From assembly GCA_009781675.1 (NCBI GenBank), contig WQVG01000005.1:1-58449 (forward strand): DNA of 58,449 bases, in the 5' to 3' direction. The stretch comes from Candidatus Bathycorpusculum acetigenes (GTDB lineage Archaea; Thermoproteota; Bathyarchaeia; Bathyarchaeales; Bathycorpusculaceae). How positions within the stretch are numbered: position 1 is the stretch's first letter; the number at the start of each line of letters is the position of its first letter. Shown here in pieces: positions 1 to 58,449 of the stretch. The notes beneath the pieces were generated by a model, which saw nothing but the letters and a program-made list of their open reading frames with translations, was not told where the DNA came from and did no database searches. Both the position numbers and the translations under genes were made by a program.

Positions 1-196
1 GGTGTTTTCTGTAGAGGGGGGTGCCTTTGGTTTCCATGAAGTAGGTGTTGCAGTGGTGGCAGTGGTATCTTTGGTGGTTTGTTGTTTTGTATTTTCCTGC
101 TTTTGTGATGTGTTTGTCTTTTTCTTTTAGGTAGCGGATGCATTTTGGGTTTTGGCAAACAGCGTTATTTTGACTTCTATGTCTACCTCGCGGCAT
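1..196 (-). mobile_element. IS1-like transposase, N-terminal zinc ribbon (partial)
   Basis: The first 65 codons of a gene that runs off the left edge, starting at ATG 196. The translation begins MPRGRHRSQNNAVC and has a C-x4-C pair (CQNPKC) and a C-x2-C pair (CHHC) followed by TYF and a TPLYRKH segment. This is the layout of the InsA-type zinc-ribbon DNA-binding domain that opens archaeal IS1-family transposases. The catalytic DDE domain would lie outside the window. The gene is transcribed away from the surface-protein gene, only 60-75 bp from its start, so the element may have supplied or displaced that gene's upstream region. Family assignment rests on the zinc-ribbon pattern alone. Confidence 0.75.
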
Positions 197-229
197 GTTG
201 TTCACAAATAGTATACATATCAACCGAGC

Positions 230-237
230 TATAAAAC
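230..237 (+). promoter_or_regulatory. TATA box of the giant surface-protein gene
   Basis: TATAAAAC lies in the short divergent gap between the IS1-like gene and the surface gene. Transcription starting about 25 nt downstream would begin near 258. That is close to TTG 256 and leaves a leader of about 13 nt before ATG 271, so near-leaderless translation from ATG 271 fits best. Confidence 0.45.
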
Positions 238-255
238 ATATTCTATATTAGGACA

Positions 256-3200
256 TTGCCGAGTTTTAATATGAACAACAATTTTAAACCTATTTTTAAT
301 TTTAAATCAGGCAGTTCTTACAAGGGTTTGTTTTTTGTTTCTTTGTTTGTACTGCTGCTTTCTTCTTGTCTATATGCCTACATACCATCCACAAATGCGC
401 AGTCCGTAGTATATGTTGGGACTGAGAGTGCACTTAGGGATGCAGTTAATGATGCTGTGGTACCCACGATTATTACGCTTACAGCCGATATTCAACTTAC
501 AGGCACAACACTAAATCTTGTCGCGGGCAAAGATATCACCCTAACAAGTAATAGTCCGAGCGCATTTTTTAAGTTGATTGGCGTAGCCAGTCAAGATACT
601 ATTACAGTTTCAAATGGTGCGCGGCTGGAACTTGCGGGTATCACTGTAACTCACACAAGCGGCACTTCTGGTCTAGGGGTATATGTTCAGATTGGCGGCA
701 TACTTGTCATGTCAAACGGTGCAGTATCAGGTAACGCAGCCGACTTTGGCGCTATACATAATCGCGGCACTTTTACCCTGACAGGCGGCACAATAAACAA
801 CAACACAAATATTGGCATTTCAAGTAATAGTGGCGGCGGTGTATACAACGATTATGGCAACTTCACCATGTCTGGGGGTACAATATCCAACAACACGGCC
901 TTTACGGGCGGTGGCGTATGCAACTTTTTTGGCCAATTTACTATGACGGAGGGTACAATCGCTAATAACACTGTAAGTGGTTTTGGCGGCGGCGTAGACA
1001 ACAACCACGGTAACGTTAGCATGTCTGGCGGCAAGATTTCTAATAACACAGCTGCTGCGGGCGGCGGCGTAGACAACCACAATTCGGGCAACTTTAGTTT
1101 ATCTGGTGGCGAAATATCAAACAACAGTGCCGTTAGTGGTGGTGGTTTAATGATTTGGAGTGGAAGTACCTTTAATATGTCTAATGGTGCAGTTCTAAAT
1201 AATACTGCTCAGCAAGGCGGTGGTATACAGAATGGGGGTACTTTTGAGATGTCTGGCGGCAGGATTTCTAATAATACATCTGGTGGTACTGGTGGCGGCG
1301 TAGAAAACTTTGGTACTTTTATGCTGTCTGATGGCGAGATATCTAGCAATACAGCCACAGATGGCGGCGGCGTTGATAACAACACTTTGGACTTTATTAT
1401 GACTGGCGGCACGATATCTAACAACAAAGCCTCCAATAATGGCGGCGGTGTTGATAACCTTGGTGGCACAGTTAGCCTATTTGGAGGTACAATAGCCAAT
1501 AACACCGCTGTGTCTGGCGGCGGTGTATACAACGTCTATGGCCAATTTACTATGACCGCGGGCACAATAGCCAATAACACCGCTGGGTATGGCGGCGGCA
1601 TATACAGTTACTCTGGCAGTCTCACTCTGTCGGGGGGTACAATATCTAACAACACCGCTGTGGGTAGCGGTGGCGGCATATACAACGGCAGCCCCTTTAC
1701 TATGTCAAATGGTACAATTTCTAACAACGCCGCAACAAACGGCGGAGGCATATACAACTATGGAAATAGTTTCGTTGTGTCTGGCGGCAAAATTTTCAAC
1801 AACACAGCAACAAACGGCGGCGGCATAACCAATACGGGTACCTTTACTCTCTCTAACGGCGAAATATACAACAACATAGCCAGTAATGGTGGCGGCGGTA
1901 TACAAAACAGCGGCTTTTTTGATATGTACAATGGCACAATTTTTGGTAACACAGTTGAATTTGGTGCTGGCGGTGGTGTGCGAAACATTGGTTCTTTTAG
2001 TATGTATAATGGCATAATTTCAAACAACACAGCGGACATGGGGAGCGGCGGTGGTATAGACAATGAAGGCGGTAGCCTTACTATTGTTGACGGCATAATT
2101 TCAAACAACACAGCAGCAATCGGCGGCGGCGTAGGTAACACAAACTATGGTACCGCTACTATGTTAAACGGCGAAATCTCCAACAACATAGCAACCATTG
2201 ATGGCGGTGGTGTGTTTTCCGGTGGCGGTAGCTTTAGTATGTCTAATGGTAAGATATTTAACAATACTGCAAATAGTGGCGGAGGCGTATACAATAGCGG
2301 CGACTTTGTTATATCTGATGGCCAGATAGCGAACAACACCGCAGTTAGTGGCGGAGGTATAACCACCGATAACGGCAATGTTATCATGTTTGGCGGCGTA
2401 ATTTCAAATAATAGTGCGTTATTTGGCGGTGGTGTCTACAACTATTTCCAAGGTAACCTTACCATATTTGACGGCATGATCACCGAGAATAGCGCTATCA
2501 CTAACGGTGGTGGTATATTCAACTCCTTCTATGGAAACGTTATAATGTTTAACGGAATTATCGCTAACAACACCGCTGGCTCTAACGGTGGTGGTATATA
2601 TCTCTCAAGCGGCCAATTTGGCGGTAATCTTGTCGAGTTATTTAGCGGTACAGTCTCGGGTAACACTGCTACAGTTGATGGCGGCGGGGTTTGGGTTGCC
2701 TATGAAGACCTAGACAAACTCTTTGTCCATAACGGTATGGTCTTCTCCAATAATAGTGCCTCAGTTGCATACAATAGAAACCCCATAGATGATGCTCTAT
2801 ACTACGAACAAATAGGATCCAACGTAATCTGGACTGACCCCTTCACACAGGGATACAACAACTATGACATAAGCTACACAAACGGCACACCCTACGTTGT
2901 ACTCTACAATGTGACTGTAAACAATAGCTTTGCATCAATAACTGGTGCGGGTAGCTATGCTGAAGGTGAAAACGTCACCATTAATGCTGGTACCCGGCCC
3001 GGATACAACTTTGTTGGCTGGACCGTTAATGAAGGCAACATCACTCTGCCCAACACGCCCCTTGCATCGTTTATTATGCCTCCCACAAATGTTGTGGTAA
3101 CTGCTAATTGGCAGGAAGCTTCCCTTGAGGGTTCTTTTAGTGTCACCAAACTAACTAGCCCAACTGGTGCCTCAACAGCCTTTAGCTTTGTTACCTCCGC

Positions 3201-5199
3201 ATCGTCGGGAACCTTTAGTTTAACTGATGGCACGACTTGGAGCAGTGGTCCTTTAGCGCCTGGGAATTATACGTTAACTGAACTTGGTGCGGCGGGTTGG
3301 GATTTAGCCAACATTATTGTTCTTGATCCTACCAGCAATTCTTATGTTGATTTAGCATCACGCACAGTCTTTATTGCCCTAGACCCCGGAGAAACCATAA
3401 GCATACTCTACCAAAACACCCAACAACAACCCCAAACAGGTTCTATTAATGTGGTTAAAACTACCTGCCCAACAGATGCCCCCAATAGCTTCAACTTTGT
3501 CACCTCCATCCCACCCGGAACCTTTAGCTTAACTGATGGCACCACCTGGAACAGCGGCCCACTAACACCCGGCAACTATACCCTAACCGAAATCGCACAA
3601 GCAGGCTGGGACCTAACCAACATCATCATAAACGACCCCACCAACAACTCACAAGTAGATTTAGCATCACGCACAGTCTTTATTGCCCTAGACCCCGGAG
3701 AGACTATAACCATACTCTACCAAAACACAAAACAAACCCCCGATATGGGCTCCTTTAGCGTCACAAAAGTCACCTGCCCAGTAGATTCATCTGAGAGCTT
3801 TAGATTTGTAACCTCCACACCCAGCGGAAGCTTTAGCCTAACCGATGGTTCTAGCTGGAGCAGTGGTATGTTGCCCCCGGGAACCTACACCGTAACAGAA
3901 CTAGTGCCCCCAGGCTGGGAAATAACAAACATACTACTTGACGACCCCTCAGAAACCTCAAGAGTAGATTTATCCACCGGCACCACAACCATAAATCTCC
4001 AAGCAGGCACCCACGTATCCATAGTCTATCAAGATGCACAAGCCCCGCCACAGGGAGGTTCGATCTCAGTTGTTAAAATGACCTGCCCCACTGACTCCGC
4101 AGCACAGTTCGCTTTTGTGAGCTCAGCTTCTGAGGGCGCCTTTAGTTTAGGCAACGGAGAGGTTTGGAATAGCGGCGAGTTAGCTCCGGGGAGATATCTT
4201 GTCACAGAGATCATGCAACCCGGCTGGGTAATTACCGATATTGTGGTTGTAGACCCCAGCAGCACCTCAACCTCTGATCTCACAACCGGCACTGCATTTA
4301 TCAATCTCCAAGCAGGCACCCACATAACCATAATCTACCAAAACACACAACAAACCCACCCCGACTGCTGCAGCGACTGCCACCAAAAACCCTGCCAATG
4401 CAACCCCTGCAACGACTGCCACCAAAAGCCCTGTCAGTGTAAGCCTTGTAATGAGTGTCATCAAAAGCCCTGCCAATGCAACCCCTGCAACGACTGTCAT
4501 CAAAAGCCCTGCCAATGCAACCCCTGCAACGACTGTCATCAAAAGCCCTGTCAGTGTAAGCCTTGTAGTGAGTGTCATCAAAAACCCTGCCAATGCAAAC
4601 CCCTCTGTCCTCCAACTCAACTCCCATGCAAACCCAAACACAACTGCAACAACCCCCGACCGGACTGCAACAAACCTCAAGTTCCCTGCAATCCCCCCAT
4701 TGTCTGTCCTCCTCAACCTGTCGGTAATTCTCAAGACATCTGGAGTGATGCTGAGACAGTTGAGCTTTGTGATGTAGTTGAGGGTTTGGAGGAAGGTTTG
4801 GATAGTATGCAAATAGAAACTGATAACACCCAAACTGCTACTGTTGACTCAACTGGAACCATTGCTGAAACCCAAACCACAAGCTCCTCGACTTCCAGTT
4901 CAACTTCAACAGGCTCCTCTGTATCCAGTTCAGGTTCGTCTAGTCCGGTGTCTTTAGATGCTGGTACATCTGGTGCTGTTTCTTCTTCTGATGTGTCTTT
5001 GGCGCGTCCAGTTCCATCGGTTTCGTCTGCTTTGGATTCTCAGCCTGCCTTAACACAGAGCCCTGCGGAGGGTTCGGTTATGTTTGGTTTAGGTGCCTTA
5101 GGTGCAGCGTTGGTGGTGTTGCTTAGCGCCCTTGTATCAGTATTGGCTGTAACTGCAAAACGCATACAACAGAAAAAAATCGCAACGCTTCACCAATAG
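256..5199 (+). CDS. Giant modular cell-surface protein: beta-helix, four prealbumin-like repeats, CXXCH tandem repeats, C-terminal anchor
   Basis: A 1,647-residue exported protein. TTG 256 is the longest start; ATG 271 is more likely because a TATA box lies at 230. A hydrophobic signal segment (about residues 22-45) is followed, at about 140-835, by some 30 short repeats of the type GG.ISNNTA..GGG(V/I).N. These resemble right-handed beta-helix or polymorphic-outer-membrane-protein repeats. Residues about 882-952 match the InlB/Listeria-Bacteroides repeat (GYNFVGWT). Four copies of a prealbumin-like (Cna-B/SpaA-type) domain start at 959, 1062, 1165 and 1268, exactly 103 residues apart. Residues 1372-1449 are six 13-residue Cys repeats such as CNDCHQKPCQCNP. 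A Ser/Thr-rich stalk (about 1525-1582) precedes a C-terminal membrane helix (about 1610-1632) and a short basic tail. It is probably S-layer-associated, anchored with the repeats outside. Ligand and function are unknown. Confidence 0.85.
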   Translation: MPSFNMNNNFKPIFNFKSGSSYKGLFFVSLFVLLLSSCLYAYIPSTNAQSVVYVGTESALRDAVNDAVVPTIITLTADIQLTGTTLNLVAGKDITLTSNSPSAFFKLIGVASQDTITVSNGARLELAGITVTHTSGTSGLGVYVQIGGILVMSNGAVSGNAADFGAIHNRGTFTLTGGTINNNTNIGISSNSGGGVYNDYGNFTMSGGTISNNTAFTGGGVCNFFGQFTMTEGTIANNTVSGFGGGVDNNHGNVSMSGGKISNNTAAAGGGVDNHNSGNFSLSGGEISNNSAVSGGGLMIWSGSTFNMSNGAVLNNTAQQGGGIQNGGTFEMSGGRISNNTSGGTGGGVENFGTFMLSDGEISSNTATDGGGVDNNTLDFIMTGGTISNNKASNNGGGVDNLGGTVSLFGGTIANNTAVSGGGVYNVYGQFTMTAGTIANNTAGYGGGIYSYSGSLTLSGGTISNNTAVGSGGGIYNGSPFTMSNGTISNNAATNGGGIYNYGNSFVVSGGKIFNNTATNGGGITNTGTFTLSNGEIYNNIASNGGGGIQNSGFFDMYNGTIFGNTVEFGAGGGVRNIGSFSMYNGIISNNTADMGSGGGIDNEGGSLTIVDGIISNNTAAIGGGVGNTNYGTATMLNGEISNNIATIDGGGVFSGGGSFSMSNGKIFNNTANSGGGVYNSGDFVISDGQIANNTAVSGGGITTDNGNVIMFGGVISNNSALFGGGVYNYFQGNLTIFDGMITENSAITNGGGIFNSFYGNVIMFNGIIANNTAGSNGGGIYLSSGQFGGNLVELFSGTVSGNTATVDGGGVWVAYEDLDKLFVHNGMVFSNNSASVAYNRNPIDDALYYEQIGSNVIWTDPFTQGYNNYDISYTNGTPYVVLYNVTVNNSFASITGAGSYAEGENVTINAGTRPGYNFVGWTVNEGNITLPNTPLASFIMPPTNVVVTANWQEASLEGSFSVTKLTSPTGASTAFSFVTSASSGTFSLTDGTTWSSGPLAPGNYTLTELGAAGWDLANIIVLDPTSNSYVDLASRTVFIALDPGETISILYQNTQQQPQTGSINVVKTTCPTDAPNSFNFVTSIPPGTFSLTDGTTWNSGPLTPGNYTLTEIAQAGWDLTNIIINDPTNNSQVDLASRTVFIALDPGETITILYQNTKQTPDMGSFSVTKVTCPVDSSESFRFVTSTPSGSFSLTDGSSWSSGMLPPGTYTVTELVPPGWEITNILLDDPSETSRVDLSTGTTTINLQAGTHVSIVYQDAQAPPQGGSISVVKMTCPTDSAAQFAFVSSASEGAFSLGNGEVWNSGELAPGRYLVTEIMQPGWVITDIVVVDPSSTSTSDLTTGTAFINLQAGTHITIIYQNTQQTHPDCCSDCHQKPCQCNPCNDCHQKPCQCKPCNECHQKPCQCNPCNDCHQKPCQCNPCNDCHQKPCQCKPCSECHQKPCQCKPLCPPTQLPCKPKHNCNNPRPDCNKPQVPCNPPIVCPPQPVGNSQDIWSDAETVELCDVVEGLEEGLDSMQIETDNTQTATVDSTGTIAETQTTSSSTSSSTSTGSSVSSSGSSSPVSLDAGTSGAVSSSDVSLARPVPSVSSALDSQPALTQSPAEGSVMFGLGALGAALVVLLSALVSVLAVTAKRIQQKKIATLHQ
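3130..4365 (+). repeat. Four 309-bp in-frame domain repeats
   Basis: The four prealbumin-like domains of the surface protein begin at 3130, 3439, 3748 and 4057, an exact 309-bp period. Copies 1 and 2 share a block of more than 40 identical bases near their 3' ends (about 3354-3400 and 3660-3706), pointing to recent duplication or gene conversion. Copies 3 and 4 are more diverged. Each unit runs from a G-S-(F/I)-(S/N)-V strand through SLTDG and a PG.YT(L/V)TE segment to a terminal Y-Q-(N/D) strand. Confidence 0.8.
4369..4602 (+). repeat. Six 39-bp Cys-rich tandem repeats (CXXCH in each)
   Basis: Units start at 4369, 4408, 4447, 4486, 4525 and 4564. Each encodes C-(N/S)-(D/E)-C-H-Q-K-P-C-Q-C-(N/K)-P, with four Cys and one His per unit and 24 Cys in the array. 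A looser Cys-Pro tail follows (about 4603-4720). Every unit contains CXXCH, the c-type haem attachment motif, but the 13-residue spacing and the extra C-Q-C make metal binding or disulphide knotting equally plausible. Confidence 0.85.
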
Positions 5200-5484
5200 A
5201 GTCTAACCACTGAAAATTGGCGGAAGCAGAATCAATGGAGTGATTGGTAACACCGATTGATATTAGAACAACAGACCAACAAAAGCAGATCATCATTGAG
5301 TTCATTGAAGATTTGAACGGCACTCCAACAGAAGTCTGCCAAACCAATCCCCTTTTAATTTATATTTTTCTATTTTTATAAATCGAAATGATTTTTTTGG
5401 TTAAACATTTTTTTATTGCAAGATTTATTTATTAATATGCAAATAACTAGAGAATATTTGGTCTCAAAGAGGTTGAGATGTTGC

Positions 5485-5928
5485 TTAGAGCAGGCGGAAG
5501 TTTTCTTTGACCGTTGTCAGTACGATATGGGTATTGGTGCGTTCGATGTAGGGCAGTGTGAGGAGTTTTTTGGTGAAAGTGCTGAGGTCTCCACGATTTT
5601 TGAATTTGGCAACGATAATGGCATCAGTTAAGCCTGTGACGTCATAGACTCCACAGACATTGGGGATTTTTGCGATTTCATTCTCTGTATCTACCAACTT
5701 GCCCTTTGACACAGTTATTTCTGTGACTACCGTTAGTTGGAAGCCCAGTTTTTCATGGTCCAGTATGGCTGAGTAGCCTTTGATGAGTCCCTCGTCTTCC
5801 ATCTTTTTGATTCTAGACAGGACAGTACCGACGGATACGCCGACGTTTTTGGCGATTTGGCGGCTGCTAAACCTTGCATCATCTAAGAGTCCCTTGAGGA
5901 TTTTTATGTCCGTTTCAGTTAATTCCAT
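5485..5928 (-). CDS. Lrp/AsnC family transcriptional regulator
   Basis: A feast/famine-type regulator of about 147 residues from the preferred ATG 5928 (MELTETDIKILKG); an in-frame start 18 bases upstream exists. The N-terminal winged helix-turn-helix (residues 1-55) has the family pattern of short helices followed by SVGTVLSRIKKMEDEGLIKG. The rest is the RAM/AsnC effector domain (VTGLTDAIIVAKF). Such proteins form dimers and octamers that bind DNA and respond to amino acids. The gene is divergent from guaA across about 200 bp, so it could regulate guaA as well as itself, but no operator was identified. Confidence 0.9.
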   Translation of the reverse strand: MELTETDIKILKGLLDDARFSSRQIAKNVGVSVGTVLSRIKKMEDEGLIKGYSAILDHEKLGFQLTVVTEITVSKGKLVDTENEIAKIPNVCGVYDVTGLTDAIIVAKFKNRGDLSTFTKKLLTLPYIERTNTHIVLTTVKENFRLL

Positions 5929-6131
5929 AGTTCTCTCTTCCTGCACGTTTTTTCAATTTAACCCTGATTTATGGAACATACTTTTGATAATCAAACGGTT
6001 ACGCTAATAAAAGTTTAGCTCATAACAATGCACGCCGTATGCCGAATCGAGTTGACAGGATTGTATTTGACAGAAAAAAGACAGCAATATTAAATTAGAG
6101 CCTAAACTCCACATAACTCGGAGTCACCTAT

Positions 6132-7682
6132 ATGCCTGCTAAATACGATACTCTCCTCGTCTTAGACTTCGGCGGACAATATTGTCATCTTATCGTCAGA
6201 AGAATCAGAGAACACGGCGTCTATAGCGAAATCGTTCCCCATGACATTTCACCTCAGGAAGTAGCGGCTCTAGACGAGAAATTTAACATTAAGGGTTTAA
6301 TTCTCTCAGGCGGGCCCTCAAGCGTCTATGAACCCAATGCCCCCAAACTACACCCAAACATCCTAGAAACTAATCTTCCCATTTTGGGTTTATGCTATGG
6401 TCATCAGCTGTTAGCTCAGTTGGTTAACGGTAAGGTTGAACCTGCCGTATGCAAAGAATATGGCGCTGCGCAGGTCAACATAGACAAACCTGTAGGAGTC
6501 TTAGAGGGCTTGAGCATAACAGAGCAGGTTTGGATGAGCCACAGCGACACCGTCGTAGAACCTCCACCAGAATTTGAAGCCTTAGCCCACACCGATAACT
6601 GCCCCGTAGCGGCATTTCGCCACAAAACCAAACCCCTCTATGGCCTACAATGGCACCCCGAAGTTATCCACACCAAAAACGGTGCCCACATGCTCCAGAA
6701 CTTTATCTTCCAAATCTGTAGGGCACAGGCAAACTGGCAGATGGAAAATCTCATCGATAAAATGGTTAAAGAACTCCAAACTGAAACCGGCGGTGGAAGA
6801 GCTATTATTGGGCTCAGTGGAGGCATAGACTCCAGTGTCGCTGCTACCTTAGCTGCAAAGGCTTTGGGTGAAAAGTTAACTGCTGTCTATGTTGACCATG
6901 GCTTTATGCGGGCGGGTGAAACTGAAGCTATCCGCACAGCCTTTGAAAAATTTGACATCCACTTCATAGTTGCCGACGCTCAGGAGCGCTTTATGAACAA
7001 ACTCCAAGGTGTCATTGAACCAGAAACCAAACGCAAAATCATGGGCGAAGAATTCATTCGGGTATTTGAGGAAATCGCAGCTCAATCTGGAGCTGAGTAC
7101 CTCATACAGGGAACTATCTATCCCGACCGTATCGAGTCGGGCTTTCGCAAGAACAGTGATAAAATCAAAAGTCACCACAATGTTGCAGGACTGCCCGAGA
7201 AAATCAAGTTCAAGAAAATCCTCGAACCCCTAGGTGACCTCTACAAAGATGAAGTCCGCAAAGTCGCAAGGATGTTAGGGCTACCTAAAGAAATTGTTAA
7301 CCGCCAACCCTTTCCCGGTCCAGGTTTAGCAGTACGCATAATCGGACCCCTTACTGAAGAAAAAGTCAGCATTGCCAAAAAATCTGACAAAATCGTCCGC
7401 GAAGAAATCGAACGATGTGACCTCATTGAGAACCTCTGGCAGTACTTCTCCGTAGTTACCGACACCAAAGCCACCGGCGTCAAAGGCGACGCACGAGCGT
7501 ATGGCTACATGGTTGCGGTGCGTGCGGTGGAGAGCAAAGAAGCCATGACCGCCAGTTTTGCTAAAATACCCTATGAAGTTTTGGAGCGGATTTCCACAAG
7601 AATAACCAACGAGATTCCACAGGTGACCCGTGTGGTTTATGATGTAACCCATAAACCCCCTGCAACCATAGAGTGGGAATAA
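6132..7682 (+). CDS. guaA: GMP synthase (glutamine-hydrolysing), fused form
   Basis: A 516-residue enzyme that converts XMP, ATP and glutamine to GMP, the last step of guanine nucleotide synthesis. The N-terminal class I amidotransferase has the nucleophile in GLCYGHQ (Cys88) and the HPE motif near residue 174. The ATP-pyrophosphatase P-loop LSGGIDSS lies near residue 227. The C-terminal dimerisation/XMP-binding domain ends with the usual PPATIEWE. Many euryarchaea encode the two halves as separate genes. The single polypeptide here fits TACK-type archaea and bacteria. The start is ATG 6132, with a GGAG sequence about 10 nt upstream. The gene stands alone between the divergent Lrp gene and the sugar operon. 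Confidence 0.97.
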   Translation: MPAKYDTLLVLDFGGQYCHLIVRRIREHGVYSEIVPHDISPQEVAALDEKFNIKGLILSGGPSSVYEPNAPKLHPNILETNLPILGLCYGHQLLAQLVNGKVEPAVCKEYGAAQVNIDKPVGVLEGLSITEQVWMSHSDTVVEPPPEFEALAHTDNCPVAAFRHKTKPLYGLQWHPEVIHTKNGAHMLQNFIFQICRAQANWQMENLIDKMVKELQTETGGGRAIIGLSGGIDSSVAATLAAKALGEKLTAVYVDHGFMRAGETEAIRTAFEKFDIHFIVADAQERFMNKLQGVIEPETKRKIMGEEFIRVFEEIAAQSGAEYLIQGTIYPDRIESGFRKNSDKIKSHHNVAGLPEKIKFKKILEPLGDLYKDEVRKVARMLGLPKEIVNRQPFPGPGLAVRIIGPLTEEKVSIAKKSDKIVREEIERCDLIENLWQYFSVVTDTKATGVKGDARAYGYMVAVRAVESKEAMTASFAKIPYEVLERISTRITNEIPQVTRVVYDVTHKPPATIEWE

Positions 7683-7795
7683 TCACCCAAACCCTTAACT
7701 TTTATGACGCCAAAGAACTCTAGTGCACATGCAATATTGTGTTCCCTATTTGTTTATATAAATAAAAATTAATGTACTCTATAATCGGTGAAACT

Positions 7796-8866
7796 GTGAA
7801 AGCGTTAATTTTAGCTGGCGGCTTTGCCACAAGACTTCGGCCTCTAAGTTGTAGCAGACCCAAAACGCTTTTTCCTATAGTTAACAAACCGCTTCTACAG
7901 TGGATTTTTGAGCGGTTAGTTCACGACGGCGTAGATGAAGCCATATTAGCCGTTAACGCATTGACCCAGTTCTATATCCGACAGCAGAAGCCTCCTAAAT
8001 GTGGCTTAAGGGTTCACTTCTCCATTGACCCCCACAAAAGTCCTCTGGGAACTGCTGGGCCAATCAGAAAAGCTGAGAAACTTCTTGGTCATAACGAACC
8101 TTTCATCGTCTTAAACGGTGATATATTCGCCGATATAGACTACAAAAAGCTAATAGAAACACACAAAAAAACTAATGCCCTTGCCACTATAGCGCTGTGT
8201 CGTGTGGAGGACCCTAGCCGTTTTGGTGTTGTGGAGTTATGTGAGGGTGACTGCATTAAGCGTTTTATAGAGAAGCCGCCAAAGGGACAGGCACCAAGTA
8301 ACCTCATCAATGCAGGTGCCTATGTTTTAAGCCCTGAGGTTTTTGGTCTTATTCCTGAGGGCCGAGCTGTTTCGATTGAACGCGAAATCTTTCCCCAGAT
8401 TGTTGAAGCCGGCCGGCTTGTAGGCTGTCGCATAAACGGGTTATGGATGGATATCGGCAAACCTGCAGAGTACTTGGAAGCAAATAAATTACTCCTTGAT
8501 TCAATCTCTCCCACAATATCCAAACCCCAAACATCCAGCGCTGAAATAAGGCTTCCTGTAGCGCTGGATCAGGGCGTGGTTTTGGGTGAAAATTCAGTTA
8601 TTGGACCATACGCCGTCATAGGTAAAAACGTCAAAATCGGAAAAAACGTCACCATAACCAACTCTGTTGTCTTCTCAGATGCAGAAATTGCTGATGATGT
8701 CCAATTACATGGGGTAGTTGTGGGTGAAGGTGCCTATATAGGTAGACACGCCAACATAGGTTATGGTTGTATAATTGCTGACCAAGCAAAGGTTAGAGAA
8801 AACATTTACCTGCGTGACGGTTCAACAGTTTGTCCCGCTAAGGAGATTTCTGAAAACATTTTATAG
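7796..8866 (+). CDS. Sugar-1-phosphate nucleotidyltransferase (GlmU/ManC-like, with left-handed beta-helix)
   Basis: The N-terminal nucleotidyltransferase signature LILAGGFATRLRPL opens right after GTG 7796. GGTGA at 7787-7791 is a ribosome site for this GTG. An ATG at 7772 is in frame but has no such site. The fold continues with LNGDIFADID (metal site) and FIEKPPKG. From about residue 255 there are hexapeptide repeats (VVLGENSVIGPYAVIGKNVKIG) typical of a left-handed beta-helix. It probably activates GlcN-1-P/GlcNAc-1-P or another hexose-1-phosphate to an NDP-sugar. The next gene, glmM, supplies glucosamine-1-phosphate, which favours a GlmU-like role. The exact sugar and nucleotide cannot be read from the sequence. 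Confidence 0.85.
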   Translation: MKALILAGGFATRLRPLSCSRPKTLFPIVNKPLLQWIFERLVHDGVDEAILAVNALTQFYIRQQKPPKCGLRVHFSIDPHKSPLGTAGPIRKAEKLLGHNEPFIVLNGDIFADIDYKKLIETHKKTNALATIALCRVEDPSRFGVVELCEGDCIKRFIEKPPKGQAPSNLINAGAYVLSPEVFGLIPEGRAVSIEREIFPQIVEAGRLVGCRINGLWMDIGKPAEYLEANKLLLDSISPTISKPQTSSAEIRLPVALDQGVVLGENSVIGPYAVIGKNVKIGKNVTITNSVVFSDAEIADDVQLHGVVVGEGAYIGRHANIGYGCIIADQAKVRENIYLRDGSTVCPAKEISENIL

Positions 8867-8917
8867 CCTCTGCTTGACTGTTCTATAGATAGTTACTTGG
8901 TCTTTGAGTGAAGGTAC

Positions 8918-10288
8918 ATGAGTACAAGAAAACTTTTTGGAACAAATGGTATCCGTGGTTTAGTCAACGTTGAGTTAACGCCAGAGATGGTAATTAAGGT
9001 TGGAGCAGCGGTTGGAACATTTTTTGGCAAAGGTAAAAATCTAGTTTTAGGCTTTGATGCCCGTACCAGTGGACCTATGTTTGCTAAAGCTGTAATTTCA
9101 GGTTTAACCGCATCTGGTTGCAATGTGTATTTTGTGGGCCTGGCCTCGACGCCTGCCCTCCAGTTTGCTGTTAAAAAACACCAGCTGGACGGTGGTATAA
9201 TCATTTCTGCTTCGCATAACCCGCCGGAGTACAATGGTATCAAAGTAATTTGGAGCGACGGCATTGAAACCAGCCATGAGCAGGAAACAGAAATCGAAAA
9301 CATATACTTCAACAACAAACTCGTCTATGTTCCCTGGACTCAAATAGGCCAGAAACGTGAACTACCCGGCGTAAACGATGAATATAAAGTTGCCATCAAA
9401 GCGCATGTGGATCCCCAGAAAATTGCTTCAAAGCATTTCCATGTGGTAGTAGATGCCGCCAACAGCGTCGGAGGCATCACCTGCCCAGTGCTTCTCCGTG
9501 AATTGGGTTGCAAAGTTACAACCATAAACGCCAACATCGATGGTACATTTCCTGGACGTCTCCCCGAACCCCGACCTGAGAGCCTTGGTGTTTTATCTAA
9601 AACCGTGGTAGCCGTAGGTGCTGACATGGGCGTAGCCTTCGACGGAGATGCCGATCGATCCATCTTTTGTGATGGCCAAGGCACCATTTACTGGGGCGAC
9701 AAAACCTTTGCTGTCGTAATCAAACAGTATCTCCTCAAAAATCCTGGCGCAAAAATCGTCACGCCGGTGAGCAGCTCAACTCTTATCAAAGATACGGTGG
9801 AAGCGGGCCGAGGCGAGTTAATCTGGACTAAAGTTGGCAGCGTAACGGTTTCACAGACTATGAAAGCTGAAAACGCGAATTTAGGTGGCGAAGAAAACGG
9901 CGGCGTCTTTTATCGTCCTCACCAAGCCGTTCGAGATGGTGCCATGACAACTGCGTTGCTTCTAAACATCATGGCCGATACAGAAAAATCTCTCACTGAA
10001 CTCATAGCTGAGCAACCGCAATACTTCATAGAGAAGGGCAAAATAGAATGCCCTGATAACAAAAAAGAGATTCTACAACAGAAAATCTATGAGCAAGTCA
10101 AAACAGAGCACGTGAGCACCATAGACGGAGTAAAAATCTGGTTCAGCGACGGCAGCGCCATACTGATTCGCCCAAGCGGCACTGAACCCGTTTTCCGATT
10201 GTATGCTGAAGCCAAAGACTCCGATAAAGCCTCAAAATTGGTTGAAAGCTACACTACAAAACTCAAAGAAATTCTTTCAACCCTATAG
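8918..10288 (+). CDS. glmM: Phosphoglucosamine mutase
   Basis: A 456-residue alpha-D-phosphohexomutase. The phospho-serine loop ISASHNP places the catalytic Ser at residue 99. The metal-binding DGDADR follows near 242, the sugar-binding GEENGG near 328, and the phosphate-binding RPSGTEP near 427. Archaeal members of this family interconvert glucosamine-6-P and -1-P, and some accept phosphoglucose or phosphomannose. The N-terminus KLFGTNGIRG is that of the GlmM branch. It lies 51 bp after the nucleotidyltransferase and 20 bp before a sugar dehydrogenase-like gene, so an operon for UDP-amino-sugar synthesis is likely. Confidence 0.93.
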   Translation: MSTRKLFGTNGIRGLVNVELTPEMVIKVGAAVGTFFGKGKNLVLGFDARTSGPMFAKAVISGLTASGCNVYFVGLASTPALQFAVKKHQLDGGIIISASHNPPEYNGIKVIWSDGIETSHEQETEIENIYFNNKLVYVPWTQIGQKRELPGVNDEYKVAIKAHVDPQKIASKHFHVVVDAANSVGGITCPVLLRELGCKVTTINANIDGTFPGRLPEPRPESLGVLSKTVVAVGADMGVAFDGDADRSIFCDGQGTIYWGDKTFAVVIKQYLLKNPGAKIVTPVSSSTLIKDTVEAGRGELIWTKVGSVTVSQTMKAENANLGGEENGGVFYRPHQAVRDGAMTTALLLNIMADTEKSLTELIAEQPQYFIEKGKIECPDNKKEILQQKIYEQVKTEHVSTIDGVKIWFSDGSAILIRPSGTEPVFRLYAEAKDSDKASKLVESYTTKLKEILSTL

Positions 10289-10308
10289 ATCAACTACGTG
10301 ATAAGTCC

Positions 10309-11625
10309 ATGCCCAAAGTCCTGCATCTAACTCCACAAGAAATAGACACTCAAGCAAAACGCTCAAAGTATACTGTTGCCATCGTGGGGTGTGGACACAA
10401 AGGTATCCTATATGCAAACATGTTTGCCGATGCAGGGTTTAATGTGGTTTGCACTGACGCTGATGCCAGTGTTGTAAAAAAAGCCGCTAAGGGAAAAATA
10501 GCCTCTACTCTACCTGAGACGGAAACTAAACTCAAAAGACACATCAACCAAGAAAACATCAACGTTACAAGTGAACTAAAAAAAGCGATTTCTCAAAGCG
10601 ATATAGTGGTTATAGCTCTAACTGCCAAGACCGATGAGCAGAAAAAAAACAACTACACAGAATTAGTGAATATCTGCAAGCATATTGGAACAGTCCTTCA
10701 TGGAGGAACACTTGTAGTCTATGGCGGCATCGCCGGTGTAGGCTTCATTGAGGGCACCGTTAAGGAGTTGCTGGAGAACACCTCGGGATTAAAGGCTGGA
10801 CAGGATTTCGGTTTAGTCTACAGTCCCCTAATCGCACCAAATGCTCCACCCGCAGATTTGGTGCTGACTGTTGCGGCATCTGATGAATTTAGCCTAGAAG
10901 CCGCTTCAATTGTTCTAAAAACCCTCACAGGGAACGTTAAGGAAATCACAGACTTAAAAACAGCCGAGATAGCGGCCCTTTTCACGATTGCAAAACAAGA
11001 TGCCCTCTCAGCGCTGACTAATGAGTTTGCAGTTTTCTGCGAAAATGCCAACGCCGACTACTTTAAAGTTTTAGATGCTTTAAACCTCAACATACCCTGT
11101 TTTAGACCAACTATCGCTGGAGAAGAAAACTGCGACGGCGCCTATTTACTACTCGAAGACGCCGAAAACCTAAACATTAAGCTGAGGCTACCGGCACTGG
11201 CGAGGCAAATAAACGAAGAGATGGTTAAACATGCAGTGAATTTAACGCAGGAAGCACTGCGGAGTTGCGGCAAAACTCTGCGTCGGGGCAGAGTGGCAGT
11301 TTTAGGCTCCTCTCCGGCAAGAGACCGCTTTGTAGAGCTGATTGAGCAGAAAGGCGCCAAAGTCTCCATATACGATCCATCTGCTAAGAAGGAAGCACAA
11401 GAATCAGACAACATAAAAACCAGTTTAAACAAAACCGTGGAAGGCGCAGACTGTATCATCGTACTTGGCGGACAAGAACCACTCAGCCGCCTAAACCTCA
11501 AAAAACTTAAATCACTCATGAAGTCGCCTTCGGTGGTGGATTTGGCGGGAAAATTCGACGCAAATCACGTAGCGATAGAAGGCTTCTTATACTTTGGACT
11601 CGGAAAAGGAAATGACCAGAAATGA
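10309..11625 (+). CDS. UDP-sugar dehydrogenase-like protein with altered active site
   Basis: A 438-residue protein with the three-domain layout of UDP-glucose/UDP-ManNAc dehydrogenases. An N-terminal Rossmann fold (VAIVGCGHKGILYA) leads to a central helical domain (about 200-300) and a C-terminal nucleotide-sugar Rossmann domain (VAVLGSSPARDRFVE). The catalytic landmarks differ from the norm. The usual A-E-x-x-K-x-x-x-N helix reads AEIAALFTIAK, lacking the Lys and Asn, and the G-x-G-G-x-C loop reads AGEENCDGAY, keeping a Cys but losing the glycines. It may have changed specificity or be non-catalytic. It overlaps the next gene by 4 bp (ATGA), so the two are translationally coupled. Confidence 0.75.
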   Translation: MPKVLHLTPQEIDTQAKRSKYTVAIVGCGHKGILYANMFADAGFNVVCTDADASVVKKAAKGKIASTLPETETKLKRHINQENINVTSELKKAISQSDIVVIALTAKTDEQKKNNYTELVNICKHIGTVLHGGTLVVYGGIAGVGFIEGTVKELLENTSGLKAGQDFGLVYSPLIAPNAPPADLVLTVAASDEFSLEAASIVLKTLTGNVKEITDLKTAEIAALFTIAKQDALSALTNEFAVFCENANADYFKVLDALNLNIPCFRPTIAGEENCDGAYLLLEDAENLNIKLRLPALARQINEEMVKHAVNLTQEALRSCGKTLRRGRVAVLGSSPARDRFVELIEQKGAKVSIYDPSAKKEAQESDNIKTSLNKTVEGADCIIVLGGQEPLSRLNLKKLKSLMKSPSVVDLAGKFDANHVAIEGFLYFGLGKGNDQK

Positions 11626-12569
11626 CTAAATTAGGCGTTGCGGTGATCGGCACGGGGCAATGGGGTAAAAATCATGCCCGCGTCTACAAAGAGCTTCCCT
11701 CAACAGAACTTGTTGCAATATGCGACGTTAATGCGGAGCGTGCTAAAGCCATGGCTGACTCATATGGTGTTAAGGCTTACAGCGATAGCGCAGAGATGCT
11801 CAAAGACAACTCGATTGAAGCCGTTAACGTTTGCACATGGTCTACTATTCTTTTCCAAGAAGCCCAAAAAGCCCTAAACGCAGGCAAACATGTCTTAGTA
11901 GAGAAGCCCATGGCGACTACTCCCTCGCAGGCAGAGCAACTCGTTAAAACCGCCAAAGAAAACGGTTTACACTTGACCGTGGGATTTTTGATGCGTTTCA
12001 TTCCCGGTTTACAACAAATCCGCCAGTCCGCAGAAAACAAAAAAATCGGCGAATTAGTTTGTGCGACCGCCAAGCGTGTTTCACAGTGGCCGGAGCGTAT
12101 CGGTGATGTGGGTGTTGTCAAAGACACCGCCATTCACGACATTGATGTCATGAATTTCCTCTTCAATCAACAGCCAACCTCTGTCTATGCAAAAATGGGT
12201 AGCATGAGAATCCAAAAGTTCGAGGACTACGCCCAGATAATGTTGACCTATGAGGGTGACAGAACAGCGTTTATCGAATCCAATTGGCTCACACCCTACA
12301 AGACCCGCACGTTGACGGTGACGGGAAGCGATGCCATCATGCGGCTCGATTACATGACACAGGATTTCTGGATTGAACAGAGAACTGAAACCGTACAGCC
12401 ACGTTTGCCCTTCCAAGAACCTCTAAAGGCTGAACTTCAACACTTTGTTGAATGCATCACAGAGAAGAAAAAGCCGTTGGTAACTGGTGAAGACGGCATA
12501 AAAGCACTAAAAGTGGCCGCTGCCGCAATAGAGTCGTCAGCTCAAAACAAGGCAATACATATAGACTAA
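11622..12569 (+). CDS. Gfo/Idh/MocA family oxidoreductase (UDP-sugar 3-dehydrogenase-like)
   Basis: A 315-residue NAD(P)-dependent oxidoreductase. The dinucleotide site is VAVIGTGQWGKNHARVY at the N-terminus. The family EKP motif (HVLVEKPMAT) follows near residue 95, and the catalytic region around DTAIHDIDVMNFL near 172 carries the His-x-x-x-Asp of this family. Relatives such as WlbA/WbpB oxidise C3 of UDP-GlcNAcA in acetamido-uronic acid pathways. Overlap with the preceding dehydrogenase-like gene and the wider amino-sugar operon support such a role. The substrate is inferred from neighbours only. Confidence 0.85.
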   Translation: MTKLGVAVIGTGQWGKNHARVYKELPSTELVAICDVNAERAKAMADSYGVKAYSDSAEMLKDNSIEAVNVCTWSTILFQEAQKALNAGKHVLVEKPMATTPSQAEQLVKTAKENGLHLTVGFLMRFIPGLQQIRQSAENKKIGELVCATAKRVSQWPERIGDVGVVKDTAIHDIDVMNFLFNQQPTSVYAKMGSMRIQKFEDYAQIMLTYEGDRTAFIESNWLTPYKTRTLTVTGSDAIMRLDYMTQDFWIEQRTETVQPRLPFQEPLKAELQHFVECITEKKKPLVTGEDGIKALKVAAAAIESSAQNKAIHID

Positions 12570-12580
12570 ACCCAAAAGGG

Positions 12581-12850
12581 TTATTTTAGATTGAAGGGTT
12601 TACCTTCAGAAACAATATTTTGAGGGGCTTTATCTTTCCATTTTTTAAGAAACGGCAGATCCTCAGATTCCTTGCGTAACTCATCTGGGAGCATCTCGGG
12701 GATTTCGTCACGGATGGGGTACCAGCGGCCACATTGGGGGCATACAATTAGACCTTCTACTATTTCGTCTTTTTCTTCAAAGATATAGAGGTCAAGGGGA
12801 TGATGCTTGTCTATGGGGCAGGCGAGGATTTCCATGAGTTTACGTTTCAT
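12581..12850 (-). CDS. Trm112-like zinc-binding methyltransferase partner
   Basis: About 89 residues from ATG 12850 (MKRKLMEILACP). The N-terminal MEILACPxD and the downstream CPQCGRWYPIRDEIPEMLP are the hallmarks of Trm112. This small zinc-ribbon protein binds and activates SAM methyltransferases acting on tRNA, rRNA and release factors. In archaea it partners several enzymes, including Trm9-, Trm11- and Mtq2-like ones. It lies next to the Trm5-like gene in the same direction, although Trm5 is not a classic Trm112 client. One cysteine of the eukaryotic zinc site is not obvious. Confidence 0.85.
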   Translation of the reverse strand: MKRKLMEILACPIDKHHPLDLYIFEEKDEIVEGLIVCPQCGRWYPIRDEIPEMLPDELRKESEDLPFLKKWKDKAPQNIVSEGKPFNLK

Positions 12851-12979
12851 AATGAACCACAAAATAGCTATGTGGATACTGAGTTATTAAAACTTGCTTT
12901 AAGTACGATTATTTCTCTAACTTGGTTGAAAAATACAGGACTAAAAAATATAGCCCGAGTATCTACAAATACTTCCGGT

Positions 12980-13834
12980 TTAGGGTGTAACTTGGACATC
13001 CAGTACAGTTTGGTACCAGTTGGGTCCAGTGTTGCGTACGACGCGAGCACACCCGATCCTGTAATTGACACCTAAACTGTCCAGTTTTGTTGCCACTTTC
13101 TGATGAGTTTTTTCAACTGGATTTTCCTGTTTAGTAGCATGTTCAAAATCGTAGTAGTGTATCCATCCGCCTGTTTTTTTGAGTGCAGATACAGCGGTGG
13201 GCAGGTATTGGAGTGCTCTTTCAGGTAGGGGCATCAATACGCGGTCGGCGGTGGCTTGAAGCTGGTTTTCCACAAGTTCTTTGGAGTCTCCAAGCATCGG
13301 GTAGACGCTGTCTTTGATGCCGTTGATCTGTATGTTTTCGATCATGAACTGGTAGGCAACGGGGTTGATGTCTATGGAGTAAACCTTTGTTTTTGGTGAT
13401 GTTTTGGCGATTATTACGCTAAAACAGCCTACCCCCGCAAACATATTAACCACGGTTTCTTCTGTTGAAACTTGGTGTGCAACCCGTAGGTGTTCATAGG
13501 AGAGCCGAGGTGAAAAGTAGCATTTCTCTACATCTACCCTAAAGATGCAGCCGGCTTCTTTATGTTTGGCAAGGGTGGTGTTTTCGCCTGCTAGTAATGT
13601 CAGCTTTCGGATGCGGTGATTGCCTTCAACTGGGCTGGTTTGGGAGAAAACGCTTCGGATTTTTTTATGTGTTTGCATTATCTGTTTTGCGACTATTTCC
13701 GCGTCGCCTGGATTGTTGGGGGCTTTGATGATGGCTATGTCGCCGACTATGTCAAAAGCGCTGTAAATACAGCTTAAAGAGTCAGGCGGAAGTTGGTTTG
13801 TAAGTTTTTCTTTGAGGCGTACTCTCATCTGCAT
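12980..13834 (-). CDS. trm5: tRNA (guanine37-N1)-methyltransferase, Trm5 family
   Basis: A 284-residue class I SAM methyltransferase. The D1/D2 region ends with the family segment VDVEKCYFSPRLSYE. The SAM site is VVNMFAGVGCFSV (about 136-148), the acidic second motif is YSIDINP, and the N/D-PP-F/Y-type motif reads MPLPER. This enzyme makes m1G37 in tRNA, which prevents +1 frameshifts and is the entry step to wyosine bases. Taw1, the next enzyme, is encoded 3 kb away. A Taw2-like aminocarboxypropyl transferase is the alternative, but the length and MPLPE motif fit Trm5 better. Confidence 0.85.
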   Translation of the reverse strand: MQMRVRLKEKLTNQLPPDSLSCIYSAFDIVGDIAIIKAPNNPGDAEIVAKQIMQTHKKIRSVFSQTSPVEGNHRIRKLTLLAGENTTLAKHKEAGCIFRVDVEKCYFSPRLSYEHLRVAHQVSTEETVVNMFAGVGCFSVIIAKTSPKTKVYSIDINPVAYQFMIENIQINGIKDSVYPMLGDSKELVENQLQATADRVLMPLPERALQYLPTAVSALKKTGGWIHYYDFEHATKQENPVEKTHQKVATKLDSLGVNYRIGCARVVRNTGPNWYQTVLDVQVTP

Positions 13835-13907
13835 ATCCTCATTGCATTAAGCTATTGGAAACGTTTAAAAGTAGATTGCTTTTCTTTGTAGACACAGGCG
13901 TTTGCGC

Positions 13908-14069
13908 ATGGAAAAATCGGGAATTGTTTATGAATGTATGAGATGCGGTTCGCGAGTACCCTCCGAAGAACTTGAGCTCAGAGGAGGAGAAACCAAATGC
14001 ATCATCTGTGGGTATCGTATATTAAAGAAGGTTAAACCTCCGGTAGTTAAACGGGTTCAATCAAAATAG
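13908..14069 (+). CDS. rpo12: DNA-directed RNA polymerase subunit Rpo12 (RpoP)
   Basis: A 53-residue subunit, the archaeal counterpart of eukaryotic Rpb12. The translation has a CMRCG knuckle near residue 10 and a CIICGYRIL knuckle near residue 31. These form one zinc ribbon, followed by the conserved basic tail KKVKPPVVKRV. This is the diagnostic pattern of Rpo12, which contacts the Rpo3/Rpo10 assembly platform. It starts at ATG 13908, divergent from trm5 with about 70 bp between. The gene is short and easily missed in automatic annotation. Confidence 0.92.
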   Translation: MEKSGIVYECMRCGSRVPSEELELRGGETKCIICGYRILKKVKPPVVKRVQSK

Positions 14070-14119
14070 AGAAGAAACTCGTGTGCATAGCACGGGCAAA
14101 TTTTTGTTTGTTTTCTATT

Positions 14120-14425
14120 TTAGTAGTAATCTTGGTCTCCAAGTTTGCGCAGGGCTTTTCCTTTGAGTTTAACAGAGGCAGAGGGTTTGGTGTCTCTGTA
14201 GAAGTCGTCGTCTAAATCATGTTCAGCGGTTTTTCGTCGGACTGTTTCACCACAGATTGCACCCGGAAGCAGTCGTCGTTTAAAGCACATCGAATATGTG
14301 CATTTAGCGACGCTGCAGGGTTCTTCTCCATCTCTACACCAAACTGAATCTCTTCGGAAAATTGCTGCATTTTTGCCGCATTTGAAGGATTGGCATGTTG
14401 GAGAACAAGATTTTGCTTGAGCCAA
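14120..14425 (-). CDS. Cys-rich protein of unknown function
   Basis: A 101-residue soluble protein with eight cysteines in its first 58 residues. They occur as C-x3-C-x4-C near 7-16, a DGEEPCSVAKC segment near 37-42, then C47 and C58. The C-terminal 40 residues are basic and free of Cys (KLKGKALRKLGDQDYY). The pattern suggests one or two zinc or iron-sulphur sites. I do not recognise the family. It lies convergent to rpo12, and the next gene on its strand is the surface protein upstream. Base composition and codon use look like its neighbours, so it is probably a real gene. Confidence 0.6.
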   Translation of the reverse strand: MAQAKSCSPTCQSFKCGKNAAIFRRDSVWCRDGEEPCSVAKCTYSMCFKRRLLPGAICGETVRRKTAEHDLDDDFYRDTKPSASVKLKGKALRKLGDQDYY

Positions 14426-14521
14426 CAGGATACACCTCAGGGAGTCAAAATATTACATGTTTATGTTTTTTCTATTGTCAATTGGACGCCTAATAAACTT
14501 TTTTCTAAAAAGAGCTGAAAT

Positions 14522-16669
14522 TTAAGTTGCTGACTTATGTTTTACGATACGTATTCTTTTGTGTCGGTAGATTTCGACGGCGGTGAAACCCAATATCGTT
14601 GCCAGTACTATGAGGCTGGTGATTAGGGTGCTTGACTGTATGAGCATGCCTCCAAAGGATGTGTATTTGTCTATTTTCACTTGGACTGTAGTGGGTTCGT
14701 TAATGTTGACTGTTTTGGCTTGTGAAGCTTCAGCTATGTTTTGGGGTTGAGCGATTATTTGTATGTTGCCGCCGATGATGTTGTCAAAGGTTGCTATACC
14801 ATTGCTTTGGGTGATAGCTGAAACTTTTGCGGGTCCGTTGAGGGTTACCTTGGCGTTTGGGATAGCGGAACCAAAGAGGTCAACAACTGAAACGGAGAGA
14901 TGAATACCATATAGTGTACAGCGGATTTGTTGTTGTCTGTTGCCAAAAATTTCTATGGCGGTTTCATTGATTAGGGCGTTTTCGCTGTATACTCTGATGC
15001 GATACGTTCCAAAGGTTATTTTTGTTGCTGAGTTGCCTTCGCTGTCGGTTGTTGCCGAATAGAAGAGTCCGTTTGAGTTTTCCACGAATTCTATGCGGGC
15101 CTCGGGTATGGCTTTATGGTTATATCCGATTATGTTTATGGAAACGTTTTGGGTGGGACATATAATAACCACGTTTGCAACGGCTTGATCACGGTGATTG
15201 GTAAATGTGTTGTTGTTTGCGTTAAAAATTCGGTCGTAGCGTGAGGCTTGTACGGTGTAGGTAGTGCCGGCTAAGGTGGAGGTTAGAATATAGTTGCCTG
15301 TGTAGTCTGTTTTACCCGTGGTATTGCCACTTTTTGAGATCGTGCCGCTTTGGTAGTTGTATGTTATGTTTAGGTCTACAAAGGGTATGGTGATGCCGTC
15401 GTCATTTTTAACTGTGATTGTAGTGTCGGTTAATTGGCAGCGTAGCGTAAAAATTTCCTCCTCTTTAATAATTATGTTTGCTTCTCCTACGTTGATCTCA
15501 TTCCATGTGGCTGTTATGGTGTAGGGGCCATTTTCTAGCCTAAGGGTTGTGATGCCGTCGGAGCCGCTTACAGCGGTATAGACTATGTTGGTCGCTGTAT
15601 CAGTGGTTTTAACAGAAACATCTGGGATTACTCTCCCTGAGAGGTTAGTAACCTGTATTTTCACCTGGTGGCCAGGGATTATGAATGTCTGTTGGTCCTG
15701 TACGGTTTTCTGTATGCCTTCAGGGGTGATTTCTGCGGTGTAGCTTCCGATGGCGACGTTATCAGGTATAACCCAAGTATTGCTTATTATGCCGTCTGCA
15801 GAGGCGCTAACAGATAGTGTTCCTATTGTCTTGTCGCCATTGGTGAAAGTTATTTTTGCTGCTTGGTTGGGCTGGTAGCCTGTGGCGTGGATTATAGCTG
15901 TTTCTCCCCTATGGTATACTGTTGAGTCTAGAATGTTAGCGGTGAATTGACTTTGGGCAAGTGTGTTGTTGAATTTTATGGTATAGGTGCCGGCGTAGTT
16001 GATTGCTCCTCCGGAAGGTGAAAAGTCGCTGTTTGGGAAGGTAACTTGTGCGCTTGCCGTACCTTTTTGGTTAATGGTGCCTAGGTTTACGTTAGTTGTA
16101 TAGATTGTGTTGCTAGGCAAGACTATGTCAATTTTTGCATAATAGTTAACATCGAGATCGCCGGCGGTAACTGAGACGTTAAACGTTATGCTGTCGCCTT
16201 CTTTTACGGCTGGTTGGGCTATGCTGATGTTGTAGCCCATAGAAACTGTGAAACGATTAGATGTTGTGTTCATGTTGGCGGCTATATCTTGGAGTATGAG
16301 TGGGTATGGTCCTACTGAAATTTCGGGAACGGTAAAGTTCTTGTCTACGTAGTAGCCTTCAGAGATGCCGCTGGCAACAACAGTTTTTCCCAGTACAATC
16401 TGGTAGGATGAGTTTGAGTTGTAGATGGTACCGCGGATGTTTACGATAGATCCTGCTGGTCCGCTGGCGGAGCTGGGAGTTATCTGATAGATGCTTACAC
16501 CCATCTCGGTTTGTGAAGCTCCCGGGGGCACCATTAAAGCGGCAGAAAACATAAGGATCAGGCTAATGAGTGCAATAAATTTCTTTTTCAACCCTTTCTT
16601 GCTCTCCCGAAATAACGTTGCATGATTAATACTGATGTTAGGCACTATGACTATTTTAAATTTTGTCAT
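14522..16669 (-). CDS. Exported Ig-like/carboxypeptidase-regulatory-like surface protein with C-terminal membrane anchor
   Basis: A 715-residue exported protein. The ATG at 16669 gives a long polar N-terminus. A TTG at 16591, preceded by GGGAG, would start MKKKFIALISLILM, a textbook signal peptide, and may be the true start. The mature part is beta-rich and Asn/Thr-rich. It contains an IPT-like segment (ITPSSASGPAGSIVNIRG) and several repeats of the carboxypeptidase-regulatory type (IPDVSVKTTD, IPFVDLNITY, IPEARIEF, IPNAKVTLNG) spaced 70-100 residues apart. A single helix near residues 675-697 and a basic tail anchor it to the membrane. It probably belongs to the S-layer or envelope. No enzymatic motif was seen. 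Confidence 0.8.
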   Translation of the reverse strand: MTKFKIVIVPNISINHATLFRESKKGLKKKFIALISLILMFSAALMVPPGASQTEMGVSIYQITPSSASGPAGSIVNIRGTIYNSNSSYQIVLGKTVVASGISEGYYVDKNFTVPEISVGPYPLILQDIAANMNTTSNRFTVSMGYNISIAQPAVKEGDSITFNVSVTAGDLDVNYYAKIDIVLPSNTIYTTNVNLGTINQKGTASAQVTFPNSDFSPSGGAINYAGTYTIKFNNTLAQSQFTANILDSTVYHRGETAIIHATGYQPNQAAKITFTNGDKTIGTLSVSASADGIISNTWVIPDNVAIGSYTAEITPEGIQKTVQDQQTFIIPGHQVKIQVTNLSGRVIPDVSVKTTDTATNIVYTAVSGSDGITTLRLENGPYTITATWNEINVGEANIIIKEEEIFTLRCQLTDTTITVKNDDGITIPFVDLNITYNYQSGTISKSGNTTGKTDYTGNYILTSTLAGTTYTVQASRYDRIFNANNNTFTNHRDQAVANVVIICPTQNVSINIIGYNHKAIPEARIEFVENSNGLFYSATTDSEGNSATKITFGTYRIRVYSENALINETAIEIFGNRQQQIRCTLYGIHLSVSVVDLFGSAIPNAKVTLNGPAKVSAITQSNGIATFDNIIGGNIQIIAQPQNIAEASQAKTVNINEPTTVQVKIDKYTSFGGMLIQSSTLITSLIVLATILGFTAVEIYRHKRIRIVKHKSAT

Positions 16670-16744
16670 TTAGCCTCTTTAAGGGACATCCAAATGGTTT
16701 TTACAGTCACGACGGTTTTATTGTTAAAAGCCGGTTTCGGCGGA

Positions 16745-16761
16745 GGTCTTTTTAAAAGACC
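16745..16761 (+). promoter_or_regulatory. Perfect palindrome over the TATA box of taw1
   Basis: GGTCTTTTTAAAAGACC is an 8-bp perfect inverted repeat around one central T, and its core TTTTTAAAA is a good TATA box. Transcription would start near 16780, shortly before TTG 16793. A dimeric regulator bound here would block TBP, so this is a candidate operator. It could also be a chance symmetry of an AT-rich box. Confidence 0.4.
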
Positions 16762-16792
16762 GTAGCTATAACAGAACGTTTGGTGCATCAGT

Positions 16793-17755
16793 TTGCAAGA
16801 ATCTTCCACATCTCCTCTTCTATCTGCGCTCAAAAAACAAAAGTATCACCTAATCGGTGCCAATTCCGCAGTGAAACGGTGCAAGTGGCTCTACGAGTCT
16901 ATTGTCAACAATCGGCCTTGTTACAAACAAAAATTCTACGGTATCCAAAGTCACCGCTGTATTCAGATGACGCCCTCTCTGTATTATTGTACGCAACAGT
17001 GTTTGTTTTGTTGGAGGGCTCAAAGTGGTGATATGCAGGTTTACTGGGATGAAATGCACAATCCCAACAAGGACACGCCTGACCAGATTGTGGAGGGGTG
17101 CTTTAAGGCTCAAGAAAGAATCATCTCGGGCTATAAGGGTAATGAAAAGACTGATTGGCGCAAATTCCAAGAGGCAATGCGTCCCAATCAGGTTGCTATA
17201 AGCCTCACCGGTGAACCTACTCTCTATGAGCCGCTGGGTGATTTACTTCGTATTTTTCATCAAAAAGGTCTAACTACTTTTCTGGTAACTAATGGTAATC
17301 TGCCCCAAAAACTCTCCAAACTCAGCCAGGAACCCACCCAGCTCTATGTTTCGCTCTGTGCTCCAAACGAGGCAGTTTATAACAAAGTCTGTCGGCCCCA
17401 GTTCTCAGCGGCATGGGAAAAGCTCAATGAAACCCTCGAGTTGCTCAAAAGTTTTCGTTGTCCTACTGTCACACGCATGACCATGGTAAAAGGTCACAAC
17501 ATGGATGAAGTGGAGGGGTACGCTAAGCTTATAGAGAAAGCTCAGCCTACCTACATCGAAGCTAAGGCCTATATGCATATAGGGTTCTCTAATTTGCGGT
17601 TAGGTTTTGATCGCATGCCTTTGCATGAAGAAGTCAGAGATTTCGCCCAAAAATTGGCTGAGCATACCGGGTATAGGATTATCAATGAGGCGTCTGAGAG
17701 TCGTGTGGTTTTGCTGAGTCGATTGGAGAAGGCTATCTCTGTGGGAAGCAGATAG
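16793..17755 (+). CDS. taw1: 4-demethylwyosine synthase, radical SAM (TYW1/Taw1)
   Basis: A 320-residue radical SAM enzyme that condenses m1G37 of tRNA-Phe with pyruvate to give 4-demethylwyosine. From TTG 16793 the six cluster ligands are Cys30, Cys43 and Cys56 (second [4Fe-4S]) and Cys66, Cys70 and Cys73 (the C-x3-C-x2-C radical SAM cluster in YCTQQCLFCW). The 13/13-residue spacing of the first three matches archaeal Taw1. The GEPTLY segment is the SAM-binding GGE-type motif. It depends on Trm5, encoded 3 kb upstream. The archaeal enzyme has no flavodoxin domain, as expected. Confidence 0.95.
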   Translation: MQESSTSPLLSALKKQKYHLIGANSAVKRCKWLYESIVNNRPCYKQKFYGIQSHRCIQMTPSLYYCTQQCLFCWRAQSGDMQVYWDEMHNPNKDTPDQIVEGCFKAQERIISGYKGNEKTDWRKFQEAMRPNQVAISLTGEPTLYEPLGDLLRIFHQKGLTTFLVTNGNLPQKLSKLSQEPTQLYVSLCAPNEAVYNKVCRPQFSAAWEKLNETLELLKSFRCPTVTRMTMVKGHNMDEVEGYAKLIEKAQPTYIEAKAYMHIGFSNLRLGFDRMPLHEEVRDFAQKLAEHTGYRIINEASESRVVLLSRLEKAISVGSR

Positions 17756-17852
17756 CTTGAAGGGTTATAGCGAGGTTACACAGAACGTTTGTAATAAATC
17801 TTAAATACCTAAGTTTTGCCTTATGCTGTACATCAACTGAGCGGTAACTCTT

Positions 17853-18038
17853 ATGGTGAGCGAAGGAAAAGGTCGACTGTTTCGACGAAAAGATGGTAAA
17901 TATCTAGTTTATCTGCCTAAAGATTTAGCGGAAGACAGTATGTTTCCCTTTAAGGGTTCTGATACTATCTTTGTTAGGGTAAGCTTTTTGCTGGGCGACA
18001 GCAAGCTTATGGTTGAGAAATGGCCGCAGGCAACTTAG
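17853..18038 (+). CDS. Small AbrB-like hypothetical protein
   Basis: A 61-residue protein that opens GKGRLFRRKDGKYLVYLPKDLAED, an arrangement of basic strand, YLPK turn and short helix reminiscent of the swapped-hairpin AbrB/SpoVT DNA-binding fold. It ends in a beta-strand and basic residues. A TATA-like CTTAAATAC lies about 50 bp upstream. There is no antitoxin partner next to it. The family assignment is tentative; that it is a gene is likely from the promoter spacing and composition. Confidence 0.5.
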   Translation: MVSEGKGRLFRRKDGKYLVYLPKDLAEDSMFPFKGSDTIFVRVSFLLGDSKLMVEKWPQAT

Positions 18039-18168
18039 CTATCTGAACTGGTGGACCCTATTTTTATCCTGTAGGGGTTTTAGGTGTTTGGATTTGTTTT
18101 TTTGGTAAGTGTTTTAGATATTTTTGTTTTTTAATTTTTTTAAATGTTTTTTTGGTTTATTGTGTGTT

Positions 18169-18200
18169 ATATTGTGGTTGGATATATTGTGGTTTTGGAT
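18169..18200 (+). repeat. Short direct repeat upstream of the small membrane protein
   Basis: ATATTGTGGTTGGAT (18169-18183) is followed immediately by ATATTGTGGTTTTGGAT (18184-18200). They sit in a T-rich 215-bp gap, 20-50 bp upstream of the presumed TATA box of the small membrane protein gene. They could be tandem regulator sites or simple T/G-rich slippage. Confidence 0.4.
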
Positions 18201-18263
18201 GTATTCCTGTTTTGAAATTAGTTTTAAAACCGTGAAAGACCAAAAACATATTTCGTGAATAGC

Positions 18264-18500
18264 ATGTCAAAAGTAATCGGAGTCACAGCGTTGGTTGTTA
18301 TCATAAATATCGCGCTTTTCGCCTCAGCCATATCAACAGGCCTAATACCTATAACACACAATACAACCCTAACAGTAGAAGATACAGCAAACACAACAAA
18401 CAGCAACAAACCCTCTGAACTACCCTGGACCATTTTGGCCGCTATTTTTATACCCTTAATAAGTTCATTGGGCATTATAGCCATTTATATAAAAAAATAA
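18264..18500 (+). CDS. Small membrane protein with two predicted helices
   Basis: A 78-residue protein from ATG 18264 (a GTG at 18255 is also in frame). An N-terminal hydrophobic helix (about 3-25) is followed by a Thr/Asn-rich extracytoplasmic loop of about 30 residues and a second helix (about 54-74) ending in KK. TTTTAAAACC about 40 bp upstream may be its TATA box. Function is unknown. The preceding 200 bp are very T-rich and contain a short direct repeat. Confidence 0.5.
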   Translation: MSKVIGVTALVVIINIALFASAISTGLIPITHNTTLTVEDTANTTNSNKPSELPWTILAAIFIPLISSLGIIAIYIKK

Positions 18501-18569
18501 AGAAGCATTCAAACCATATGCCGATATGGCAACATATGATAAATAAACAACCCGCCTACTTACTCTTCG

Positions 18570-19265
18570 GTGCACAGTTTGTCTTCTCTAGAAACCATAA
18601 TCCAGCAAGTTAAAAACGAACTCACAGCTAAAAACAAAATCCGTGAGGATGCACATGAATACATGCGCAAAGCCTCCAGCCTCTCAAAACAATCAATTCT
18701 GCTTCTACACCAAAAACGATTTGACAACGCCCAAAAAATGCTCAACGACGCCAAAAACATCATCACAAACCTCCAAGAACAGGCCAAAGAATACCCCGAA
18801 ATAATCTACAGCGGCATGTTCAGTGCAACACTACAAGAATACTCAGAGGCAAACATTATCCTGACCCTGATTAAAGATGACCGATTCATGCTCCCATCCG
18901 AAATCAATGTACCCCCAACCGATTATATTTTGGGCTTAGCCGACGTTATCGGCGAATACCGACGACTTGCCCTAGATTACCTACGTGAAGGCAAAGTCGA
19001 AAACGGCGTAAAATGCCTTGAAATCATGGACCAAATCTTCATCCAACTTCTAGCACTTGACGAAGCCTACATGCTGGTTCCCGGTTTACGCCATAAATCT
19101 GACATCGCACGTCGCATCATCGAAACCACCCGCGGCGACATCACCCTTGAAGTGCGCCGAAAAACACTCGAAGACCAGCTCAAAAAATTCGAAATCCCAA
19201 CCCAAACCAAACACAGACAAACAAGCAAACAAAAACTAAAAAACACAAAAACCGCGGAAACATAA
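18570..19265 (+). CDS. Translin family protein
   Basis: A 231-residue, almost all-helical protein from GTG 18570. Residues 15-190 follow the translin/TRAX pattern: an N-terminal helix with many basic residues, the long central helices ending in EYSEANIILTL, and the DYILGLADVIGEYRRLALDYLREGK block that is most diagnostic of the family. The C-terminal 40 residues are a Lys/Thr-rich tail. Eukaryotic translin/TRAX (C3PO) is an RNase acting on RNAi passenger strands and tRNA precursors, and archaeal homologues are nucleic-acid-binding octamers of uncertain role. Here it precedes a tRNA-binding domain gene by about 100 bp, which would suit a tRNA-related function. Confidence 0.8.
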   Translation: MHSLSSLETIIQQVKNELTAKNKIREDAHEYMRKASSLSKQSILLLHQKRFDNAQKMLNDAKNIITNLQEQAKEYPEIIYSGMFSATLQEYSEANIILTLIKDDRFMLPSEINVPPTDYILGLADVIGEYRRLALDYLREGKVENGVKCLEIMDQIFIQLLALDEAYMLVPGLRHKSDIARRIIETTRGDITLEVRRKTLEDQLKKFEIPTQTKHRQTSKQKLKNTKTAET

Positions 19266-19370
19266 AACCCAAATCCCCAAAAAACCACAAACTGATCCCA
19301 AACCCGATTCGAATTCCAAACGGCAAAGTAAATATTTGAAAACCACACTAACTAACCCTAGCGTGATTCG

Positions 19371-19703
19371 ATGGCAGAAGAAATAACCTTTGACTACTTC
19401 GGAAAACTTGACTTACAAATCGGTAAAATCATCGAAGCAGAACCAATTCCTGAAAGTAAAAAACTCATCAAAATCCAAGTGGACTTCGGCTCAGAGACAC
19501 GCCAATGCATCGCAGGTCTGCTAAAATTCTACAAACCTGACGAACTTGCAGGCAAAAAATGTGTGTTTCTGCTAAATCTGCAACGACGAATGATAGCAGG
19601 ATATGAATCACAATGCATGATTCTGGCAGCAGAAGACGAAACGGGCAACGTATCAATTCTACAACCCCAAATAGACCTTGCCGAAGGAAGCAAAATAAGG
19701 TAA
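19371..19703 (+). CDS. Methionyl-tRNA synthetase C-terminal-like tRNA-binding protein
   Basis: A 110-residue stand-alone OB-fold protein of the EMAPII/Trbp111/MetRS-beta type. The pattern FGKLDLQIGKIIEAEPIPES, then LIKIQVDFG and RQCIAGLLKFYKP, then ESQCMILAAED, is the conserved tRNA-binding domain. In many archaea this domain is a separate gene whose product dimerises and assists MetRS by binding the tRNA elbow. No MetRS catalytic gene lies in the window. The start ATG 19371 aligns with the family N-terminus. Confidence 0.92.
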   Translation: MAEEITFDYFGKLDLQIGKIIEAEPIPESKKLIKIQVDFGSETRQCIAGLLKFYKPDELAGKKCVFLLNLQRRMIAGYESQCMILAAEDETGNVSILQPQIDLAEGSKIR

Positions 19704-19875
19704 TAAACTCCACAACTAAAACCTCCCCTTAACTATTATTTTTCAACCGCTACCTACCAATGACTAAACCGTCTCATACGTTAAAGTAACAGCCCAAACC
19801 ACCGAGCCTTTACAGAAAAGTTAACTTAATTATGGCTGAGGTTATTGTATTGCATATTATGGAAGGTTATGCTTA

Positions 19876-20889
19876 ATGACAGCTAACGAAGAAGCACTCA
19901 TGTGGGTTGAGAAATACCGCCCCAAAACTTTCAACGAAGTCGTTGGCCTAGCAGACATCGTCGAGAGTCTCCAGGCGTTTATGCGCAACCCCAAAACAAT
20001 GCCGCACCTCATGTTTGCAGGTGTCCCAGGCACAGGCAAAACAACACTTGCCCTTGTCATCGCTCACACTCTATATGGTGCAAACTGGAGAAGCTTCACC
20101 CTCGAACTCAACGCCTCCGACGAAAGAGGAATAGACACCGTTCGAGACCGTATCAAAGATTTTAGTCGTTACAGCCGCACCGGATTCGGCGGCGATATCC
20201 CCTTCGCGCTCATAATCCTAGATGAATGCGACCAAATGACCGGCCCCGCCCAAACTGCCTTGCGCCGCATCATGGAAATCGGTAGTCGCACCAGCCGCTT
20301 TATACTCATCTGCAACCAATCCAGCAAAATTATCGAACCCATCCAGAGCCGATGTGCCATATTCCGTTTCAGTCGTGTTGACAAGCAAGCCATGAAACAG
20401 CATCTACTAGATGTCGCAGAAAAAGAAGGATACACATTAGTTCCTGAAGCCGCCGACCGCCTCGTTGATTTCGCCGAAGGCGACCTACGCCATGCCATAA
20501 ACGCACTACAAACCGCCTCAGCATACAAAGAAGGTGTCATAGACGAAAAAACAGTGTTACTAGTCATCGGAGAAGCCAGCCCCAGCCAAGTGCAAAAGAT
20601 GATACGCAAAGCACTCTACGGCGACTTTATGGAAGCCCGCAAAACCATGTATGACATCATGGGCAGCTTTGGCTTTAGCGGCACCGAAATCATCCGCCAA
20701 GTCCAACGGGAAATCTTTAAAATGAGTGACCTCACCGCCGAGCAGAAAGCAAATCTCTCAGGCGTCATCGGCGAATATGATTACCGCCTAACACAGGGCG
20801 CAAACAGCGATATCCAACTAAGTGCGCTACTTGCGCAATTTGCCAAGTTCGGCAAGGACATAGAGGAAAGTTATGCAGGCGCAAACTGA
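19876..20889 (+). CDS. rfcS: Replication factor C small subunit
   Basis: A 337-residue AAA+ clamp-loader ATPase. It opens with the RFC box WVEKYRPKTFNEVVG. Walker A is GVPGTGKTT (about 48-56), Walker B is LILDECDQM, and the SRC sensor/arginine-finger motif is QSRCAIFRF. A helical collar domain follows. No intein interrupts the P-loop, although archaeal rfcS genes often carry one. The stop overlaps the start of rfcL by 17 bp, so the two subunits are co-expressed. They load the PCNA sliding clamp at primer ends. Confidence 0.97.
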   Translation: MTANEEALMWVEKYRPKTFNEVVGLADIVESLQAFMRNPKTMPHLMFAGVPGTGKTTLALVIAHTLYGANWRSFTLELNASDERGIDTVRDRIKDFSRYSRTGFGGDIPFALIILDECDQMTGPAQTALRRIMEIGSRTSRFILICNQSSKIIEPIQSRCAIFRFSRVDKQAMKQHLLDVAEKEGYTLVPEAADRLVDFAEGDLRHAINALQTASAYKEGVIDEKTVLLVIGEASPSQVQKMIRKALYGDFMEARKTMYDIMGSFGFSGTEIIRQVQREIFKMSDLTAEQKANLSGVIGEYDYRLTQGANSDIQLSALLAQFAKFGKDIEESYAGAN

Positions 20890-22114
20890 TCTGCTCTGGG
20901 TTGAAAAATACCGTCCAAAAAAAATTGACGACATAACCGGCAACGACGAAGCTAAGGCACTCTTTCTTGAATGGCTCAAAAACAAACGCCACACCAAAAA
21001 AGCTGTATTACTCTACGGCCCTCCCGGTGTAGGCAAAACAGCACTGGTTCTATCAGCTTCACGAGAACTAGGTTTTTCAGTCATCGAAATGAACGCCAGC
21101 GACACCCGCTCCGAAAAGGCGATCAACGCCATCGCTAAACCCGCCACATCCTACAAGGCATTAGACAACTTTACAGAAAACGCCAAAGTAAGCGGCAACG
21201 TACTGTTTCTTGACGAAGTCGATGGCATCGCTGGTAACGAAGACCGCGGAGGAGTAAACGCTATCCTAAAAATCATCGAAGCATCCCTTGTACCTATCAT
21301 CATGGCGGCAAATGACCCAGACATCGAGAAATTACGCCCTCTAAAAAAAGAATGCCTGCTGATACGTTTCCAACAAGTCCGTATCCCGCTAATAATTGCT
21401 TTGTTACAGAAAATTTGTCTATTAGAACATATAACCGCCGAGTTCGAAGCGCTCGAACGCATTGCACAGAACAGCAAAGGCGATGTACGCTCTGCCATAA
21501 ATGACCTCCAGAGCCTAAGTGAAGAAAACCACCGCCTAAGCCTCCAAGATACAATGATGCTCACATCCCGCAACAAAGACATAAGCATGGACGAAACCCT
21601 CAGACGATACTTCTCCACACAAAACATCGCCGAAACCTCAACCATGCTGGCCTTCTCCAGCGTAGACTACGATGACTTTCTGCTCTCAATCAGCGATAAC
21701 CTTCCAAAACGCTACACCGACCTCACCGAACTTGCCAAAGCCTACGACTACATATCCCACGCCGATCTGTTTAGAGGCCGAATCGGCACAGAAAACTGGC
21801 ATCTGCTCAAATACTTCTACAACGCCTTAGCCGAAGCCTCAGCAGTTAACCCCCAATCCTATAAACCCTTCACATTTGTTACACCCCCCATACGCATCAT
21901 CACCCTGTTTTGGACCAAGGGCAAACGCACCATGCTCGATACTATATGTGGCAAAATCGGCGCTCAATGCCACGTCAGCCACAAAACCGCCAAGCATGAC
22001 TTTGTACCCTACATCAGAGCAATACTGCAAAAAAAACCCAAGAGCCCCCTTGTGGTATGGTTCAAATTTACCCCCGAAGAAGTTGACTTCCTAACGAAAA
22101 TGAGCAGGTATTAA
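20873..22114 (+). CDS. rfcL: Replication factor C large subunit
   Basis: A 413-residue partner of RfcS, starting inside the end of rfcS. The RFC box is WVEKYRPKKIDDITG, Walker A is GPPGVGKTA (about 45-53), Walker B is LFLDEVDGI, and sensor 1 is in MAANDP. The C-terminal half is the large-subunit collar, but it is shorter than in many archaea and lacks the acidic/basic PIP-box tail that usually ends the protein. The last residues (DFLTKMSRY) do not form a clear PIP box. Clamp binding may therefore rely on another site. Confidence 0.95.
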   Translation: MQAQTDLLWVEKYRPKKIDDITGNDEAKALFLEWLKNKRHTKKAVLLYGPPGVGKTALVLSASRELGFSVIEMNASDTRSEKAINAIAKPATSYKALDNFTENAKVSGNVLFLDEVDGIAGNEDRGGVNAILKIIEASLVPIIMAANDPDIEKLRPLKKECLLIRFQQVRIPLIIALLQKICLLEHITAEFEALERIAQNSKGDVRSAINDLQSLSEENHRLSLQDTMMLTSRNKDISMDETLRRYFSTQNIAETSTMLAFSSVDYDDFLLSISDNLPKRYTDLTELAKAYDYISHADLFRGRIGTENWHLLKYFYNALAEASAVNPQSYKPFTFVTPPIRIITLFWTKGKRTMLDTICGKIGAQCHVSHKTAKHDFVPYIRAILQKKPKSPLVVWFKFTPEEVDFLTKMSRY

Positions 22115-22117
22115 GAC

Positions 22118-22456
22118 ATGACGATTGTTTTAAACGGCAAAGGTTTTAAACTTCCACGGGTGGAGAAAGAAAAATTCGTTAACCTCATCCATCTGGGATT
22201 AGATTACGACCGTAATGCAGGATTATTCTCCATTAAGAGCTACAACAACATCGAAAAAGTTATCGACGCCGTCAGCGACATTTTGAAAGATGACGTAGTT
22301 TTTCTGCAAAGTTGCATCCGTTGCGGCAAAGACTTTTCATGTAGAGGTTGCAACTATATCGATTTATGTACCACTAAAAATCTTCCGTTTAGTTGTGTTT
22401 GTTCTCAATGTTTAAAGGATAGAAAGAATTTTGAGACGTATTTAACCCAATTTTAG
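22118..22456 (+). CDS. Cys-rich unknown protein downstream of rfcL
   Basis: A 112-residue protein starting 3 bp after the rfcL stop, so almost certainly in the same transcript. The first 60 residues are an alpha/beta segment without Cys (FVNLIHLGLDYDRNAGLF). The rest has eight or more cysteines in the order CIRC, SCRGC, DLC, SCVCSQC. The C-x2-C-x5-C-x2-C-x5-C spacing could bind zinc or an Fe-S cluster. I do not recognise the family. The tight link to the clamp loader suggests a replication or repair role, which is inference only. Confidence 0.7.
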   Translation: MTIVLNGKGFKLPRVEKEKFVNLIHLGLDYDRNAGLFSIKSYNNIEKVIDAVSDILKDDVVFLQSCIRCGKDFSCRGCNYIDLCTTKNLPFSCVCSQCLKDRKNFETYLTQF

Positions 22457-22507
22457 ACAACAAATCCCTCTTACTGTTATCTGCTCTAGATTGTGTTTGG
22501 TTTAGGC

Positions 22508-23119
22508 CTACGAAACATAGCCCTTAACCGGTCTTAGTAGATCTAGAATTTTAGTATATAATTCATCTGCCACTATCTCTCGGGGTTTATCACCATCAAC
22601 TACAATCAGTTCCCCTTTTTCTACAAACTTTAGGTAAACCTCTCGAACTTTGCGTTGCATCTCCAAGGTCTCCATCACCGATCTCCTACGATGCAGGCGC
22701 TCCAATACATGTTCAGGAGGTACATCAAGAAAAATGCTAAAGTCAGGTTGCATAGCATAAGCGTTAATGCTTTTAATCCACTCCAAGTTCAGGCCTGAAC
22801 TACCCTGATATGCCAGCGACGAGTAGAGATAACGATCACAGATAACCAGTTTACCTTGATCAAGAGCAGGTTTGAGTTCTGTTTGCATGTGCTCGATGCG
22901 GTCAGCAGCAAAGAGAAGCGCTTCTGCTTCTGTTGGAAGCCGGAGTTGATCATAGAGACAGTGCTCACGAATAAAAGTGCCAACTCTGCCTCGGCTGGGT
23001 TCTGCAGTGAGATAAATGCTATAGGTTTCGGAGAGGCGTTGGGCTAAGATTTTGGCTTGGGTGGTTTTCCCACTTCCATCCAATCCCTCGATAACCATAA
23101 AGATTCCGTTTCCTACCAT
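22508..23119 (-). CDS. tmk: Thymidylate kinase
   Basis: A dTMP kinase of about 203 residues from ATG 23119; an upstream in-frame start at 23149 adds ten residues that do not look conserved. The P-loop is EGLDGSGKTTQ. The DR(Y/F) motif reads CDRYLYSSLAYQG, and the LID region has RLHRRRSVMETLE. It makes dTDP for DNA synthesis. It is convergent with the rfc operon and divergent from the HD phosphohydrolase, which also handles nucleotides in its family. Confidence 0.94.
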   Translation of the reverse strand: MVGNGIFMVIEGLDGSGKTTQAKILAQRLSETYSIYLTAEPSRGRVGTFIREHCLYDQLRLPTEAEALLFAADRIEHMQTELKPALDQGKLVICDRYLYSSLAYQGSSGLNLEWIKSINAYAMQPDFSIFLDVPPEHVLERLHRRRSVMETLEMQRKVREVYLKFVEKGELIVVDGDKPREIVADELYTKILDLLRPVKGYVS

Positions 23120-23194
23120 AATACTCAACTTTACATCTGCGCTATACATTAATTGGAGATACCCCTAAATATAACCTGTTAAGAGGTAGCGCTT

Positions 23195-24469
23195 GTGCCT
23201 AAAGCTTACTGGGGAGAAATCAAAGACCCCGTACATGGCTATGTGTACATAACTGACGCAGAGAAAAAAATCATAGATACCTATCCAATGCAGAGGCTTC
23301 GCCGGCTTCGCCAGTTGGCAGGTTCTGAGTACGTATACCCCGGCGCTAACCATACCCGCTTCGAACACAGTCTAGGCGTTATGTTTTTGGCAGGCCAGGT
23401 GCTGGTAAACCCCCACATCTCCCGGGCTGTGTCTGATGAGGAAACAGATATGTGCCGCCTCTCTGCGTTGTTACATGATTGCGGCCACGGCCCCTTCTCA
23501 CATGTGTTTGAGCATCTTCTCACCAAAGAACTCAATAAAACCCACGAAGACATCACCGCTTGGATAGTTGAAAACAGTGAAGTAGCTGACGTATTATCCA
23601 AAATGGGCTATAACCCAAAAGAGGTCGCTGGATTAGCCGTTGGAAAGTTACACAAAAAAGACCACGCTTTCCTTGACCAAATCATAAGCAGCGCTGTAGA
23701 CGTGGACAAGCAGGATTTCATCGTTCGAGATACCTACCACACCGGCGCTGAGTACGGTTTTATAGACGTTTATCGTCTTATCCACGCATTGGATCTTTTA
23801 GGTGAAAACTTGGCCGTTGAACTAGGTGCCTTATCGGCATTGGAGGCCTTTGTTATCGCTCGCATCGAATCTTTTAAGAGCATCTACTTCCACCGTGTCG
23901 GACGCGCGGCGCAGATTATGCTGGCATCTGCAATGGATAAGGCCAACAACGAACTCGGCTTAACTACTTTTAAAACCCCCGAGGAATATCTCGCACTAGA
24001 TGATTACACAGTTTGGGCGATGCTCAAAAAATGCCCTGCATCTAACGTTATTATCAACAATTTAGAGAACCGACGTATGCTTAAATGCGCCTATGAACGT
24101 ACTTTCTACGAAAAAGACGCACTAATCTCTAACCTGTTTGGACAGGAATCCTATCGGTTGCAGATACGCGGCGAAATCGCTAAGGAAGCAGGTGTTGAAC
24201 TAGAAACCGTTATTATCGACGTTCCCACAGTGCCCTCAGTGCCCTACCATCACGCAGTGGAATCAACCGAGATTCCCGTGTTCACGCGAAGCCCTGCTGG
24301 CGAAAAGAAACTTCAACGCCTAAGCGAGAGTTCCAAAATTTTTGAAACCCTCAAGGGCTTTATGAACATCCTGCGCGTCTACACCGACCAAACAAACCGA
24401 TCCAAAGTCGAGAAAGCCACCGCTAATGTGCTAGGACAGATTCCTTCAGCAACCAAAATCTCTTTCTAG
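23195..24469 (+). CDS. HD-domain phosphohydrolase (SAMHD1/dGTPase-like)
   Basis: A 424-residue protein from GTG 23195, with GAGGT about 8 nt upstream. It opens EIKDPVHGYVYIT, typical of the SAMHD1-like branch. The HD metal ligands are seen in TRFEHSLGVM (His), LLHDCGHGPFSH (His-Asp) and VDVDKQDFIVRD (Asp). Relatives hydrolyse dNTPs to nucleosides and triphosphate. Divergent pairing with thymidylate kinase suits a part in dNTP balance. The final 150 residues are a less conserved alpha/beta extension. Substrate preference cannot be deduced. Confidence 0.88.
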   Translation: MPKAYWGEIKDPVHGYVYITDAEKKIIDTYPMQRLRRLRQLAGSEYVYPGANHTRFEHSLGVMFLAGQVLVNPHISRAVSDEETDMCRLSALLHDCGHGPFSHVFEHLLTKELNKTHEDITAWIVENSEVADVLSKMGYNPKEVAGLAVGKLHKKDHAFLDQIISSAVDVDKQDFIVRDTYHTGAEYGFIDVYRLIHALDLLGENLAVELGALSALEAFVIARIESFKSIYFHRVGRAAQIMLASAMDKANNELGLTTFKTPEEYLALDDYTVWAMLKKCPASNVIINNLENRRMLKCAYERTFYEKDALISNLFGQESYRLQIRGEIAKEAGVELETVIIDVPTVPSVPYHHAVESTEIPVFTRSPAGEKKLQRLSESSKIFETLKGFMNILRVYTDQTNRSKVEKATANVLGQIPSATKISF

Positions 24470-24548
24470 CATCCGACACACTGTTTCTTAAATACTAGTC
24501 TTGCTAAGGAGAATACAGCGCATACTATATGCGTGGGAAGAGAGCCAA

Positions 24549-25085
24549 ATGTCAAACGAAGCCAACGCTGAGGACAAAAAAATAATTAGCGTAAGAATTA
24601 AACGTAAACCTGAAGCGAACGCTGACCCTCCTCAGCTGTTTTCCGACAAAGATGTCCGTCGCATTGTCACAGAATTCATATCTTCATGGATACGTGGTGA
24701 CATAATCCTTCGTTTCCCAACTGCTGCCGAACTCGCCAAAAAAAACCCGATCAACCTCTCCTTCCAAGTCGATCCCTCAGTGAACGCTGAGCTCAAAATC
24801 AAAGAACACTATGTAGGCCTGCTCTCCATCATCGTAGGTATCAAACCTGCCTCAGAGAGCGATCAGAAAAAAGCGGTTCATGAAGTCTTTAAAATGTTAC
24901 TTATGTTCCGCAGTTCCAACCGTATCGAAGGTAAAATAATCTCCAATGACCTCCAAAAACGGATAGAAGACCTTGAGAAAAAACTCGAGTCCCAAACAAA
25001 ACTCCTCGAGCAGATAACCGGTTTTCTGTTTACACCCAAAAAAGGTAAGCAAACCAAGTCTAGCAGTCAAAAGATGAATTCCTGA
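24549..25085 (+). CDS. Hypothetical protein with C-terminal coiled coil
   Basis: About 178 residues from ATG 24549, soluble and charged. The central region (about 35-130) mixes strands and helices (DKDVRRIVTEFISSWIRGD). Near residues 133-155 there is a short coiled coil with heptad leucines (LQKRIEDLEKKLESQ), followed by a Lys/Ser tail. I do not recognise the family. It follows the HD phosphohydrolase by 80 bp and has its own TATA-like CTTAAATAC near 24487, so it may be separately transcribed. Confidence 0.6.
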   Translation: MSNEANAEDKKIISVRIKRKPEANADPPQLFSDKDVRRIVTEFISSWIRGDIILRFPTAAELAKKNPINLSFQVDPSVNAELKIKEHYVGLLSIIVGIKPASESDQKKAVHEVFKMLLMFRSSNRIEGKIISNDLQKRIEDLEKKLESQTKLLEQITGFLFTPKKGKQTKSSSQKMNS

Positions 25086-25139
25086 AGGGTAAGGTTTATT
25101 CATGGGAATTTGTATTCTGCTTGTGCTTTCAACAAATGC

Positions 25140-25214
25140 GCTCCGGTAGTATAGTCCGGCCAAGTATGCCGGCCTTTCGAGTCGGCGACCCGGGTCCGAA
25201 TCCCGGCCGGAGCA
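25140..25214 (+). tRNA. tRNA-Glu (anticodon UUC)
   Basis: A cloverleaf can be drawn directly. The acceptor stem is GCTCCGG/CCGGAGC with discriminator A at 25214. The anticodon stem is CCGGC/GTCGG around loop CTTTCGA (anticodon TTC), and the T stem is CCGGG/CCCGG around TCCGAAT. No intron is present and CCA is not encoded. Confidence 0.95.
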
Positions 25215-25281
25215 CTCTTATCCTGTCTATGATTTCTGCCCTTGTGCTCTAAAATATGACTGAAAATTGGTAATTTTTGGT

Positions 25282-25467
25282 TTAATCAGTGTGGGCAGGT
25301 CTTTTGAGTTCTCGATAGGTGAACATAATTATGTATGTTACAGCGCCTCCGATGAAGAGGGTGATACCACCGTAGCCGGCGGTTGGGTTGTAATTGTTGG
25401 CGCCGTAGAGAAAGAGCAGAAAACCGCCAATGATGATACATAGTAGTGTCCAGTCAATCCAAGACAT
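25282..25467 (-). CDS. Small two-helix membrane protein
   Basis: A 61-residue protein with two hydrophobic helices (about 6-24 and 33-50) separated by a Tyr/Asn/Gly loop. The C-terminus YRELKRPAHTD is charged and probably cytosolic. It starts at ATG 25467 and is divergent from fae-hps across 200 bp. I do not recognise the family. Confidence 0.5.
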   Translation of the reverse strand: MSWIDWTLLCIIIGGFLLFLYGANNYNPTAGYGGITLFIGGAVTYIIMFTYRELKRPAHTD

Positions 25468-25667
25468 ACGTCTTCGCCTATATGGGGCATTAAGTATTCA
25501 CCGTTGGGATATAAAGATTGCATCCGTTGCGTAGAATCCTTGTGCATCAAAAAATGGTTTAAACGGCTATTAACCGCTAAAGAATCCTCCCTAAAGCTCA
25601 ATCGTTTCTGGTGTATCCGGCATTCTTATATACGGCGTGTAATACAGACACGATTTAGGTAAACTAT

Positions 25668-26906
25668 ATGTCAGGAACAGAGGTTAAAAAGCCAGAAAAC
25701 CGCGCCAGCGGCCCAACATACTTAATTGGGGAATCTCTTGTCGGCGAAGGAAATGAAGTTGCACACGTAGACCTCCTCATAGGAGACAAAGCCGGTCCCG
25801 TTGGGCAGGCATTTGCCACCGGTATGGCAAACCTCTCAGCAGGTCACACGCCTCTTTTGGCGGTTATCCGTCCCAACCTGCCGCCTAAACCCCACACACT
25901 TATCGTGCCCAAAGTCACCATTAAAAACATGGCTGACACCGGAAAAATCTTTGGTCCCGCTCAAGCAGCAGTAGCCAAAGCAGTTGCAGACGCAACAGAA
26001 GAGGGCATCATTCCAGCCGCAAAAATTGACGATTGGGTAATTATTGCAAGCGTTTTTATTCACCCCCAAGCGGCTAATTATCGCAAAATTTACCAATACA
26101 ATTACGGTGCAACAAAAATGGCTCTTCAGCGTGCACTTAAGAACTACCCCTCATTAGAAAAACTCATCTACGATAAAGACCGTGCAAAGCACCCAATCAT
26201 GGGCTTCAAAGTTCCACGCCTATGGAGACCCCCATATCTACAAATCGCGCTAGATGCACCCTCGCTTGAAGGCGCAAAGAAAGTTATTGAGCAACTGCCG
26301 GGAAGCGATAGAATCATCCTTGAAGTTGGAACACCCCTCATCAAACGTTACGGCACAAGAGTCATAAACGAAATTCGCGAAATCGCCAAAGACAAATTCA
26401 TCATAGCAGACCTTAAAACCCTTGATGTAGGCAAAGTTGAAGTAGACACCGCATATGAAGACACCGCAGACGCAGTTGTCGCAGCAGGCTTAGCGTCGCC
26501 AGAGACCCTTGATGCAACCGTGCATGAAGCCAGACGCCTTGGAATCTATGCAGTTATCGATATGTTAAACGTAGATGACATCTTGACAAAACTAAAGTCA
26601 CTCCAAGAATTCCCAGACGTCGTTATCCTACATCGCGGTATAGACCAAGAAAGCGGCCAAACCAGCGGACTAGAACGCATAAAACTCATCCGCAAAACCT
26701 TCCCCAACAAAAAACTCCTCATCGCAGTTGCAGGCGGTATTGTTCCCGAGACCGCTAAAGAAGCACTCGAGCAAGGGGCAGATATACTCATAGTCGGCCG
26801 ATACGTCACTCAAAGCCGAGACGTTGAACGCGCAGTCCGAGATTTCCTCGAACTAACACCTGCCATGCGCGAAGACATCGACCTCTACAGAGTCCATACC
26901 GAATAA
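25668..26906 (+). CDS. fae-hps: Fused formaldehyde-activating enzyme / 3-hexulose-6-phosphate synthase
   Basis: A 412-residue bifunctional protein. Residues 1-165 are Fae ([21 protein letters not shown], then [14 protein letters not shown]), which condenses formaldehyde with tetrahydromethanopterin. Residues about 175-412 are the HPS TIM barrel ([32 protein letters not shown] with the catalytic Asp-Lys pair, AGGI phosphate site). HPS joins formaldehyde and ribulose-5-P, or runs in reverse to make pentose phosphate in archaea that lack the oxidative pentose pathway. The fusion is known from archaea. It stands alone after tRNA-Glu and the small membrane gene. No phosphohexuloisomerase gene lies nearby. 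Confidence 0.96.
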
Positions 26907-26947
26907 ACAAAACCGAGCGAAGAACTCCTTCCTCTTTCTTTTTATTG

Positions 26948-28201
26948 TCAAGTTCTTATTGCAACAAACTTCAAAATTATGAAGGCTAACAGAAAGATCG
27001 TTGCAGCAATTATAAAGGTGGGCATATAGTTGAGGTTGCTTGCTAGAAAGGGTCCTAGAAATGAACCAATGCCTGTGCCTAGCCCAATAAGACTATCAAA
27101 TAAACCTGATTTTCCTTGGGGTATAAGCTCCATTGAGAGTGAAAGCATCATAATATGATACACGCCATAGGCAAAGCCTAGCAGAACCAAAATCAGTCCT
27201 GTTATGATGTTTGGTGCAATGATGAACTGGACTGCTCCAACCAAACCAAAAATGAGCAGACTTCGAATGAGCACAAAGCGGGGTAGTTGTTTTCTTAGAT
27301 CCATCGAGAGTGCACGGTTACGAATAAAAAAGTACCCAGCCATTGCACCTAAAGAATTGAGGAGATATGCAAAATAGACAAAGCTTGTCGAAGTCAGCCC
27401 TAAGATATGATACTGACTCACGATATCGCTTAGAAAAATCGGCAATGGTGTAAAGAATATGCTTGTAGCCAAAGAAAACATAACAAGCGCGATGGCAAAT
27501 CCTCCAAAGCTTTCCTGCTTGGGCAGTCTGGGTCGGCGCATTCCATAGGCTTGCATACCGCGATAGGCAAAATCGAGTTTTCTTTCGATGTTGACTAAGC
27601 GGCGCTCGAAAATAATCATAGGGTCAGCAACTAGGGTAACTGAAAGGGCAAACGCGACCACGCTAAGTGCACTGCACAGATATAGTGTATAGGTTGCCAA
27701 AATAGTTGGACCCAAAGCGGCAAACGCGAATAACCCTCCTGTAAAGACTAAGCCGATCCCCAAACCGATGAAGTAGCCGATTTCAGTGAAGCCCTCATAT
27801 AGGCCGTAGGATTTTTCCCACTCATTTCGGCTGTAATTTTCGGCAACCAGCACGTTTTTTGGGGCTTCATGGGATATATGGAGTACCTGCATTACCACAT
27901 ACAAAGCCACAAATACCAGTATGTTTTGTGCAAACGGTAATGTCATCATAAACAGCATTATGGCTGAGGAAGCAAAAGAGAGCAGAATGAATGTTTTGTA
28001 GCGGCGTGTTTTGTCGCAGAGGTAGCCCCAAATATATGATGCCGGTATTGAGGCAAACACTGCAATGGATGTCATGATGCCTAACGCGACTAAAGGTCCA
28101 CCTAGCACGCTTGTGTCGTTGAACGCGACCAAGTAGAGTGGTATGAATACACTTAGTAAGCCAAAGGCCATCTCGTGGAAGAAAAACCCAAGCCGCCACA
28201 T
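26948..28201 (-). CDS. Major facilitator superfamily transporter
   Basis: About 417 residues from ATG 28201; GTG 28222 is also in frame. There are twelve hydrophobic segments, a basic cytosolic loop YLCDKTRRYK between helices 2 and 3 (the MFS motif A region), and a long charged central loop (about 200-240) between the two six-helix halves. It exports or imports a small solute across the cytoplasmic membrane. No substrate clue is visible. It is convergent with fae-hps, with a 41-bp gap, and has no partner gene. Confidence 0.85.
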   Translation of the reverse strand: MWRLGFFFHEMAFGLLSVFIPLYLVAFNDTSVLGGPLVALGIMTSIAVFASIPASYIWGYLCDKTRRYKTFILLSFASSAIMLFMMTLPFAQNILVFVALYVVMQVLHISHEAPKNVLVAENYSRNEWEKSYGLYEGFTEIGYFIGLGIGLVFTGGLFAFAALGPTILATYTLYLCSALSVVAFALSVTLVADPMIIFERRLVNIERKLDFAYRGMQAYGMRRPRLPKQESFGGFAIALVMFSLATSIFFTPLPIFLSDIVSQYHILGLTSTSFVYFAYLLNSLGAMAGYFFIRNRALSMDLRKQLPRFVLIRSLLIFGLVGAVQFIIAPNIITGLILVLLGFAYGVYHIMMLSLSMELIPQGKSGLFDSLIGLGTGIGSFLGPFLASNLNYMPTFIIAATIFLLAFIILKFVAIRT

Positions 28202-28596
28202 AATCACACACCACCAGAGCACAGATTAAAACGTTAGCTCAAACAAACACTGTTTAGTTCGAAGCGTCAGCGATGGAATTTTTGTGGCATGTCGGGATAT
28301 TTTTTGATTTTGGGCTCTTTGTAGGAAAACATCTTTCTTATAGGAGGATTTATCTGATTTCTAAATCTGATACGTGCACAGTCGGTCATCAGCTAAGCGC
28401 CTCCACCACTAAACTATGAGCGGCGTTGTCATCTATACGGTGCTAAGATTCATCTTCTATAGCGTGACCTCGCTCTGAAGTAGAATCTCCCAAAACGGCA
28501 GATTGCGCATCTAGTTGGTTTTGGGCGTTAAAATGACGTAAATGCTTAAATGGGAGTTGCATAACTTCATATTCCCGCTGGAGAGTAAATCTGCAA
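28202..28596. other. Gene-free interval before S6e
   Basis: About 390 bp without a convincing gene. The right end holds the S6e promoter (GCTTAAATGG near 28544) and a GGAGAG ribosome site at about 28579-28584. On the minus strand 28424-28381 resembles the 5' half of a tRNA but has no matching 3' half. The stretch 28290-28350 is T-rich and may terminate transcripts. Confidence 0.5.
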
Positions 28597-29007
28597 ATGG
28601 CCAAATTCAAAATTATAGTTTCCGACCCACAAACGGGTGCATCCAAAGTAGTAGAGCTCGAAGAAGCACGCGCAAACCCTTTTATCGGTAGAAAATTGGG
28701 CGAAACCCTAGATGGTGCAGTCGTTGATTTACCAGCGCACAAAGTGCAGCTTACGGGTGGTTCTGATAGTGATGGCGTTCCCATGCGCTCAAACGTTCAT
28801 GGCGGTATGCGCCGAGCCGTTGTTCTTAGCGGTGGTGCAGGCTTTAAAGCTAAACGAAAAGGTGAGCGTAGACGCAAGACTGTCTGTGGTGATATCATCA
28901 CCGACGAAATCGTTCAGATCAACATGAAAATTGTCGATCGACCCGCTGGCGCGATACCCATTGCTTTGCCAACTAAGGCTGAGCCGGCACAGGCCCCTGA
29001 ACAATAA
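28597..29007 (+). CDS. rps6e: 30S ribosomal protein S6e
   Basis: A 136-residue archaeal/eukaryotic-type small-subunit protein. It starts MAKFKIIVSDPQTGAS and contains NPFIGRKLGETLDG, then GGSDSDGVPMRSNVHGG and the basic RRKTVCGDIITDEIVQIN block, all conserved in S6e. The C-terminal 20 residues are an Ala/Pro-rich extension beyond the archaeal core. It is the first gene of the conserved information cluster, 88 bp before aIF2-gamma. Confidence 0.97.
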   Translation: MAKFKIIVSDPQTGASKVVELEEARANPFIGRKLGETLDGAVVDLPAHKVQLTGGSDSDGVPMRSNVHGGMRRAVVLSGGAGFKAKRKGERRRKTVCGDIITDEIVQINMKIVDRPAGAIPIALPTKAEPAQAPEQ

Positions 29008-29094
29008 TTCTTTGTCAGGGCGCATGCTTAACCCTTATAAAGTGCCATATTTAATTCCTTTATTCATCCAGGCTTATTAGACGAGAAGATCTCT

Positions 29095-30342
29095 ATGAGT
29101 GACGCTACCAAGACTTTACCAAAACAGCCCGAAGTCAACATTGGTACCATTGGGCATGTTGACCACGGTAAAACTACTCTTGTTCAGGTACTGACAGGTA
29201 CGTGGGCATCACGTCACAGTGAAGAACTAAAACGCGGCATCACCATCAAACTTGGTTATGCCGATATGCCCATTTATAGGTGCCCAAAGTGTCCTCCACC
29301 CAAAAACTACACCATAAAACCTGTGTGTGAAGCCTGCAATAGTGAGGCAGAGTTTGCCCGCGCCATCAGTTTTGTTGATGCTCCTGGACATGAAGCGTTA
29401 ATGGCAACAATGCTCTCAGGTGTCGCTATCATGGATGGCGCTATACTAGTTATAGCCGCTGATGAGCCCTGTCCCCAAGCTCAGACACGCGAGCACCTTG
29501 CCGCGGCTGAAGTTAGCGGCGTAAAAAACATCATTATTGTTCAAAACAAAATCGATATAGTTGATCAAAAACGAGCGCTTGAGAGTTACAAAGAAATCAA
29601 AGCCTTTGTAAAAGGAACGGTAGCAGAAAACGCGCCCATCATTCCAATTTCGGCCCAGCGGGGCATAAACATCGATGTGCTCCTTGAGGCTATCCAAACT
29701 ATCATCCCCACACCTAAACGTGACCCCAACCTGCCACCGCTTATGTACATCATCCGTTCTTTTGATATCAACAAACCCGGCACAACCATCGATGGCTTGG
29801 AGGGAGGCATTATCGGTGGGACCATTGCTCAGGGTAAATTCGCGGTGGGTGAAGAAATCGAGATCCGACCCGGTATCGTATCAGAACGGGAAGGCAAGAC
29901 TGTCTACAACCCCCTTATCAGCGAAATCGTCAGTTTACATTCAGGCATACAGGAAGTCAAGGAAGCCACCTGTGGCGGTTTAATCGGTGTTGGAACCCTG
30001 CTTGACCCCTCCTACTCCAAAGCTGACGGCTTAACCGGTAGCATCGTTGGAAAAACCGACCAACTGCCTCCAATTGTAACCGAACTTACCTTGGAAACCC
30101 ATGTGCTAGAGCGCGTAGTGGGAACCAAAGAGTTGCTCAAAGTTGAAAAAATTAACCCTGATGAAGCCTTGTTGCTCCACGTTGGCGCTGCAGTTAACGT
30201 TGGCAAGGTCATAAACATCAAGCAGAACACCATTAAGGTAAAGCTAACTCGTCCCATTTGCGCCTTGCCCGGCTCTCGAGTTGCCATCAGCAGAAAAATC
30301 ACTGCCCGCTGGCGACTCATCGGATATGGCTTTATAAAATAG
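29095..30342 (+). CDS. aif2g: Translation initiation factor 2 subunit gamma
   Basis: A 415-residue GTPase that delivers initiator Met-tRNA to the ribosome as part of the aIF2 heterotrimer. G1 is GHVDHGKTT, the switch region is RGITIKLGYAD, and a zinc knuckle CPKCPPP/CEACN follows. G3 is VDAPGHE and G4 is NKID. Domains II and III fill the C-terminal half, ending ARWRLIGYGFIK. The alpha and beta subunits are not in the window. The gene ends one base before the convergent Nudix gene, so the two transcripts must meet here. Confidence 0.97.
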   Translation: MSDATKTLPKQPEVNIGTIGHVDHGKTTLVQVLTGTWASRHSEELKRGITIKLGYADMPIYRCPKCPPPKNYTIKPVCEACNSEAEFARAISFVDAPGHEALMATMLSGVAIMDGAILVIAADEPCPQAQTREHLAAAEVSGVKNIIIVQNKIDIVDQKRALESYKEIKAFVKGTVAENAPIIPISAQRGINIDVLLEAIQTIIPTPKRDPNLPPLMYIIRSFDINKPGTTIDGLEGGIIGGTIAQGKFAVGEEIEIRPGIVSEREGKTVYNPLISEIVSLHSGIQEVKEATCGGLIGVGTLLDPSYSKADGLTGSIVGKTDQLPPIVTELTLETHVLERVVGTKELLKVEKINPDEALLLHVGAAVNVGKVINIKQNTIKVKLTRPICALPGSRVAISRKITARWRLIGYGFIK

Positions 30343-30343
30343 C

Positions 30344-30805
30344 CTAGTTTTTCACTAATCCTTTTTTCTGTAGGTATTCGTGTGCTTTTTGCAGGGTTTC
30401 TTTGGCGTTTCTAAACGTTAATTTCTCCATGGCGTCTTGGTAGTTGGCCCATATGTAGCCGATGTGTTCAAAGGATAGTTTGATTTCTTGGGTTTGGGAT
30501 TCGATGAGGTAGAATATGACTTCTTTGCTTACGGTTAAGCCTTGCCGCCGGTAGAAGTAGCTGATGGATTCTCTAAAGCCCTCGATAAACTCTGCATTTG
30601 TTATACCGGTTTCTTCCATCATTTCTCTTGTGACTGTTTGTTTTTCTGTTTCGTTGACTTCTACGTTGCCTTTAACGAAGTCCCAATGTCCGGCGGTGTA
30701 GTTGAGGAGTAAATACTGAGTTTTCTCTTGCTTGTTACTGTATATAACAGCGCCGCAGGATTTTTCTTGGAGCACTCTTATTTCACCTACTAAAAACAAT
30801 TTCAT
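30344..30805 (-). CDS. Nudix hydrolase (Ap4A-hydrolase-like)
   Basis: A 153-residue protein with a complete Nudix box, G-x5-E-x7-REMMEETG (starting GNVEVNE, about residues 66-88). The N-terminal strand SCGAVIYSNKQ and the WDFVKG lead-in resemble diadenosine tetraphosphate hydrolases of the MutT/Ap4A type. It would hydrolyse a nucleoside diphosphate linked to another moiety. It sits on the opposite strand inside an otherwise co-directional ribosomal/RNA polymerase cluster, suggesting a later insertion. Confidence 0.9.
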   Translation of the reverse strand: MKLFLVGEIRVLQEKSCGAVIYSNKQEKTQYLLLNYTAGHWDFVKGNVEVNETEKQTVTREMMEETGITNAEFIEGFRESISYFYRRQGLTVSKEVIFYLIESQTQEIKLSFEHIGYIWANYQDAMEKLTFRNAKETLQKAHEYLQKKGLVKN

Positions 30806-30946
30806 TAACTCTTAATATTTAAATCAATACCAAATTGGTGCCCTTAGCTCTTGGATATCACTGTTTACTTCTCCAGTATCCTTATGTAAATAGTTTGCAA
30901 AATGTTTAACTGTGCAATCAACTTTAACTACACAGGAGCCAGAAGA

Positions 30947-31369
30947 GTGGCGGTTTTATCTAGAAAGGCTGAACCATTGAAGGTCATTTTGGATTCTAAT
31001 GCGTTGTTTGTACCCTTAGAGGTCAAACTAGACATTTTTGAGGCGCTAAGAGTTCTGCTCAATCGGAATGTAGAGTTTGTGTTACTCTCACCAGTTAAGC
31101 ATGAACTGGAGTTGCTGGTTGCTGAAAAAGAAGTAAAGTTGCGGCGGCAGGCGGCGTTTGCGTTGCGTTTAGCTGAGAAATGCCACTTAGTTGCTGTTGA
31201 GGCTCACGGCGAAACGGTTGATGATATTGTGTTGCGGGTCGCTCAAAGTTGGGGTGTTCCTGTGTTTACAAACGATCGACTGTTACGGCGAAGGCTAAGA
31301 GATATAAGTGTGCCAGTGATTTATCTGAGACAAAAATCGCGTCTAGACATTGATGGGTTGATTTCGTAG
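30947..31369 (+). CDS. PIN-domain protein of the information cluster (FCF1/VapC9-like)
   Basis: About 140 residues from GTG 30947, chosen because AGGAG lies 8 nt upstream and the TATA-like TTATGTAAATAG near 30880 puts the transcript start after the alternative ATG 30902. The PIN metal ligands appear in VILDSNALF, in HELELL and in TVDDIVL, and the last ligand region is VFTNDRLLRRR. Homologues at this same place in archaeal genomes are thought to be RNases related to the rRNA-processing protein Fcf1/Utp23. The stop abuts the Rpo7 start directly. Confidence 0.85.
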   Translation: MAVLSRKAEPLKVILDSNALFVPLEVKLDIFEALRVLLNRNVEFVLLSPVKHELELLVAEKEVKLRRQAAFALRLAEKCHLVAVEAHGETVDDIVLRVAQSWGVPVFTNDRLLRRRLRDISVPVIYLRQKSRLDIDGLIS

Positions 31370-31954
31370 ATGTTTAAGCTGATTACTCTTCAAGATACTA
31401 TCCGCATCCCGCCTGAAACCTTCGGTAACCCCTTAGAAAAAGTGGGTAAAGATCAAGTGAAACAGAAGTATGAAGGTATTGTGGATGAAGAATTAGGCTA
31501 TGTTATAGCTGTGACTGGTATAGAAGTAAGCCCCATCGGCAAAATCATTCCCGGCGATGGTGCAACTTTTCACAAAGTAAATTTTAGCCTTCTCACATTC
31601 TATCCCCTAATACAAGAAATCGTAGAAGGTGACGTGGTGGAAATCGCAGATTTTGGTGCGTTTGTTCGCATTGGACCCGTCGATGCATTACTCCATGTAT
31701 CTCAGCTCATGGATGACTACATTAGCTATGATGAGAAGCAAGGTGTTCTCTTAGGTAAAGAGTCTAAACGTAAACTCGTCACAGGTGACCAAGTCCGCGC
31801 TAGAATCACCGCCGTCTCGCTGGGTCGAGCTGGTAGTAGCGGTAAAATCGGTATAACCGCGCGACAGCCATTTTTAGGCAAACTAGACTGGCTCGAGATG
31901 GACCAAGCTAAACCTTCTGAAAAGAAACCTGAGACACCCAAGCAAGAAACATAG
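31370..31954 (+). CDS. rpo7: DNA-directed RNA polymerase subunit Rpo7 (RpoE1)
   Basis: A 194-residue stalk subunit, equivalent to Rpb7. The N-terminal tip domain has IRIPPETFG and GDGATFHKVNF. The C-terminal S1/OB domain has GDVVEIADFGAFVRIGPVDALLHVSQ. The stalk binds nascent RNA and helps open-complex formation with Rpo4, which is not encoded here. The last 15 residues are a charged Lys/Glu/Pro tail. It is followed after 12 bp by spt4, the usual archaeal order. Confidence 0.96.
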   Translation: MFKLITLQDTIRIPPETFGNPLEKVGKDQVKQKYEGIVDEELGYVIAVTGIEVSPIGKIIPGDGATFHKVNFSLLTFYPLIQEIVEGDVVEIADFGAFVRIGPVDALLHVSQLMDDYISYDEKQGVLLGKESKRKLVTGDQVRARITAVSLGRAGSSGKIGITARQPFLGKLDWLEMDQAKPSEKKPETPKQET

Positions 31955-31966
31955 GAGTCTGATTAG

Positions 31967-32152
31967 ATGAGTGAGAAAGCCTGTACTAACTGCCACTTCA
32001 TAACCAAAGATAACGTCTGCCCTAAATGCAGATCCACCAGCTTTAGCGAGGACTACAGCGGTTTAGTTGTAATGTTTGATCCCGGACACAGTGCCATCGC
32101 TAAAGCCATGAACATCAAAGAAAAAGGCAGATACGCCCTCAAAGTGCGTTAA
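31967..32152 (+). CDS. spt4: Transcription elongation factor Spt4 (RpoE2)
   Basis: A 61-residue zinc-ribbon protein that forms the processivity factor with Spt5. Ligands are visible in ACTNCHFI and in VCPKCRS. The motif SEDYSGLVVMFDP is strongly conserved in Spt4, and the end (GRYALKVR) is family-typical. It lies between rpo7 and the dephospho-CoA kinase gene, as in many archaea. Confidence 0.96.
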   Translation: MSEKACTNCHFITKDNVCPKCRSTSFSEDYSGLVVMFDPGHSAIAKAMNIKEKGRYALKVR

Positions 32153-32196
32153 ACCAGAGTTAACTTTTTAGCACTCTTGTTTGTCTGGTTTTAACC

Positions 32197-32724
32197 ATGA
32201 AATCCGCGTACACTCTGACGTCGCGGTTGCGTGTCTTTCTCAAAGAGCCGCTTGGAACCCTAATCAAGGGAACACCTCAAGAAACCATGGCTAAACTCAA
32301 AGATCTATTGAACGCTGAGAAACCGCCTGCAGTGATTTCAGTGGGTGATGTGGTTTCCAAAAACCTCCATGAATGCGGCATCAACCCTCAGCTTACAATC
32401 ATCGACTACCTTTCTCTGCGCGATAAAATCATACCCAGACAACCCCCTGTAGATAAAACAGTATATGTGCAAAATCCCCAAGGAACCATAACCGAGCAGG
32501 CTGTATTGGCCATCAAGGCGGCCTTAGAATCTGGAGTACACACACACATAGTTGTTGAGGGCGAAGAGGATTTACTTACGCTAATAGCGGTGGTGTATGC
32601 GGCTAAAGACTCGTTTATCATCTACGGACAGCCCTATTGCGGTATTGTAGTCGTTAAAGCCTCCTCTGAAAAAAAAATACAGATAAACGAGTTCTTAAAT
32701 GAGATGAAAACTTCGAAAAGCTAA
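32197..32724 (+). CDS. GTP-dependent dephospho-CoA kinase (DUF359)
   Basis: A 175-residue archaeal enzyme that uses GTP to phosphorylate dephospho-CoA, the last step of coenzyme A synthesis; it is unrelated to bacterial CoaE. Family landmarks are the GDVVSKNLHECGI block, TIIDYLSLRD with acidic residues, NPQGTIT, and VVEGEEDLLTL, which carries catalytic acidic residues. Its position between spt4 and rps24e is the standard archaeal synteny and strengthens the call. Confidence 0.93.
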   Translation: MKSAYTLTSRLRVFLKEPLGTLIKGTPQETMAKLKDLLNAEKPPAVISVGDVVSKNLHECGINPQLTIIDYLSLRDKIIPRQPPVDKTVYVQNPQGTITEQAVLAIKAALESGVHTHIVVEGEEDLLTLIAVVYAAKDSFIIYGQPYCGIVVVKASSEKKIQINEFLNEMKTSKS

Positions 32725-32767
32725 ATAAGAGGAATACTGTTTGAATTTACGCCTTAAGTGAACGTTA

Positions 32768-33079
32768 ATGCAAATCAAAATAGACACAACCAAGGACAAC
32801 CCGCTTCTGAAACGGAGAGAAGTAGGTTTCACTATCGTTTCTGGTCCAAAAGAGAAAACTCCGCCGAGACTAGAAGTCAAAAAAGCGGTTGCCGCTGAAT
32901 TGGCACTTGGTGCTGATGTTGTTTACATTAAACATATGCGCACCAAAACCGGTACAAGTATCACCCAAGGAGTTGCCAACGTTTATCAATCCGTTGCCCA
33001 AGCTAAACTGGTGGAACCCGAGTACATCCAAAAACGAAACAACCCCAAAGAGAAATCAACTGAAGAGGCGACTGCATAA
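32768..33079 (+). CDS. rps24e: 30S ribosomal protein S24e
   Basis: A 103-residue small-subunit protein. It begins with the family strand IKIDTTKDNPLLKRREVGF and contains the conserved AAELALGADVVYIKHMRTKTG segment, ending with a Lys/Glu tail. The final base of its stop codon is the first base of the S27ae start (TAATG), so translation of the two is coupled. Confidence 0.97.
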   Translation: MQIKIDTTKDNPLLKRREVGFTIVSGPKEKTPPRLEVKKAVAAELALGADVVYIKHMRTKTGTSITQGVANVYQSVAQAKLVEPEYIQKRNNPKEKSTEEATA

Positions 33080-33309
33080 TGGCACCAAAAAAACCTGATC
33101 CAGCAGCAAAACCCACAGACGCAAAGAAGGCTGAGAAAGGAAAAAAGAAAGCTGAAAAAGGCGCCAAAGACATGTATAAAGTTGAGGGCGCTAAAGTTAC
33201 TCGTGCCCGTCCTACCTGTGAACGGTGTGGCACAGGCTACTTTATGGCGGACCATCATGACCGTTATACCTGTGGACATTGTGGCTTCACACGCTACAAA
33301 CAAAAATAA
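33079..33309 (+). CDS. rps27ae: 30S ribosomal protein S27ae
   Basis: A 76-residue protein with a Lys/Ala-rich N-terminal extension (about 40 residues) followed by the S27ae zinc ribbon, CERCGTGYFMADHHDR then CGHCGFTRYKQK. In eukaryotes this protein is fused to ubiquitin; here it stands alone, as in other archaea. The basic extension is longer than usual and would reach into rRNA. Confidence 0.96.
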   Translation: MAPKKPDPAAKPTDAKKAEKGKKKAEKGAKDMYKVEGAKVTRARPTCERCGTGYFMADHHDRYTCGHCGFTRYKQK

Positions 33310-33352
33310 GCAGTTTTAAATCTTCCAACTACACTATTATTTTTGACCTAAT

Positions 33353-33784
33353 ATGCTTCGAGTTAACGTCACTGTTTCAAGCATCTCAGCAGAGCGGTTC
33401 TGGGATATCCGCAAACCGATTCCTCCCATCCAGATAAATACAAACATCAACGTGGTGGGTATGGAGCGCAAGCAGGATAACTCTCTTGATGTACCCTTTG
33501 TTTTATCTATCGTCTATAACCCCTCCATCGCACAGATGAACCTCAAAGGCACCGCATATGTTATGGGCGACAAAGATGAAGTTGACAAAATTCTCAAAGA
33601 TTATGAACAAAAAAAGCCTCCCACACAGATAATCATCCAATCCATATCCAACGTGGTTTTCATCGAATCAGTGCTGATTTCCCGCTCGCTTAACATTCCA
33701 CCTCCAATCCCGTTACCCCAAATCCCCGAATCCGGCGCAAAACCCTCCAGCGCAAAACCAGCAGGCCGAGACTACAGCCGCTAA
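33353..33784 (+). CDS. Conserved-looking hypothetical protein, possibly SecB-like fold
   Basis: A 143-residue protein. Residues 1-95 are a run of beta-strands (VNVTVSSISAERFWDI, INTNINVVGMER, VPFVLSIVYNPSIAQMNLKG) followed by a helix (DKDEVDKILKDYEQKK) and another strand-helix pair. This order recalls the SecB/DUF1821-type chaperone fold, but that is only a fold-level guess. The C-terminal 30 residues are Pro-rich and probably disordered. It follows the S27ae gene by 43 bp and could be co-transcribed. Confidence 0.6.
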   Translation: MLRVNVTVSSISAERFWDIRKPIPPIQINTNINVVGMERKQDNSLDVPFVLSIVYNPSIAQMNLKGTAYVMGDKDEVDKILKDYEQKKPPTQIIIQSISNVVFIESVLISRSLNIPPPIPLPQIPESGAKPSSAKPAGRDYSR

Positions 33785-33789
33785 ACCCC

Positions 33790-35274
33790 TTAATAACATC
33801 TATCCGTAGTATCTGTGAGCCTTAGTTCAAGGGGAAAGCTAAAATTTCGGTGTTTCCACCGATACTTTGCTGCCCTATTGACAAGCTTATAGGTTAATTT
33901 GAAGCCCAAATTGCGTTTGTCTATCCTTGCCTTGGGATAGAACGCAAGACGCGTAACCGCTGAGATAGTGTGGAGTTTTCTGATTTGGGCTCTGGTGTGC
34001 CATGGGGGGTCAAAATGGAAAACGTTAATGTCACTCCACTCTTCAAGCGTTTGCGGCGCCAAAAACCCCTCAGGCAATAACTCCATAACAGGACTTGGAA
34101 ACGGCGTGTAAACAAAGATGCCATAATGTTGCGTTTTAGGGTTAATCTCCTGCAACTTATCCATCAAATCAAAAGTCTGCTCTAAATCCTCATTTGTTTC
34201 CCCCGGCAGTCCACTTATCCAAGATACACAGGGCTCAATCGAGGGTGCATAGCGGTGCAGATTAGTAACTGCCTGCACCATTTCCTCTACAGTTACGTCT
34301 TTACCAATACGTTGCTGGATACGTTCCGAACCTGATTCGCCACCAAAATCCAGTTCCACACATCCTGATTTAGCCAATAACTCCAAAAAAGTTTGGTTAT
34401 AGTTTGCCAGATAATCAAATCGACAGTTGGCCCGCCATTGTACTCCAAACTTTCGCTCTATCAAACCCTGGCAGATCTGTTGGATGCGGTATTCATCAAC
34501 AAAAACATTGTCATCAATGGGGTCGATGCATGTTATGTGCGGATATTTAGTTTTAATGTATTGAATCTCATCAAGAACACGCTTGGCACTTTTGGCTCTC
34601 CAGCGGTTATGATTAAAATTGGTGTTGTAACAAAAGCAGCATCTATGCGGACAGCCTCTACTGGTTTGAATATGAAACTGCCCTGCCCTAAACGAGGGAT
34701 ATTGCCCCATCTGGAGGAGATCATAGGGTAGGGCTAAGGGAATTTCATCGAGATTGACTAACTTGCCGTCAGGGTTGTTTTTGATTGTGTCTTTGGCTTT
34801 GAAGGTTATCCCTGCGATTTCATCAAGCGGCTGATCTTGGGTTAATGCCTTAGCAAGATCTTTTATGGTTAAATCACCCTCCCCGCGGACCACAACATCC
34901 ACCATATCATTTTGCACGGTTTGTTTGGGAAGCAAAGTAGGGTGAACACCACCCCAGACAAGCGGAATCTTGGAGTTTTGCTTGCGCATGTAGCGGGCAA
35001 ATTCGAGGGCATATTTGATTTGTCCTCCGCTCATACAACTGATCCCAGCAAAAACGGGGTTTCCCAGTTTAAAATGATGATAATCGTCTATGCGCATATC
35101 AAGGATGCGTACGCCAAAGCCTTCCTGCCATAGAGCTGAGGCCAGGTAGAGCAATGCAAGTGGAACCTGAGGGTTGGGTGCACGATACTTGCCGGGAAAA
35201 ACAAGCAAAATCTCCTCTCCTTGGTTCAAATTGTTGCCAAAAGAATACGAAAAACAGGACTGGAAGTTAAGCAA
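33790..35274 (-). CDS. B12-binding domain radical SAM protein
   Basis: A 494-residue protein from TTG 35274. TTG 35208, preceded by GGAGAGGAG and giving MLLVFPGKYRAP, is probably the real start. Residues about 20-150 are a cobalamin-binding Rossmann domain without an obvious D-x-H-x-x-G, so B12 may bind base-on or not at all. The radical SAM core has C-x3-C-x2-C in SRGCPHRCCFCYN, and GGESGSERIQ is the SAM-site glycine-rich loop. Such enzymes methylate or rearrange unactivated carbons in lipids, cofactors or antibiotics. Substrate is unknown. It stands alone, downstream of a structured RNA candidate. Confidence 0.88.
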   Translation of the reverse strand: MLNFQSCFSYSFGNNLNQGEEILLVFPGKYRAPNPQVPLALLYLASALWQEGFGVRILDMRIDDYHHFKLGNPVFAGISCMSGGQIKYALEFARYMRKQNSKIPLVWGGVHPTLLPKQTVQNDMVDVVVRGEGDLTIKDLAKALTQDQPLDEIAGITFKAKDTIKNNPDGKLVNLDEIPLALPYDLLQMGQYPSFRAGQFHIQTSRGCPHRCCFCYNTNFNHNRWRAKSAKRVLDEIQYIKTKYPHITCIDPIDDNVFVDEYRIQQICQGLIERKFGVQWRANCRFDYLANYNQTFLELLAKSGCVELDFGGESGSERIQQRIGKDVTVEEMVQAVTNLHRYAPSIEPCVSWISGLPGETNEDLEQTFDLMDKLQEINPKTQHYGIFVYTPFPSPVMELLPEGFLAPQTLEEWSDINVFHFDPPWHTRAQIRKLHTISAVTRLAFYPKARIDKRNLGFKLTYKLVNRAAKYRWKHRNFSFPLELRLTDTTDRCY

Positions 35275-35331
35275 ACCCCAAAAACCTTCACTATAAAAAT
35301 AATCAGAACCCCTTTTAACCGTTACTAAAAC

Positions 35332-35419
35332 AAAAAAGCCGCTAACTTTTTAGAGGACATGCTGTTTTGTCTTTAAATTGGTTAAAAACCAACCTATTTC
35401 CTACTCGTTAGCGGCTCCT
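35332..35419 (-). ncRNA. Candidate small structured RNA with closing 10-bp stem
   Basis: On the minus strand AGCCGCTAAC (35416-35407) pairs perfectly with GTTAGCGGCT (35346-35337), which runs into six T residues (to 35332), a terminator-like end. Inside is a perfect hairpin, TTGGTT-TTT-AACCAA when read on the minus strand (35392-35378). TTTAAAG at 35447-35441 is a TATA box whose predicted start, near 35419, falls at the 5' edge of the stem. An 88-nt RNA whose ends pair is thus predicted. It could instead be a leader or attenuator of the downstream radical SAM gene. No C/D or H/ACA boxes were seen. Confidence 0.45.
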
Positions 35420-35447
35420 TTTTGGAGGATGCCGTTCTGTCTTTAAA
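35346..35447 (-). repeat. Imperfect direct repeat containing two TATA-like boxes
   Basis: Two related 31-32-nt units, 35377-35346 and 35447-35417 on the minus strand. Both begin TTTAAAGACA, continue with an AAC-GCAT core, and end TCC-T-C-AAAAAG. One arm of the 10-bp stem follows each unit. The outer copy probably serves the small RNA. The inner one could serve the radical SAM gene, or be a remnant of the duplication that built the locus. Confidence 0.5.
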
Positions 35448-35488
35448 GGGGGATTCTATAGGAGAGGCAACCCGAAAAAAGAGAAATA

Positions 35489-36169
35489 TTACTCTCTGCT
35501 TGCGAGCACCTGTATATAGTCTGCTGTGTCAGCGCACATATCTGCGGCTTGTTCTATGAATTCAATTAAGTCATCAAATATGACCATGGCCCCGCAGTTC
35601 ATATTTACCCCATACTTGATGAAGAGGCCTTTTGTTTTAAGGTATTCATTGTCTATATGGTGTTCAATTTCGCCAACTTTTCTTGCTTCCTTTATGGCTT
35701 CACTAGGTGCGGAGGAGACCTTCTCAATACTGCTCCGCAACGTCTGAGCGGTTTCAACAAGTTTAGACGTCATAAAGACGGTTTTCTCTGTGAGTTCCTG
35801 AGGAATTTCGGCTTCGGCGAGCATCTCAAGGCATCGGGCGGAGTCTTTGGTATGATCCGCTAGTGTATCTAGGCGTTTGACAAGGTGCAGTAGATCTTCG
35901 CGATAGTCCGAAACTAACGCGGCGCCTTTGGAGAGTTCCATAAAGGTGTCTTCACGGAGTTGGTCTACTTCTTCTTCGGCTTTGTAGAGGCTTTCGATAT
36001 ATTTTTTGGCTTCTGCAAAGTTTTTCTCTGAGAAGCATTTGGTTGCTTTATGTAATAATGTTACTGTATCAAACGCTTTGGTTATCTGTTCATGTGCTAA
36101 TTCTAAGCCCCTGGTTTTACGGCGTTGTTCAAACCAATCGTAGCTTTTCTTTTCTGCCATATCATCCAT
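35489..36169 (-). CDS. DUF47/PhoU-like phosphate regulator
   Basis: A 226-residue all-helical protein of the DUF47 family. It starts MDDMAEKKSYDWFEQRRK and has PhoU-like helical bundles with acidic metal-binding patches (AEEEVDQLREDTF and GEIEHHIDNEYL). DUF47 proteins are usually encoded beside a Pit-type phosphate transporter and modulate it. No transporter gene lies next to this one, so it either acts on a distant partner or has another task. About 265 bp upstream of it (36170-36434) are T-rich and gene-free. Confidence 0.88.
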   Translation of the reverse strand: MDDMAEKKSYDWFEQRRKTRGLELAHEQITKAFDTVTLLHKATKCFSEKNFAEAKKYIESLYKAEEEVDQLREDTFMELSKGAALVSDYREDLLHLVKRLDTLADHTKDSARCLEMLAEAEIPQELTEKTVFMTSKLVETAQTLRSSIEKVSSAPSEAIKEARKVGEIEHHIDNEYLKTKGLFIKYGVNMNCGAMVIFDDLIEFIEQAADMCADTADYIQVLASRE

Positions 36170-36434
36170 TCTCCGTTAGTAAACATTTATTCGGCTTCGA
36201 TATAACCCTTATTATGTATTTGGTTTTGGGGGAGCGTAAACTGGGTTTTTCTGTTGGTTGGTGGTTTTTTTGATGTAGCTGGTTTATATGTGGCTGAAGT
36301 ACCATGGTTCTATTTGTGTTTTTGTGCGTTGCTTTTTTGGTTTTTGCTTTTGCATGATTGCCCCTGGAGCGGTATGTCTCTTCGGATATATTTATGATGT
36401 ACCAATATTCTATAGAGATTATTGAGCCTGAAAT

Positions 36435-37367
36435 TTAGCTTTCTAGAACCGCTGTAGCAAGTGAGACTTTATCCTCCAGCGATTTCATCACGGTGTTAGT
36501 CACCAAGACATCTATGCCGAGTTTTTCAATCCGGCTCTTCTCTTTAACATCCTTCACATCAATCACAAAAGCATCAAGAAAGTCTGCATAGATTTTGGCC
36601 ACCCCATAAGCGGAAACCTCCCAGCCAAACCTCTGAAGCATCTTATCTGCTGGACCCTTAAGAGCCATACCCGCTACAATCGGACTCACAGCCGTCACCC
36701 GTGCCGCTGTTTGTTGTAATGTTTCTCTGATGCCGTTAACGGAGAGAATTGTGCCGATGCTTACAATAGGATTACTTGGGCAAACAATCACCCGATCTGC
36801 CTCTAGGATGGCATCTAAAACTTGCGGGGCCGGCTTTGCAGATGATGCTCCCCTAAATTCTATGTTTAAAATTTCGTCTCGACATTGGTCTTTAACAAAA
36901 TACTCTTCAAAATGCATACTCCCTCTGGGTGTAGTTATGTGGGTTTCAAAGCTGTCGTTGCTCATGGGTAGAATCTTGGTTTTGAGTCCCAAACTGTGGC
37001 TGACTTCTCTGGCAACCTCTGAGAGTGACGCCCCCTGTGCCAAACGATGCGTTCGATAGACATGCGTGGCTAAATCTTGGTCACCAACGTTGAACCATGT
37101 GCTGGAGGTATTGTATCTTTTGAGCATATCTAAATACCGAAAACTATCACCCTTGATTCCCCAACCCTTTTCTTCATCTACAATACCTGCTAAAGTGTAG
37201 GTAACTATATCCACATCAGGGGAGATGTGAAGCCCAAACAGTTTGATGTCATCGCCCGTATTGACAATGACTGAGAGCTCTTCTTCTCTGATAAGCCGAC
37301 TTAAACCTGTTAAAAAACGGGCCGCACCTACTCCACCAGCTAACGCAGTAACCTTCAGAGCATACAC
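36435..37367 (-). CDS. cofD: 2-phospho-L-lactate transferase (F420 biosynthesis)
   Basis: A 310-residue enzyme that joins Fo to the phospholactyl or phosphoenolpyruvyl group of the guanylylated donor, forming F420-0. Family motifs are LAGGVGAARFLTGL at the N-terminus, VIVNTGDD near residue 35 and CPSNPIVSIGTILS (about 198-211), all on the Rossmann-like substrate site. It implies that the cell makes coenzyme F420; the Fo synthase and CofE genes are not in this window. It starts at ATG 37367. Confidence 0.95.
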   Translation of the reverse strand: MYALKVTALAGGVGAARFLTGLSRLIREEELSVIVNTGDDIKLFGLHISPDVDIVTYTLAGIVDEEKGWGIKGDSFRYLDMLKRYNTSSTWFNVGDQDLATHVYRTHRLAQGASLSEVAREVSHSLGLKTKILPMSNDSFETHITTPRGSMHFEEYFVKDQCRDEILNIEFRGASSAKPAPQVLDAILEADRVIVCPSNPIVSIGTILSVNGIRETLQQTAARVTAVSPIVAGMALKGPADKMLQRFGWEVSAYGVAKIYADFLDAFVIDVKDVKEKSRIEKLGIDVLVTNTVMKSLEDKVSLATAVLES

Positions 37368-37449
37368 ACTCCTCTTTAAATCATAAAGAATCCTACCCTA
37401 GACTTTGGAGTTAAAAACTGTTTACATTAAAAAAGAAGAAGAAAAATAA

Positions 37450-38232
37450 CTATTCTTCTGCTACTGGGGCTTCTTCTTCAAAAGTTTCTTCTTCAGAAGC
37501 TTCTTCTTCTGGGCTTTCTTCGGAAGCTTCTTCTGGACCTTCCTCTTCTGTTGTATCCTCTTCTTCTTCTGGTTCTTCGTCGTCTGTGTCAGTGATTGAT
37601 GCTACGGCGAATTTGGGCAGATTTGCTGGGGCAGCGATGAGTTTGGACTTGCGAATGCCGACATGACGTAGAGGTGCAACAAGTTTGGCTTGGTTGTATA
37701 TGTCTGAGGCGATTTTGCCTAGCACCATTTCCTGTACGAATTGGTCTAGGGTAAGGGTGGCTGCTTTGTCACGGATGATTTTTTCCATCATCTCACGGAT
37801 GATTTCTTCCTGTGATGTCTTTATGCGCGAGAGGGTTAGAGCAGAGACGGATATGCGGAGTTTGAAACCGTCTTTGGTAATGAGGTTGAACAATCCATCC
37901 ACTTTGGTTGTTCTTCTGCGAACCAAGCTTCTGAGATAGTCGCGTGAATATTCATGACCTTTGAAGAGAGTTCGGGCAGTTTTACCGTCAATCTGGTTAA
38001 TTTGGAAAGCCATCTTTAGGTAATGATGGGAAAAGTCGCCTGTTATGTCATAGAGAGTTGCTTCTACAACTCTGCCCAGTAACATTTTTTCTTCTTGGGC
38101 TGGAATACTGCCTAACTCGATGTTGCCGAAGAACGGTGGTGCAATGACCATGTACCATGTTTTTCCGCGCCATTTATCGCGGATATGCTTTGCCGATTTT
38201 GTTGACAAGCTTATTTCTCCAAGTCGTTCCAC
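37450..38232 (-). CDS. rps3ae: 30S ribosomal protein S3Ae (eS1) with long acidic tail
   Basis: A 260-residue eS1 protein. The core (1-205) has the family landmarks DKWRGKTWYMVIAPPFF, TLFKGHEYSRDYLRSLVRRR and VAPLRHVGIRKSKL. The last 45 residues are almost entirely Glu, Asp, Ser and Pro (EEPEEEEDTTEEEGPEE). A tail this long and acidic is unusual for a ribosomal core protein, though acidic tails occur in archaeal eS1. It lies 41 bp downstream of serS on the same strand. Confidence 0.96.
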   Translation of the reverse strand: MERLGEISLSTKSAKHIRDKWRGKTWYMVIAPPFFGNIELGSIPAQEEKMLLGRVVEATLYDITGDFSHHYLKMAFQINQIDGKTARTLFKGHEYSRDYLRSLVRRRTTKVDGLFNLITKDGFKLRISVSALTLSRIKTSQEEIIREMMEKIIRDKAATLTLDQFVQEMVLGKIASDIYNQAKLVAPLRHVGIRKSKLIAAPANLPKFAVASITDTDDEEPEEEEDTTEEEGPEEASEESPEEEASEEETFEEEAPVAEE

Positions 38233-38273
38233 AAGATTCTCAAGGCGGTATTAAAACTTTTAGCGTTAGCACC

Positions 38274-39560
38274 TTATTTTTTGCTTATTTTTTCTCTATC
38301 ACTCATGTACTTCCTTAACACTTCAGGTATATTTATCGTTCCGTCTTCGTTTTGATTGTTCTCCAGTAGAGCAACAATGGTCCGTCCTGTGGCGATGGCG
38401 GTGGAGTTAAGCGTATGAACCGGCCCCAATGGCGGTGTACCCTCTTTGAGGCGGTACTTGATGCCTAAACGGCGGGCTTGATAGTCAGTACAATTACTGC
38501 AAGATACCACTTCGCGATAATCGCCCGGCGCGGGCATCCAAGCTTCAATATCATATTTTTTGGCTGCAACAGTACCGATATCGCCTGTGCAGACATTGAC
38601 AACACGATAGGCTAATCCTAGTTTTTGGAGAATATTCTCTGCATTTACAAGAAGTTCCTCTTGGAGTTTGGGGCTGTCTTCTGGTTTACAGAAAATAAAC
38701 TGTTCTATCTTGTTGAATTGGTGAGTACGAAAAATACCGCGTGTGTCTTTGCCATGCGCACCGGCTTCTTTACGGAAACAGGTGCTGACCCCTGCCAGTT
38801 TGATAGGCAGATCGTCTTGTTTTAGGGTTTCATTCATGTACATGGCAGCCATGGGATGCTCCGAGGTTGCGATTAAGTAGTGATCTTCTCCCTCTACCTT
38901 GTAGAGCACATCAGCAAAGTCTGCCAATGAGGTTACCCCTTCATAGGCTTCACGGTTCATAAGGTAGGGCGGAACGATTGGAACATAGCCGCTCTTAGTT
39001 AACTCATCCATAGCAAAGCTCATCAACGCCATGTCAAGGCGGGCTATATCGCCTTTGAGGTAGAAGAAGCGTGCACCAGCCACTTTGCCTGCCCGCTCCA
39101 TATCTACTTGATCAAGCGCTAAAGCAAGATCAATATGGTTTTTAACTGGGAAACTAAACTGCGGGATGGTGCCCCATGTTTTGATAGTAATATTTTCGTT
39201 TTCATCTCTACCATATGGAACTGACTCGTCAAGTAGATTAGGCAAGCCCAGAAGATAGGTGCGGATTTTGGTTTCCTGTTCACAAACTTCTTTTTCGACT
39301 AGTTTGATCTTTTGATCAATATCTTGCGCTCTCTCAAATTCATCGCCCGCTTCTTTGCCGGCTTTTTTGAGTTTTGCGATTTCTACAGTGACTTGTTTGC
39401 GGTCATGCCGAAGATCGTTTAGTTTAGTGCTGTTTTGGCGCCATTCCCTGTCAAGGCTGATGAGCTCTTGGAGCATCTGGAGCCATTCGGGGCTGTTGCG
39501 TTTGGATAGATTTGCTTTGATATACTCAGGGTTTTCGCGGATAAGCTTGATGTCTAACAT
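38274..39560 (-). CDS. serS: Seryl-tRNA synthetase
   Basis: A 428-residue class IIa aminoacyl-tRNA synthetase of the common (non-methanogenic) type. The N-terminal coiled-coil arm (about 25-100) recognises the long variable arm of tRNA-Ser. Motif 2 is STCFRKEAGAHGKDTRGIFR and motif 3 is ALLENNQNEDG. The start ATG 39560 gives the canonical MLDIKLIRENPE. It leads a same-strand group with rps3ae and probably cofD. Confidence 0.97.
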   Translation of the reverse strand: MLDIKLIRENPEYIKANLSKRNSPEWLQMLQELISLDREWRQNSTKLNDLRHDRKQVTVEIAKLKKAGKEAGDEFERAQDIDQKIKLVEKEVCEQETKIRTYLLGLPNLLDESVPYGRDENENITIKTWGTIPQFSFPVKNHIDLALALDQVDMERAGKVAGARFFYLKGDIARLDMALMSFAMDELTKSGYVPIVPPYLMNREAYEGVTSLADFADVLYKVEGEDHYLIATSEHPMAAMYMNETLKQDDLPIKLAGVSTCFRKEAGAHGKDTRGIFRTHQFNKIEQFIFCKPEDSPKLQEELLVNAENILQKLGLAYRVVNVCTGDIGTVAAKKYDIEAWMPAPGDYREVVSCSNCTDYQARRLGIKYRLKEGTPPLGPVHTLNSTAIATGRTIVALLENNQNEDGTINIPEVLRKYMSDREKISKK

Positions 39561-39805
39561 TTGCGGTCACATGGATAATTCCTACTAACTAAATCAGCTA
39601 TTAATATCTGATCCCATGTCTGCAGAATACTTCTAACCATCTAATCGCTTTACTTTATCGGTTGCTGATTCTTATGCGAAAATCTTGCAATAATTCCGCT
39701 CAGAACATGGTTCAACCTTGTTGGTGCGCAGTTTCTGTATCACCAAAACCATTTAATAACTATCCTCTCAAACCTTACCTATACAAGACATAGAAGGTAT
39801 CTAAC

Positions 39806-40849
39806 TTGTCACTAAATCAGAATCTAGAAAAACTCTCCAATGCCTGTGGTGTCACCGGTAGGGAAACCAATGTTCGAGATCTCCTATCCGAGATGTTAAA
39901 ACCCTATGCAGACGAAATCCAAGTTGATCGAATGGAAAACGTTATAGCTATCAAAAAAGGTAAACCCAACAACCCCAAGATCATGCTTGCTGCTCATATG
40001 GATGAAGTTGGGTTAATGGTGAAAACCATAACCAAAGAGGGTTTTATACAGTTTAGCAAAATGGGTGGAATTGACGACCGTATTCTTCCCGCACAGAGAG
40101 TGATTGTCCACACAAAATCTGCTGCTTACCCCGGCGTCATCGGTTCAAAGCCGCCGCATATCCAAAAAGAAGATGAACGTAAAAAAATCATCAGCTACGA
40201 TGACCTTTTTATCGACATAGGCGCTGAAGGCAAAGAAGCTGCCCTTGGAATGGGTGTTGCAATCGGTGATCCCGTTGCGTTTGATGTACAATACCTCCAA
40301 TTAGGCAAAGATACTGTTATGGGCAAAGCTTTTGATAACCGGGCTGGGTGTGCTGTTATGGTTGAAACAATGCGGTTGCTTAAAGAATCAGACTGTGGCG
40401 TCTGTGCTGTGGGTACTGTGCAAGAAGAGGTAGGTTTGCGGGGTGCGGCAACTGCCGCTTTTGGCGTAGACCCTGACCTTGCGCTGGCACTGGATGTAAC
40501 CATAGCAGGCGATGTTCCAGGGGTACGCGAATTCGATACCAGTGTCAAAATGGGCAAAGGACCCGCGTTGACTATCAGCGATTCGGGCTTAATCACGCAC
40601 CCAAAGATTCTTCGCTGGCTCCTAGATACCGCCCAGGAAGAAAAAATTGCTATCCAGCTCGAATCTGGTCTGCTTGGCAGCACCGATGCCGCACGTATAT
40701 CCATCACACGGCAAGGCATCCCAAGCGGAACCATCTCGATTCCTACACGCTATATTCACAGCCCAGCCGGTATACTAAACATCAAAGACCTTGAACTCTC
40801 TGCTAAACTTGCCGCCGCAGCTATACAGAAAGCTACCAAATACTTCTAA
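39806..40849 (+). CDS. M42 family glutamyl aminopeptidase (TET-like)
   Basis: A 347-residue zinc/cobalt aminopeptidase from TTG 39806. Metal ligands appear in MLAAHMDEVGLMV (His-x-Asp), FDNRAGC (Asp), VQEEVGLRGA (catalytic Glu-Glu), ALDVT (Asp) and RYIHSPAGI (His). Such proteins form dodecameric tetrahedra that trim peptides released by the proteasome. The short N-terminus and absence of a signal peptide indicate a cytosolic location. It stands alone, with TTTAATAAC about 50 bp upstream as a TATA candidate. Confidence 0.94.
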   Translation: MSLNQNLEKLSNACGVTGRETNVRDLLSEMLKPYADEIQVDRMENVIAIKKGKPNNPKIMLAAHMDEVGLMVKTITKEGFIQFSKMGGIDDRILPAQRVIVHTKSAAYPGVIGSKPPHIQKEDERKKIISYDDLFIDIGAEGKEAALGMGVAIGDPVAFDVQYLQLGKDTVMGKAFDNRAGCAVMVETMRLLKESDCGVCAVGTVQEEVGLRGAATAAFGVDPDLALALDVTIAGDVPGVREFDTSVKMGKGPALTISDSGLITHPKILRWLLDTAQEEKIAIQLESGLLGSTDAARISITRQGIPSGTISIPTRYIHSPAGILNIKDLELSAKLAAAAIQKATKYF

Positions 40850-40925
40850 TCCCATTTTATAACTTGCCTAAATGCTGGAAAATTTGTTTTTATTCTAGCT
40901 TACCTATCTTTTCTTGGTTTAGTTT

Positions 40926-41375
40926 ATGAGTAACTCTGACAGGGTCGCTGGAAAATTTGAGTTTTTAGAGCACACAGCAGACGTCTATATCCGAACCTAC
41001 GGTACCCAAATGGAGGAAGCCTATGAAAACGCGGCGTTAGCCCTGTTTGAAACCATGACAAACAGCGCCAAAATCGCCCAAACTCAAGAAGATACCTTTG
41101 AAGTGGAAGCTGAAGACCAATATGCCTTGCTCTACAACTGGCTTGAAGCATTACTGGTCAAGTTCGAAACCGAAGGTATGCTCTATAGCAAATTCCAAAT
41201 AAGTGATTGGCACGAAACCTCTGAGAATTTCAAGTTTACAGCAAAGGCCTGGGGAGAAAAGTTTAATCCTAAAAAACATCCCCAAAAAGTTGGGGTGAAA
41301 GCGATAACGTACCATTTAATGGTGATTATACGCGAGCCTGAACGAGTGGTTTTGGAGTTTATACTCGATATTTAA
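40926..41375 (+). CDS. Archease
   Basis: A 149-residue archease, the cofactor that activates the RNA ligase RtcB during tRNA splicing and repair. Conserved elements are FEFLEHTADVYIRTYG at the N-terminus with the metal-binding Asp, EEAYENAALALFETMT, and the C-terminal KAITYHLMVI then FILDI. It overlaps the end of the convergent adenylate kinase gene by 4 bp. rtcB is not in this window. Confidence 0.95.
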   Translation: MSNSDRVAGKFEFLEHTADVYIRTYGTQMEEAYENAALALFETMTNSAKIAQTQEDTFEVEAEDQYALLYNWLEALLVKFETEGMLYSKFQISDWHETSENFKFTAKAWGEKFNPKKHPQKVGVKAITYHLMVIIREPERVVLEFILDI

Positions 41376-42025
41376 CAGATGCCCATTTTTTTTATATCGT
41401 CTAGCATCTTAGCAACCATGGGTTCTGGCGGTGAATCCAGCGATTTGGTAACTGAAACAATAAACGGAACGTTTTTCTGCTTGTAGTATTCGATGAGCGG
41501 TTCAGTTTGGGTCTTGTAGACCTGAAGACGATTTTTGATAACTTCAATGTTATCGTCGGGGCGTTGATAGAGTTCTCCGCCGCATTTGTCGCATTTACCC
41601 TCCACTTTGGGCTTGAGGAAGCGGATATTGTAGACTGCACTACAGTCCCTACATATGCGCCTTGTAGAGAGACGTTCGATAATGATTTCATCAGGCACAT
41701 CTAGTTGGAGGATAACATCAATTTTTACAATACCCTCCAAGGTATTAGCTTGTTCAATGGTGCGTGGAAACCCATCGAGTAAGAAACCCTTGCCTGCAGG
41801 GATTTTGCTGAGACGGTCTTTTAGGACATCCACAACAACGTTGTCGGGTACTAATGCCCCCTGTTCCACGTAGCTTTTGACTTTTTTGCCCAACTCTGAA
41901 TTCTGTTTAACGGATTCACGGAAAATATCGCCCATAGCGATGACATCAACGCCAAGCTGATTTTGTAGTCGCGAGGAATAGGTGCCTTTTCCTGCACCTG
42001 GCGCTCCAAATATGATGGCCTTCAC
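41372..42025 (-). CDS. adk: Adenylate kinase with zinc-type LID
   Basis: About 218 residues from GTG 42025 (VKAIIFGAPGAGKGT); a longer frame to 42082 adds a non-conserved stretch. The P-loop is GAPGAGKGT, the AMP site has MGDIFRE, and the DGFPRT motif is complete. The LID carries CRDC and CDKC, the four-Cys zinc site seen in many Gram-positive and some archaeal enzymes. This is the bacterial-type Adk family rather than the trimeric archaeal AdkA type. It keeps ATP, ADP and AMP in balance. Confidence 0.95.
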   Translation of the reverse strand: MKAIIFGAPGAGKGTYSSRLQNQLGVDVIAMGDIFRESVKQNSELGKKVKSYVEQGALVPDNVVVDVLKDRLSKIPAGKGFLLDGFPRTIEQANTLEGIVKIDVILQLDVPDEIIIERLSTRRICRDCSAVYNIRFLKPKVEGKCDKCGGELYQRPDDNIEVIKNRLQVYKTQTEPLIEYYKQKNVPFIVSVTKSLDSPPEPMVAKMLDDIKKMGIC

Positions 42026-42193
42026 TCTGTTTACTCTCCAATGAGGCTCGTATATTTGGGTATAATAATTAAGTTTTATCATTGGCTCTGCTTTTCTCTA
42101 TGATAACACTTAGTTCTGCATGCACTTCTAAAGGGGTTGCAGACAGATTGCTGAAGCAAAAAGAAAGAAGGGATAGAGGTGAGGTTTGTTAGT

Positions 42194-42415
42194 TTATTTT
42201 CCCATGACTTTTTTTGCGGCGATTTCAATATCTTCCGCTTTGATGGTTTTTCTTCCTGCATGCATTGCAAAATCGAGTGCTTCTTTGGCAATTTTTACGC
42301 CGATTTCCTCTAAGGCTTTAGCTAGTTCTTTTGCGGCGGTTTCGCTTACTCGGTCAGCGCCTGCTTTCTTACATAACCTATGCATGGGAGCTACAGCTAT
42401 TTCTAATTCAATCAT
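42194..42415 (-). CDS. Archaeal histone
   Basis: A 73-residue single histone fold, a little longer than HMfA/B (about 67-69). It has [20 protein letters not shown], with helix 1 and loop 1 carrying the DNA-contacting Arg. The long helix 2 follows, and the [16 protein letters not shown] motif of loop 2 and helix 3 ends it. It would form dimers that wrap DNA. A Cys in helix 1 is uncommon. It is preceded on its strand by a 150-bp promoter region shared divergently with tatD. Confidence 0.96.
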
Positions 42416-42562
42416 ATCGTCATCTCTTTAGCCTCTTTTTCTATTTAAGGCTATATTTAACCTTTGTTATACTTTTTTACGCTAAAATGTTCCCAACGGT
42501 TGATTTGAGGTAAACATGAGAAAATCTTAAAATGCTCTAAAGTAAATATAGCGCTGAACGAA

Positions 42563-43333
42563 ATGAAACTAATAGACGCTCATGTTCACCTCTCTGAGAC
42601 CGAGTATACCGGACGCATCGATGAGTTGATAGCGGACGCCAAAAACTCTGGTGTGACAGCAATAGTCACCAACTCAATAGACTTAGTAACCTGCCAAAAA
42701 GACATTCATCTATCCCAGCTGTATCCCGGTTTGGTTTATCCTGCTTTAGGCATTCATCCTTGGAACGTAAATATGCTCAAAGAAAATGAACTCCAAGAAA
42801 CCATCGACTACATCCAATCCCAGAAGGGTAAAGTAGTTGCCATCGGCGAAATTGGCCTAGACTACAAGTACGAATCCACCTGGGAACAGCAAACCTTAGT
42901 GTTTGACAAAATGCTATGTCTTGCTGAAACAATGGATCTCCCAGTTATCATACATTCAAGAGGTACCACTGATAAAATCGTGGAAATGCTTCCCTCCTAC
43001 CGTTTTAACAAGGTGCTTCTGCATTGGTTTAGTCACCCCATAGCAGCGCTTACCAAAGCCATAGACAGAGGCTACTTCATCACCGAGGGACCGCCAGTTA
43101 GCTATTCTAATGGCATCCGAGAAGTCGTGGAAAAAACGCCATTAACCAACCTGCTCACAGAAACAGATGGACCTGTAACTTATTGGAAGCAACCCTACAA
43201 CGGACAGCTAACTAAACCCTCACACATACGTAGCGTTGTGGATGCAGTAGCCGACATCAAAAAGATGCCTGCTGAAGAAGTTGCAGAACAAATTGCCCAA
43301 AACTTTGAGGTTTTCTTCAACATCAAACCCTAA
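42563..43333 (+). CDS. TatD family metal-dependent hydrolase
   Basis: A 256-residue TIM-barrel amidohydrolase. It begins MKLIDAHVHLSE with the H-x-H metal pair, then ALGIHPW, AIGEIGLDYKYES (metal Glu), VIIHSRG and ITEGPPVSY, and ends with LLTETDGPV carrying the last Asp. Family members are Mg-dependent nucleases or hydrolases. Substrate preference is not deducible. Start ATG 42563 fits the conserved N-terminus exactly. Confidence 0.9.
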   Translation: MKLIDAHVHLSETEYTGRIDELIADAKNSGVTAIVTNSIDLVTCQKDIHLSQLYPGLVYPALGIHPWNVNMLKENELQETIDYIQSQKGKVVAIGEIGLDYKYESTWEQQTLVFDKMLCLAETMDLPVIIHSRGTTDKIVEMLPSYRFNKVLLHWFSHPIAALTKAIDRGYFITEGPPVSYSNGIREVVEKTPLTNLLTETDGPVTYWKQPYNGQLTKPSHIRSVVDAVADIKKMPAEEVAEQIAQNFEVFFNIKP

Positions 43334-43476
43334 CTTAGCTACAATTTTTTGTTTGGCGATTAACTCGTAACTCCTCGGCGCCTTATTCTGTATCTTTGAG
43401 GCGCAAACTTAAATTAAGCCTGTTCTCTATTGAGAGTTGCTCCTACGCTTTTAAACGCTGGAGAACTGTTAACACC

Positions 43477-43482
43477 GGAGGA
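43477..43482 (+). promoter_or_regulatory. Ribosome-binding site that fixes the S17e start at ATA 43489
   Basis: GGAGGA is followed after six bases by ATA at 43489, the codon that aligns with residue 1 of S17e (then GGA-AAA-GTG). A TATA box CTTTTAAACG near 43449-43458 puts the transcript start near 43475, just before this site. No ATG or TTG occurs at the right spacing in frame. Confidence 0.6.
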
Positions 43483-43488
43483 ATAAAC

Positions 43489-43725
43489 ATAGGAAAAGTG
43501 AAGACTGAACAGATAAAACACCTCGGCAAAGACCTAATGACGCGCTTTCCAGGAAAATTCACAACCAACTTTGACGAAAACAAACGTCTAGTTGATGAGT
43601 TCACCAGGGGCACAACCACCCGGGTACGCAATAAAGTTGCTGGATACATAACACGCACTAACTCATTAGTTCAAGCCGGTTCAGATGACGATTCTGACCT
43701 TGAAGAATCAGAAATAGTCGAATAG
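43489..43725 (+). CDS. rps17e: 30S ribosomal protein S17e, apparent ATA start
   Basis: A 78-residue protein. The reading frame G-K-V-K-T-E-Q-I-K-H-L-G-K-D-L, then FPGKFTTNFDENKRLVDEF and KVAGYITR, is unmistakable S17e, whose usual N-terminus is M-G-(K/N)-(V/I). The Met position here is ATA, 6 nt after a strong GGAGGA. GTG at 43498 is the only standard alternative and would remove three conserved residues and leave the GGAGGA 15 nt away. The C-terminal 13 residues are acidic. A sequencing error turning ATG into ATA is possible. It precedes the helical unknown by 16 bp. Confidence 0.93.
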   Translation: MGKVKTEQIKHLGKDLMTRFPGKFTTNFDENKRLVDEFTRGTTTRVRNKVAGYITRTNSLVQAGSDDDSDLEESEIVE

Positions 43726-43741
43726 ACGGAACAGAACCCAT

Positions 43742-44122
43742 ATGATGGATGCATACCGCAAAGGATGGGCGCTTAGATATCTGCGTGAAGCAAAGGCTGA
43801 ATTGGAAGCCGCACACAAGATTCCCTACATGGCATCAAGCTTAGTCTTGGAAGCCATTCGGAAAGCCCGAAATGCCATCTACTACAGCCTTGGTGAACCT
43901 GCTTTTATCGAGATACTTCTCCGTGATGAAAGCACTAAAAACCCCTGCTCTAACGATTCGATTCTACGCTTTCTCATAGAAATAGAAACAATCGTTCAGC
44001 AGATTTCTCAACTCGAAGAAGTCAACGGGGATGCCATGATGAAACAGGCAGATTCAATTGTTGACATCGCAACTGACATCGTAGAAACACTCACACAAGA
44101 AAAATTCGAAAACTTTAGCTAG
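43742..44122 (+). CDS. Helical unknown protein, HEPN-like
   Basis: A 126-residue, all-helical protein starting at tandem ATG codons (43742 and 43745). Residues 12-50 (YLREAKAELEAAHKIP then LVLEAIRKARNAIYYSLG) resemble the helical pair of HEPN domains, but the R-x4-6-H RNase motif is absent, so nuclease activity is unlikely. It follows rps17e within one probable transcript. I do not recognise a named family. Confidence 0.6.
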   Translation: MMDAYRKGWALRYLREAKAELEAAHKIPYMASSLVLEAIRKARNAIYYSLGEPAFIEILLRDESTKNPCSNDSILRFLIEIETIVQQISQLEEVNGDAMMKQADSIVDIATDIVETLTQEKFENFS

Positions 44123-44169
44123 CTAAACAGCCCTTTTATTCCTCATCTTTTGTAAATATCTTATTTCTT

Positions 44170-46389
44170 TCACGCTTTGATGACCCTAAATATCGTAACT
44201 TCACTGTTTTTAAATGCCATCTCAAACAAAGCGTCGTATAAAAACCGATTAACCTCTTGAGTATCCCGTAGAACAATGTAGGAAATGTTCCATTCCTCTA
44301 TGGCTCTTTTGTAGTCAAAACAGTTAATCGGTAAATCTAAAACAGTGTTTAGGTAGGTTTTGGTGTTGTTCTCAATTAGGTTGTTGTAGACGTCTGCTTG
44401 CGGATTATCTAAACCCGTGTCATATGGACATAGGCCGACAAAGAATCTGAATTCTGCTCTGGATTGACCGCCTAGACTGCAGACCAGCTCGTAGAAGTCT
44501 GGGTTCTCCTGCAACATGACGTCGTTTCCAAGCTGGTTTTGAGGAAACACAATCTGATTTACCATATGCATAGTGTTATCCACAATACCTATGCTGTTAG
44601 CATACTGTACGGGAAATCCTCTTGCCTGAAATGGTATGCGCATCCAATCAAAATTGACCGTGGCCTGACTCTCAAAAACAAAGACTATTTCTGCAAAACG
44701 CATTCCCCTAAACACCGTTATTTCCTCAGTTACTCTAAATATCTGGTTTTCCCTTGAAATAATAAATGATGTTGAATCCCCTCTGTTTAGAACCCGAGTC
44801 TGGGCATCAGTAAATGTAGTCATCCTCATCTCCTTTGGTTGACCGCTATCACGATAGAGCAAACTTACTTGTGTATCGTTGAGGGAGAAAACCAGCGGTT
44901 TAACAACGGAGTTGTTTAACACCGCATAAATGTCATGAACATTGTCGTTGGCAAATGGGTCTGTCTGCTTAATCTGTAGAAGACCATTATCAACCAAGTA
45001 ATCTGCCTCTAAGAGGTTAGATGCAATACGTGCAGGCTCAAATTCGCGTTGTAAAATCAAAAACTGGGGGTCCACCGCACTAAGCGTTGGCCGCTTTGCA
45101 AACCCCGAGAGCCACCAGCCAAATTCTGCATCAGCAACACACACCGAACCCTCCGCGGTGTTGTTTTGAACCCACTGTATTGCTTCATATTTGGCAGGTG
45201 TCATCAGTTGAAAATATTCTGACTGCGCCAAACCAACATGTGGCAAAGTAAATATGGGTGTAAACAAACAGACAATCAAAAAAACCGAGACCAAAACACA
45301 GTGAATTTTTGTATGCACCAGATGCGCCCAAATTTTACCCAACCTCTGTATTATCATGTTTGATGCTGTCATAACAATTAACCCCAAACAAACAATCACC
45401 GGTAAAGCCAAAAAATAGACAAACCGTTCATAATCCAAAAAAAACCCAAACAGATAACTTTGCGTCGCAACAAGCGGTATAAGAACTGCTGACGCAAAAA
45501 GAACACTGGGCAGGGTGAAAACTTTACCATTTTGCTTTTTAGAAAAAACCAAAAACAACGCAATCGGTATAATTGCAAGCCCAAGTATCTGGAGTGGAAC
45601 GGTTCTTGTCTCAACAACAGCCTGCTTCATCACCGAAACATTGCCTGTTATAGCGGCTTCTGAACCGAAATAGACCGGGATTATGTTAATGAGATATGGT
45701 GAAGACAACACAACCCCCGCAAAGATAGGTAACAACCAATAGATTGATCCTTTGATTGTTAGGTTAGTCGATTTGGAGAAAACGACGCTGACAAGTAGCG
45801 CAAATAAAATTATCACCAAAAAGATGATTGCACTGTATAGATGCGTTAAAAACAAGGCTGTAACAATCAGTGCTGAGGTTGATAGATAGTTTTTTTGGGA
45901 AAGTTTGGCGGGCTGAAGAAACAAGTGAAACAGGAGCGGAATCAGCGCTAACGCTACGATGTTTGGATATCCTCCCCAGCTTAACATCAAAATATCACTT
46001 GCTGAGAAAGTGATTAAAACTGCAACGACAAACCCTGCCTGCTCGTTCCAAACCAGTCTTACAACCATAAACGCGCCCAGTATGATAAGAGTCGAAAACA
46101 ATGACGCTACCATGGCTTGAATGAGGTAACTGGGTGCGCCTGTCATGCTGATCAGAAACGATGCAAAGATATGGTAGCCGGGATTTGTAGCTGAAAGTCC
46201 TCCACCCATGTGGTAATAATTATAGAAAACGGTCGTTTTGGGTGCAAGAATCGAGTTTATAACGCTTTCATGTAGACCTATATCTGCGCCGGGCGGATAG
46301 CCATTCATGGTCATTAACGCAAAACGGTAGAAAAAGCCGACTGCTGCAATGATTAACAACAGGAGACAGCTTTTTCTTTTATCAACCAT
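44170..46389 (-). CDS. Polytopic GT-C-like membrane protein
   Basis: About 739 residues from ATG 46389; a TTG at 46422 is in frame but lies before the predicted transcript start. The N-terminal 380 residues hold about ten membrane helices. The first extracytoplasmic loop carries GYPPGADIGLHESVINS, with an acidic residue placed as in GT-C glycosyltransferases, and NPGYHIFASFL. The remaining 350 residues are a soluble outer domain (YEAIQWVQNNTAEGS), as in oligosaccharyltransferase-like and dolichol-phosphate-sugar-dependent enzymes. It would glycosylate envelope proteins or lipids. Catalytic activity and donor are not proven by motif. Confidence 0.7.
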   Translation of the reverse strand: MVDKRKSCLLLLIIAAVGFFYRFALMTMNGYPPGADIGLHESVINSILAPKTTVFYNYYHMGGGLSATNPGYHIFASFLISMTGAPSYLIQAMVASLFSTLIILGAFMVVRLVWNEQAGFVVAVLITFSASDILMLSWGGYPNIVALALIPLLFHLFLQPAKLSQKNYLSTSALIVTALFLTHLYSAIIFLVIILFALLVSVVFSKSTNLTIKGSIYWLLPIFAGVVLSSPYLINIIPVYFGSEAAITGNVSVMKQAVVETRTVPLQILGLAIIPIALFLVFSKKQNGKVFTLPSVLFASAVLIPLVATQSYLFGFFLDYERFVYFLALPVIVCLGLIVMTASNMIIQRLGKIWAHLVHTKIHCVLVSVFLIVCLFTPIFTLPHVGLAQSEYFQLMTPAKYEAIQWVQNNTAEGSVCVADAEFGWWLSGFAKRPTLSAVDPQFLILQREFEPARIASNLLEADYLVDNGLLQIKQTDPFANDNVHDIYAVLNNSVVKPLVFSLNDTQVSLLYRDSGQPKEMRMTTFTDAQTRVLNRGDSTSFIISRENQIFRVTEEITVFRGMRFAEIVFVFESQATVNFDWMRIPFQARGFPVQYANSIGIVDNTMHMVNQIVFPQNQLGNDVMLQENPDFYELVCSLGGQSRAEFRFFVGLCPYDTGLDNPQADVYNNLIENNTKTYLNTVLDLPINCFDYKRAIEEWNISYIVLRDTQEVNRFLYDALFEMAFKNSEVTIFRVIKA

Positions 46390-46606
46390 CCCTAGACGCC
46401 TGTTAACTGGTGTATATCTCAAAAGTAAGTCTTAACGGTTGCGCTGGCCGAAACTTTTCTGAACTTTTGGAGACTGAACAGAATATTAAAAACTAATCCA
46501 TACGGCATGACGCTGGGCGTGTTTTCACAAATGCCCTGTGATGAGCGGCGAAATGTTAAACCAACTTATCGTACTACAAAATATATATTGATTTTAACCT
46601 TATAGG

Positions 46607-46618
46607 CTTATATATATG
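46607..46618 (+). promoter_or_regulatory. TATA box of the third surface-protein gene
   Basis: CTTATATATATG lies upstream of the surface-protein start region. A start about 25 nt downstream would fall near 46635-46640, which favours a leaderless GTG at 46639 or a short leader before ATG 46648 over GTG 46630. Confidence 0.45.
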
Positions 46619-46629
46619 CGATTGTTTAT

Positions 46630-48000
46630 GTGTTTAACGTGAAATCTATGAAATCAAGTGCCTGTAAGGCTAGTATTTTATTGATTTTCCTACTTTTGGG
46701 AACATTTTCAACAGCATCAGCTCAATACTACTACACCATATCTCAGAATAATCTAAGTATAAGAGTGACTCTACCTGGCGCAGGTTACGTAACTCCCGGC
46801 CCAGGATACTATTATTACGGTTCCACTATCATAGCCCAAGCATACACTAATCCTGGTTACGTATTTGATGGCTGGTACCTAAACGGTGTTTACCAAGGCA
46901 AGCTATCAAGCATCCCCATAACCATGACACAGGATTATGTTTTAACTGCTGCCTTTAGTGTCAGGACCGTATGCCTGACCATCACAAACAACCCTGGACA
47001 AGGTGGCACGACTGCTCCAATGGCTGGAATATGGAATTACACCTACGGTTCTATTGTAACTATCTCCGAACAGCCGGCTCCCGGATGTACCTTTAGCGGC
47101 TGGTACCTTGATGGAGAATACCAAGGACTTGGAACAAGCATAACTGTGCCCATGACCCAAGACCGACAACTGGGTGCATTCTTTGCAGGCAACATATCTA
47201 TATCTGAGCCATCCGGATCACCTGAAACTCCCGCTCCACCGCCTGTATCTGGCCTTCCAGCTCCGAGCCTAGCATTCTACTGTACAAGCTCAACAACGGT
47301 ATCTGGATTTAGAGTACAACTACAGGGTGTCTTAGCATATGATCAGATAGGCCTAACCGGTGCAGGCATATCTTTTTCATACAGTGCAAACGGTGGCTCA
47401 ACTTGGCATGACCTGGCTTATTTACTAACCGATGATGACGGTGCCTTTTCTGCTGTGTGGATGCCTTCTGCCTCTGGTAACTATATCGTCAAAGGCATCT
47501 GGACAGGCGATGAGGTCTACTCAGGCGTTGGTACAACAGTGAACTTTGCCGTGACACCAATGGAAATAGTGGACAAAACAAATGAAGATTCAAACATATT
47601 CTCTGTGTCTTCAAACTCTACTCTCTCTGAACTCGCCTTTAACTCAGCTAAAGAGGAAATATCTTTCACTGTATCAGGTGAATCCGGAACCGCAGGTTTT
47701 GTCCAGACATGCATTCCAAAATCACTCATATCAGATGTGGAAAACCTCAAGGTATACTTAGACGGACAAGAAATATCCTACAGCATCATCTCAGAGGGCG
47801 ATGTATGGATAGTAACCATAGGCTATCACCACAGCACCCACAAAGTCTCTATGGAATTAAACGGAGATACTTCCCAAGGCTTTTTGTCGTCATTGACTAC
47901 TGTTGACTTGATAGTGATAGTTGCTGTTGTTGTGCTTTTAGTTGTCGCGATTGTAGGCATAATTGTGTTTAAACAAAGAAAACATTCAAACAGAAAATGA
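46630..48000 (+). CDS. Exported surface protein with two InlB-type repeats and C-terminal anchor
   Basis: Up to 456 residues (GTG 46630; GTG 46639 and ATG 46648 are in frame and fit the promoter better). A signal peptide (about 10-31, ending TASAQ) leads to two beta-repeats of about 70 residues, each with a GWYL(N/D)G.YQG turn (near 79 and 156). These are the Listeria-Bacteroides repeat type also present once in the giant surface protein. A Pro-rich linker (about 195-215), an Ig-like domain (VQLQGVLAYDQIGLTG, about 225-315), a beta-rich segment and a final membrane helix (about 424-447) with a basic tail follow. It is probably an envelope adhesin or S-layer accessory. Confidence 0.8.
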   Translation: MFNVKSMKSSACKASILLIFLLLGTFSTASAQYYYTISQNNLSIRVTLPGAGYVTPGPGYYYYGSTIIAQAYTNPGYVFDGWYLNGVYQGKLSSIPITMTQDYVLTAAFSVRTVCLTITNNPGQGGTTAPMAGIWNYTYGSIVTISEQPAPGCTFSGWYLDGEYQGLGTSITVPMTQDRQLGAFFAGNISISEPSGSPETPAPPPVSGLPAPSLAFYCTSSTTVSGFRVQLQGVLAYDQIGLTGAGISFSYSANGGSTWHDLAYLLTDDDGAFSAVWMPSASGNYIVKGIWTGDEVYSGVGTTVNFAVTPMEIVDKTNEDSNIFSVSSNSTLSELAFNSAKEEISFTVSGESGTAGFVQTCIPKSLISDVENLKVYLDGQEISYSIISEGDVWIVTIGYHHSTHKVSMELNGDTSQGFLSSLTTVDLIVIVAVVVLLVVAIVGIIVFKQRKHSNRK

Positions 48001-48100
48001 GACCCCAATATTTTCTTTCTTTTTAGATCAATACATTCACACAATGGGTGACTTTAGAGTTAAACTTTATACAAACCTTGTTCTATGTTTAGGTGCCAAG

Positions 48101-48385
48101 ATGCTCTTAAACATAAAATTCCTCGGTGCATTACGTCACATTTCAGGAAAAACCCAGCTAACCCTTAGCTTCAACGATGGTGCTTCCATAAAAACTGTCA
48201 TAGAAACCATCTGCCAAGAGTTTCCGACGCTCAAACCCACTTTCTCTGATTTAGCGTTAAACGATGCCCGATCCAACTCCCTTATTCTAGTTAACGGCAG
48301 AGAAATTAGCGTTCTAGACGGCTATGAAACAAAACTTTGCGACAATGACGAAATCGTTTTTGTTCCCGTTGTCCATGGCGGCTAA
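48101..48385 (+). CDS. MoaD/ThiS family sulphur-carrier protein
   Basis: A 94-residue ubiquitin-fold protein from ATG 48101, preceded by AGGTG six nt upstream; longer in-frame starts exist but lack that site. It ends in the diagnostic VPVVHGG, with the Gly-Gly C-terminus needed for adenylation and thiocarboxylate formation. The core has VKFLGALRHISG-like N-terminal strands (here IKFLGALRHISG) and LVNGREI. It may donate sulphur for molybdopterin, thiamine or tRNA thiolation, or act as a SAMP-type protein tag. Two bases separate its stop from the next start. Confidence 0.88.
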   Translation: MLLNIKFLGALRHISGKTQLTLSFNDGASIKTVIETICQEFPTLKPTFSDLALNDARSNSLILVNGREISVLDGYETKLCDNDEIVFVPVVHGG

Positions 48386-48387
48386 TC

Positions 48388-49158
48388 ATGATAACCTTAA
48401 CCACCGACTTTGGATTAAAAGATCCCTATAGCGCAGAAATGAAGGGCGTCATATACACCATAAATCCAAATGCTAAAATCATCGATATAACCCATGACGT
48501 AGACAAGTTTGACATACGCATGGGCGCTTTTGTGCTGGCTTCAGCTACACCCTACTTTCCCGATGGTAGTGTACATGTGGCAATTGTGGACCCTGGCGTG
48601 GGCACAGACCGACTAGCAATTGTAGTGCAGACAAAAAAGGCTTTTTTTGTAGGACCTGACAACGGCATTTTGATGCTGGCCGCACAACAGCAAGGCATAG
48701 AACACATCTATGAACTTTCCAACCCCAAATTTAGGTTACCAAAGCTCTCAAAAACCTTCCACGGCAGAGACATTTTTGCGCCAGCCGCAGCACACCTCGA
48801 TCAGGGCGTTTCAGCAGCAGAATTTGGAGCAAAAATAACCCACCCCATCACACCCCCATTCACTAGTTTGGAGCGTAGAAACGGCGCTTTAAGCGGTGAA
48901 ATCCTGTATGTGGACAGTTTTGGCAATGCAATAACCAACATCCCCAACGATCAACTCCAGGCCCAAACAGTGGAAGTGACTCTGGCCTCTGTTGTGCTTG
49001 AGTTGCCGCTGGCAGAAACCTACGCCCAGATTAAACCCAAAGAAGCCGCCCTACTGGCTGGCAGTCATGGGTTCTTGGAACTTGCCCTAAATCAAGGCTG
49101 TTTTGCTGGAAAATACCGGGTCAGCGCCGGCGATCGGATCACAGTTGTTTGTGTCTAG
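48388..49158 (+). CDS. SAM hydroxide adenosyltransferase / SAM hydrolase (DUF62)
   Basis: A 256-residue member of the DUF62 (chlorinase/fluorinase-related) family, which splits S-adenosylmethionine to adenosine and methionine using water. Diagnostic segments are ITLTTDFGLKDPYSAEMKG, VDPGVGT, FVGPDNGIL, TFHGRDIFAPAAAHL and VDSFGNAITNI. A halide-specific loop is not obvious, so hydrolysis is favoured. It follows the MoaD-like gene by two bases. Its 3' end overlaps the convergent DUF354 gene by 20 bp. Confidence 0.92.
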   Translation: MITLTTDFGLKDPYSAEMKGVIYTINPNAKIIDITHDVDKFDIRMGAFVLASATPYFPDGSVHVAIVDPGVGTDRLAIVVQTKKAFFVGPDNGILMLAAQQQGIEHIYELSNPKFRLPKLSKTFHGRDIFAPAAAHLDQGVSAAEFGAKITHPITPPFTSLERRNGALSGEILYVDSFGNAITNIPNDQLQAQTVEVTLASVVLELPLAETYAQIKPKEAALLAGSHGFLELALNQGCFAGKYRVSAGDRITVVCV

Positions 49159-50134
49159 CTACTATATTCTCAGCTATATCTGCAATGACATCCACCGGAT
49201 TCTCAAGTGCGGCGAGTTTATCGGCAACATCAAACCGTTTGCCCAGATACTGCTTGGCCAGCTCAATCACCTTGTCCTCTACTGTTGCAAACAGTGGAAA
49301 GCCCTTTTGGGTAAGATAGGTATTGACATAGGTTTTTGCCATATCTGAGATACCGATGCTGGGCACTCCTTGTAATGCCGCTTCTCTTGTGATGGTACCG
49401 CCATAGCTGACTACCAAATCTGCGTTTGCCACCAAATCGGCGGTATCTTCAAACCCCTGCTTTCCCCTAAACATTTCTTCGTTTTCGTTGTATCTTTGGA
49501 TAACTTGAACGTTTCCCAGTTCAGCGAGTTGTTGCGCCAATGTTTTGACGTTATCTTGCTTTTTATCTGCGTAAACCGCTTTGTTTTCTATCTGTCTAAC
49601 TACAATCAGAGGTTTTTTGGTATCGACTGTTTTTTTGGGTTTAAAGCCCTTAATCCATGCGACCTCATCGACACCACCAAAGACCACAACATTGTTAGCA
49701 CAGTTATCTGATGTGAAACTCTTAGGCAGAGCCTCAGAAACCACTACCGTGTGTGCAAAAGGCAACGTTAAACGGTTTACGGCGTATGCATAAGGCGTGT
49801 CGGCGGTGGTTATGATGGGTATACCTAAACCAAAAGCAACTCGACACAACTCTACTGATTGATGAGTAACCGCCACATCAGGTTTTTTATCTCTAAACAT
49901 CCTTGCAAACTGGATGATACGTTCCGCGCTCTCTTCAAGCCTTGAAGTAAGCGTTGCAGGGGCATATTTCCCAACAACGATGGGATCTTCGCCTAACTCT
50001 TTTGCCAACGGAATCGTATCGGGATGCTCACGAGTGGTAAAGATAACTTCATGTCCCACGGCTCTGAATTTTTTAGCTATAGCCGTTGCATAGCGGACCT
50101 GTTTTCCCGTACAGGCGTCATACCAGACTCTCAT
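49139..50134 (-). CDS. DUF354 family glycosyltransferase-like protein
   Basis: A 331-residue GT-B-like protein. It begins MRVWYDACTGKQVRYATAIA and contains EVIFTTREHPDTIPLA, a central IITTADTPYAYAVNRLTLPFA, and the C-terminal donor-site pattern VVSYGGTITREAALQGVPSIG. DUF354 proteins are related to UDP-GlcNAc 2-epimerases and MurG-type transferases, and in archaea are often found in surface-polysaccharide loci. It overlaps the following acetyltransferase gene by 4 bp, so the two are coupled. Its exact reaction is unknown. Confidence 0.85.
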   Translation of the reverse strand: MRVWYDACTGKQVRYATAIAKKFRAVGHEVIFTTREHPDTIPLAKELGEDPIVVGKYAPATLTSRLEESAERIIQFARMFRDKKPDVAVTHQSVELCRVAFGLGIPIITTADTPYAYAVNRLTLPFAHTVVVSEALPKSFTSDNCANNVVVFGGVDEVAWIKGFKPKKTVDTKKPLIVVRQIENKAVYADKKQDNVKTLAQQLAELGNVQVIQRYNENEEMFRGKQGFEDTADLVANADLVVSYGGTITREAALQGVPSIGISDMAKTYVNTYLTQKGFPLFATVEDKVIELAKQYLGKRFDVADKLAALENPVDVIADIAENIVARHKQL

Positions 50135-50643
50135 TGCGGCACCTTACGTTTCTGTGCTAAGAATTCCTCTCGTTTAGCCTCAAACTCCTCAAGGGTCATA
50201 ACCTTCTTGGCAGGGCACCCAGCGACAACAGTTCTAGCTGGTACATCACTAGTAACAACACTTCCACCACCCACCACCGCTTTTTCGCCAACTATGACAT
50301 TGGGCAGAATAGTCACTCCGCCACCGATAGCTACATCATTTTGGATGACAGGCGGCGTAAGGTAGCTGCTTTTGGGATATTTATCGTTTAGCAAGCTGCT
50401 GTTGGGGGCAATAAACACATTATCGCCTAGCACACACCCATTTGAGATGGTGACATGAGCCTGTATGTTGCAATTTTTGCCTACGGTGACGTTTTTGCCA
50501 AGATCAACAAAGCTACCCACAACAGTGCCAGCGCCGATTTTGGTGCCTTCACCTATGATGACATAGTTCCAAATCGCACAGTCCACACCGATTTCTACGT
50601 TAGCACCTGCCACTATACCAACGCCTCGCTTTGAATTCTGCAT
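50131..50643 (-). CDS. Hexapeptide-repeat acetyltransferase (WbpD/WlbB-like)
   Basis: A 170-residue left-handed beta-helix acyltransferase. Hexapeptide runs (VIIGEGTKIGAGTVVGSFVD, then VTVGKNCNIQAHVTI) fill residues 8-140. The APNSSLLNDKYPKS segment is typical of UDP-2-acetamido-3-amino-uronate N-acetyltransferases. It would acetylate the C3 amino group of a nucleotide sugar. It is translated just before the DUF354 gene. The aminotransferase that should make its substrate is absent from the window. Confidence 0.85.
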   Translation of the reverse strand: MQNSKRGVGIVAGANVEIGVDCAIWNYVIIGEGTKIGAGTVVGSFVDLGKNVTVGKNCNIQAHVTISNGCVLGDNVFIAPNSSLLNDKYPKSSYLTPPVIQNDVAIGGGVTILPNVIVGEKAVVGGGSVVTSDVPARTVVAGCPAKKVMTLEEFEAKREEFLAQKRKVPQ

Positions 50644-50711
50644 ACCTGTCTTTTTGTACTCCAGATTTAAATAGTTTTAAAACTCATGGATTTCTAAACT
50701 GAGGCATCAGC

Positions 50712-51617
50712 ATGACTCACGAAATAGTTCTCATCATCGGTTTAGGCGAAATAGGCCATACTCTTTTCTCACTCTACACTGAAAAGAACGCCGCGTTTAC
50801 GGTTTACGGTCTAGATTTAGACCAAGCTAAAATGCAGACGCTCAACCAAGATAAAAACAAAATTCCACACAAAATTGATGTTTTACAGATTGCCCTCCCA
50901 TGCGGAAACCCCGAGAAATTCGCCGAAATCCTCGCTGATTATGCCACACAGTATCAACCTAAACTGGTCATAATTAACAGTACCGTACCTCCAGGAACAA
51001 CCCTCAAAGTTGCAGAAAAATGTACTTGCCTAGTCGTCCACTCTCCTGCACGCGGCGTCCACATAAGCGCAGAGCACATGATTTGGGAGATGAAACGCTG
51101 GCCCAAATACGTCGGCGGCGCCACACCCCTTGCTGCAGAAGCAGCCAAAACCCATTTTAAAACCCTAGGACTCCAAGTCCGAGTACTAAAAAGCTGCCGC
51201 GAAACCGAATTAGCTAAAATCTTTGAAACCACCTACCGCGCCTGGATGATTACCTGCTTCCAAGAAATGCACCGCATCTCCCGCGCATTCAACGCTGACT
51301 TCAACGACACTGTTGATTTCCTCGAAGATACCCATCGCCAACGCTACGACCGCCCCATAATGTTTCCCGGCTACATCGGGGGACACTGCCTCATCCCCAA
51401 CACAGAACTTCTGCTCAAAGCATACGACTCTGATCTCCTGCGTCTCATCTTAAAATCCAATGAGAAACGCAGAGAAGAAATGAAAAACCCCCAAATAAAT
51501 GCCGAAGCACAAATAGTTGCCCAAAGAGCCATAGCCCTAGAAAAAGCTCTCTCAGGAGAAAAGAACCTAACTCTCCCACAAAAAACAAACGAAAACACCC
51601 CTAACCCTGATAGTTAG
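50712..51617 (+). CDS. Short UDP-sugar dehydrogenase-like protein
   Basis: A 301-residue protein with the NAD Rossmann domain (LIIGLGEIGHTLFS) and central helical domain of UDP-glucose/ManNAc dehydrogenases. It keeps the helix lysine (TELAKIFETT) and the catalytic Cys loop (GYIGGHCLIPN). The C-terminal nucleotide-sugar-binding Rossmann domain, about 120 residues, is missing. The protein ends in a Lys/Asn/Pro-rich tail. The Asn that follows the lysine is Thr here. It may use a different oxidised sugar or a partner subunit. It is divergent from the acetyltransferase across 68 bp, which links the trio. Confidence 0.8.
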   Translation: MTHEIVLIIGLGEIGHTLFSLYTEKNAAFTVYGLDLDQAKMQTLNQDKNKIPHKIDVLQIALPCGNPEKFAEILADYATQYQPKLVIINSTVPPGTTLKVAEKCTCLVVHSPARGVHISAEHMIWEMKRWPKYVGGATPLAAEAAKTHFKTLGLQVRVLKSCRETELAKIFETTYRAWMITCFQEMHRISRAFNADFNDTVDFLEDTHRQRYDRPIMFPGYIGGHCLIPNTELLLKAYDSDLLRLILKSNEKRREEMKNPQINAEAQIVAQRAIALEKALSGEKNLTLPQKTNENTPNPDS

Positions 51618-51758
51618 CAGAAAATGTAGCCGTGTAATATACACATCAACCCTTTGTGCTCCATTGATTTTTGACTTAAAAAACCCCCTTTTCTTGGGTA
51701 ATGCATAAAAGCAGACAATGCACAGTGATAATCTAACACCAAAAAGGTTTGAATCTCA

Positions 51759-52385
51759 ATGTCCGCTAAAACCTTGCCTAGAAAATTCGTCTCAGTGGAC
51801 CCAAGCAAATGTATTGGATGTGGCGTCTGCGAATATGCCTGTACCACAGAGAAAGGTGAAGGCAACTGGAACCCGATTCGTAGTAGAATCCGTGTCGTCC
51901 GAATGGTGCCTGTCTTCAATTTTGCCCTAACCTGCCGTGGGTGCATAGACGCACGATGCGTAAAAGCATGTCCCGAACGTGCAATCAGCCAATCAGAGGT
52001 CAACAGTCTCCTTATAATAGACGAGAAAAAATGCAAAGGTTGCGACTGGTGCGTCCAAGCTTGCCCGCACGGTGGAATCACCATCCATGCAGAAACCGGC
52101 AAAGCCATCGCCTGTAACCTCTGCGAAGGCGATCCCCAATGCATCAAAACCTGCCCCGAAGAAGCACTCGAAACCGTAGAATCCGATGAAGCCGCAGACA
52201 AACGCTTCAACAATGCCCTAGAAAAGTTACCCGAACAAGCCGACCAGTTAACCGCCATAGTCAAAAAGAAAGACTGGAAACCCCTTATCGCATCAGCAGA
52301 ACAGCGCTCTGAACGGGTTGCAGAAAAATTAGACGCCCTCAACCAACGCGCAATCGCTAAAAAACAAAAAAAACCAACTTTCTAA
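51759..52385 (+). CDS. Polyferredoxin (4Fe-4S electron-transfer protein)
   Basis: A 208-residue ferredoxin of the HybA/AOR-partner type, without membrane helices. The Cys groups are CIGCGVCEYAC, CRGCIDARCVKACP, CKGCDWCVQACP and CNLCEGDPQCIKTCP, enough for four [4Fe-4S] clusters. The C-terminal 60 residues form a charged helix. Such proteins feed electrons to or from aldehyde ferredoxin oxidoreductases, formate dehydrogenases or other molybdo-/tungsto-enzymes. No such catalytic subunit is next to it. The MoaD-like gene 3.4 kb away would fit a molybdopterin enzyme elsewhere. Confidence 0.9.
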   Translation: MSAKTLPRKFVSVDPSKCIGCGVCEYACTTEKGEGNWNPIRSRIRVVRMVPVFNFALTCRGCIDARCVKACPERAISQSEVNSLLIIDEKKCKGCDWCVQACPHGGITIHAETGKAIACNLCEGDPQCIKTCPEEALETVESDEAADKRFNNALEKLPEQADQLTAIVKKKDWKPLIASAEQRSERVAEKLDALNQRAIAKKQKKPTF

Positions 52386-52625
52386 ACTCCCTGAGGTTTT
52401 CCTAACACAAACCTCAATCCCACCTCCCTACGATCTCAACAAAGAACCTCTATAAAATGTCCTGCACAATTCTTACACACTACGCTATTACGTGTGCCTG
52501 CACACCAACTTCTAACTAAATAGTCTTCTTATCAGACCAGTAATCCATTAGACACATAAATGTGCTAACGCATTTAAAATATAGCCGCCACACGGTTACT
52601 ACTCTAAAAATGGAGTGCAAAGTCG

Positions 52626-54575
52626 ATGATTGCCCAAAATCCCTTCGAGTTGTTCCGCCAAGAATGCCAAACCGTATTAACAGATGTTATAACAAAAACT
52701 CTTCCCGAAATCACACTACCCCCTATCAGCCTCAAAAAAACCCCAAACCTCGATTATGGTCAACTAGCAACATCGTTATGTTTTGAGTTAGCCAAAAAAC
52801 TAAACCAGAAACCACCCGCCTTAGCCGAGCATCTAGTTGCATCAATTGACAAATCCAAATTTAACCTCATCGACAAGGTTGTATCTGCAGGCGGCGGATA
52901 CATAAATTTCCATGTAAACTTTACCAAGTTTAGCGCACTCACTCTACAATCCATCAAAGAATTAAACAACCAATACGGCTCTGTAAAAACCGATACTCCC
53001 CAAAAAATCATCGTGGAACACACAAGTGTCAACCCCCTACATTCAATCCATATCGGGCAGGCCCGCAACCCCATGCTGGGTGACGCTTTAGCCCGTATCC
53101 TCCAATACAGAGGCCACCAAGTTTCCCGGCACTACTATATCGATGATGTTGGACGCCAATCATCTGTTGTAGCATATGGTTATTTGAAACTAGGCAGGCC
53201 TAAACCCACTGAGAAACCCGACTTATTTGTAGGCAAAATCTATACCGTAACCTCATGTATCGTCGAAATCAACCGCCTCAAGCAAGCCCGAGATAAAGCT
53301 AATGCGTTACATAATGCCGACGACTTAGTCAAAGCAAACAAAGAACTCGACGAATGGATATCCATTGCCGCCGAACTCAAAGAGAAATACCCCGTACTCT
53401 TTGAAATGTTGGTAACAAAAATCAACGCGGATGAAAATCCCGAAGAAGAAATCAACCGTCTCAACCGGGCATATGAGGACGGGCAACAAGCGGCAAAGGA
53501 ACTTATCCGCGAAGTCAGTGATCTCTGCCTTGATGGCTTTCGAGCCACCATGAACCGCGTTAGCGTTACCTACGATTCGTGGGATTGGGAGAGCGACTTT
53601 GTGTGGACCCCCCAAGTCAGCGAAGTCATGGCTAAACTTAAGACAACCCCGTTTATCTTCAACGAGAAAGGGGTGTTGCAGTTTAACGCCGACCAAGTCA
53701 CCCAAGTACTTGACCTCAAAGACAAACTTGGATTGAGCCCAAACAACGAAATTCCCCCCCTCACCCTTGTCCGCGCGGATGGTACCACACTCTACACAAC
53801 CCGCGACATAGCCTACACCATCTGGAAATTCCAACACGCCGACAAAGTCATAAACGTCATCGGTATGGAACAATCACTAGCACAACTCCAGCTTAAACTC
53901 GCTCTCTATGCCATGAACTATGGTAGAGAAGCCGAGAACTTGATACACTTTGCCTACAATCTTGTCACGTTGCCCGGTTACAAGATGAGTAGCCGCCGCG
54001 GCCGCTACATCACATTTGACGAAGTACTCGACGAAGCCGTCAAACGTGCATACGAAGAAGTCTCCAAACGCTCGCCTATGCTAAGCGAAGAAGAAAAACA
54101 TAGCATCGCCGACTTTGTAGGCCTAGGTGCTGTTCGATATGCACTTGTCGATGTGGACCCCGGCAAACCCGTCATATTCACCTGGGAACGAGTACTTAAT
54201 TTCGAAACCAACAGCGCCCCATATGTACAATACACCCATGCCCGAGCCAGCAGTATCCTACGGAAAGCCACAATTGAACCCCAAACAACCTCCTTTGAAT
54301 TACTCTCAGAACGGCTAGAAAAGGAACTAGTTTTAGTTCTAGCAGGGTTTCCCGACATGTTTATCGAAGCCACCGAATACCTCAAACCCAACCTGATAGC
54401 CGACTATACCAATAGCCTAGCCGATAAATTCAACACCTTCTACAACGCCTATCCCGTGCTCAAAGCCGACTCACAGTACCTCATAGAAGCCCGTTTGGCA
54501 CTGGTGAAAGCAATCCAAACGGTCCTAAAAAACGCACTAAACCTCATAGGTGTGGTTGCGCCAGAAAAGATGTAA
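52626..54575 (+). CDS. argS: Arginyl-tRNA synthetase
   Basis: A 649-residue class I synthetase starting at ATG 52626. The HIGH motif is HSIHIGQARN, and the KMSKS counterpart is YKMSSRRGR. The N-terminal additional domain (about 1-100) recognises tRNA-Arg D-loop features. An insertion rich in charged helices lies at about 195-300 between the Rossmann halves. The C-terminal helical anticodon-binding domain ends VAPEKM. It stands alone. About 240 bp upstream contain no other gene. Confidence 0.97.
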   Translation: MIAQNPFELFRQECQTVLTDVITKTLPEITLPPISLKKTPNLDYGQLATSLCFELAKKLNQKPPALAEHLVASIDKSKFNLIDKVVSAGGGYINFHVNFTKFSALTLQSIKELNNQYGSVKTDTPQKIIVEHTSVNPLHSIHIGQARNPMLGDALARILQYRGHQVSRHYYIDDVGRQSSVVAYGYLKLGRPKPTEKPDLFVGKIYTVTSCIVEINRLKQARDKANALHNADDLVKANKELDEWISIAAELKEKYPVLFEMLVTKINADENPEEEINRLNRAYEDGQQAAKELIREVSDLCLDGFRATMNRVSVTYDSWDWESDFVWTPQVSEVMAKLKTTPFIFNEKGVLQFNADQVTQVLDLKDKLGLSPNNEIPPLTLVRADGTTLYTTRDIAYTIWKFQHADKVINVIGMEQSLAQLQLKLALYAMNYGREAENLIHFAYNLVTLPGYKMSSRRGRYITFDEVLDEAVKRAYEEVSKRSPMLSEEEKHSIADFVGLGAVRYALVDVDPGKPVIFTWERVLNFETNSAPYVQYTHARASSILRKATIEPQTTSFELLSERLEKELVLVLAGFPDMFIEATEYLKPNLIADYTNSLADKFNTFYNAYPVLKADSQYLIEARLALVKAIQTVLKNALNLIGVVAPEKM

Positions 54576-54815
54576 CAAGCAAACATCTACCATTTGTTCA
54601 CCCTTTGGATACTGCAGAAAAAGGCGGCGTATGGTGATTATATTCAAAACACTATCTCGCCAAGCCAGAGATCCCTTTCTAATTTGCGAGTAAGCATTTA
54701 GGCATTTCTCGCTTGTAAAAAACAAGCCTTGGAACTTGTTTACTGTTTCCCGTAAAGCCTTTAAATGGGCTGGGTGATTCTATATCTCCGCATGCCTCAG
54801 ATGGAGCAGAATCTA

Positions 54816-54900
54816 GCGGAGGTCGCCCAGCATGGTCAAAGGCGTAAGACTGAGGCTCTTATCCCGCAGGGGTTCGTGGGTTCAAATCCCACCCTCCGCA
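54816..54900 (+). tRNA. tRNA-Leu (anticodon GAG)
   Basis: The acceptor stem is GCGGAGG/CCTCCGC with discriminator A at 54900. The anticodon stem is TAAGA/TCTTA with loop CTGAGGC (anticodon GAG). A long variable arm, about 14 nt, marks a type II tRNA, and the T stem is GTGGG/CCCAC. No intron is present and CCA is not encoded. A TATA box CTTTAAAT at about 54759-54766 fits a start near 54786 with a 30-nt leader. Confidence 0.95.
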
Positions 54901-54939
54901 CTTTTGTCCCCTGTTCGCGATTGGGGGTGTATTCGCTCC

Positions 54940-54945
54940 TTTTTT
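54940..54945 (+). terminator. T-tract terminator after tRNA-Leu
   Basis: A run of six T residues about 40 bp after the tRNA is the usual form of an archaeal intrinsic terminator. No strong hairpin precedes it. Confidence 0.35.
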
Positions 54946-55426
54946 CATAATTAAGGTTTTAAAAAGTGTTATTTGTTTTGCTATTGTTCTAGATTTACTT
55001 TGTCGTTTAAAGCGCTGGATAACCTCATTGAATGGACTTGTGGTTTGGTGTTGTAGCGAATGTGGACTCGAGGAGATGTTTTAGCATTGAACAATGGATA
55101 GCTAGTGCTAAATCGTAAAATGTGTGTAGAATTCCTACTACACGAACCACCTGATTACAGGCGAATACTCTTTTTATAAAACGCAAATGTTTTATGATCA
55201 AATCATCACAAAAATCACAACACTAACCCTTTCTCACACCAACACCCAGCACACCAATCTATTTTGCAGACAGAACCAAACAACTACAGTTCTCCAGAAA
55301 TCCAAAAAATCTAAAACCGCTAAAATAAAAAATGCGATATCACCTTAACAAGGTCACAGTTAAGCAGTTTACTCTTCAACACACCACTGCGACAATAAGT
55401 AATATTTTCTAAAACAAACATCATCT
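54946..55426. other. Long gene-free interval
   Basis: About 480 bp with no convincing gene. It holds a 7-bp inverted repeat TTTAGCA/TGCTAAA (55080-55086 and 55106-55112) enclosing a smaller CATTG-AA-CAATG repeat. An imperfect palindrome surrounds GTAGAATTCCTAC near 55130, and a TATA-like TTTTTATAAA lies at 55171-55180. A 53-codon frame (55187-55348) starts too close to that box and has a Thr/Lys/Gln-biased, non-protein-like composition. A small RNA or regulatory region is possible but unproven. Confidence 0.4.
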
Positions 55427-55465
55427 GTTCTAAAGTTAGAACACTTTAAGTAAAAAGTGTTCTAA
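55427..55465 (+). promoter_or_regulatory. Overlapping palindromic operators upstream of the exported-protein gene
   Basis: GTTCTAA-AG-TTAGAAC (55427-55442) is a perfect 7-bp inverted repeat. Its right arm also begins a perfect 12-bp inverted repeat, TTAGAACACTTT-aagtaa-AAAGTGTTCTAA (55436-55465). The motif TTCTAA thus appears three times in alternating orientation, ending about 10 bp before the TATA box ATTATATATTG near 55474. The pattern is typical of cooperative dimer binding sites. The wHTH protein encoded downstream is the obvious candidate regulator, by inference. Confidence 0.6.
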
Positions 55466-55545
55466 ACATCAAATTATATATTGCCCCGAGAATACCAGCC
55501 CGAGGAAAAACAAATGCAAACCGAAAAAACTCGAGGTTATCATTG

Positions 55546-56442
55546 ATGGAAAAACAAATTAAAAATAAAAAAAGAATGTTGCTTTACAGCATATTTGCCA
55601 TAGCAATCGGAATAGCCACAATTCTGCCTCTATCATACCTAACGCTCAGTGTAGCGGGTGAAACTCAAAATACACCGTTCTTTAACCCTACCATGATGTA
55701 TATTACCGCTATCCCACATACTGAAACTCTATATGATGAACCCTATGTAACTACTATCTATCCAAATGGAACAGTTATCCACTCTGAAATCCCTGACACA
55801 GGCAGTATTAACGTATGTATGTGCTACGACATAACACCTGAAGGAGCCAACCTTAAAAATGTGGACGCAAAAATAGAAGTCTATAACTTCCATTTCTACA
55901 CTGATCAGGGCTCAATTCTTAACATGACCCATAGTGTTGCAATTGCTGGAAGTGTACCCGACTCAAACTCACCTAACGGTATCACCAGTGCAATTGCAGA
56001 GTGGAACAGCGACAAGAATACCTATACCTTTGCAGACGGAACAGTATATGACTTCACCAAAACACTCGGCTACGTCGAAGAGAGTGTAGTATGTTATTTT
56101 TCTACTGAAGAGAGCACAGCTACAAGGGGTCATCAAATAATGGGTGGTGGTCCCGTTCTATCTGAATCTAATGGTGAAAAAACAGCACAAGCACTAACCG
56201 ACCTAAGAAACGCCGAAACAATCTATGTCGATGTCACCAGAATACTGCAGGTAACATACAAACATCCAAGCAACCCCAACACGTCATCAGTAATTGCAAC
56301 CACACCCACTAGCAACGATGTCTTGTGCCATATAGAGCTGTCAGAGTTAGATAATATGGGCAGAGCGATATACGAAAACGATCACCGCAACGACCACGAA
56401 AAATTCCTTACTATAGAAGCCCCAATGGCCTTCATACCGTAA
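55546..56442 (+). CDS. Exported protein of unknown function, paired with wHTH regulator
   Basis: A 298-residue protein from ATG 55546, with GAGGT 8 nt before it; TTG 55543 is a possible start. A basic N-terminus (KNKKR) and one hydrophobic segment (about 11-35) form a signal peptide or anchor. The outer part is beta-rich (TTIYPNGTVIHSE, VDAKIEVYNFHFY, DVTRILQVTYKHP) with no recognised enzymatic motif. Palindromic operators and a TATA box sit directly upstream, and a membrane-bound wHTH gene follows 38 bp after the stop. It may be a sensor or envelope stress protein. Confidence 0.65.
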   Translation: MEKQIKNKKRMLLYSIFAIAIGIATILPLSYLTLSVAGETQNTPFFNPTMMYITAIPHTETLYDEPYVTTIYPNGTVIHSEIPDTGSINVCMCYDITPEGANLKNVDAKIEVYNFHFYTDQGSILNMTHSVAIAGSVPDSNSPNGITSAIAEWNSDKNTYTFADGTVYDFTKTLGYVEESVVCYFSTEESTATRGHQIMGGGPVLSESNGEKTAQALTDLRNAETIYVDVTRILQVTYKHPSNPNTSSVIATTPTSNDVLCHIELSELDNMGRAIYENDHRNDHEKFLTIEAPMAFIP

Positions 56443-56480
56443 TACTGTAAACCAACAACCAACAGGAGGAGAATACAGAA

Positions 56481-56933
56481 TTGGCTGGCAACGAATTGGA
56501 AGGCACTGCATTAAGCGTTTATACTTTCATTGCCCGTGCAGATGGGCCAGTGGGAACAAGAGAAATAACTAGGGGCGTAGAACTTAGCAGCACAAGTGTC
56601 GCACACTACCACCTCCAAAAACTTGAAAACCTTGACTTAATAGAGAAAAACAGTAACGGTGACTACATCCCCAAGAAGAAAGCATCTATTGATGGACATG
56701 TGTGGGTCGGCAAAAACCTCCTGCCACAATTAATGCTTTACTCCTTCTTTTTTATAGGTGCCTTTGCTGCAGAAATAAGTACAATACTCCTTAGCTTAAT
56801 TATTAAAAGTATAGTGGTTGAAACAAGTTTCTGGTTTTTAACAGCAATAACCTTGGTAGCCATGTTGCTATTCCTCAAAGAAGGGACAAAACTGCAACGC
56901 AAACTAAGGCCCAAATACACAGACAAGAAGTAA
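56481..56933 (+). CDS. Membrane-anchored winged helix-turn-helix regulator
   Basis: A 150-residue protein from TTG 56481, with AGGAGGAG about 10 nt upstream. Residues 5-65 are an ArsR/MarR-like winged helix (GTREITRGVELSSTSVAHYHLQK, split here by the recognition helix) with a wing ending NGDYIPKKK. Two hydrophobic helices (about 78-100 and 108-130) follow, then a basic tail. The DNA-binding domain is cytosolic and tethered to the membrane. It lies in the same transcript as the exported protein, suggesting a membrane signalling pair that controls its own promoter. Confidence 0.8.
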   Translation: MAGNELEGTALSVYTFIARADGPVGTREITRGVELSSTSVAHYHLQKLENLDLIEKNSNGDYIPKKKASIDGHVWVGKNLLPQLMLYSFFFIGAFAAEISTILLSLIIKSIVVETSFWFLTAITLVAMLLFLKEGTKLQRKLRPKYTDKK

Positions 56934-56951
56934 AAACTATATTTTTTGCTT

Positions 56952-57188
56952 CTATGGAACTACCCATATTTGCTGATTTAAGGGTTGGTGTAGCGTTAAC
57001 GTCATCTCGGTAATTGCAACTATTTCGTCGTTCGCTGTTGAAGATGAGTTGAGGTCGTTAATGGTGTAGTACATTAAGGCAGACACAAAAATTCGGGCCA
57101 ATTCCGGCAAAGAAAGCTGATAACTGTAAACAACGGCAAACTCAATTTCAAAGCGTAAAATCGCTTGAAATCGGCGTCCACCACTCAA
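56952..57188 (-). CDS. Possible small hypothetical protein
   Basis: A 78-residue frame starting at TTG 57188. The translation (FEIEFAVVYSYQLSLPELA, LMYYTINDLNSSS) looks protein-like, with amphipathic strands and helices and no stop-dense bias. AAAAAATAAAG about 25 bp upstream on this strand could be a TATA box giving a leaderless message. It lies divergent from the M28 peptidase gene. I do not recognise the family, and no homologue could be checked. Confidence 0.4.
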   Translation of the reverse strand: MSGGRRFQAILRFEIEFAVVYSYQLSLPELARIFVSALMYYTINDLNSSSTANDEIVAITEMTLTLHQPLNQQIWVVP

Positions 57189-57266
57189 TATATCGGGTGT
57201 TTCGCTTTATTTTTTTAATCAGAGAAGCTTTATACTGCTGTATTATTTTAAAAAAGGGGTGTTTCT

Positions 57267-58340
57267 TTGAGAGATCCTGCGGTTTCATTACAGGGACACA
57301 TGGAGTGGTTCTGTGAAAAAATTGGTGCAAGGCCAACTGGTTCCACTAAAAATAAAGAAGCGGTTGATTACGCTTTTGCCGTGTTGCAAAAATGTGGGTT
57401 TCAGGTACATAAGCAGGAGTTTGACTGTATTGATTGGCTCAACTCTGGTGCATTGCTGTTGGTTGATGATCAGGAGGTGCCAGTGGAGCCCGCGGAATAT
57501 TCGCTTCTCTGCGACGTTAAGGCCGACTTTATCTGTATTGCTACAGTAGCGGCGCTTCAAAAGGCGGAGTTGACCGACAAGATAGCGGTTATCTATGGCG
57601 AATTGTGCAAAGAACCCTTGATGCCAAAAAACTTTGAATTTTATAACCCTGATGAACACAAACAAATCATAGCTTTACTGGAAGAAAAAAATCCCAAGGC
57701 CATCATTGTGGTCAGCCCACATAAAGAACACATCATACAGGATGGAGATTTTAACATCCCCTGCGGTGTGGTATGCGCGGATATGCTGAATACCTTTTTA
57801 CAAAGTACTACTCGGAAAGCGAAACTAACCCTCACCACAAAACGAATCCCAGCAAAAGCTCATAACGTGATCGCCACCTATGGAACTGGACGTGATAAAA
57901 TATGCTTTTCAGCGCACATAGACACAAAGCCAACAACACCTGGCGCTCTTGACAATGCTTCGGGGGTATCTGTTCTGTTGGCCTTAGCAGAATCTCTCAC
58001 CTCCAACGTCTGTTCTTTTCAGATTGATATTGTTTTACTAAATGGTGAAGACTACTATTCCACTCCCGGTGAAATGGCATACCTATCGAGACTCTCGCCG
58101 GAATACCTCTTGGCGGTGAATCTAGACGGCATAGGCTTAAGAGACAGCGCTACGTCCATCTCTTTTTATGCCTGCCCGCCAGAACTTGAGAACCAACTCT
58201 TGGACTATGTAAAAAGAACCCCCGGTATTGAGCAAATCGAACCCTGGCCTATGGGCGACCATATGCTATTTGCTGCTATGGGAATACCAACCGTTGCCAT
58301 AACTGCCCGCAACATATTCAATCTAGTAGTATGTGTTTAG
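57267..58340 (+). CDS. M28 family peptidase, C-terminus apparently truncated
   Basis: A 357-residue zinc peptidase from TTG 57267, with GGGGTG about 5 nt upstream. Ligands and catalytic residues appear in CFSAHIDTKP (His-x-Asp), GALDNASG (Asp), LNGEDYY (Glu), AVNLDGIG (Asp) and MGDHMLFAAMG (His). M28 proteins normally continue beyond the A-I-T strand with an H-T-P-x-D-T-type segment and 20-40 residues. This one stops at NIFNLVVCV. A DUF2080-type gene begins on the other strand only 22 bp after the stop, so insertion of a mobile element probably removed the end. Confidence 0.8.
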   Translation: MRDPAVSLQGHMEWFCEKIGARPTGSTKNKEAVDYAFAVLQKCGFQVHKQEFDCIDWLNSGALLLVDDQEVPVEPAEYSLLCDVKADFICIATVAALQKAELTDKIAVIYGELCKEPLMPKNFEFYNPDEHKQIIALLEEKNPKAIIVVSPHKEHIIQDGDFNIPCGVVCADMLNTFLQSTTRKAKLTLTTKRIPAKAHNVIATYGTGRDKICFSAHIDTKPTTPGALDNASGVSVLLALAESLTSNVCSFQIDIVLLNGEDYYSTPGEMAYLSRLSPEYLLAVNLDGIGLRDSATSISFYACPPELENQLLDYVKRTPGIEQIEPWPMGDHMLFAAMGIPTVAITARNIFNLVVCV

Positions 58341-58362
58341 CTGTTTGTAGATGAAGGGTTTT

Positions 58363-58449
58363 TTATTCTTTGTGTGTCCCCGCCTCTTTGGTTATTATGA
58401 TGTAGACTCTTCTTCCTAGGTAGCGTTTGGGTATGTCTGCTTTAGCAGA
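58363..58449 (-). mobile_element. DUF2080-like transposon-encoded protein (partial)
   Basis: The last 28 codons of a gene entering from the right edge. The translation ADIPKRYLGRRVYIIITKE resembles the C-terminal strand of the DUF2080 transposon-associated proteins, which have a V-P-K-x-x-x-G-K-x-V-x-V-I pattern and often accompany IS200/IS605-type or other archaeal transposase genes. Only the end is visible, so the call is tentative. Confidence 0.5.

Follow-up and report, generated by a model that had tools for sequence, protein, structure and literature searches.

A cysteine- and proline-rich neck with repeated CXXCH motifs in a predicted surface protein of Candidatus Bathycorpusculum acetigenes

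Does a tandem run of CXXCH motifs in an archaeal surface protein mark a rod of c-type haems, or can the same motif arise within a cysteine-rich segment of another kind? The question is raised by a stretch of 58,449 nucleotides from Candidatus Bathycorpusculum acetigenes (hereafter, the window), where a gene for a large surface protein carries six such motifs in close succession. A preliminary description of this DNA had proposed a haem rod on an adhesin-like scaffold or, failing that, a metal-binding or disulphide-laddered spacer. We examined the protein and its repeats, looked for both in the source genome (G000; 2.14 Mb in 140 contigs, 95% complete) and in related genomes, and weighed what the cysteines may do.

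The surface protein and its repeat array

The features of the gene, all on the forward strand, are as follows:

256..5199, + strand: surface protein gene (1647 amino acids), from the list of open reading frames, with a TTG start at 256
271..405 (end approximate), + strand: putative N-terminal hydrophobic export signal, SYKGLFFVSLFVLLLSSCLYAYIPSTNAQS, read from the translation
406..2800, + strand: repeats of ~25 amino acids (GGG[VI]xN / SGGTISNNTA), putative right-handed beta-helix adhesin region, from 75-bp tandem periods and motif inspection
2905..3117, + strand: divergent InlB B-repeat domain PF18998 (amino acids 884-954; Pfam E 2.1e-15)
~3130-3426, 3427-3738, 3739-4041 and 4042-4362, + strand: four putative SpaA-like (prealbumin-like) stalk domains, the last of which was searched against the source genome
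4369-4602, + strand: six tandem 39-bp units of 13 codons each, consensus C-[NS]-[DE]-C-H-Q-K-P-C-Q-C-[NK]-P
4603..4722, + strand: second part of the neck, Cys/Pro-rich and non-periodic, LCPPTQLPCKPKHNCNNPRPDCNKPQVPCNPPIVCPPQP, from the translation
4723..5094, + strand: Ser/Thr-rich spacer (31% Ser + Thr over the whole tail)
5095..5151, + strand: C-terminal transmembrane stretch, ALGAALVVLLSALVSVLAV, then Lys/Arg (mean Kyte-Doolittle value 2.67 over 19 residues)

The ATG at 271 (MNNNFKPIFNF...) is a more likely start than the TTG at 256; a paralogue in the source genome (L014) begins with a matching MNNNFKPIFKL.... The protein is predicted to be secreted and membrane-anchored, and the earlier view of it as archaeal, surface-exposed, adhesin-like and membrane-anchored is supported by its domains, its hydropathy and the records of its homologues, the named ones being MAGs of Candidatus Bathycorpusculum and Nitrososphaerota. 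The published description of the genus places it in termite guts and in some further habitats (PMC10684969). A sequence search of the beta-helix region against the PDB gave nothing usable, so that this fold is one that we infer. For the SpaA-like domains, PF24514 (SpaA_4) was matched by seven of nine domain copies from this and related proteins (best E 8.4e-5) and lay below its curated cut-off in the whole protein; the best PDB sequence matches were pilins (E 0.04), and a fold search was uninformative. The downstream genes are one for an Lrp/AsnC regulator, on the opposite strand, one for a GMP synthase and sugar-nucleotide genes, and none of the near neighbours examined pointed to haem or metals. 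At the start of the window, on the minus strand of positions 1-200, a frame (CQNPKC...YHCHHCNTYF) that runs off the contig start resembles the zinc-binding N-terminus of a transposase.

Along the array, the units read, in frame with the 256-5199 reading frame, CSDCHQKPCQCNP, CNDCHQKPCQCKP, CNECHQKPCQCNP, CNDCHQKPCQCNP, CNDCHQKPCQCKP and CSECHQKPCQCKP. The preliminary description had counted 24 Cys and 6 His here, and the translation gives the same numbers. Its report of six tandem CXXCH repeats with a 39-bp period was likewise borne out by the translation, by Tandem Repeats Finder (period 39 × 6.1 copies, score 297, with a higher-order period of 117 × 2.0 at 92%, score 411) and by a pattern count across the 2.14 Mb of the source genome, where the strict DNA pattern for CxxCHxxxCxC had 12 matches and the reversed control 1; all but one of the 12 belonged to the window array or its relatives. 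Near-identity of the units in DNA had been overstated: The mean pairwise identity is 83% (range 69 to 95%), while the protein sequence is nearly identical. Because 11 of the 12 variable DNA columns of the array fall at third codon positions, its protein sequence seems to be under selection. The Cys, the His, the Gln-Lys-Pro and the final Pro are invariant, and the His codons differ only synonymously (CAC/CAT). The third-position bias has p = 4.7e-5 if columns are independent, but the 12 columns show only five patterns because the units were copied, and since units within one genome are related by duplication, their constancy speaks less strongly for selection than might appear.

Since they carry unit-specific variants and the array is resolved inside a 58-kb contig, the units are real; an assembly artefact is thus ruled out for the units themselves, with the exact copy number not guaranteed. 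Elsewhere, the long arrays are cut off at the ends of contigs (C56 in the source genome, C110 and C16 in its relative G034), which is the behavior of repeats that assemblers cannot resolve. Together with its non-periodic second part, the neck spans 119 amino acids, with 26% Cys, 21% Pro, CxC and CxxC motifs, and no aromatic residue. A unit of the source genome contains no further His or Met and no aromatic residue (another part of the protein might supply a ligand). A Pfam search of the neck found no family at E <= 1, metallothioneins included; a PDB sequence search with the array gave nothing usable; and structure prediction gave the array no fold (pLDDT about 26-41), which left a fold search without meaning.

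Copies of the unit in the source genome and in relatives

The unit recurs at four other places in the source genome, namely on contigs C56 and C18 and as fragments on C24 and C118, and thus appears as a spacer that can move among the members of a single gene family; degraded copies are scattered over C24, C118 and C34. On C56, three full units and a C-type lectin domain are found, with the contig end falling inside the array. The long paralogue on C18 has two units, one of each type, adjacent to each other (CCNCNKDPCQCPP, then CSDCHQKPCVCKP; one is of a CCxCN type), after which comes a lectin-like domain that a TAG interrupts. In both paralogues the units lie between SpaA-like domains and the C-type lectin domain, a placement that would be as expected of a structural spacer.

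Two observations on these paralogues stand apart from the array itself. The C56 protein (L015, 12414-12974) is an archaeal surface protein in which a C-type lectin domain (PF00059, E 2e-18) is fused to a Cys array. In the C18 protein (L014, 7329-7331), a single in-frame TAG interrupts the lectin-like domain, the remainder of which is intact beyond it when compared with L015. Read-through with pyrrolysine was rejected because no PylS scored above cut-off in the source genome, and an ordinary nonsense change is likelier for the same reason.

Outside the source genome, the last SpaA-like domain was found in 7 of 91 family genomes, all of the same genus, and the 13-residue array in 3 of the 91. 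A profile search with the unit detected no array beyond the source genome, G034 and G038 among 257 class genomes, and an array in the source genome only among 398 phylum genomes; an array scan of 84,980 species genomes, a set that possibly left out the source genome, found no relative. In G034 and G038 the arrays follow the equivalent last SpaA-like domain (CCECNKKPCECKP in G034; CCDCSQKPCQCKP and CCDCNQKPCQCKP in G038), and their unit is CC[ED]C[NS][KQ]KPC[EQ]CKP; one first unit, SCECNKQPCEFKP, has diverged. None of the seven complete units has His at position 5, where all carry Asn or Ser, and all seven have a fifth Cys at position 2; Cys 4 and 9 and Pro 8 and 13 are invariant, and Cys 1 and 11 are each kept in six. 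When all 20 units were pooled, including one cut by a contig end, His stood at position 5 in 11 and Cys at position 2 in 9, never both and never neither.

At the equivalent place, G020 and G032 have necks with 20-28% Cys and 28-36% Pro in other spacings (e.g., PPPCSPTPPPC), and a third protein among further relatives has a neck with CCCKCDCCC. From the comparison of G034, G038, G020, G032 and the C18 paralogue, it follows that the genus keeps Cys and Pro at the neck site and that the CXXCH repeat belongs to one lineage. Judged by the genomes compared, the Cys/Pro-rich neck is lineage-restricted.

Haem, disulphides or metal

The multihaem reading holds that each CXXCH binds a haem and that electrons pass along the stalk. 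It can draw on six exact CXXCH motifs in an exported protein (with a hydrophobic N-terminus and a C-terminal transmembrane stretch), on the purely synonymous variation of the His codons, and on a CcdA/DsbD-like gene in the source genome, a family that is not specific to cytochrome maturation and serves other thiol pathways. Against it, PF01578 (CcmC/CcmF/CcsA-type) and CcmE are both absent from this 95% complete genome in searches that covered these two families and detected the former in 9 of 14 controls and the latter in 5, with Methanosarcina acetivorans among the positive ones. In Methanosarcina, cytochrome c formation requires CcmABC and CcmE (PMC9084895). There is a small chance that the ccm genes are merely missing from the assembly. 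Furthermore, the CXXCH His is missing from the homologous arrays of G034 and G038, and the unit would offer 13 residues per haem with neither a second His or Met nor hydrophobic packing residues. Numerous false positives for CXXCH are listed in a survey of archaeal cytochromes c; most of these proteins have one or two motifs, and RecJ homologues with three are among them (PMC4429474).

With PF01578 and CcmE absent and the His lacking in close relatives, the haem rod of the preliminary description is not supported; the reading appears already largely refuted, and we consider it very improbable indeed. That description had named two things as telling against haem, namely, the absence of a maturation system and a zinc- or disulphide-only structure, and the first is what the source genome displays as far as PF01578 and CcmE are concerned. 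Its fallback, a metal-binding or disulphide-laddered spacer, is left standing because the Cys are retained in close homologues. As a separate observation, one relative in the genus that lacks the array (G028, contig C1, 123296-123664; L011) has a PF01578 match over cut-off.

The array is a real, apparently selected, Cys/Pro-rich neck and, on present evidence, not a haem rod. The reading that we prefer is that it forms the juxtamembrane neck of a Bathycorpusculum-type adhesin, in which the Cys act chemically and the haem motif is a look-alike. The adhesin would run from a beta-helix head through a SpaA-like stalk, the Cys/Pro neck and a Ser/Thr-rich spacer to a transmembrane anchor, and the Cys chemistry would give the adhesin a base that is stiff and resists proteases, with disulphides within and between chains as the likeliest means (a probability of about 50%). 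An older CCxCN unit may have gained its His by one base change (AAC to CAC) and lost the Cys at position 2, after which tandem copying would have produced the present array, with CXXCH resembling a haem site without being one. We infer this direction, from CCxCN to CxxCH, from the spread of both types.

Several points bear on the disulphides. In favor of the neck, the arrays of G034 and G038 keep their Cys without the His after the last SpaA-like domain, and disulphides would suit both a Pro-rich setting and a spacing that varies freely from one relative to the next. On the other side, neither VKOR nor DsbB was found in the source genome, so that no known enzyme driving extracellular disulphide formation came to light in searches that covered these two oxidases, and a CCxCN-type unit cannot close within itself because its five Cys are an odd number. 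Contig C53 of the source genome (L033, 435-2169 and 3240-3629) carries the CcdA/DsbD-like gene beside one for a polyferredoxin (ferredoxin-type) membrane protein, and in the vicinity a further beta-helix surface protein ends, which has a membrane anchor and neither SpaA-like domains nor a Cys neck. The pairing of a CcdA/DsbD-like protein with a ferredoxin-type one suggests a path that carries reducing power outward, which would speak against disulphides.

The same circumstances lend weight to the main rival, in which a soft metal ion (Zn, Cu(I) or Fe) is bound in each unit by four Cys and a His, or by five Cys in the relatives, and the neck serves as a metallothionein-like, metal-stiffened spacer outside an anaerobe. 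With VKOR and DsbB not found and an outward reductant likely, the thiols would stay reduced. Moreover, His 5 and Cys 2 are mutually exclusive in 20 of 20 units (11 and 9), so that units differ little in how many soft ligands they have; phage virion proteins, whose synthesis takes place in a reducing cytoplasm, carry a single C[SD]DCHKDPCEC motif with the same C-x2-C-x4-C-x-C spacing. Yet the ligand swap was possibly a single event, the necks of other relatives are spaced quite differently, some Cys standing singly within Pro-rich repeats, which is not what a fixed metal site would look like, the array matches no metallothionein or other Pfam family, and no metal-handling gene was seen among the near neighbours examined. 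We hold metal-thiolate beads to be unlikely overall, if a genuine contender. A little less probable still is the fuller picture of a metal-loaded rod outside an anaerobic archaeon, with five Cys/His ligands per unit, His and Cys exchanged between species, and the ligand number kept. If that were true, the base of an adhesin would be stiffened or switched by metal.

Finally, the array might be a largely disordered spacer grown by replication slippage, whose Cys have no specific role beyond composition. The free variation of neck spacing and length among relatives, the absence of the array from most of the genus and the degraded copies on C24, C118 and C34 are in keeping with this, whereas the Cys richness retained at an equivalent place across different repeat types and the third-position bias of the variable columns (11 of 12) are not. 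Obligate anaerobes tend to keep Cys out of exported proteins (PMC12453122), which would make 24 functionless Cys surprising. We regard such a spacer as improbable.

This is a case where repeated CXXCH seems not to mark a multihaem cytochrome, which matters for automatic cytochrome counts in uncultured archaea. It also places a Cys-dense exported domain in an archaeon in which searches for two known disulphide oxidases, VKOR and DsbB, found neither, and the redox state of archaeal cell-surface thiols thereby becomes a testable question.

Likeness to known systems

Multihaem cytochromes c share with the window protein several CXXCH motifs in an exported protein, but differ in that here neither PF01578 nor CcmE of the known attachment machinery was found in the source genome, the His is not conserved and the unit holds no distal ligand.

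The phage virion proteins with C[SD]DCHKDPCEC (PHROG 14154 and 13484) have the C-x2-C-H-x3-C-x-C spacing, but in one motif copy, in an unrelated protein and inside the cell; the resemblance is, as we read the motifs, convergent, and by analogy the intracellular phage motif is more likely a metal site. Viral proteins (L100-L109) have a single motif of this type, two of them matching PHROG virion structural families, and L108 also contains CDTCGMADCGC, of equal spacing and without His; the viral contigs hold single motifs only. Matches in phage BPP-1, on the strand opposite bbp36, and in a Priestia plasmid, with an KDKCKDKHEKDYG repeat, were set aside as compositional.

Metallothioneins combine CxC, CC and CxxC motifs with intervening Lys and no aromatic residues. 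The window neck is similarly Cys-dense and aromatic-free, with CxC, CC and CxxC motifs and Lys between them, but it is extracellular, Pro-rich, periodic and without a Pfam match, and any metal binding is putative.

SpaA/Cna-B-type adhesins and pilins resemble the window protein in the predicted export signal, the putative stalk of repeated prealbumin-like domains (PF24514-like), the Ser/Thr-rich spacer and the C-terminal hydrophobic anchor. Unlike them, the window protein is archaeal, has a putative beta-helix-type head and a Cys/Pro neck between stalk and spacer, and its domains do not reach the Pfam cut-off when the whole protein is scored.

An antibody hinge such as that of IgG3 is a Cys/Pro-rich tandem repeat between beta-sandwich domains that serves as a disulphide-tied spacer. 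The window neck has no homology to it, is far denser in Cys and adjoins the membrane of an anaerobic archaeon, but it is likewise a tandem Cys/Pro-rich repeat, in which the disulphides are putative.
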